Part shown: positions 1-24,172 of the stretch, piece by piece
Position numbering within the stretch: the first letter of the stretch is position 1
How the letters are laid out: every line of letters starts with the position of its first letter
IMG/VR virus record: IMGVR_UViG_3300005096_000133
Location: 1 to 24,172 of that record
DNA length: 24,172 nt
DNA from: a virus
Direction: 5' to 3' (one strand)
Program-made: the position numbers and the translations under genes
Notes under the pieces: model-generated
What the model was told of the DNA's origin: nothing
What the model saw: only the letters and a program-made list of their open reading frames with translations
The model's database searches: none

Positions 1-23
1 TCCGCTGGATTTGTTTGTTATGT
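1..23 (+). repeat. Right half of an attC-like site (array continues upstream)
   Basis: The window opens with TCCGCTGGAT, then TTGTTTGTTATGT. This matches the right half (L'-R') of the complete site at 1281-1385 almost base for base. The R' core GTTATGT is at 17-23. Its left half lies outside the window, so at least one more cassette precedes. Confidence 0.75.
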
Positions 24-34
24 GAGGATTAATC

Positions 35-226
35 ATGGATGTACTAAATACAAAGCCTTTTGATGGATTCACCCAGCCACAACTTTTAGATATGTATTTT
101 TATTATACAGCGTATCGTGACGCATATTGTAGTGAAAATAATACCTTTGCTGCTGATATTGGGATAATTGATTTCTACATGTTGATGGCCCGGAAAGACG
201 GGAAGCCGGGGCTGCAAGCAGGGTGA
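35..226 (+). CDS. Hypothetical cassette protein (63 aa)
   Basis: This is the single gene of cassette 18-352. It starts with ATG 12 bases after the attC core and has TGAGGA just upstream as ribosome binding site. The protein is rich in aromatic residues in its first half (a run near residues 20-27 is Tyr/Phe-rich), has one Cys, and ends in a short basic Gly/Lys stretch. I do not recognise a family. About 45 untranslated bases separate the stop from the next attC site, more than for most genes in the array. Position directly after a recombination core, with its own binding site, is the main support. Function unknown. Confidence 0.6.
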   Translation: MDVLNTKPFDGFTQPQLLDMYFYYTAYRDAYCSENNTFAADIGIIDFYMLMARKDGKPGLQAG

Positions 227-269
227 CGATTTAATCAACGCTTTGTTTGTAGTCCCGCAGTATTCAAGC

Positions 270-358
270 ACATAACGACCACGATCAGCGAGGGGCTGGG
301 AAATGTTGGAGCGCTTAAAACAGAAGGCCAGCCCTTCCGCTAGATTAACTTGTTAGGT
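270..358 (+). repeat. attC-like recombination site A
   Basis: R'' core is ACATAAC (270-276) and R' core is GTTAGGT (352-358). The arms GATCAGCGAGGGGCTGGG and the complement of CCCAGCCCTTCCGCTAGATT pair with few bulges, giving an imperfect hairpin of about 89 bases. It belongs to the GATCAGCG sub-group together with site C. Predicted cut is after G352. Confidence 0.8.
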
Positions 359-381
359 TGCGCTGATGATAGGAGCGAGGA

Positions 382-561
382 ATGGCAATTAAGAAAGAAA
401 TGCTCCACCAAATAAGAGAGTTCATTGACGACCAGAACATTGACATTGATTGGTTTACGGCACACATTACCGTTAACTTTGACCCTTCCTTGATGACGAT
501 TACAATAGCCATAAAAGATATGGCAGAGGATGAATTTAATTGGCTGATGCAAGCAAACTAA
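382..561 (+). CDS. Hypothetical cassette protein (59 aa)
   Basis: The only gene of cassette 353-637, starting at ATG 382 with AGGAGCGAGGA immediately upstream. The 59-residue product begins MAIKKEMLHQ and ends FNWLMQAN. It has an amphipathic Lys/Glu-rich start, then alternating hydrophobic residues (TVNFDPSLMTITIAI) that would suit a beta hairpin. The TAA stop lies inside the R'' core AACTAAC of the next attC, as for several other genes in the array. No family recognised; function unknown. Confidence 0.65.
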   Translation: MAIKKEMLHQIREFIDDQNIDIDWFTAHITVNFDPSLMTITIAIKDMAEDEFNWLMQAN

Positions 562-643
562 CGAGATAGTTGAGGTGCGGCAATAGACTGTTCCCGCCTT
601 GACCGCAGAGGTAATTTCCGTCAACTCGAACGTTTTGTTAGAT
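556..643 (+). repeat. attC-like recombination site B
   Basis: R'' core AACTAAC (556-562) overlaps the stop codon of the preceding gene. R' core GTTAGAT (637-643) fits GTTRRRY exactly. The arm containing AGTTGAGGTGCGG pairs with CCGTCAACTCGAACG before TTTTGTTAG. Length 88 bases. Predicted cut is after G637. Confidence 0.8.
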
Positions 644-684
644 TTTGAACTGGCTCTGGCTGCAAAGCAGACATAGGGGTTAAT

Positions 685-1260
685 GTGAAAGTCTTGGTGG
701 GCTGCGAAGAAAACGGAAAAGTGAGGGATGCTTTTAAGGCAAAAGGCCATGACGCTTGGAGTTGCGATGTTTTACCAACACGACGGCCAGGCAAGCATCT
801 ACAGATGGATATTTTTGAGGCGCTCGTTAATTACGGCCCTTGGGATGTGGTAATACTGCACCCGGATTGCACAAAACTTACCGTCGCCGGGAATCGGTGG
901 TATGGAGAAGGCACAGCGGGCTACTACGAGCGTATTGCTGCGATGAAATGGACCGAGACCCTTTGGCACGTGGCAAAGCTGACTGCAAGGGTCGGCGTAG
1001 CGCTTGAAAACCCCGTAGGCGTGCTCGGGAAGACAAGCATGAGAAAACCGACACAATATATTCACCCCTGGCAATATGGGCACGGAGAGACGAAAAAAAC
1101 ATGCCTTTGGTTGGATCGCCTGCCTCAGCTAAAACCAACAAATATTGTTGAGGGACGGGCGCAGCGAGTTTGGAAGATGCCCCCGAGTGCTGACAGAAAA
1201 CGACTGAGAAGCGAAACATATGACGGTTGGTGCGAGGCAATGGCAGATCAATGGGGCTAA
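685..1260 (+). CDS. DNA cytosine methyltransferase-like phage protein
   Basis: The 191-residue product matches a family common in phages and usually annotated as a DNA C5-methyltransferase-like protein. The N-terminus (MKVLVGCEENGKVRDAF) resembles the SAM-binding first strand and motif I region of C5 methylases. HPDC at 59-62 stands where the catalytic Pro-Cys motif IV lies, and ENP at 109-111 stands where the ENV motif VI lies. The conserved PWQYGHGETKKTCLW (128-142) and MPPSADR (165-171) blocks are typical of this family. It is short, with no clear target-recognition domain, so activity is uncertain; base modification or evasion of host restriction is an inference. It starts at GTG 685 after AGGGGT and is the only gene of cassette 638-1379, the longest in the array. 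Confidence 0.8.
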   Translation: MKVLVGCEENGKVRDAFKAKGHDAWSCDVLPTRRPGKHLQMDIFEALVNYGPWDVVILHPDCTKLTVAGNRWYGEGTAGYYERIAAMKWTETLWHVAKLTARVGVALENPVGVLGKTSMRKPTQYIHPWQYGHGETKKTCLWLDRLPQLKPTNIVEGRAQRVWKMPPSADRKRLRSETYDGWCEAMADQWG

Positions 1261-1280
1261 TGCCTTTGCGCCGGTTTAAA

Positions 1281-1385
1281 ATCTAACGCCAATGATCAGC
1301 GGATGCCCTGAGCCGTTGGATAAGCACAGAATTAATCGATGATTCGACTGTGCTGGTTGCATTCCGCTGGATCTATTTGTTAGGT
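1281..1385 (+). repeat. attC-like recombination site C
   Basis: R'' core ATCTAAC (1281-1287) and R' core GTTAGGT (1379-1385) both fit the RYYYAAC/GTTRRRY consensus exactly. The left arm CCAATGATCAGCGGATGC pairs with GCATTCCGCTGGATCTATTT. Length 105 bases. The gene upstream ends 20 bases before the site, so coding and site do not overlap here. Confidence 0.85.
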
Positions 1386-1419
1386 GTGACGTGGAGTCGT
1401 TTAAAGCTAGGAGATAATA

Positions 1420-1605
1420 ATGAAAACATTTCTGATTATATACGATCATAATTCTGGTATTGCAGAACTTAGTAATGTTGGAATTTTTAAATCCTACAAT
1501 AAGTTAGAGGCAATAAAGATTGCAAAAGAACAATGGAACACTACTGCGTCATTAAAGGCGTTTGATTTGGACGAGTGCCAAAATGGTTGGAGTTATTACA
1601 CCTAA
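1420..1605 (+). CDS. Hypothetical cassette protein (61 aa)
   Basis: First of two genes in cassette 1380-2018. ATG 1420 follows TAGGAGATAATA, a good ribosome binding site. The product begins MKTFLIIYDHNSGIAEL, continues with an IFKSYNKLEAIKIAKEQW segment that looks like beta strand then helix, and ends NGWSYYT. The pattern resembles small phage proteins that adopt a ferredoxin-like or ssDNA-mimic fold, but I cannot name a family. It is separated from the next gene by 45 bases that contain no attC. Function unknown. Confidence 0.65.
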   Translation: MKTFLIIYDHNSGIAELSNVGIFKSYNKLEAIKIAKEQWNTTASLKAFDLDECQNGWSYYT

Positions 1606-1650
1606 TGATTATAATAACTTGCGGCGAAACGCAGAAAGGATATCAACGAA

Positions 1651-1926
1651 ATGAAATACCAACGTGACAATAAGACTGATTGTATAAAACAAAACTGTTT
1701 AGATTTTGCAGACTGCGTACCGGGGAAAACAGAAGCCGATTCCGTCAAAGTTGATGGGCTGGTTAGTCATAAAAATATATCAAAAGAGGAACAAGCTTTT
1801 GTTGACGGAATAATTGAATTATGGCCACTGCTAAGGAAAGGAACAAGGCGCGATGTCCTTAAAAAATTAGGGGAGAAAAAGCCTCCGGTTTTAGCCGAGT
1901 TTATGTACCAATTTATAAATGGCTAA
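1651..1926 (+). CDS. Hypothetical cassette protein (91 aa)
   Basis: Second gene of cassette 1380-2018, starting at ATG 1651 after AAAGGA with long spacing. The N-terminal 40 residues are polar and contain three Cys (positions near 11, 16 and 22). The C-terminal half is helical and basic (GIIELWPLLRKGTRRDVLKK), then PPVLAEFMYQFING. The TAA stop is within the R'' core GGCTAAC of site D. No family recognised; the arrangement suggests a small regulatory or DNA-associated protein, but nothing proves this. Confidence 0.6.
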   Translation: MKYQRDNKTDCIKQNCLDFADCVPGKTEADSVKVDGLVSHKNISKEEQAFVDGIIELWPLLRKGTRRDVLKKLGEKKPPVLAEFMYQFING

Positions 1927-2024
1927 CGGTGAAGATAACCGGCGGCGGCCTGACGCTCGCATACCACCGAATTATTCGCAAATTGCAGAAGTATTTTCCG
2001 TCCGCGTTGATTAAATTGTTAGAT
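1921..2024 (+). repeat. attC-like recombination site D
   Basis: R'' core GGCTAAC (1921-1927) overlaps a stop codon; R' core GTTAGAT (2018-2024) fits GTTRRRY. Left arm GATAACCGGCGGCGG pairs with CCGTCCGCGTTGATTAAATT. Its loop shares TTGCAGAAGTAT with site H, so D and H look closely related. Length 104 bases. Confidence 0.85.
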
Positions 2025-2044
2025 TCTTTTTAAACGGAGACGAA

Positions 2045-2236
2045 ATGATTGATACAAAAATTTCTTTAAATATGGAAAACGCAAAAAAGTCTTTTGATGA
2101 AGTTTGCCTTGCAAGGTGCTGTGTAATGGCAACTGAAAGCCTGAACCCGGAAGAGTTCGACAGTTTTATTGTTGCTTACAACACGCTGGCAGAAAGACGC
2201 ACCTTACAAAACAAACCGATAGCCTGCGAAGACTAA
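2045..2236 (+). CDS. Hypothetical cassette protein (63 aa)
   Basis: Forward gene of cassette 2019-2612. ATG 2045 is preceded by ACGGAGACGAA. The product is mostly helical with a Cys-containing motif CLARCCVMA near residues 22-30 and an acidic NPEEFDSFIV segment. The stop lies in GACTAAC, an R''-like heptamer, but no convincing right half follows. Instead the 3' end runs into the 3' end of a reverse-strand gene (stops overlap by three bases). No family recognised. Confidence 0.6.
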   Translation: MIDTKISLNMENAKKSFDEVCLARCCVMATESLNPEEFDSFIVAYNTLAERRTLQNKPIACED

Positions 2237-2454
2237 CGCACAAATTTTGTTTTTACATTTTTGTTTATGTACGCGTTGAGTCCGTCACCGGACAATGCAA
2301 GGCGTTTCATTGTTTCTACGTGCTGCTGTCCCGCTGATTGATAGCTGTACGTGTAAGTTTTGGCAGTACCTTTAAATTTTACGGTGATGGATGTTTCGTT
2401 GATTTCAAAACTATCAACCCCAGAATCTCGGTCGGTGTCTGCGTACTTTTGCAT
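2233..2454 (-). CDS. KTSC-like conserved small protein, reverse orientation in cassette
   Basis: The 73-residue product contains ITVKFKGTAKTYTYSYQSAG, two or three beta strands like KTSC-type domains, followed by HVETMKRLALSGDGLNAYINKNV. That second block matches a widespread small uncharacterised protein family as I recall it; function unknown. Start ATG 2454 follows the strong binding site AAAAGGAGGGG (about 2457-2467 on the reverse strand). It is the only minus-strand gene of the array. Reverse-oriented cassette genes usually need their own promoter, and I could not identify a clear one upstream. It shares cassette 2019-2612 with the forward gene 2045-2236. Confidence 0.75.
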   Translation of the reverse strand: MQKYADTDRDSGVDSFEINETSITVKFKGTAKTYTYSYQSAGQQHVETMKRLALSGDGLNAYINKNVKTKFVR

Positions 2455-2481
2455 GATGCCCCTCCTTTTGATGGTTTTAGA

Positions 2482-2618
2482 ATCTAACGACCGCTGATAA
2501 CCGGATTACGGATTAAGGAGTAGAGATTATGGGAAGCGCAAATTGTGGGTTTGAACACCCTGAGAACGAATGCGAAAAACAGAAGCATAGTAATTCCGCG
2601 TTGATTGGCTTGTTAGAA
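2482..2618 (+). repeat. attC-like recombination site E (long, carries a start codon)
   Basis: R'' core ATCTAAC (2482-2488) fits consensus; R' core GTTAGAA (2612-2618) differs only at the last base. Left arm GATAACCGGATTAC pairs with TAATTCCGCGTTGATTGGC. At 137 bases it is longer than most sites here. Its loop holds AAGGAG (2515-2520) and ATG 2529, opening a reading frame that crosses the R' core into the next cassette. Confidence 0.8.
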
Positions 2619-2783
2619 GCCGAAACCTTGGCGAAGCGTTTTCATGATACATACGAAAGATTGGCCCCGCAGTATGGATATTTAACAAGAAAGCTGTCAC
2701 GGGTGGATTGGGAAGATGTGTCGACAAAAAATAAAAAGTTGATGATCGCAACGTGCCAAGAGTTGTTAAACGAAGGCATCTAA
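2529..2783 (+). CDS. Conserved small phage protein whose frame opens inside attC site E
   Basis: Residues from about 32 on (ETLAKRFHDTYERLAPQYGY ... KKLMIATCQELL) match a small protein family common in phages, function unknown as far as I know. The first ~30 residues, including CGFEHPENEC, are encoded by the loop and right arm of site E. The ATG has a good AAGGAG with 8-base spacing. The conserved part has no convincing binding site of its own; a TTG at about 2629 is the only obvious internal candidate. So the product is either an 84-residue junction fusion or a shorter protein from a weak internal start. The stop is in the R'' core of site F. Confidence 0.7.
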   Translation: MGSANCGFEHPENECEKQKHSNSALIGLLEAETLAKRFHDTYERLAPQYGYLTRKLSRVDWEDVSTKNKKLMIATCQELLNEGI

Positions 2784-2883
2784 CGAGAAACGATAACCGG
2801 CTGCGACGTGCAGCCTCAACCAGCACTGACCTATTCGAGACACGCGCATGTATCACCAGTCCGCGTTGATTTGATGGTTAGCC
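2778..2883 (+). repeat. attC-like recombination site F
   Basis: R'' core ATCTAAC (2778-2784) overlaps the preceding stop codon; R' core is GTTAGCC (2877-2883). Left arm GATAACCGGCTGCG pairs with CCAGTCCGCGTTGATTTGATG. Length 106 bases. Predicted cut is after G2877. Confidence 0.85.
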
Positions 2884-2896
2884 AAAAGGGGAAATT

Positions 2897-3196
2897 ATGG
2901 ACTATAGCATCGAAAATGATTTACGGAAAATAGCGGGAATGCGTGCCGATGGATTGATAGAGAATTCTACCGCATGGAAAGCAGCGGAAGAAATCGCAAA
3001 GCTTAAAGCAGGCCTTGCATCGTGTAGCAGGGCACGCTCAGCCGAAGAAAGGGAATGTGCTGAATTACGAGAGAAAATATCGGATATGATAGAACGCTGC
3101 ATAGAAATTGTATATTCCGAAAGTTCTTATGAGGGACAGGCGAAAAGAACGGCCGACGCAATAGCAGAAGAATTCAATTTGCCGAAGGCTGGCTAA
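2897..3196 (+). CDS. Hypothetical coiled-coil cassette protein (99 aa)
   Basis: The gene of cassette 2878-3293, with AAAAGGGGAAATT directly before ATG 2897. The product is almost entirely helical and charged: an N-terminal helix to about residue 35, a heptad-like stretch (EERECAELREKISDMIERCI, about 50-69), and a C-terminal amphipathic helix AKRTADAIAEEFNL. Small phage proteins of this composition are often annotated only as hypothetical. Stop TAA is three bases before the AAC of site G. A structural or binding role is possible but not shown. Confidence 0.65.
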   Translation: MDYSIENDLRKIAGMRADGLIENSTAWKAAEEIAKLKAGLASCSRARSAEERECAELREKISDMIERCIEIVYSESSYEGQAKRTADAIAEEFNLPKAG

Positions 3197-3299
3197 TGAA
3201 CGCCGATAAGCGGCTGGCGCTGAGCTGTACGAAATTAGCGTATAACCTATCGTGTATCTGGGCTGCTGGTTCCAGTCCGACTTGATTTGCTTGTTATAT
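3195..3299 (+). repeat. attC-like recombination site G
   Basis: The R'' core is degenerate (AATGAAC, 3195-3201) and R' is GTTATAT (3293-3299). The arms are still clear: AACGCCGATAAGCGGCTGG against CCAGTCCGACTTGATTTGC. Length 105 bases. It forms the left border of the tRNA cassette. Confidence 0.75.
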
Positions 3300-3305
3300 T
3301 TTATT

Positions 3306-3381
3306 GCCATCGTAGCCAAATTGGTTCGGCACCTCCCTTGTAAGGAGATCTATGCTGGTTCGAATCCTGTCGATGGCTCCA
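3306..3381 (+). tRNA. tRNA-Thr (UGU), in a gene cassette
   Basis: A 76-base cloverleaf. Acceptor GCCATCG pairs perfectly with CGATGGC, followed by T73 and an encoded CCA. D arm GCC/GGC; anticodon arm CCTCC-CTTGTAA-GGAGA (one C-A mismatch at the first pair) gives anticodon TGT. T arm is GCTGG-TTCGAAT-CCTGT with one T-T mismatch. It lies seven bases after attC site G, in a cassette with no protein gene. Loss of some pairing suggests relaxed but probably functional folding. Confidence 0.88.
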
Positions 3382-3385
3382 GTAA

Positions 3386-3461
3386 ATAGGCGCATGTTCC
3401 AAGGCTGGCGAATTGGTCTCCAAAACCGATTGGGTAGGTTCGATTCCTACCGCCTATGCCA
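3386..3461 (+). tRNA. tRNA-Trp (CCA), in a gene cassette
   Basis: Acceptor ATAGGCG pairs perfectly with CGCCTAT; G73 and CCA are encoded. Anticodon arm TTGGT-CTCCAAA-ACCGA gives anticodon CCA (Trp). T arm GTAGG-TTCGATT-CCTAC is perfect. The D arm is weak (mainly G-T pairs) and base 8 is C instead of the usual T. It follows the Thr tRNA by four bases and precedes site H by eight. Trp identity is supported by the typical CTCCAAA loop. Confidence 0.88.
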
Positions 3462-3469
3462 ATTTTAAA

Positions 3470-3575
3470 ATATAACGGTTCGTGATAACCGGCGGCGGTA
3501 GAAAGGTTTGGCATGGTACGAATAAATCAATTTTGCAGAGAAGTATATTCCGTCCGGTTCATTGGCTTGTTATGC
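3470..3575 (+). repeat. attC-like recombination site H
   Basis: R'' core ATATAAC (3470-3476), R' core GTTATGC (3569-3575). Left arm GATAACCGGCGGCGG pairs with CCGTCCGGTTCATTGGC. Loop sequence close to site D. Length 106 bases. It closes the two-tRNA cassette. Confidence 0.82.
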
Positions 3576-3592
3576 GCGATTTGGAGAAAGAA

Positions 3593-3796
3593 ATGAATTA
3601 CGATAAAACAGTTTTTGTTTACCAACGGAAAGATAGTATAACCGAAATACGTGCTGATTATATAGAAACTGCCCGTATGCTTGAGGATGACAAAGAGTGG
3701 GAACATATAGCGACACTCGAACCAAGGGCATACATTAAAGCGATTCTGTCGGAATATCCTTCGCTGGTTAGGAAACTCAAAGGTGAAAGCGTATAA
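3593..3796 (+). CDS. Hypothetical cassette protein (67 aa)
   Basis: ATG 3593 after TTGGAGAAAGAA is preferred over an upstream in-frame GTG that would translate the attC site and has no binding site. The product starts MNYDKTVFVYQRKDSITEI, a likely beta hairpin, followed by two helices (DYIETARMLEDDKEWEHIA and PRAYIKAILSEYPSLVRKL). The stop is inside the R'' core GTATAAC of site I. It is the gene of cassette 3570-3954. Not recognised; function unknown. Confidence 0.7.
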   Translation: MNYDKTVFVYQRKDSITEIRADYIETARMLEDDKEWEHIATLEPRAYIKAILSEYPSLVRKLKGESV

Positions 3797-3960
3797 CGAG
3801 GAGCGATAACCGGAGGCGGCGAGATGGATGAATATGGAAGGAAATATGAATGCAGACTTTATGACAGAGTTTTGTGTAAAGGACAACCCTGCAAATCCTG
3901 TAGCCGGATGGTTCGCGGAAGACAGAAGCCAGTTCCTTCCGGTTGATTATTTGGTTAGTT
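3791..3960 (+). repeat. attC-like recombination site I (170 bases, carries a small ORF)
   Basis: R'' core GTATAAC (3791-3797), R' core GTTAGTT (3954-3960). Left arm GATAACCGGAGGCGG pairs with CCTTCCGGTTGATTATTT. It is the longest site in the array. The GGAGG in its left arm can serve as ribosome binding site for the 40-codon ORF at 3824, which stops inside the right arm. Confidence 0.75.
3824..3946 (+). CDS. Cys-rich 40-aa ORF inside attC site I
   Basis: ATG 3824 lies 8 bases after GGAGG in the left arm of site I, and the TGA stop is in the right arm, so the ORF is confined to the recombination site. The product begins MDEYGRKYECRLYDRVLC and contains a C-x4-C-x2-C cluster (CKGQPCKSC), plus an earlier Cys at 10, which would suit zinc binding. 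The C-terminus is basic. A good binding site and the Cys pattern argue for a real gene. Its length and location leave doubt. No family recognised. Confidence 0.5.
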   Translation: MDEYGRKYECRLYDRVLCKGQPCKSCSRMVRGRQKPVPSG

Positions 3961-3986
3961 TGCGCTGCTTCCTACGGAGAAACGAT

Positions 3987-4130
3987 ATGAATAAAGGAAA
4001 ATTGCTTTCTGGGGCTCTTGTAATGCTGGTTATTGCCTCGTTGATGCACGTTTACAATTCTCCCTCTGAGGGGCCCTGGTCTGCTGGGTCTGTTGTGCTG
4101 TTCTGGATTGGCCTAGCCCAAGAAAACTAA
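3987..4130 (+). CDS. Small membrane protein, last cassette (47 aa)
   Basis: ATG 3987 is preceded by GGAGAAACGAT. The 47-residue product starts MNKGKLLSGALVMLVIASLM, a short basic N-terminus with one hydrophobic segment (about 6-19) that reads as a signal-anchor helix. A second hydrophobic stretch VVLFWIGLA sits near the C-terminus. The stop is in the R''-like core AACTAAC of the final half-site. An earlier in-frame ATG (3828) would have to translate most of site I and is less likely. Function unknown. Confidence 0.6.
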   Translation: MNKGKLLSGALVMLVIASLMHVYNSPSEGPWSAGSVVLFWIGLAQEN

Positions 4131-4152
4131 CAGGTTGATAGCCGGGACCCGG
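4125..4152 (+). repeat. Left half of an attC-like site (3' end of the array)
   Basis: AACTAAC at 4125-4131 followed by AGGTTGATAGCCGGG resembles the left arms of the other sites (compare CTAACG...GATAACCGG). No matching right half with GTTRRRY is found downstream. It marks where the array stops and looks like a decayed or truncated site. Confidence 0.5.
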
Positions 4153-4204
4153 TGATATCCAATATACAGGGATAAGATTAGAAAAAACACAAAAAGGGTT
4201 AAAT

Positions 4205-4534
4205 GTGACAAATCGACGCATAATCAGAGCTTTTTTCGAGGTCGGCACAGCATTAAACTCAGCCTCAGCAATAAACACATCAAACGTTGAAAATATAGTC
4301 CAGACGAGCGGCCGAGGCGATGCGGGATGGCTGCTGAATTGGTATTGCGACATGCGCGGACTAATGGAAAATAATGATCTGAGAGATTTATATTCGTGTC
4401 ACATCGATAGTCGGCCGATGGATAGATCAGAATCGTGCAGGATTGGGAGGCGGTTGCGAAACTTTTGGGATAAACTGAACCGCAACCGCCAATATTACGA
4501 GGATGTGGCAGAGAGGTATTATTCTAATTGCTGA
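4205..4534 (+). CDS. Hypothetical protein (109 aa) beside the control region
   Basis: GTG 4205 follows AAAAAGGGTTAAAT, a weak binding site; the ATG two bases earlier is immediately followed by a stop. The product starts MTNRRIIRAFFEVGTALNSAS and has a C-terminal basic aromatic helix (RRLRNFWDKLNRNRQYY, about 82-98), which would suit nucleic-acid binding. It is rich in Arg and Asn with four Cys. It ends convergent with the minus-strand operon, overlapping the HTH-like gene by 16 bases. It is the first gene after the cassette array and has no attC of its own. I do not recognise a family. Confidence 0.5.
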   Translation: MTNRRIIRAFFEVGTALNSASAINTSNVENIVQTSGRGDAGWLLNWYCDMRGLMENNDLRDLYSCHIDSRPMDRSESCRIGRRLRNFWDKLNRNRQYYEDVAERYYSNC

Positions 4535-4695
4535 TCCATATCTTTATAGCGATTTGGCAATCCCCGGACCGTGCATTGAGTTCTGAAACTATCCTCTGCG
4601 ATCAACTGCCGCAACCGCCTGGGCGTAATCTTCCAGACCTTTGCCGCGTCCTTGAGTTTCCAGCCCTTACCAAGTATCGTTTGTTTCAGATCCAT
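4519..4695 (-). CDS. Small HTH-like protein
   Basis: The 58-residue product begins MDLKQTILGKGWKLKDAAKV and continues WKITPRRLRQLIAED. This reads as a helix-turn-helix: a first helix with AAKVW, a turn, then a recognition helix with PRRLRQLI. I chose ATG 4695 because AAAAGGAGCG lies just upstream (4701-4710 on the reverse strand); an in-frame start six codons earlier has no such signal. It is the last gene of the minus-strand operon read from the promoter at 5406-5433, so it may act as a small repressor, excisionase or Cro-like regulator. Which one cannot be told from sequence. Confidence 0.7.
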   Translation of the reverse strand: MDLKQTILGKGWKLKDAAKVWKITPRRLRQLIAEDSFRTQCTVRGLPNRYKDMDQQLE

Positions 4696-4709
4696 TTCAC
4701 CGCTCCTTT

Positions 4710-4820
4710 TCAATCAGGAATTAAATCATACCCGTAATGCCTTGCAACCGTAACAATCAAGTCTTTTACCGTCAGGAAAGTAATTTCTCGGCCGTCAAAT
4801 TTAACATTGATTCGTTTCAT
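4710..4820 (-). CDS. Hypothetical 36-aa protein
   Basis: A short ORF between two better-supported minus-strand genes. The product begins MKRINVKFDGREITFLTVKD and ends HYGYDLIPD, with a clean beta-beta-alpha pattern. The start (ATG ending at 4820) has only a weak GTGGCCC upstream. Its stop lies 14 bases before the start of the HTH-like gene, so the two would be translated in series. Support is position, spacing and plausible protein composition. Not recognised. Confidence 0.5.
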   Translation of the reverse strand: MKRINVKFDGREITFLTVKDLIVTVARHYGYDLIPD

Positions 4821-4845
4821 GATGGGCCACTTTATTTGATTATTT

Positions 4846-5115
4846 TTATGCCAAAAACCACTTACCGTCGATTTTTTCAAATCCGCCTTGATTTTTCAGA
4901 TAATCTCCAAACTCATCATCGTCAGATTCGAGCATGTAGAAATCACCATCTACAACATTATGCTGGTTAACAAGCAGATCCTCGACCTGGCAGATAGTTT
5001 CGACCTCTTCCACCCATTCGATGCAGTCAAATAACGCCTCATCATACGTTGCGCCTGCACCAAAAATAGCATAACCACTTTGCACGACTGCAAATTTAAT
5101 TTCGTTGTTAGCCAT
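4846..5115 (-). CDS. Acidic hypothetical protein (89 aa)
   Basis: Start ATG 5115 has AAAAGGGG upstream with good spacing. The product begins MANNEIKFAVVQSGYAIFGA, resembling a small beta-rich domain with a GATYDEALFDCIEWVEE helix, and carries a DDDEFGDYL acidic patch near residues 65-73. The net charge is strongly negative, as in many early phage proteins that act as DNA mimics, but no such role is shown. It lies 25 bases downstream of the gene at 5141-5374 in the same operon. Confidence 0.7.
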   Translation of the reverse strand: MANNEIKFAVVQSGYAIFGAGATYDEALFDCIEWVEEVETICQVEDLLVNQHNVVDGDFYMLESDDDEFGDYLKNQGGFEKIDGKWFLA

Positions 5116-5140
5116 GATTCACCCCTTTTGTTTGGGTTAT

Positions 5141-5374
5141 TTAAAAGCAATCGCTAATGCAAAAATCTTCCCCGGCCTCTTCAAGTTCTTGGTATTTTGT
5201 GTAGGCATCTTTCCAGATGTCGAATATATCGTCGTCAATTTCATCGTCGCTATCTTGCGCGTCACTGACATAGCAAAATTCGTTCACAAAACCAGTAAGC
5301 AGCGAAGTTTCAGAACCATACGCCAACTCAGCTTCCATTTCCGCTACGTAATTTGCCAATTCGCTTAATTTCAT
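5141..5374 (-). CDS. Acidic hypothetical protein (77 aa), first gene of leftward operon
   Basis: I start it at ATG 5374 (MKLSELANYVAEMEAELAYG) because GGAGG lies 5-9 bases upstream; a start four codons earlier would include that signal in the coding sequence. It is very acidic, with QDSDDEIDDDIFDIW near residues 41-55, and is otherwise helical. It is the promoter-proximal gene of the leftward operon, about 30 bases from the TATTAT box. Early expression and an inhibitory or DNA-mimic role are possible inferences. No family recognised. Confidence 0.7.
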   Translation of the reverse strand: MKLSELANYVAEMEAELAYGSETSLLTGFVNEFCYVSDAQDSDDEIDDDIFDIWKDAYTKYQELEEAGEDFCISDCF

Positions 5375-5405
5375 GTCGTCCTCCATGTGTGTTTGAGTTA
5401 TTTAT

Positions 5406-5433
5406 ATAATAGCAGAAGCATATTTCCTGTCAA
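5406..5433 (-). promoter_or_regulatory. Leftward sigma70-type promoter
   Basis: On the reverse strand: TTGACA (5428-5433), 16 bases, TATTAT (5406-5411). The -35 box is a perfect consensus match. It drives the four minus-strand genes 5374 to 4519 and stands divergent to the promoter at 5485-5513. Confidence 0.75.
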
Positions 5434-5484
5434 GCAAATAATGGGAAATATATTGCTCTTTAGTATTTATTTTGATTAATCAAC

Positions 5485-5513
5485 TTGCATGAATGATTGA
5501 AAACGGCTATAAT
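5485..5513 (+). promoter_or_regulatory. Rightward sigma70-type promoter (putative late promoter)
   Basis: TTGCAT (5485-5490), exactly 17 bases, TATAAT (5508-5513, perfect -10 box). Transcription would begin near 5520, about 85 bases before the first gene of the rightward lysis, packaging and virion block. An intrinsic terminator lies in between. Confidence 0.75.
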
Positions 5514-5569
5514 ATGTTCAAATGCGATCTTGCCCAGATGGGATTTACTCCCGTCGGCCCCTTCCAGTT

Positions 5570-5592
5570 GCCCCGCTGGTTGGGGCTTTTTT
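5570..5592 (+). terminator. Intrinsic terminator or attenuator in the rightward leader
   Basis: GCCCC (5570-5574), 7-base loop, GGGGC (5582-5586), then six T (5587-5592). It sits between the rightward promoter and its first gene, so unmodified transcripts would end after about 70 bases. An alternative CCAG/CTGG stem (5564-5567 with 5576-5579) overlaps it. This suggests regulated read-through. Confidence 0.65.
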
Positions 5593-5604
5593 ATTGGAGT
5601 CGCA

Positions 5605-5802
5605 ATGCTGAAAACCTGCCCGTGTGGCGATACGTTGGAACCTGATAGATGTTGCGTTGTTTGCACGTCTCAGTGTCCGCGTAGATGCCCGTGCAGCACA
5701 GGGTGTGGCAACTGTAGCAAATATCCATCATGGGACATGTCAGAGCGTATCAGGCAAATCAAAAATGATTCAAACACACCTCAGGAGCTGATTTTTGAAT
5801 GA
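5605..5802 (+). CDS. Cys-rich, probably zinc-binding small protein (65 aa)
   Basis: ATG 5605 with GGAG five bases upstream is preferred. The longer in-frame ORF from 5497 would begin inside the promoter spacer and run through the terminator. Residues 5-37 hold eleven Cys, including CPCGDT, CCVVC, CPRRCPC and CGNC, arranged like paired metal-binding knuckles. The C-terminal half (SERIRQIKNDSNTPQELIFE) is polar and helical. It is the first gene after the attenuator, and its end overlaps the start of the holin-like gene. A regulatory role is possible; no family recognised. Confidence 0.7.
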   Translation: MLKTCPCGDTLEPDRCCVVCTSQCPRRCPCSTGCGNCSKYPSWDMSERIRQIKNDSNTPQELIFE

Positions 5803-6052
5803 GATTGCAGACCACGTCGACCGCCGCAAATTATCCGAGGCTGATATAGCTGCAATTGTTGATGCTATCGGTGATAGATGCATAAAATGCCACGCATTCC
5901 CGACCGAGGATGAGCGATCATCGATCCGGCGGATAGTTAAAATTGTAAACGGGGCATCATCTACTATCGGGCTATCAGTTATAATCGCATTCCTCGGCGC
6001 AATATACGGGATTATCAAACTGGGGCTGAGTTTCTGGCGGGGTGGACCATGA
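5795..6052 (+). CDS. Single-span membrane protein, putative holin (85 aa)
   Basis: TTG 5795 is chosen because AGGAG (5783-5787) sits seven bases upstream and the next ATG is out of frame. The N-terminal half is charged and soluble, with CIKCHAFPTEDER near residues 29-41. A hydrophobic segment at about 57-80 (TIGLSVIIAFLGAIYGIIKL) reads as one transmembrane helix, followed by a short basic tail. The layout matches small phage membrane proteins placed just before endolysins. The stop overlaps the endolysin start in ATGA. A holin role is inferred from this pairing, not from a known motif; a spanin-like role is less likely. Confidence 0.65.
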   Translation: MNEIADHVDRRKLSEADIAAIVDAIGDRCIKCHAFPTEDERSSIRRIVKIVNGASSTIGLSVIIAFLGAIYGIIKLGLSFWRGGP

Positions 6053-6453
6053 CCAGCGATGCGCAATGGGAGTTTTTGAAGGATGAAGCAAGGCTGATAT
6101 TTTATTTGATGGAAAGCGATATCAGATATAAAGCCACGGGCGGCGATCTATTTAGGTCACACGAGGAGCAAATCAGAAAATACAATGCCGGACTCAGCAA
6201 TACAATGGAGAGCAGGCACAGAGTTCGGCAGGCGATTGATTTGAATTTTTGGGTTAATGGGCAGTATTTGATGGATAAAGTTGAAAAGGCAAAAAAAACC
6301 AAAGATCCTGAAAAGATAAAAAAAGCTAAAAAGGAAATCTTGGCATTGCTCGGCCCGGTTGGAACATACTGGGAGTCACTCAACATCAAAAACAGAGCCG
6401 GTATGTTTTGGGAGAGTCCGTTTGACCCTGGGCATTTCGAGCGCACGGCATAA
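6049..6453 (+). CDS. Endolysin, M15-family L-Ala-D-Glu-type peptidase
   Basis: The 134-residue product has the layout of M15 (VanY/endolysin) zinc peptidases that cut peptidoglycan stem peptides. FRSHEEQIRKYNAG (35-48) matches the family's substrate-side block. His57 (SRH) and Asp64 (AIDLN) are spaced as the first two zinc ligands, and His129 (DPGHFE) is the third. GTYWESL (105-111) is the usual block before the last motif. There is no signal peptide, so export would need the holin-like protein encoded just upstream. A Lys-rich insert (residues 78-95) is unusual but would sit in a loop. A tRNA follows eight bases after the stop. Confidence 0.85.
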   Translation: MTSDAQWEFLKDEARLIFYLMESDIRYKATGGDLFRSHEEQIRKYNAGLSNTMESRHRVRQAIDLNFWVNGQYLMDKVEKAKKTKDPEKIKKAKKEILALLGPVGTYWESLNIKNRAGMFWESPFDPGHFERTA

Positions 6454-6460
6454 TCCAAAC

Positions 6461-6536
6461 GCCGCTGTAGCTCAGTTGGGAGAGCGCCTGTTTTGTACTC
6501 AGGCTGTCGCGGGTTCGATTCCTGCCAGCGGCTCCA
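6461..6536 (+). tRNA. tRNA-Thr (UGU), between lysis and packaging genes
   Basis: Acceptor GCCGCTG pairs perfectly with CAGCGGC, then T and an encoded CCA. D arm GCTC/GAGC is perfect. Anticodon arm CCTGT-TTTGTAC-TCAGG (one T-T mismatch next to the loop) gives anticodon TGT. T arm GCGGG-TTCGATT-CCTGC is perfect. It is a better cloverleaf than the Thr tRNA at 3306 and has the same anticodon but a different body sequence. Confidence 0.93.
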
Positions 6537-6610
6537 ATATAGTCAATGCCACGGTATGGGCAATACTGATATCGTTTGCTACACGGCAATTACGGGGATC
6601 GATTTCACGG

Positions 6611-6787
6611 ATGTCAGACAAAAACAACGTTGACAGCGAGTTTTGCAAATCATTCTGTTCTGCCGGTAGATTTTACGACACTCGTGGCTGCATGTGTGGA
6701 GAGATCTGTAGACACCCCAACCCGAGACTATTAAGAGAGGCAAACGATGGGACGATGTCCGAAATGCGGGATGACGCTAACTCCTGA
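6611..6787 (+). CDS. Cys-rich hypothetical protein (58 aa)
   Basis: ATG 6611 opens a frame starting MSDKNNVDSEFCKSFCSAGR. Six Cys lie in the first half (C-x3-C, then CMCGEIC near residues 27-33), a plausible metal-binding or disulfide-rich fold. The binding site is weak (GGGG about 15 bases upstream). Its last 41 bases overlap the zinc-ribbon ORF at 6747 in another frame, which lowers confidence in one of the two. The 70 bases between the tRNA and this ORF hold nothing I recognise. Confidence 0.45.
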   Translation: MSDKNNVDSEFCKSFCSAGRFYDTRGCMCGEICRHPNPRLLREANDGTMSEMRDDANS

Positions 6788-6830
6788 TGGCAGATGTCTA
6801 GATTGCGGAGGATATAAACGAGGTGGGTAA
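6747..6830 (+). CDS. 27-aa zinc-ribbon miniprotein
   Basis: ATG 6747 follows AAGAGAGG with six-base spacing. The product MGRCPKCGMTLTPDGRCLDC continues GGYKRGG. CPKCG and CLDCGG are two CxxC knuckles 11 residues apart, the minimal zinc-ribbon pattern. It ends eight bases into the terminase small subunit gene (start 6823), so the two may be translationally coupled. Such miniproteins are easily missed by gene callers. Function unknown; nucleic-acid or protein binding is typical of the fold. Confidence 0.65.
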   Translation: MGRCPKCGMTLTPDGRCLDCGGYKRGG

Positions 6831-7200
6831 CAAAGGACGGCCGACAGATTATAAAAAAGAGTATGCAGCGCAAGCAACAGGACTCTGCAGACTCGGATAT
6901 ATAGATAAGGATCTCGGTAATTATTTTGGCGTTTCAGAGCAAACGATTAATGCGTGGAAGAAAAAGTTTCCAGATTTTCTTGAGGCCATAAAAGAAGGTA
7001 AGGACGATTCGGACCGAATGGTTGTCGATTCTCTGTTCAGAAAAGCCATTGATGGAGACACCACCGCTATGATTTTCTGGCTGAAGAATAGGCAAAAACG
7101 TAATTGGCGCGACAAACAGGATCACGAGTTAACTGGGAAAGATGGCGAGCCATTAGGATTTATCATTGTCCCACAAAAAAATAGCGTGGAAGCCGACTGA
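6823..7200 (+). CDS. terS: Terminase small subunit
   Basis: This 125-residue protein binds phage DNA at the packaging site and feeds it to the large subunit. An N-terminal HTH is visible: ATGLCRLGYIDKDLGNYFGV then SEQTINAWKKKFPDFLEAIK (about residues 15-55). SLFRKAIDGDTTAMIFWLKN (66-85) and RQKRNWRD match the oligomerisation and C-terminal blocks of terminase small subunits. It starts at GTG 6823 with GGAGG about 11 bases upstream. The 3' end overlaps the large subunit gene by 35 bases, and order and overlap support the assignment. Confidence 0.88.
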   Translation: MGNKGRPTDYKKEYAAQATGLCRLGYIDKDLGNYFGVSEQTINAWKKKFPDFLEAIKEGKDDSDRMVVDSLFRKAIDGDTTAMIFWLKNRQKRNWRDKQDHELTGKDGEPLGFIIVPQKNSVEAD

Positions 7201-8512
7201 CAAACAGACCCTGTTTCTCGCGGCTCCAGAAAATGAAGTTTTGTACGGCGGTGCCGCAGGTGGTGGGAAAAGCGATGCTCTCCTAGTTGATGCTCTCGGT
7301 TTGCAGCAAAACGCGCTTGAGTACAACAATTACAAAGCACTTATTATCCGCCGGACATTTCAAGAACTGCGGGAGCTGATAGACAGAAGCCGTGAGATCT
7401 ACCGGGTTGTATCTCCTGCCGCTAAATATCTGGCGAGCGATAAATACTGGCGATTCCCCAGTGGCGCAGTGATTGAGTTCGGATATTTGGAGCGCGAGCA
7501 GGATAGGCACCAATATCAAGGAAGACAATATCAGTGGATTGGATGGGATGAGTTAACACAATGGCCTACGCCAATCTCCTACGAGTATTTAATGTCTCGG
7601 CTGCGGAGCGTAAACCCTAAAATACAATGTTACTGCCGTGCGACGACAAACCCTGGCGGTATTGGGCACAAATGGGTTAAGGCCAGATGGGGGATTGACG
7701 ATAGCGGAGCCGCCACCTCGTCGATGGTAGAGATCGACGGGCGAGTGTTCAGGCGTAGATTTATTCCCGCAAAGCTCTCCGATAACATCCATTTTGACAA
7801 TAGCGGGTACCGAGAGCAATTAATGCAGCTCTCAGAGGCCGACAGACGCGCGTTGTTGGATGGACGCTGGGATAACCCTGAGATAACTGGGGCTGTTTAT
7901 GGCGATGAATTGGGAGAGGCTCAGCTTTCAGGGCGGATAAGATCCGTCCCGCACGAGAAAGGATTGCCAGTTTATACGTTCTGGGACCTAGGTCGCAATG
8001 ATACCACAGCGATCTGGTTCATGCAGGACATCTCTGGCGAGTATCGATTCATCGATTATTACGAGGACAGCGGTCAGCAAATAGCGGATTACGCCAGAGT
8101 TCTCCAGGATCGACAGTATTTGTATGGTGGGCATTATTTGCCTCACGATGGAGCTGTTACCGATTTATCAGGGTTTGAATCAAGACGAGATATTTTAGAG
8201 CGTGCTGGCCTGCATCCGATTGATATCGTTCCGAGAATTAAAAGTCTCGGACTCGGGATTGAAATGACACGCAGGGTCCTCCACAAATGCTATTTCGATA
8301 AGACAAAATGTGCAGGTGGAATTAATGCATTGAGATCATATCGACGTAGGTTCAATGCTGATCTCCAACAGTATAGCGATGATCCGATCCACGACTGGTC
8401 AAGCAATGGATCAGACGCATTTAGGCAATTTGCCCAAGGGTATTGCCCTACTCCGGTTATGCGCAACTCGGCAAGGCCGGTAAAAGTAATCTCATTTAGC
8501 GGATGGACATAA
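7166..8512 (+). CDS. terL: Terminase large subunit (packaging ATPase/nuclease)
   Basis: The motor that pumps DNA into the prohead and cuts it. Walker A GGAAGGGKS is at residues 28-36. Walker B with catalytic acid is WIGWDE at 124-129, and the coupling motif TTNPGG is at 160-165. The nuclease domain starts at FWDLGRNDTTAIWF (about 272-285, first acid Asp274), with further conserved LPHDGA and DPIHDWSSNGSDAFR blocks. Length 448 is normal. The start is TTG 7166 with TAGGA upstream; no ATG/GTG lies between it and the first conserved residues. The stop overlaps the portal start as TAATG. Confidence 0.95.
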   Translation: MSHKKIAWKPTDKQTLFLAAPENEVLYGGAAGGGKSDALLVDALGLQQNALEYNNYKALIIRRTFQELRELIDRSREIYRVVSPAAKYLASDKYWRFPSGAVIEFGYLEREQDRHQYQGRQYQWIGWDELTQWPTPISYEYLMSRLRSVNPKIQCYCRATTNPGGIGHKWVKARWGIDDSGAATSSMVEIDGRVFRRRFIPAKLSDNIHFDNSGYREQLMQLSEADRRALLDGRWDNPEITGAVYGDELGEAQLSGRIRSVPHEKGLPVYTFWDLGRNDTTAIWFMQDISGEYRFIDYYEDSGQQIADYARVLQDRQYLYGGHYLPHDGAVTDLSGFESRRDILERAGLHPIDIVPRIKSLGLGIEMTRRVLHKCYFDKTKCAGGINALRSYRRRFNADLQQYSDDPIHDWSSNGSDAFRQFAQGYCPTPVMRNSARPVKVISFSGWT

Positions 8513-10482
8513 TGCCAGGACTCCAAGTTATCAATAATGCACAGATCGACAAGTATCAGCAGCAGGAGCTGGCGAAACTATCCACTCCTGAGGTTGTTCT
8601 GTCGCTATTGGCTACTCATGTTAGAGATGTGTGGCAGCGCAACAAGAACGCAAAGGCCGACATTGAGCCTAAATTAAACTCTGCTCTTCGGGCTCGAAAG
8701 GGTGAATATTCCGAAACGGAATTAGCCAACATTAGGTCAACCGGCGGCAGTGAAATTTACATGATGCTGGTCGATGAAAAATGTACAGCGGTCGAGGATT
8801 GGCTGACAGATCTGCTACTCGGTCCCGATTCTGCATGGGGATTGGATAAAACACCGATACCTGACATTTCGGACGAAGAGAAACAGCAAATTGCTGAACG
8901 TCTGATGGCGCAATATCAAACCGACATTCAGTCGGGAATGATTGCACCGACCGAAATGCAAAACTATATCGAAGAAGTCGAGTCTGAATTCAAAAAGGCA
9001 ATTGAAGAACACGCGACAGAGGAGATCAAAAAGCTCGAAGAAGCGATAAATGATATTTTGGTCGAGGGAAAGTTCAAGGATGCTCTCGGCCAGGTTATTT
9101 CTGATATCGTCACGTTTCCGGCAGGTATTCTCAAGGGGCCGATAGTCAGGAAAAAAATATCTACAGAATGGGTAGACGGTGCAATCCAGTTAACCGATCA
9201 GTTTGTGATTGAGTTCGATCGGGTTTCCCCGTTCAATTATTATCCTGCTCCCGGCGCATGCTTTCCTGGAGACGGGCCGGAAATAGAGAGACATCGAATC
9301 ACAAGATCTGGATTGGCATCGATGAAAGGTGTTGACGGATACGATCCGAAAGCTATTGATGACATCTTAACCAGAGCTGGCAATGGTGAGTTGTCGAGCT
9401 GGCTTGAAGAAGTAGCTACCGAACAAACCGCAGACAATTCTATAACGCAAAAAAGCGACAAGATCGATGCGCTCCAATTCTGGGGTGATGTTCAGGGGTT
9501 GAAACTGATCGAATGGGGGATAGATGTTCCTGATCCACTGGCAGAATACCGGGCTGAGGTCTGGTTGATTAAAGATAAGGTGATCAAGGCAACTATCTGC
9601 ACGGATCATCAATCAATTTATTATGCAACGAGCTATCGTAAGCGTAACGGTACAATCTGGGGGAGTGGTGTTCCTGATTTGATCGGAGATATCGGCGGTC
9701 TGTGTAACTCGGCAGCAAGAAACCTTGTGAACAACATGGCGATCTGTAGCGGTCCACAGGCGGTTATTGACCTGGCTGCACTTCCTGACGGCGAGGACGT
9801 TACCAACATTAGGCCCTGGAGAGTCTGGCAGATCAATACCAAGTCCGCCCCACAATCAAAAGGGTTGAGCTTTTTCACACCGCCGAACGCAATTAACGAA
9901 CTGCTTAAGACCTACGAGTTTTTCTCGTCCGAAGCTGACAATAAAGCTGGAATCCCGAGGTTCTCATATGGTCAGCAGGGTGGTGGTGGTGCTCTTGGCA
10001 CTGCTACCGGTACCTCGATCATGATGAATAATGCTACACGGGGGATTAAGGGTATTGTTCGTAACATCGATACTGGAGTGGTTGAGCCAAGCTTGGCCGA
10101 ACTTTATCGGTGGTGCTTGAAATATGCCCCTGAGAAGTTAGGCGATTATGCTGGTGACGCAAAAATCGTTGCCAAAGGGTCGAAAACTCTCATCAATAAA
10201 GAGCAGACAGCTGTTCGCAAAAACGAATTGCTCGGAATCGTCCTGAACCCTGCTGTGTTGCAGATTATCGGCCCTGCTGGTCTTTCTGAGGTGTTGCGAA
10301 GTGTCTTTGATGGTCTAGACATGGATGTCAATAAGATCATCCCAGATCGGCTTGGAACTGAAAGGATGTTGTTTCAGCAATCACAACAGCAAATTGCACA
10401 ACAAGGTCAGCCGCAGGGTAACAATGTTTCTCAGGATGTTCTTCCCAGCGGTCAAAGAACAGGGGATTATTCAACCGCATGA
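8512..10482 (+). CDS. Portal protein (large, podovirus type)
   Basis: Expected to form the dodecameric ring through which DNA enters and leaves the capsid. It has about 656 residues from ATG 8512, which overlaps the TerL stop; an in-frame ATG at 8503 is an alternative. The N-terminal half is helical and acidic (long helix around 120-185). The central part has SPFNYYPAPGA and WGSGVPDLIGDIGGLCNSAARNLVNNM blocks typical of large portals. GTATGTSIMMNNATRGIKGIVRNI follows, and the C-terminal tail is Gln-rich. Position after TerL and length are the main evidence, because portals diverge strongly. Confidence 0.85.
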   Translation: MPGLQVINNAQIDKYQQQELAKLSTPEVVLSLLATHVRDVWQRNKNAKADIEPKLNSALRARKGEYSETELANIRSTGGSEIYMMLVDEKCTAVEDWLTDLLLGPDSAWGLDKTPIPDISDEEKQQIAERLMAQYQTDIQSGMIAPTEMQNYIEEVESEFKKAIEEHATEEIKKLEEAINDILVEGKFKDALGQVISDIVTFPAGILKGPIVRKKISTEWVDGAIQLTDQFVIEFDRVSPFNYYPAPGACFPGDGPEIERHRITRSGLASMKGVDGYDPKAIDDILTRAGNGELSSWLEEVATEQTADNSITQKSDKIDALQFWGDVQGLKLIEWGIDVPDPLAEYRAEVWLIKDKVIKATICTDHQSIYYATSYRKRNGTIWGSGVPDLIGDIGGLCNSAARNLVNNMAICSGPQAVIDLAALPDGEDVTNIRPWRVWQINTKSAPQSKGLSFFTPPNAINELLKTYEFFSSEADNKAGIPRFSYGQQGGGGALGTATGTSIMMNNATRGIKGIVRNIDTGVVEPSLAELYRWCLKYAPEKLGDYAGDAKIVAKGSKTLINKEQTAVRKNELLGIVLNPAVLQIIGPAGLSEVLRSVFDGLDMDVNKIIPDRLGTERMLFQQSQQQIAQQGQPQGNNVSQDVLPSGQRTGDYSTA

Positions 10483-10727
10483 TGGAAAGTAAAAGCAAAC
10501 AAGTCCTGATTGCACTGAACAGTTTAAAGACAACTGAAGACGGTCGAATTATCATTAAATGGTTTGACGATTCGATGACCGTTATTACAGACAGTCTCAT
10601 TATGGCCAGTGGTGAAGCGGAGACACGCCAAGCGCAGGGCGCAGCCCGTTTGCTATGTGAGATTCTTGATAGTATTAACAATGCCTCGGACGCCATACGA
10701 AGCATTCGCAACCGTGAGGATACCTGA
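10479..10727 (+). CDS. Conserved small phage protein between portal and scaffold (82 aa)
   Basis: The ATG overlaps the portal stop as ATGA; a second ATG follows directly. The N-terminal half reads LIALNSLKTTEDGRIIIKWF and the middle has GEAETRQAQGAARLLCEIL, a block seen in small proteins encoded next to the portal in several podoviruses. It is helical, with no Cys pair and no membrane segment. An assembly accessory role is plausible from position only. A 37-base gap with an AGGGAGG binding site leads into the scaffold gene. Confidence 0.7.
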   Translation: MMESKSKQVLIALNSLKTTEDGRIIIKWFDDSMTVITDSLIMASGEAETRQAQGAARLLCEILDSINNASDAIRSIRNREDT

Positions 10728-10764
10728 CGGCCCTCACGTTGGAGACCCCTAGGGAGGCCCAAAC

Positions 10765-11655
10765 ATGTCAGTACCGGAGCAAGTTAAGAAGCAAGTAGAA
10801 CACGCCAAGGAGATCCGCTCGGCCCTTGAGAAAAAGGATACCGAGACACCAACAGAGGAGTTGTCCGACACTGAAACTCAGGTAGAACCTGACATTCAAC
10901 CGGAAACACGTTCTCTGACAGAAGATTGGGAGGCAAAGTACCGAACTCTGTATGGAAAGTATATGGCAGAGATCCCCCGCATGAACGAAAAGATTGCAGA
11001 ATTGGAAGGAATCATCGGCGATTTGTCGGAAAAACAGGCCGGTTCTGAAGTAACAACCGATCCTGAATACGATCTAGACGCTTTTGCAGAATACGGGGAG
11101 GAATTCAAGGTGCTTGCTGAACGCAACATTGAAGCTGAGAAAACTATCAGCGCCCTGACCGAAAAGGTCAACAAAATGGCAGCTGAGCTTCAAGATACAA
11201 AGAATGACGTTGGTTCAATCGGAGAGCAGACCGCCGCAGTGACAGAACGTGATTTTTTCGACGATTTAACAAAGGCTGTTCCAGAATGGGAGAAAATCAA
11301 TGCCCGTAACGACTGGCTAAAATGGCTTGAGGAAGTCGATCAGATCACAGGTTCAACTCGGCAGGCGCTTCTCGATGATGCCAAGGCCGCTCTTAACGTT
11401 TCGCGTGTTGCAGCAATCTTTAAGGCATTCTCTGGCGTAAAACCTACTGCACCGCCTATTTCTTCACAAGTATCGCCTCAAAAACAAGGTGGTGAGGCCC
11501 CGGTCACTTCAGATAAAAAAATATGGAGTGGCGCTGACATCACAAAGTTCTTCAAAGACAAAAGAGATAACCAATTCCTCGGGCGAGAAAAAGAAGCTGC
11601 GGCTATGGAAGCTGACATCTTCCTCGCGCAAAAGGAAGGTCGAATTATTAATTGA
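10765..11655 (+). CDS. Capsid scaffolding protein
   Basis: It would organise coat subunits into a prohead and then leave or be degraded. The 296-residue product is acidic and largely helical: an N-terminal charged helix, a disordered Glu/Thr-rich stretch (about 25-55), a coiled coil (YRTLYGKYMAEIPRMNEKIAELEG, then AERNIEAEKTISALTEKVNKM), a Pro/Gln-rich linker (about 228-250), and a basic C-terminal end (TKFFKDKRDNQFLGREKEAA) that would bind coat protein as in P22. It sits directly upstream of the capsid gene. AGGGAGG precedes ATG 10765 by seven bases. Confidence 0.82.
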   Translation: MSVPEQVKKQVEHAKEIRSALEKKDTETPTEELSDTETQVEPDIQPETRSLTEDWEAKYRTLYGKYMAEIPRMNEKIAELEGIIGDLSEKQAGSEVTTDPEYDLDAFAEYGEEFKVLAERNIEAEKTISALTEKVNKMAAELQDTKNDVGSIGEQTAAVTERDFFDDLTKAVPEWEKINARNDWLKWLEEVDQITGSTRQALLDDAKAALNVSRVAAIFKAFSGVKPTAPPISSQVSPQKQGGEAPVTSDKKIWSGADITKFFKDKRDNQFLGREKEAAAMEADIFLAQKEGRIIN

Positions 11656-11658
11656 TCA

Positions 11659-11698
11659 CTGCCGGGAGGCAGAGAAGATAACTACTGTCGGGAGACAG
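11659..11698 (+). promoter_or_regulatory. Tandem GNRA hairpins before the capsid gene
   Basis: Two consecutive 14-base hairpins: CTGCC-GGGA-GGCAG (11659-11672) and CTGTC-GGGA-GACAG (11685-11698). They share stem, GGGA (GNRA-class) loop and context, and differ by a compensated C-G to T-A pair. The second ends one base before the AAGGAG of the capsid gene. They may stabilise the mRNA or tune translation. Confidence 0.6.
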
Positions 11699-11711
11699 AA
11701 GGAGAACAACC

Positions 11712-12629
11712 ATGGCATATCCAGTAGATGCAGGTATTACCACGATGTCGGGAAAGTACATTCCCGAACTATGGTCGGGCGTATTGCTCGACAAGTTTTA
11801 CGCAGCAACCGTATTTGGTGAAATTTCGAATACCAAGTACGAAGGTGAGATCAGTGCAGTCGGTGATAAAGTTACTATTCGGACGATTCCCGACTTTACC
11901 GTCTCGGATTACAGTATCGGTATGACGCTCGCCTCTGAGCGCCCGGACACGACAATCGTCGAACTCCTGATTGACAAAGGTAAGTATTTCAACCTGTCGA
12001 TCAACCGGGTCGAAGAAAAACAGGCCGATATTGATTATGTGAACAAGTGGGCCGATCATGGCTCACAGCAAATGAAGGTCTCGATTGATTCGTCTGTGTT
12101 GGCCGGGATTTACGCTGATGTGGCCGCAGCCAACAAGGGTGCTACCGCCGGTGCGATCTCAGGAAACATTGATCTGGGTGCAACCACTGCGCCAATTACC
12201 CTCACAAAGGTCAATATCATCGATAAAATCTGTGAGCTCGGCCAGGTGCTTGATGAGCAGAACGCCCCGGAAACTGATCGGTGGTTGACAATTCCGGCAT
12301 GGGCCGCAACCAGGCTCAAGACGAGTGACCTGAAGGATGCATCGTTGACTGGTGATGGCAAATCACCTCTGCGGAATGGCCGCATTGGTATGATCGACCG
12401 GTTTATGGTCTATGTCAGCAACCAGTTGCCTCACGTGACCGACACTACCGAGTGTTTTCATCTGTTGGCCGGGCATAAATCTTCGTTGACGTTTGCTACC
12501 CAGCTGACCGAAAACGAGATCATCCCCAACCCGAACGACTTCGGTAAATTGATGCGTGGTCTTCAGGTTTACGGTTTCAAGGTCGTGCTGCCGACAATGA
12601 TGGCCGATCTGTACGCTACCGCCGGTTAA
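11712..12629 (+). CDS. Major capsid protein
   Basis: Expected to build the icosahedral shell (HK97 fold). The 305-residue product begins MAYPVDAGITTMSGKYIPEL and has an N-arm followed by WSGVLLDKFYAATVFGEISN. GDKVTIRTIPDFTVSDYSIG matches the E-loop region of the coat family. The central part carries the long helix (NIIDKICELGQVLDEQNAPE), and the end KLMRGLQVYGFKVVLPTMM is typical of the P-domain/A-domain closing strand. It has its own strong AAGGAG binding site preceded by two hairpins, and an intrinsic terminator follows. Position after the scaffold gene is the strongest support. Confidence 0.9.
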   Translation: MAYPVDAGITTMSGKYIPELWSGVLLDKFYAATVFGEISNTKYEGEISAVGDKVTIRTIPDFTVSDYSIGMTLASERPDTTIVELLIDKGKYFNLSINRVEEKQADIDYVNKWADHGSQQMKVSIDSSVLAGIYADVAAANKGATAGAISGNIDLGATTAPITLTKVNIIDKICELGQVLDEQNAPETDRWLTIPAWAATRLKTSDLKDASLTGDGKSPLRNGRIGMIDRFMVYVSNQLPHVTDTTECFHLLAGHKSSLTFATQLTENEIIPNPNDFGKLMRGLQVYGFKVVLPTMMADLYATAG

Positions 12630-12644
12630 TTTACGGTTTTATTC

Positions 12645-12677
12645 GCGGAGAGGGTTAATCCCTTCTCCGCTTTTTTT
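12645..12677 (+). terminator. Intrinsic terminator after the capsid gene
   Basis: GCGGAGAGGG, loop TTAAT, CCCTTCTCCGC (one bulged T), followed by seven T. It would lower transcription of the downstream head and tail genes relative to the capsid gene. Confidence 0.9.
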
Positions 12678-12690
12678 CATGGAGTAAGAA

Positions 12691-12975
12691 ATGGCCAGAT
12701 ATGAAGATCTCACCGTAAACAGGCTCAGGCTTCAAACGCCATTGTTCAAGTCTGTCGCTATTACCGTTCTTGCCGCCGCAACTACAGGTTCGTCTGCTGT
12801 TGATTCGGATCTCGTTGGCGGAACAATCGTTGGTATCGTTCCAACGGGTAATCAGGATCAGTTTGTTGACAATATCGCACTCAGTGCAACCGGTGCTGTG
12901 ACCGTAACGCTTGCTGCTGCTGCAACCGCAGCTAATTCATTCAGTGTTGCAGTTTTTAAACATCCTACAAATTAA
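12691..12975 (+). CDS. Small head-type protein, decoration-like (94 aa)
   Basis: ATG 12691 has GGAGTAAGAA upstream, just after the terminator. The first 20 residues are polar (MARYEDLTVNRLRLQTPLFK). The rest is a low-charge beta-rich segment with many Ala, Thr and Val (ITVLAAATTGSSAVDSDLVG; ATGAVTVTLAAAATAANSFS), as expected for a compact beta sandwich. Position right after the capsid gene suggests a capsid decoration or cement protein, but no diagnostic motif is visible, so this is an inference. Confidence 0.65.
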   Translation: MARYEDLTVNRLRLQTPLFKSVAITVLAAATTGSSAVDSDLVGGTIVGIVPTGNQDQFVDNIALSATGAVTVTLAAAATAANSFSVAVFKHPTN

Positions 12976-12980
12976 TAATC

Positions 12981-13009
12981 GTGCGGCGGGTAAATTACTC
13001 TCGCCGCAC
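12981..13009 (+). promoter_or_regulatory. Hairpin without T-tract before 13024 gene
   Basis: GTGCGGCG (12981-12988) and CGCCGCAC (13002-13009) form a perfect 8-bp stem with a 13-base loop. No T run follows, so it is not a canonical terminator. It lies 15 bases before the next gene start and may act in RNA stability or processing. Confidence 0.5.
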
Positions 13010-13023
13010 CGGATGGGATCGCA

Positions 13024-13308
13024 ATGACAAAATATCTCAAACAGGCAAGCAGTGGTCATATCTATATTGAGACCGAGGCGCTGAAACTGCGCGAGGATAT
13101 GTCACCGTGTGACGCACCGCACGAAGTTGAGACCTTGACTGGGATTAAACCTATGGATAAAAGCATCATCAGCCAAGGTCCGTATCCGACAAGAGAAGAA
13201 ATTGAATTTTCTGTTATGCATTGGCGTGAATTAAAGAGAATGGTTGAAGATAAGGGCGGAATTTGGACCAATAAAAAAGCTGCGCTTGAATTTCTGGAGA
13301 CGCTGTGA
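13024..13308 (+). CDS. Hypothetical phage protein (94 aa)
   Basis: ATG 13024 follows GGATGGGATCGCA, a weak binding site. The product opens MTKYLKQASSGHIYIETEAL, a short beta hairpin often seen at the start of small phage virion-region proteins, then has a linker and a C-terminal pair of helices (REEIEFSVMHWRELKRMVED; NKKAALEFLETL). The stop overlaps the next start as GTGA. It lies between the head gene and the adaptor. No family assigned. Confidence 0.65.
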   Translation: MTKYLKQASSGHIYIETEALKLREDMSPCDAPHEVETLTGIKPMDKSIISQGPYPTREEIEFSVMHWRELKRMVEDKGGIWTNKKAALEFLETL

Positions 13309-13901
13309 ATATCACGGAACTACTCGAAGAGCTGGAAACCATCTATCCGGGAGAGTCTGCACTTTCTCTTTCCGCCCTACAGCAAACAGCCAGGGCATTC
13401 TGTCGTAGAACGCTTTGGTACACAAGCGACCTTACAATATCCGCTGTGTCTGGAACGCAGGAATACACTCTTACTGATCCAACAAATACAAAAATCATTC
13501 GAGTTGAAATTGTCAGCCAGGGAGAACGGTTTCTGACGATGAAAGAAAAACCACTTACGACTTCAACCTCTGATACGCAAACGACTTACTATATCACTGA
13601 AGATGGAAAGATTGGTTTTTATCCAATCCCGACGAGTTCCAGCTCTGACGTTATTGTTACGGTTTCGCTTCAGCCTACACGGACAACAACTATCTTGGAT
13701 GATAGATTTGCTGAGGTTGAAGACATTCTCATTGCTGGAGCATTGGCGAAACTGTTTTCTATCCCATCCTATCCGCTGTATGACCCGCAACAAGCAGGGC
13801 TGTATCAAAATAAATATGATGTCGATGTTGTAAATACTCTCGCTTCGATCAACAGGAAGAAAACAAGTGGAGCAGTAAGTATTCAAATGAGGACGTTTTG
13901 A
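13305..13901 (+). CDS. Putative head-tail adaptor (tail-tube A-like)
   Basis: GTG 13305 overlaps the previous stop. The 198-residue product has an N-terminal helical part (LLEELETIYPGESALSLSAL; ARAFCRRTLWYTSD) followed by a beta-rich middle (GTQEYTLTDP; IIRVEIVSQGERFLTMKEKP; YYITEDGKIGFYPIPTSS) and a C-terminal helix pair. This helix-beta-helix layout is that of podovirus adaptor proteins (T7 gp11 / P22 gp4 position) that join portal and nozzle. Gene order, directly before the nozzle-like gene, supports it. Sequence alone is not diagnostic. Confidence 0.6.
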   Translation: MNITELLEELETIYPGESALSLSALQQTARAFCRRTLWYTSDLTISAVSGTQEYTLTDPTNTKIIRVEIVSQGERFLTMKEKPLTTSTSDTQTTYYITEDGKIGFYPIPTSSSSDVIVTVSLQPTRTTTILDDRFAEVEDILIAGALAKLFSIPSYPLYDPQQAGLYQNKYDVDVVNTLASINRKKTSGAVSIQMRTF

Positions 13902-15481
13902 AGCTTCTTATCGATAAATTCATAGGAATGCGCCCGATTGTAGATAGCAAACTTCTGCCTCGAAATGTAGCTGTTACCGCAACAAATATCAATACCGACA
14001 GCGGTGCGCTTGTCCCATTGAAGGGCAATACAAACGTCTGGACTCCGACGAAAACGGGGACAATTTTAAGCATTTATCGATATAATTCAAGTTTCTGGTT
14101 TCACTGGCCGCTTGATGTCAATGTGCTTCGTGGCCCGGTTCCTGACGATACCCTGCTGAGAACATATTTCACTGGAGATGGTTTGCCGCAGGTTACTGAT
14201 TCCTCTATTGCTACAGGTGGCGGGACTGATTATCCGACAGCGGCGTATACTCTTGGGGTTCCTGCGCCGGCTAATGCCCCTACCGTTACACTGGCTGGCT
14301 CCTCTTCAGATACCACGGAAGATGAAGACCGGAGTTATGTTTATACTTTTGTTTCGGGATGGGGAGAAGAGGGAGCGCCTTCACCGCCGTCAGATGTGTT
14401 AACCGGTCATCCTACAAGTCAAACTTGGGATTTATCGGCAATGGATGGTGTTCCAACTGGGAATTACAATATCACTCAAAAGAGGATCTACCGGACAAAA
14501 ACAACTGCGGATGGGACAACTTACTACCTGGTTGGAACAGTAGATATCGCAACTACGATATATTCCGACACGACAACGATCGTTGCAGCAACAGCAACAC
14601 TTCAATCTGAAGATTACGACATGCCGCCGTCTGGATTAATTGGGGTGGTTTCAATGCCTGGTGGAGTTATCGCTGGTTTCGCTGGGAACAGGATTTGTTT
14701 CTCTGAACCCTATCAACCTCACGCCTATCCCACAGGATACAGATTAACTGTCTCTGAAACGATTGTCGGGTTGGGAGTATTTGGTAATTCACTTCTGGTG
14801 CTAACTGAAGATCACCCTTATATTGTTTCCGGTGATGACCCGGCTTCAATGTCCATCCAGAGGCTTGAGATTAACCAATCGTGTGTCAGTAAGCGTGGGA
14901 TCGTTGATCTTGGTGAGGCTATCGCGTGGCCGTCTCCTGATGGGTTAATGGTCACCAGTATGGACGGAACGAGAAACATCACCGAGAAGATTCTCAGCAG
15001 GGCACAGTGGCAGGCATATAACCCGAGTGAATTACTTGGTGCGGTTCATGACGGGAAATACTATGGGTTTAATTCAACTTCCGGGTTCGTTTTAGATCTC
15101 CGAAATAAGGCAATTATCGACCTTGATTTCACAGCAACGGCGGCATGGAACGATAGTCTGACCGATACCCTCTATCTGGTGGTTAGCGGTGAGATTGTCT
15201 CCTATGGAACCGGAGCGGATAAAGAGTTCACTTGGGAAAGTCCGCCCATGAGAACGCCAAAGAAAACAAACTTAGGATGTATGCAGGTTGATGCTGAGGA
15301 TTATCCATTGACGGCTTCTTTGTACGCTGAGGGGGTGCAGAAGGCATCTGTCCTGGTCGTAGATGATAATACTGTGCTTCTTCCTGGCGGGTACATGGCT
15401 AGAGATTTTCAGGTGAAACTGGTGGGAAGCGTAACTGTTAATTCTGTAACCTTGGCGAGAAGGCTTAGCGACTTACGATGA
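13898..15481 (+). CDS. Putative tail nozzle / beta-propeller tail protein
   Basis: TTG 13898 overlaps the adaptor stop; GAGG lies four to eight bases upstream. The 527-residue product is rich in beta strands, Gly and Thr with repeated blade-like blocks, such as GVVSMPGGVIAGFAGNRICF, GVFGNSLLVLTEDHPYIVSG, EAIAWPSPDGLMVTSMDG and LLGAVHDGKYYGFNSTSGFV. These resemble the propeller of podovirus nozzle proteins (T7 gp12 / P22 gp10 position). An inserted Ig/FN3-like stretch is near 140-215 (YVYTFVSGWGEEGAPSPPSD). It sits between adaptor and fibre. The ATGA overlap at its end points to tight coupling with the fibre gene. Confidence 0.7.
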   Translation: MKLLIDKFIGMRPIVDSKLLPRNVAVTATNINTDSGALVPLKGNTNVWTPTKTGTILSIYRYNSSFWFHWPLDVNVLRGPVPDDTLLRTYFTGDGLPQVTDSSIATGGGTDYPTAAYTLGVPAPANAPTVTLAGSSSDTTEDEDRSYVYTFVSGWGEEGAPSPPSDVLTGHPTSQTWDLSAMDGVPTGNYNITQKRIYRTKTTADGTTYYLVGTVDIATTIYSDTTTIVAATATLQSEDYDMPPSGLIGVVSMPGGVIAGFAGNRICFSEPYQPHAYPTGYRLTVSETIVGLGVFGNSLLVLTEDHPYIVSGDDPASMSIQRLEINQSCVSKRGIVDLGEAIAWPSPDGLMVTSMDGTRNITEKILSRAQWQAYNPSELLGAVHDGKYYGFNSTSGFVLDLRNKAIIDLDFTATAAWNDSLTDTLYLVVSGEIVSYGTGADKEFTWESPPMRTPKKTNLGCMQVDAEDYPLTASLYAEGVQKASVLVVDDNTVLLPGGYMARDFQVKLVGSVTVNSVTLARRLSDLR

Positions 15482-17736
15482 CTGTCAATTTCCCGACACC
15501 CCCAAGTAGTGTAGACAGTAAGGTAAGGGTTGCTCTTGCGAAGTTAAAGCAAGCGGTTAACAGCCAAAGTTCGACCAATACTTCACTTACCAGTCAAATT
15601 TCAGCATTGAATACTCAGGTAAATGGGGTTGCTGTTTATCAAACTCCAGATGCACCAACCGGGTTTAATGCAACCGGTGCCTTTGCAATGATTCTGCTTT
15701 CGTGGAGTGCTCCAACCTACACCGGGCATGCCTACACTGAAGTCTGGCGGAATGATGTTGATAATCTGGCTACTGCGGTAAATATTGCAGATACGCAGGC
15801 GGCCTTATATGCTGACACTCCGCCTACTCAATCGCTGGAGAAGGACTATTACTATTTTTGCAGGCATGTCAATCTTGATGGTTTAGCCGGCCCTTTTAAT
15901 TCAGCATCTGGAACATTGGCGCATACAGCTGACGATCCTGAATATCTGCTCCAACTGATCAATAATTCAAAATGGATAGCGTCGACTGCCTTTTCTGTTG
16001 GTGATCGGATTTATGCTCAGAACGGGGCGTTTATCGTCACTGTTGCAGGGACAACCGGCACAACTGAACCAACCTGGGATTCGACTGTTGGCAATGACAC
16101 TGTTGACAATACGGTCACATGGCAAAGAGAGAAAGACTTTACGCTTGAACCTCCTTATGAGGTTGGGGTTGTTGGTGGAATCGTCGCAATGGTTATCAGG
16201 GCGGCCTTTATTGGTGATTTGACAGTTACCAACGCAATGATCAAGGAACTTGCAGCAGATAAGATTTTAGCCGGGACGATAACCGCATATTTGAAGATTA
16301 TTGCTCCGCTGATTCAAAATGCTGAAACAAACCCGACCGCTATTTTAGATCTGAACGCAAGTGCTCCATATATCAAGCTTATTGATGCTTTGGGGAAATA
16401 TACACAGATAAATCCTGGCACGTTTAAATGCAATGACGGAACGACAAATATCCTTGAGTTCAACGGAACAAGTTTCACACTTCGGGATTCTTCCGGGAAT
16501 ATCGTTCTGACGAGTGGTGGTGCAATTTGGGATTATGTCACAGGAGTTACAAAACCGGCTGATAATGCAGATGTAACAAACTATGATGACTATCGGGTAA
16601 CAAATCGCCAATTAGAAAACAATGTAACCACAATTGCAAATCCACAGGGAGGGTCCTATTCTAATAATACTAATGTTACAGGGGCGATTAAAGTGACATT
16701 ACCCCAGTCGTGGACAGGGACTATGCTTAAATTTGAGGTTGATGTGTATTTATATGACCTCCAATCATCCTTTAAACTTTTGGTCGGTGGGTATAACTAT
16801 GATTTAACACCAGAGTGGTTAAATGAATTTGCTCAAATAATCGGCAATACAGTTTCAAATAACCGTGTTCGTTTTGGCCATGACGGAACAAATTGCTGTA
16901 TAATAATCGGTGAAACGACAACAGTGTGGGCATACCCTCAAATAGCTGTTAAGAACTTTCAAGCTGGTTTCGCTAATTACGAAATATCCAAATGGGAAAC
17001 TGGTTGGAATGTTGGGATAGTTACTGATTTAACGGGGGTCACATTTACAGGAGATTTTTCTGATGCTTTGCTCGATGCAAAATCAATTTTAGGACAAGGG
17101 GCATTAGCAACCGTAAGTTCAGCAGATTGGGCAACACAAGTTGCGGGCACCGGAAAGCCCGCAGATAGCGCCGATGTAACTTCAGCCAATCCACAGGCAC
17201 CAAGTTGGTTAACAGATCCGGTGGTTTGGTCTGGGAATCAAATAACGTCGACAAATATTGCAACATATATTGCTAATCTTGCAGTAGGTTCTGCACAAAT
17301 AGCGAATTTGGCGGTTGGTTCTTTGTCTATCGCTGGTGACGCTGTAACTGTCCCTTATGCAATTAGTTCGGTTACTTCAGCAAATACCAATGCGGCTACT
17401 TGGCTAGATGTCCTTACGTTGACGGTGATTGTCCCAACCGCCGCAAGTATAGGAGGAACAGTTGACCCTCCAGTTGTTGTTTCTGGATTTATAAACTTTT
17501 ACAATACTTTTGCAGATAATTCAACATTTGTAAGGATAGTTAGAGATACAACGCAATTAGGTGAAATTGTTAATGATCTTGGTCTAAACGATGCGCAAAA
17601 CAACTATGGGTTCACTTTTTTAGATTCTCCTGTGAATGGAACGCATACGTACAAATTACAAATTCAATCATCGTCAACATTGTCAACCATTTTCACTACC
17701 AGCAGGGGATTATATTGCGGGGTAGTGAAAAAATGA
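15478..17736 (+). CDS. Putative tail fibre / receptor-binding tail protein
   Basis: The 752-residue product has a helical start (KVRVALAKLKQAVNSQSSTN), then an FN3-like domain (about 58-140: PDAPTGFNATGAFAMILLSW ... YTEVWRND). NAMIKELAADKILAGTITAY near residue 250 is the beta-helix lead-in found in tail-tip and host-specificity proteins. Further on are two related segments with KPADNADVT (near 358) and KPADSADVT (near 559), and LAVGSAQIANLAVGS, a short internal repeat. The C-terminus is a beta sandwich. This architecture suits a fibre or receptor-binding protein; host range is unknown. Confidence 0.75.
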   Translation: MTVNFPTPPSSVDSKVRVALAKLKQAVNSQSSTNTSLTSQISALNTQVNGVAVYQTPDAPTGFNATGAFAMILLSWSAPTYTGHAYTEVWRNDVDNLATAVNIADTQAALYADTPPTQSLEKDYYYFCRHVNLDGLAGPFNSASGTLAHTADDPEYLLQLINNSKWIASTAFSVGDRIYAQNGAFIVTVAGTTGTTEPTWDSTVGNDTVDNTVTWQREKDFTLEPPYEVGVVGGIVAMVIRAAFIGDLTVTNAMIKELAADKILAGTITAYLKIIAPLIQNAETNPTAILDLNASAPYIKLIDALGKYTQINPGTFKCNDGTTNILEFNGTSFTLRDSSGNIVLTSGGAIWDYVTGVTKPADNADVTNYDDYRVTNRQLENNVTTIANPQGGSYSNNTNVTGAIKVTLPQSWTGTMLKFEVDVYLYDLQSSFKLLVGGYNYDLTPEWLNEFAQIIGNTVSNNRVRFGHDGTNCCIIIGETTTVWAYPQIAVKNFQAGFANYEISKWETGWNVGIVTDLTGVTFTGDFSDALLDAKSILGQGALATVSSADWATQVAGTGKPADSADVTSANPQAPSWLTDPVVWSGNQITSTNIATYIANLAVGSAQIANLAVGSLSIAGDAVTVPYAISSVTSANTNAATWLDVLTLTVIVPTAASIGGTVDPPVVVSGFINFYNTFADNSTFVRIVRDTTQLGEIVNDLGLNDAQNNYGFTFLDSPVNGTHTYKLQIQSSSTLSTIFTTSRGLYCGVVKK

Positions 17737-18146
17737 TAACTGCTTCTATTTATACTTTATCGACAGGTGAGATTACAGCGATCGTATTATGCCCTGACGA
17801 TGAAATAACAAATCAGTTTGATGAAGCCATATCGTCGTATGTTGTTGGAAACCACGACAGCAAAACGAAATATATCAATAACGGAACCGTTACTACCCGG
17901 CCGTCAATTGGATTAACCATTGATAAAACGCAAATAACCTCAGATCCGACAGATGTTTTTGCATTGCCAGAGAATAAAGCAACCATTTCCAATTTGCCAA
18001 AACCGACAACAGTAACAGTTAACGGAGTTCAATCTCAAACAACCGACGGTACCGCAGAAATCGTCTCTGATGTCCCCACAACACTACAGATCAAGGTGAG
18101 TTCATGGCCGTACCTGGACGAGGAATTAACAATCGAGGCTATATGA
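17733..18146 (+). CDS. Small tail-region protein (137 aa)
   Basis: ATG 17733 overlaps the fibre stop (ATGA); an upstream in-frame TTG at 17715 is less likely. It begins MITASIYTLSTGEITAIVLC and has a middle KYINNGTVTTRPSIGLTIDK, typical of small phage tail proteins that follow fibre genes. The C-terminal part TTVTVNGVQSQTTDGTAEIV could be an Ig-like strand set. A fibre-accessory or assembly role is inferred from position. Confidence 0.65.
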   Translation: MITASIYTLSTGEITAIVLCPDDEITNQFDEAISSYVVGNHDSKTKYINNGTVTTRPSIGLTIDKTQITSDPTDVFALPENKATISNLPKPTTVTVNGVQSQTTDGTAEIVSDVPTTLQIKVSSWPYLDEELTIEAI

Positions 18147-18352
18147 CCAGAATTACGCACAGAGGTACAGATGAGCAGAAAACAAGAGCTGACATTGTTG
18201 TCTCTCAGTTTTTACGCCTTTCAAGTGCGGAAGTTGCAAGTCATATCAGGAGTATTGTTTTAAACTCGAACGGGAAAATCAAGCCGCTGGCAATTGTTAA
18301 TATTTTGATCCTGCTGGCAAGGATTGTTCACTATCTTGGGAATAAGAAATGA
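18143..18352 (+). CDS. Hypothetical protein (69 aa)
   Basis: ATG 18143 overlaps the preceding stop and has GAGGC just upstream; the longer in-frame ATG 18104 would overlap the previous gene by 43 bases. The product starts MTRITHRGTDEQKTRADIVV and is mostly helical, with a hydrophobic C-terminal segment (PLAIVNILILLARIVHYLG, about 49-67) that may be membrane-associated. The stop overlaps the next start. Function unknown. Confidence 0.65.
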   Translation: MTRITHRGTDEQKTRADIVVSQFLRLSSAEVASHIRSIVLNSNGKIKPLAIVNILILLARIVHYLGNKK

Positions 18353-18735
18353 AAGAGATTATTCATACTTCAGCGCGTGATAATTGGAATTGGATCAAAA
18401 GACATATAACTACAATTATCGCTCAGCAGCGGCTGGATTGCACCCAAGAAGACATTTATCATCTTCTTATCAGTGGAAAATCTTCACTTTATATCAATAA
18501 GGAATCTGACGCCTTTATAATTCTTTCTCCAACGTCAGATTCGCATAATGGAAAACGTGGAGTTTTTATTGATATTGCCTATTGTCCATCATGGCGGAAG
18601 GCAGAAGATTATGCTCCGGCGATTTATGATCTATGTCGAAGTACAGGCGCAGAATATATTGAATTTGCCAGCAACAGAAAAGGGTGGGCACGGATGTTCA
18701 ACAAACAGCATACTCTTTTCAGAGGGAGTTTATAA
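18349..18735 (+). CDS. GNAT-like fold phage protein (128 aa)
   Basis: ATG 18349 overlaps the previous stop. The layout is that of GNAT-like phage proteins encoded near tail genes: an N-terminal helix (IKRHITTIIAQQRLDC), strands SLYINKESDAFIILSPTS and GVFIDIAYCP, a helix (AEDYAPAIYDLCRSTGA), then YIEFASNRKGWARMF, which ends like the acetyl-CoA-side strand and helix of GNATs. The usual Q/RxxGxG/A acetyl-CoA motif is not visible, so catalysis is doubtful. Role unknown. Confidence 0.7.
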   Translation: MKEIIHTSARDNWNWIKRHITTIIAQQRLDCTQEDIYHLLISGKSSLYINKESDAFIILSPTSDSHNGKRGVFIDIAYCPSWRKAEDYAPAIYDLCRSTGAEYIEFASNRKGWARMFNKQHTLFRGSL

Positions 18736-18737
18736 TT

Positions 18738-19289
18738 ATGTCCGGTGGCGGTGGAAACAGAGAAATGCCAGAGACGGCACAAGAGAAAGCGCTTGCTGAC
18801 GTCGCTTCTCGAGAGTGGAACAGATATCAGGATGTTTATGTTCCCCTTGAGAATATGTGGCTGAAAGATATTCGTCCTTCTACGGCAGACTATTCTAATG
18901 TCGCCTCAGAGGCTTCAGGCGCGATCGGTCTTCGGGCAGATCAAGCACAGGCTGGGTTGCAGCGTGGATTATTCAGCCAAGGAGCAGCGCCTGGAAGCGG
19001 TAAATTCCTCGAATCAACCGGTTCGCTTAATAGAGAGCGTGGGCTGTCTTCAGGGCGGGCCATGACGGCCGGTACGCAACTCGTGGATGATTCCCTGTAC
19101 CAAGGGCTCGGTCAGGCTGTTGCAGTCGGCAGGGGGCAAGCGACAGAAGCTATTGGCGGACTTGGCGACATCGCTACTCGTGCAGTAAATAATTCCGTTG
19201 GTGACAGATTTAGAAAGAGAAAGGCAAAGGATGACACTCTTTCTACTATCGGCTTCACTGGTGGGTTGATGATGGGAGGCAGAGCCTGA
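18738..19289 (+). CDS. Putative internal/ejection virion protein (183 aa)
   Basis: ATG 18738 is preceded by GAGGGAG with about nine-base spacing. The product starts MSGGGGNREMPETAQEKALA, continues with WNRYQDVYVPLENMWLKDIR, then Ala/Gly-rich helices (ASEASGAIGLRADQAQAGLQ; GLGQAVAVGRGQATEAIGGL) and a basic C-terminus. Composition and position, before other Ala-rich proteins and a giant protein, match the internal protein cluster of podoviruses that is injected with DNA. The stop overlaps the next ATG by one base. Confidence 0.65.
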   Translation: MSGGGGNREMPETAQEKALADVASREWNRYQDVYVPLENMWLKDIRPSTADYSNVASEASGAIGLRADQAQAGLQRGLFSQGAAPGSGKFLESTGSLNRERGLSSGRAMTAGTQLVDDSLYQGLGQAVAVGRGQATEAIGGLGDIATRAVNNSVGDRFRKRKAKDDTLSTIGFTGGLMMGGRA

Positions 19290-19696
19290 TGGCCTATGTA
19301 AATTTTAGCGGGAATGCCCGCGACACCATGGCTCAACTCTACCGGAATCAATGGGAGGATTACATCTCAAGATTCGGAGGAGCGGAGAAGGAGCTTGTTG
19401 GATCATACCGGAATCAAGGTCTTATGACTAATCGATTGAACGAAGCAAGGAAGTTTGCCAATCTTGGTAGTGATAGTGGAGAAGCGGCTCAAGGATTGCT
19501 TCAGTCAAGATATCAAGCGCGATACACCCCCCAGGAGACGGCGGCACAACGTAGATCTAATTTGCTTGACAGGACACTCGCTCGGGTAGATCTGGCTAAT
19601 CGCACAAGATCGCATATGGTTGATCGAGACAGAGCTATTCTGGATGGTGGATTGACAAATTCAGGCAAACAAAAACTCACACAAGGAGGCTATTGA
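19289..19696 (+). CDS. Hypothetical internal virion-type protein (135 aa)
   Basis: Starts at the TGATG junction with the previous gene. The product begins MAYVNFSGNARDTMAQLYRN, then has charged helices (WEDYISRFGGAEKELVGSYR; ARYTPQETAAQRRSNLLDRT) and many Arg. There is no membrane segment. It belongs by position to the ejection-protein cluster. AGGAGG at its 3' end is the binding site of the next gene. No family assigned. Confidence 0.6.
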   Translation: MAYVNFSGNARDTMAQLYRNQWEDYISRFGGAEKELVGSYRNQGLMTNRLNEARKFANLGSDSGEAAQGLLQSRYQARYTPQETAAQRRSNLLDRTLARVDLANRTRSHMVDRDRAILDGGLTNSGKQKLTQGGY

Positions 19697-19697
19697 T

Positions 19698-20102
19698 ATG
19701 GCTGGTCTTCTTCAAATTGGACAGAATTATAAACGCAGTGCTCTGAATGCTGGGAAGAGAGCGGCGGACTTAGAAGAATATCGTTCCCAAGCAAATGAAC
19801 AGCTTAAGATGGCAGAAGATGCACAGCAGAAGAATGCAATCGGTACCGGAATGGGACTTGGTTATGCTTATGCTCCAGAGATAGCATCCGCTGTTGGTCT
19901 TACCGGTGCTGCTGGTGGTGGTGCGGCCGCGCTTGAAGCTGTTGGCGGGACTGCTGCTGCCGCAGGTGGTGCAATGGCTCCTGCCGCTGGATTGGCTGCT
20001 GCTGAGGCAGCTGGCGCAGGTGCTGCAATTCCAGGGTTAGCTGTACTTGGGCCGATAGGATTGGCGGGTTTGGCTGCTTGGGGACTTTCGAGACTTTTCT
20101 AG
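19698..20102 (+). CDS. Ala/Gly-rich hydrophobic virion-type protein (134 aa)
   Basis: ATG 19698 follows AGGAGG (19684-19689). The N-terminal half is a charged helix (KRAADLEEYRSQANEQLKMA). From about residue 50 it is Ala/Gly-rich and hydrophobic (long AAAGG runs, then LAVLGPIGLAGLAAWGLSRL), suggesting insertion into membrane or assembly of a channel during DNA ejection. This pattern is known for some podovirus ejection proteins, but homology is not established here. Confidence 0.6.
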   Translation: MAGLLQIGQNYKRSALNAGKRAADLEEYRSQANEQLKMAEDAQQKNAIGTGMGLGYAYAPEIASAVGLTGAAGGGAAALEAVGGTAAAAGGAMAPAAGLAAAEAAGAGAAIPGLAVLGPIGLAGLAAWGLSRLF

Positions 20103-20114
20103 GAGAAATTAAAC

Positions 20115-21815
20115 ATGGGTATTGTCGAAGGGTTCACAAGAGGTCTTCAGACTGGTGAAAATATCAATAATTCTCGGTTCCAACGAGAACGATTGATTAA
20201 TCAAGACCAGCGTCAAGCCGAGAACGATCGGTTGACTAAGTTGCGGTATGAGAAAGATTCGAATTATCGAGATTGGCAGATTTCCGAACAGAAAAGACTG
20301 TCTGCCAACAAAGCCGATCAGAACATGCTGGCCGGGATTGAATATTCCATTCAAAACGGAGCGGGTTTGTCTCCTGAGCAATCCAAATGGATGATGAATA
20401 CGAAAAATCAGCAGTATTTTCCACCGGACATAAAGAAACTGCTTGATCCTTATGAACGAAAAGCGCAAGCAATGGCGGTTGATACCCTGGCCCGAAGATT
20501 TTCAGGTGAAAATATCCCGGAATCTGAACTTTTGTCAGCTGGAAATATTATTTATGATGGTCAATTGGGAGCTGGAAAGACAATCGCCGGGAGTTATCCT
20601 TCTCAGGATGGACAAGGATTGCATTTCAAACTTAATGTCCAATTGCCAGATGGGACAATCGAACAGCATCCGAAAACAAAATATAGCCTGACGGAAGCTG
20701 ATGGAGATAATGAAGTAAAAACCGTTCCAATTAGCGAACTTGTCAGCGATGTAAAGAAGCGAGCCATGTGGATTCGTGCGCTGGAATCGGCAAGAATCGG
20801 CCTTGGTGACATGAGTCCGCTGAAAGCGCAGAGTGCAGCCGTGGCAGCAAAGGCAAAATCTGCATCAGCAAGAGAACAGGCAACCTTTGTGAATGATTTA
20901 AGCACAAAGAAAATGCAGGAAGAGTATCGGCTTAAACGTGGACTTCTTGATGCTAAGGCTGAAGTAACTCACGGCTCAGTAAAGTTCGACAACCCTCGGT
21001 ATAAAGAAGCAATGAGTCAGCTGAATGACATGTATTTCAGGAAGTTTTCCGATAGCATAAGAAATCTTCCGCCGGAGCAGCAAGATTATATGATGACTTC
21101 TGTCGTCGATGACGTTACCGGTCAGGTGAGTATGCGCAAGGTCTTTGCCAATATGCCGCAAGAGATGGCTGATCAGTATGATAAAGACCGAAGAGCGGTC
21201 GAATTCCAACTTCAGGAATCTGGGGCATGGCCTGCAAGCGCCGTTACCAACGCAACCAGACCGAGAAGCGCCGGGAATGCGCCACTGGCACAGCAGTTCC
21301 TGCAAGACACCACCACTATGTCGGTTGATGACGCCGCTAAAACCATTCTGGATAAAGCATCAAGCATCCCTGACGAGAAAGATAGAAGTGAGTTTCTGAT
21401 GCTGGCAAGAGATGTCAACCCGGACGCTTTTGTTAAGATTAACGAACTTACCAAATCTGGACAGAAAGAAAAATCTCGTGGGTTGTTAAGCCAGAAAAGA
21501 AAACAAACATTTCGTGAGAACAGAGATGTTACGGACAGATATTCCATCACTTCGCAAATTGAAGAGTTGAAAAGGCAATCACAGAATCCGCTATCGAACA
21601 AGAAAGCAATAAACGCGAAAATCAAAGAACTTCAGTTGCGGTTAGATCAAACTCCGCCTACGACAAAAACAGATATTTCTTCCTTCTTTCCGGCGCGAGA
21701 AAGGGCTATGCTGAAAAAGAGAATTGCCAGAACAACCGGCGCGGAAAAGAAGCGATTGAAGCGGTTACTCGCCAAACTTGAGAAGAAGCATTTCTCGAAT
21801 GTAGCCAAAAAATAG
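20115..21815 (+). CDS. Internal virion / ejection protein (566 aa)
   Basis: ATG 20115 is preceded by AGGAGAAATTAAAC. The product begins MGIVEGFTRGLQTGENINNS, then has long charged helices (FQRERLINQDQRQAENDRLT) to about residue 110. A beta-containing central region is around 150-215, with more helices after it. The C-terminal 90 residues are strongly basic coiled coil (KRQSQNPLSNKKAINAKIKE; AMLKKRIARTTGAEKKRLKR). Similar proteins sit before giant proteins in Bcep22-like podoviruses, as I recall that gene order. An ejection role is inferred from context and composition. Confidence 0.7.
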   Translation: MGIVEGFTRGLQTGENINNSRFQRERLINQDQRQAENDRLTKLRYEKDSNYRDWQISEQKRLSANKADQNMLAGIEYSIQNGAGLSPEQSKWMMNTKNQQYFPPDIKKLLDPYERKAQAMAVDTLARRFSGENIPESELLSAGNIIYDGQLGAGKTIAGSYPSQDGQGLHFKLNVQLPDGTIEQHPKTKYSLTEADGDNEVKTVPISELVSDVKKRAMWIRALESARIGLGDMSPLKAQSAAVAAKAKSASAREQATFVNDLSTKKMQEEYRLKRGLLDAKAEVTHGSVKFDNPRYKEAMSQLNDMYFRKFSDSIRNLPPEQQDYMMTSVVDDVTGQVSMRKVFANMPQEMADQYDKDRRAVEFQLQESGAWPASAVTNATRPRSAGNAPLAQQFLQDTTTMSVDDAAKTILDKASSIPDEKDRSEFLMLARDVNPDAFVKINELTKSGQKEKSRGLLSQKRKQTFRENRDVTDRYSITSQIEELKRQSQNPLSNKKAINAKIKELQLRLDQTPPTTKTDISSFFPARERAMLKKRIARTTGAEKKRLKRLLAKLEKKHFSNVAKK

Positions 21816-21823
21816 AGGGATCC

Positions 21824-24172
21824 ATGCCCGATCTTGATAAATACTTTACAACTCCAAAGCAAGAGAGTGCGGTTGGCGGAGAATCGCTTGATAAGTATTT
21901 TCAACCGACAGCATCTCAAGTTGCGCCTGGATTCAATCCTTCTGCTGAAGCTGAGGCGATTCAATATGCCAACAGACCGCAAAGAAGTGGAATTGGCGAG
22001 GTTGGTAAGGGTTTAGAGCGTGGAGTTATTGGAACGCTTCCTCGCATGATCGGACAGGCCGGGAAAGCTTTGACTCCTGAAGGCTCACCAATTTATGAAG
22101 CGGCACAGTCATTGGTTAATATCAATGACGATTATCTTGATAGAAATAAACTTTACCCAGAAGACCACAATGTGGTTACAAATACCTTCGCAGCTGGGGC
22201 AGAGTCTATTCCGCCGAGTCTTGCTGTCGGTGCTTCGTATATGGTCAACCCTGCCCTGGGAATGGCAACAACTGCCGGTCTGTTTGGTGCGGGGAGCTAT
22301 CAGGACACCTACGAGAGCGTGCTTAAAAAGACCGGAGACAAAGACAAGGCGAAGAAGGCGGCACTTGCCTCTGCTGTCTACCAGGCAGGCGGTGAAATGA
22401 TTGCAGGGCATGTTCTGGGGAATTTCCTGAAAGCAGGGTCTACTGTATTCGGTGGCAAAAAGGTTGCATCTGAAGTTCTTTCTAAACTGAAGAATCAAAC
22501 TCCGGTAAAGAATTTCATCAAACAATATGCCGAAGTCCTGGCGACAGAGACGGCCACTGAGGTGGCGCAGGATGTTGCCGATACCGCAACACAAAATTAT
22601 TATACCGGAGAGAATACCAGCCTGTTGAAGACAGCGCTTAATACCGCTGGCCCTGCGGCGGCTATGACTTTAATGCTTGGTCCGCTTGGTGCTATTTCCA
22701 GGGCGAGAGAATCCAGTCAGACAAAGAAAATGGTCAATGCTCTTGAATCTCCGAACACTCCGGCAGAGCAGAGAATTGCAGCGGCATCGGTGATTTATTC
22801 GCACCTCGAAAAGTCCGACAAAACGCAAGCGGATGTCTGGGCAAAGAACATCACAGAGGCGATTAAAAACGAAGTGCCGGTCGATATCGTCAGTGCTGCG
22901 GAGAATAATTACAAGGTTCAAGACAAAGATCTCACTCAGAAAACCCCTGTTGAAAATCTCCCTGCCGTTATCCCTAACGCAGAGAGGGTATATGCTGAAC
23001 CTGTAGAACCTTCAGGCCCGCAGATTGACCTGTCACAGGGTCCGACACAGATCAAGCCTGCCGGATTGCTTCCGTTGAAACCAACGCTCGGCAGAAACAG
23101 GCAGATTGAACAACCTAGGAATATTATTACTGAATCTGGAACGGTTATTCCAGCATCCAAAATAAATGAAATCAGAAATAAGAAACCTGGATTGAGCGAA
23201 CAAAAAGTTAACGCAGCACAAGACAAGCTTGAAGCTACTCAGAATATCATAACTGAAAAGAATGGACTTCCGTTCAAAACCAAGAAACGCGCCAACATCT
23301 TCCTTGTCGGGAAAAAGCTGACGAAAACACACGAAATCGTTAAGAATGGAACGGGTTTTGTGCTTAAGAAGCTTTCCACTCAAGCGATACAGAAAGCAGC
23401 CCTTCCTAAGGCATCTTCGCTGGATGGTACCGGAAGATTATTTGTTGAATCAGCTGGTATTACCCGGGGGAAAGAGCGGTTTAAATTAAATCGTGACGGA
23501 AGATCCCTTTCTGACACATTCAAGAGGATTGTCACTGACCTAAAAGCTGGCGAACCTGGCGGCCGACTTTTTGATTATACCACAAAGGGAGAAGGTGGAA
23601 CTGCGAAGGTAACAGGTTACAAATCTACATATCAGGATTATTTTAGTGGGCTCGGATATTCTGCAAAAGAAATAATCAATTATATCGGTGTCCTGCAAAA
23701 AGGTGGAAGTCTTACAGAAATACAATTGCGCAAGGTTGCAGATGTCGTGACGAGAGAAAGAGAAGCATCTTCAAAGGTAGGAGCTTCTGTCCGATCAAAA
23801 ATCGTCGCTGAAAGGAAGGCTTTCCTGCCTTCTGAGATGACAGAGAATGAAATTACGTCAGTAGATGAAGATGTCTTTGATGTTGTAAAGGATCTGGTCG
23901 AAAAGTATGGGGTGGATAAATATACCGTAATTGATCTTGCTGATAGTGCCGCCTTGAAAACAGAAACAGACGCTGAATACCGCGCTGTATTGTCTAAAAT
24001 GGTTGAGGAGCATATTGATGGACAAAAAAATACTGGAGAAACTAAACAAACTGTCGCCGAAGAAAAGAAAGCAGGCAATCAGCCTGGCCTCAATGAAAAT
24101 AGCGGAATTAGCAAAAAACAAGAAGTGATTCCTGCTACAAAAAAAGGTGAAGATGGAAAACTATTTGTTACA
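21824..24172 (+). CDS. Very large phage polyvalent-type protein, 3' truncated by window
   Basis: ATG 21824 after AGAGGGATCC opens a frame that stays open for 783 codons to the last base, so the true protein is longer. The N-terminus has a repeated LDKYF motif (residues 4-8 and 22-26). Hydrophobic, Ala-rich segments follow (about 118-145 and 180-205), with ATETATEVAQDVADTATQNY nearby. A Pro-rich linker covers about 370-450. Near 540-640 is a compact domain with GRLFVESAGITRGKERFKLN and GYSAKEIINYIGVLQKGG. This is the style of giant injected proteins of podoviruses, which often end in enzymatic domains. None is visible in this portion. Confidence 0.75.
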   Translation, partial: MPDLDKYFTTPKQESAVGGESLDKYFQPTASQVAPGFNPSAEAEAIQYANRPQRSGIGEVGKGLERGVIGTLPRMIGQAGKALTPEGSPIYEAAQSLVNINDDYLDRNKLYPEDHNVVTNTFAAGAESIPPSLAVGASYMVNPALGMATTAGLFGAGSYQDTYESVLKKTGDKDKAKKAALASAVYQAGGEMIAGHVLGNFLKAGSTVFGGKKVASEVLSKLKNQTPVKNFIKQYAEVLATETATEVAQDVADTATQNYYTGENTSLLKTALNTAGPAAAMTLMLGPLGAISRARESSQTKKMVNALESPNTPAEQRIAAASVIYSHLEKSDKTQADVWAKNITEAIKNEVPVDIVSAAENNYKVQDKDLTQKTPVENLPAVIPNAERVYAEPVEPSGPQIDLSQGPTQIKPAGLLPLKPTLGRNRQIEQPRNIITESGTVIPASKINEIRNKKPGLSEQKVNAAQDKLEATQNIITEKNGLPFKTKKRANIFLVGKKLTKTHEIVKNGTGFVLKKLSTQAIQKAALPKASSLDGTGRLFVESAGITRGKERFKLNRDGRSLSDTFKRIVTDLKAGEPGGRLFDYTTKGEGGTAKVTGYKSTYQDYFSGLGYSAKEIINYIGVLQKGGSLTEIQLRKVADVVTREREASSKVGASVRSKIVAERKAFLPSEMTENEITSVDEDVFDVVKDLVEKYGVDKYTVIDLADSAALKTETDAEYRAVLSKMVEEHIDGQKNTGETKQTVAEEKKAGNQPGLNENSGISKKQEVIPATKKGEDGKLFVT

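Follow-up and report, generated by a model that had tools for sequence, protein, structure and literature searches.

Integron cassettes are best known for the spread of antibiotic-resistance genes. In the usual view they carry protein genes, and the tRNA genes of phages come from ordinary recombination. The locus described here raises the question of whether tRNA genes can themselves be the cargo of an integron-type cassette inside a phage. The window, that is, the whole stretch of DNA that was analysed, is the entire IMG/VR record IMGVR_UViG_3300005096_000133 (24,172 bases), probably a fragment. PHROGs matches to terminase, portal and major head protein mark it as DNA of a tailed phage, podovirus-like in character. 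Searches for close relatives returned one distant contig with TerL (30% identity) and, with the internal virion protein, 32-36% identity among the matches listed. A cassette array lies upstream of the terminase genes (Table 1).

Table 1. Features of the window, with the evidence on which each assignment is based.
Feature	Position	Strand	Basis and remarks
Cassette array (CALIN)	1-4135	+	Model R1; own-end matching; array continues past the contig's left end
attC sites of the array	1-23 (partial), 271-358, 557-643, 1282-1385, 1601-1768, 1922-2024, 2483-2618, 2779-2883, 3192-3299, 3471-3575, 3792-3960	+	Model R1
Left flanking attC; its R′ (3293-3299) is the left junction of the tRNA cassette	3192-3299	+	R1, 46.7 bits; training-set member
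Integron-type cassette, tRNA-only, 276 bp	3294-3569	+	G^TT cut points of flanking R′ boxes; complementarity of start and own R″ over 11 bases
tRNA-Thr(UGU), encoded CCA	3306-3381	+	ARAGORN; RF00005, 52.3 bits
tRNA-Trp(CCA), encoded CCA, odd D-arm, 6-bp anticodon stem	3386-3461	+	ARAGORN; RF00005, 24.0 bits; class model R2, 87.4 bits (training-set member)
D-arm string CATGTTCCAAGGCTGGCGA, common to other phage tRNA-Trp/tRNA-Ala genes	3393-3411	+	
attC of the tRNA cassette (R″ 3470-3476, R′ 3569-3575)	3471-3575	+	R1, 84.2 bits; training-set member
Second tRNA-Thr(UGU), outside the array	6461-6536	+	ARAGORN; RF00005, 63.9 bits
Terminase small subunit (6823-7200) and large subunit (7166-8512)	6823-8512	+	PHROGs
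Portal or head-tail adaptor	start 8503		PHROGs
Major head protein	start 11712		PHROGs
Internal virion protein	start 13898		PHROGs

Anatomy of the tRNA cassette

Direct reading of the sequence gives GTTATAT (3293-3299) as the left R′ box and GTTATGC (3569-3575) as the right one. Cutting each at G^TT delimits a unit from 3294 to 3569, exactly the bounds proposed in an earlier note on this DNA. Both boxes, as well as the R″ box ATATAAC (3470-3476), conform to the RYYYAAC/GTTRRRY core-box pattern, each lying one variable position off the consensus. Within it, 12 leader bases precede the two tRNA genes, and 8 trailer bases separate these from an attC site some 100 bases long. The ARAGORN calls at 3306-3381 and 3386-3461 coincide with what the earlier note had recognised, Thr-UGU and Trp-CCA genes four bases apart and with encoded CCA, and these two genes are the sole cargo. 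No plus-strand frame of 60 amino acids starting with ATG, GTG or TTG is contained in the cassette, in agreement with the claim that it lacks a protein ORF, and the frames that touch it overrun its ends.

In a true cassette, the first bases (counted from the previous junction) and the cassette's own R″ derive from one attC stem. This relationship provides a test, independent of the model score, in which nine variable bases per cassette are compared against shuffles. Cassettes of the window match their own R″ at 6.4 of 9 positions on average, versus 3.9 when shuffled. Own-end matching above all 20,000 shuffles (none was as good) is characteristic of units that are mobile separately. For the tRNA cassette the match is 8 of 9 positions; its first bases are reverse-complementary to its own R″ along 11 bases, which ties for the best value in the window. 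The cassettes of two other phage contigs, G003 (7.25 versus 4.36 shuffled) and G287 (6.73 versus 3.29), also match at their own ends; R′ and R″ within one site show no match above background (3.4 in the window). Cassette 15 of G287 has the same end sequence as the tRNA cassette, GTTATATTTTA, yet contains an ORF-like stretch and no tRNA. That an attC-bounded phage cassette has the tRNAs as its cargo we regard as well supported.

The attC array and its relatives

Covariance model R1 identifies ten full and one partial attC site in the window. The sites bounding the tRNA cassette, previously described as attC-like, score 46.7 and 84.2 bits, both being among the four window sites included in the R1 training set. 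The six full sites outside the training set score 31-51 bits, and no R1 match occurs in 338 kb of other, tRNA-rich phage contigs. Minimum-free-energy folding of individual attC bottom strands did not yield clean attC hairpins, and pairing was therefore assessed across 30 aligned sites (A1). The L″/L′ inverted repeat is apparent there: paired boxes hold in 99.1% of cells, compensatory changes occur at 2 pairs and slid structures drop to 22-49% pairing.

With these sites and no TIGR02249 match, the window contains a CALIN (at least two close attC sites, no integrase) and not a complete integron, which has intI and attI on the same element. The contig being a fragment, the absence of intI speaks for this record only. 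The last cassette has an R″-like end box, AACTAAC, and no matching R′ after it; the array end, within 4118-4190, looks truncated or degenerate. The remaining cassettes hold small ORFs without Pfam matches, one of which is a DNA methyltransferase by PHROGs (685-1260). Cassette 6 has a minus-strand ORF (2233-2454).

A pattern for the R″-L″ half, TAACGN{5,6}GATAACCGGCNGCG, retrieved 57 stretches from one-genome-per-species bacterial contigs, many of them from Desulfuromonadales (Desulfuromonas, Malonomonas, Desulfuromusa), and occurs in five viral contigs as well. The boxes of the attC of the tRNA cassette are as in Desulfuromonadales sites. Several Desulfobacterota genomes encode IntI above the curated cut-off, and in three genomes (L071, L073, L075) TIGR02249 matches above cut-off have same-type attC sites no more than about 1 kb away, associating this attC type with integron integrases. 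Judged from the attC type alone, the host of the phage is probably a Desulfuromonadales-like bacterium. Between the window and 277 Desulfuromonadia genomes, matches were confined to attC, save for one stretch (L170) that is 71% identical to the minus-strand ORF of cassette 6 and has no attC detected near it.

At permissive thresholds, sites of the same type were found in the phage contigs G001 (6), G002 (4), G003 (9), G286 (18) and G287 (38), the arrays of G286 being shared with G287. Cassette shuffling between these last two was considered and dismissed, as their site order is identical with no sign of movement. A 58-kb phage contig, IMGVR_UViG_3300026196_000002 (L106-L108), has 38 same-type sites and no tyrosine recombinase; the sites form two arrays, at 9.2-19.7 kb and at 48.4-50.9 kb, of which the larger directly precedes the terminase genes. 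The main array of G002, G003 and G287 has replication/recombination genes on one side and terS/terL on the other; the window array likewise precedes terS. The window, G002 and G003 have large terminases from different PHROGs, and window proteins have no match in the compared parts of G001-G003. No PF00589 tyrosine recombinase was found in G001, G002, G003, G286 or G287, and no TIGR02249 match in the other phage array contigs where this was tested.

The database search for tRNAs between attC sites that the earlier note had suggested singles out cassette 3294-3569: it alone has tRNAs, out of 62 cassettes from phages (10 of them in the window) and 42 from bacteria that share this attC type. In all, no other tRNA was found in about 94 further cassettes of this type, nor do other phage arrays of this type contain tRNAs, and it is to this type, the only one searched, that the rarity applies. 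A combined pattern, with a T-arm directly before this attC half, had no convincing match in viral contigs; its two matches in the 277 Desulfuromonadia genomes were at chance level and, by eye, not tRNAs. In a 235-kb phage (L070, 933-1045) a tRNA-Ile is followed by a lone attC-like half site (TAACG..GATAAGCGG), a candidate discarded for want of support from the attC model. Neither a second copy of the tRNA cassette nor a circular form or empty site was found, nor, in open-access full texts, any report of a tRNA-bearing cassette.

The tRNA genes of the cassette

ARAGORN finds three tRNAs in the window. The earlier description of both cassette genes as complete cloverleaves stands for tRNA-Thr, which scores 52.3 bits against an RF00005 cut-off of 29. 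It does not extend to tRNA-Trp, which is accepted by ARAGORN and falls below the same cut-off (24.0 bits) because its D-arm is non-canonical; the acceptor, anticodon and T stems are intact.

The CATGTTCCAAGGCTGGCGA pattern, with two positions free, retrieved 67 viral stretches, one of them by chance. Anticodons in the other 66 are CCA (19), UGC (45), CGC (1) and UGC with a misfit anticodon stem (1). With the window's, these make 46 distinct sequences. Loci of the class are window 3386-3461, L085-L096, L114-L168, L065, L190 and L191. Across 39 aligned genes, the acceptor stem, the 6-bp anticodon stem and the T-stem covary, both partners having changed in 18 of 18 pairs, with a covariation score of 1.07 versus 0.26 shuffled. 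Ala members have G3:U70 and A73, Trp members G73. The near-fixed D-arm of the class, CATGTTCC.AGG.TGGCGA, has three G.U pairs and no U8/A14; the search pattern included the D-arm, so the alignment is in part bound to show it as invariant. By our reading of alignment A2, the D-stem in canonical numbering would be U10.G25, G11-C24, U12.G23 and U13.G22, with C8, C14, C15 and U21 replacing the usual residues and G18G19 retained.

Class model R2 assigns 68-89 bits to members and at most 38 bits to all others, in loci with many ordinary tRNAs. Further members obtained with R2 or BLAST vary chiefly in D-loop length; one pair of these loci has anticodon GGC, again Ala, and Trp and Ala are the only isotypes seen. 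Members in Pseudomonas phage VCM and Mycobacterium phage MrMagoo are annotated as tRNA-Ala and one in Bacillus phage Mater as pseudo-tRNA. ARAGORN misses most of the class. In some phages Trp and Ala members adjoin (L086, 2881-3029).

A host origin was considered for both cassette genes. For tRNA-Thr, the best host gene is 78% identical, a level that many tRNA-Thr genes may reach among themselves. For the tRNA-Trp class, the single D-arm pattern match in the 277 Desulfuromonadia genomes is a chance one and not a tRNA. By comparison with these genomes the cassette tRNA-Trp is of phage type, and since its class was not found in them the cargo looks phage-derived; this suggests descent from phage tRNA genes and not from the host chromosome.

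The Thr-UGU gene outside the array shares the anticodon of the cassette gene and 47 of 76 bases without gaps; it may provide dosage or insurance against host tRNA cleavage. ACA accounts for 33% of Thr codons in phage structural genes versus 25% in host-proxy ORFs, a codon preference that gives weak support for a tRNA need. A consensus scan of the plus strand found no promoter-like site just upstream of the tRNA cassette, making expression by read-through plausible. The region 4519-5433, which separates the array from the plus-strand terminase genes, has small minus-strand ORFs preceded by a promoter-like site (5433-5406) with 11 of 12 consensus bases.

Interpretation and known systems

Homologous or illegitimate recombination might have brought the tRNA genes into an array that already existed, so that they lie between two attC sites without forming a mobile unit. 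Phages often acquire tRNAs through recombination, and such an entry would fit both the single occurrence among 62 phage cassettes and the failure to find a second copy. It would be expected to leave remnants of earlier cargo, for which the short leader and trailer leave no room, and it does not account for a cassette start that complements its own R″ as well as any in the window; we hold it to be quite unlikely. Very improbable is a chimera in which the assembler joined a bacterial integron piece to phage structural genes. The contig does come from a single assembly of one metagenome, with the array at one end, a possible join near 4135-4205 and an attC type that is that of bacterial chromosomes. 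Three other phage contigs, however, have same-type arrays directly upstream of terS/terL, GC content is similar in the array (0.44) and the structural part (0.46), and the tRNA-Trp class is phage-type.

The genes could also be decaying, with no working tRNA produced and the cassette a mere passenger. The sub-threshold RF00005 score of tRNA-Trp, the pseudo-tRNA annotation of its counterpart in phage Mater and the presence of Thr-UGU again at 6461-6536 would be in keeping with this. But the odd D-arm is common to 66 other phage genes, the other three stems covary at all 18 pairs and are intact in the window's tRNA-Trp, and Ala members retain G3:U70. A shared odd D-arm, covarying stems and a kept G3:U70 indicate selection, not decay, which we consider unlikely.

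The reading we favour, and think likely to be right, sees the 276-bp unit as an integron gene cassette with two tRNA genes as cargo, in a phage attC cluster without integrase. A tRNA-only integron-type cassette in phage we take to be real; its movement and expression we infer from sequence. Of the earlier proposal that tRNAs are mobilised here as cassette cargo, the part concerning cargo of an attC-bounded phage cassette holds, and mobilisation would fall to a host IntI. That phage arrays are without tyrosine recombinase while Desulfobacterota have IntI beside the same attC points to action in trans by an integrase of the host. Qi et al. (2023, PMC9892861) described integrase-free attC clusters in phages, lytic ones included, and recombination of lytic-phage attC sites by IntI1 in E. 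coli, which makes such action in trans plausible. The host enzyme would act on the folded single strand of the phage attC sites and could excise or insert the cassette in phage DNA. Transcription of the array would run towards the terminase genes; the tRNAs, presumably freed by ordinary host tRNA processing, would supplement ACA and UGG decoding during infection. A route for gaining tRNA genes is thus a possible reading of the cassette's anatomy. To a broader proposal we give an even chance: phages of Desulfuromonadales-type hosts would keep integrase-free arrays before the terminase, with host IntI acting in trans and phage tRNAs circulating as cassettes, and the tRNA-Trp moved here would belong to a Trp/Ala-only phage tRNA architecture (near-fixed D-arm, three G.U pairs, 6-bp anticodon stem) that we did not find described.

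A tRNA-only phage cassette points to an additional route by which viruses may acquire translation genes. Site-specific recombination, with the host providing the enzyme, could add, remove and rearrange tRNA genes, and these could move between phages and bacterial integrons. The tRNA-Trp gene, for its part, gives access to a class of phage tRNAs whose core is unusual and most of which a standard tRNA finder overlooks.

The window resembles the phage CALINs of Qi et al. (2023, PMC9892861) in having attC clusters without integrase. Some of those CALINs have DNA methyltransferase cassettes, and their attC sites are active with IntI1. tRNA is nowhere mentioned in that study, whereas one cassette of the window has tRNAs only; unlike in those CALINs, several phages here have arrays of one attC type at the terminase. 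Deltaproteobacterial sedentary chromosomal integrons, whose attC type was modelled by Ghaly et al. (2021, PMC8352920), are related through the attC boxes of the window, which match Desulfuromonadales chromosomal sites, some of them beside IntI. In contrast to these integrons, the window array is phage-borne, lies on a fragment without IntI and includes tRNA cargo, seen in 0 of the 42 bacterial cassettes. With phage tRNA gene clusters the window shares tandem tRNAs with encoded CCA, and the Trp class occurs in such clusters; unlike theirs, the two tRNAs described here form a single array cassette with attC sites at either end.
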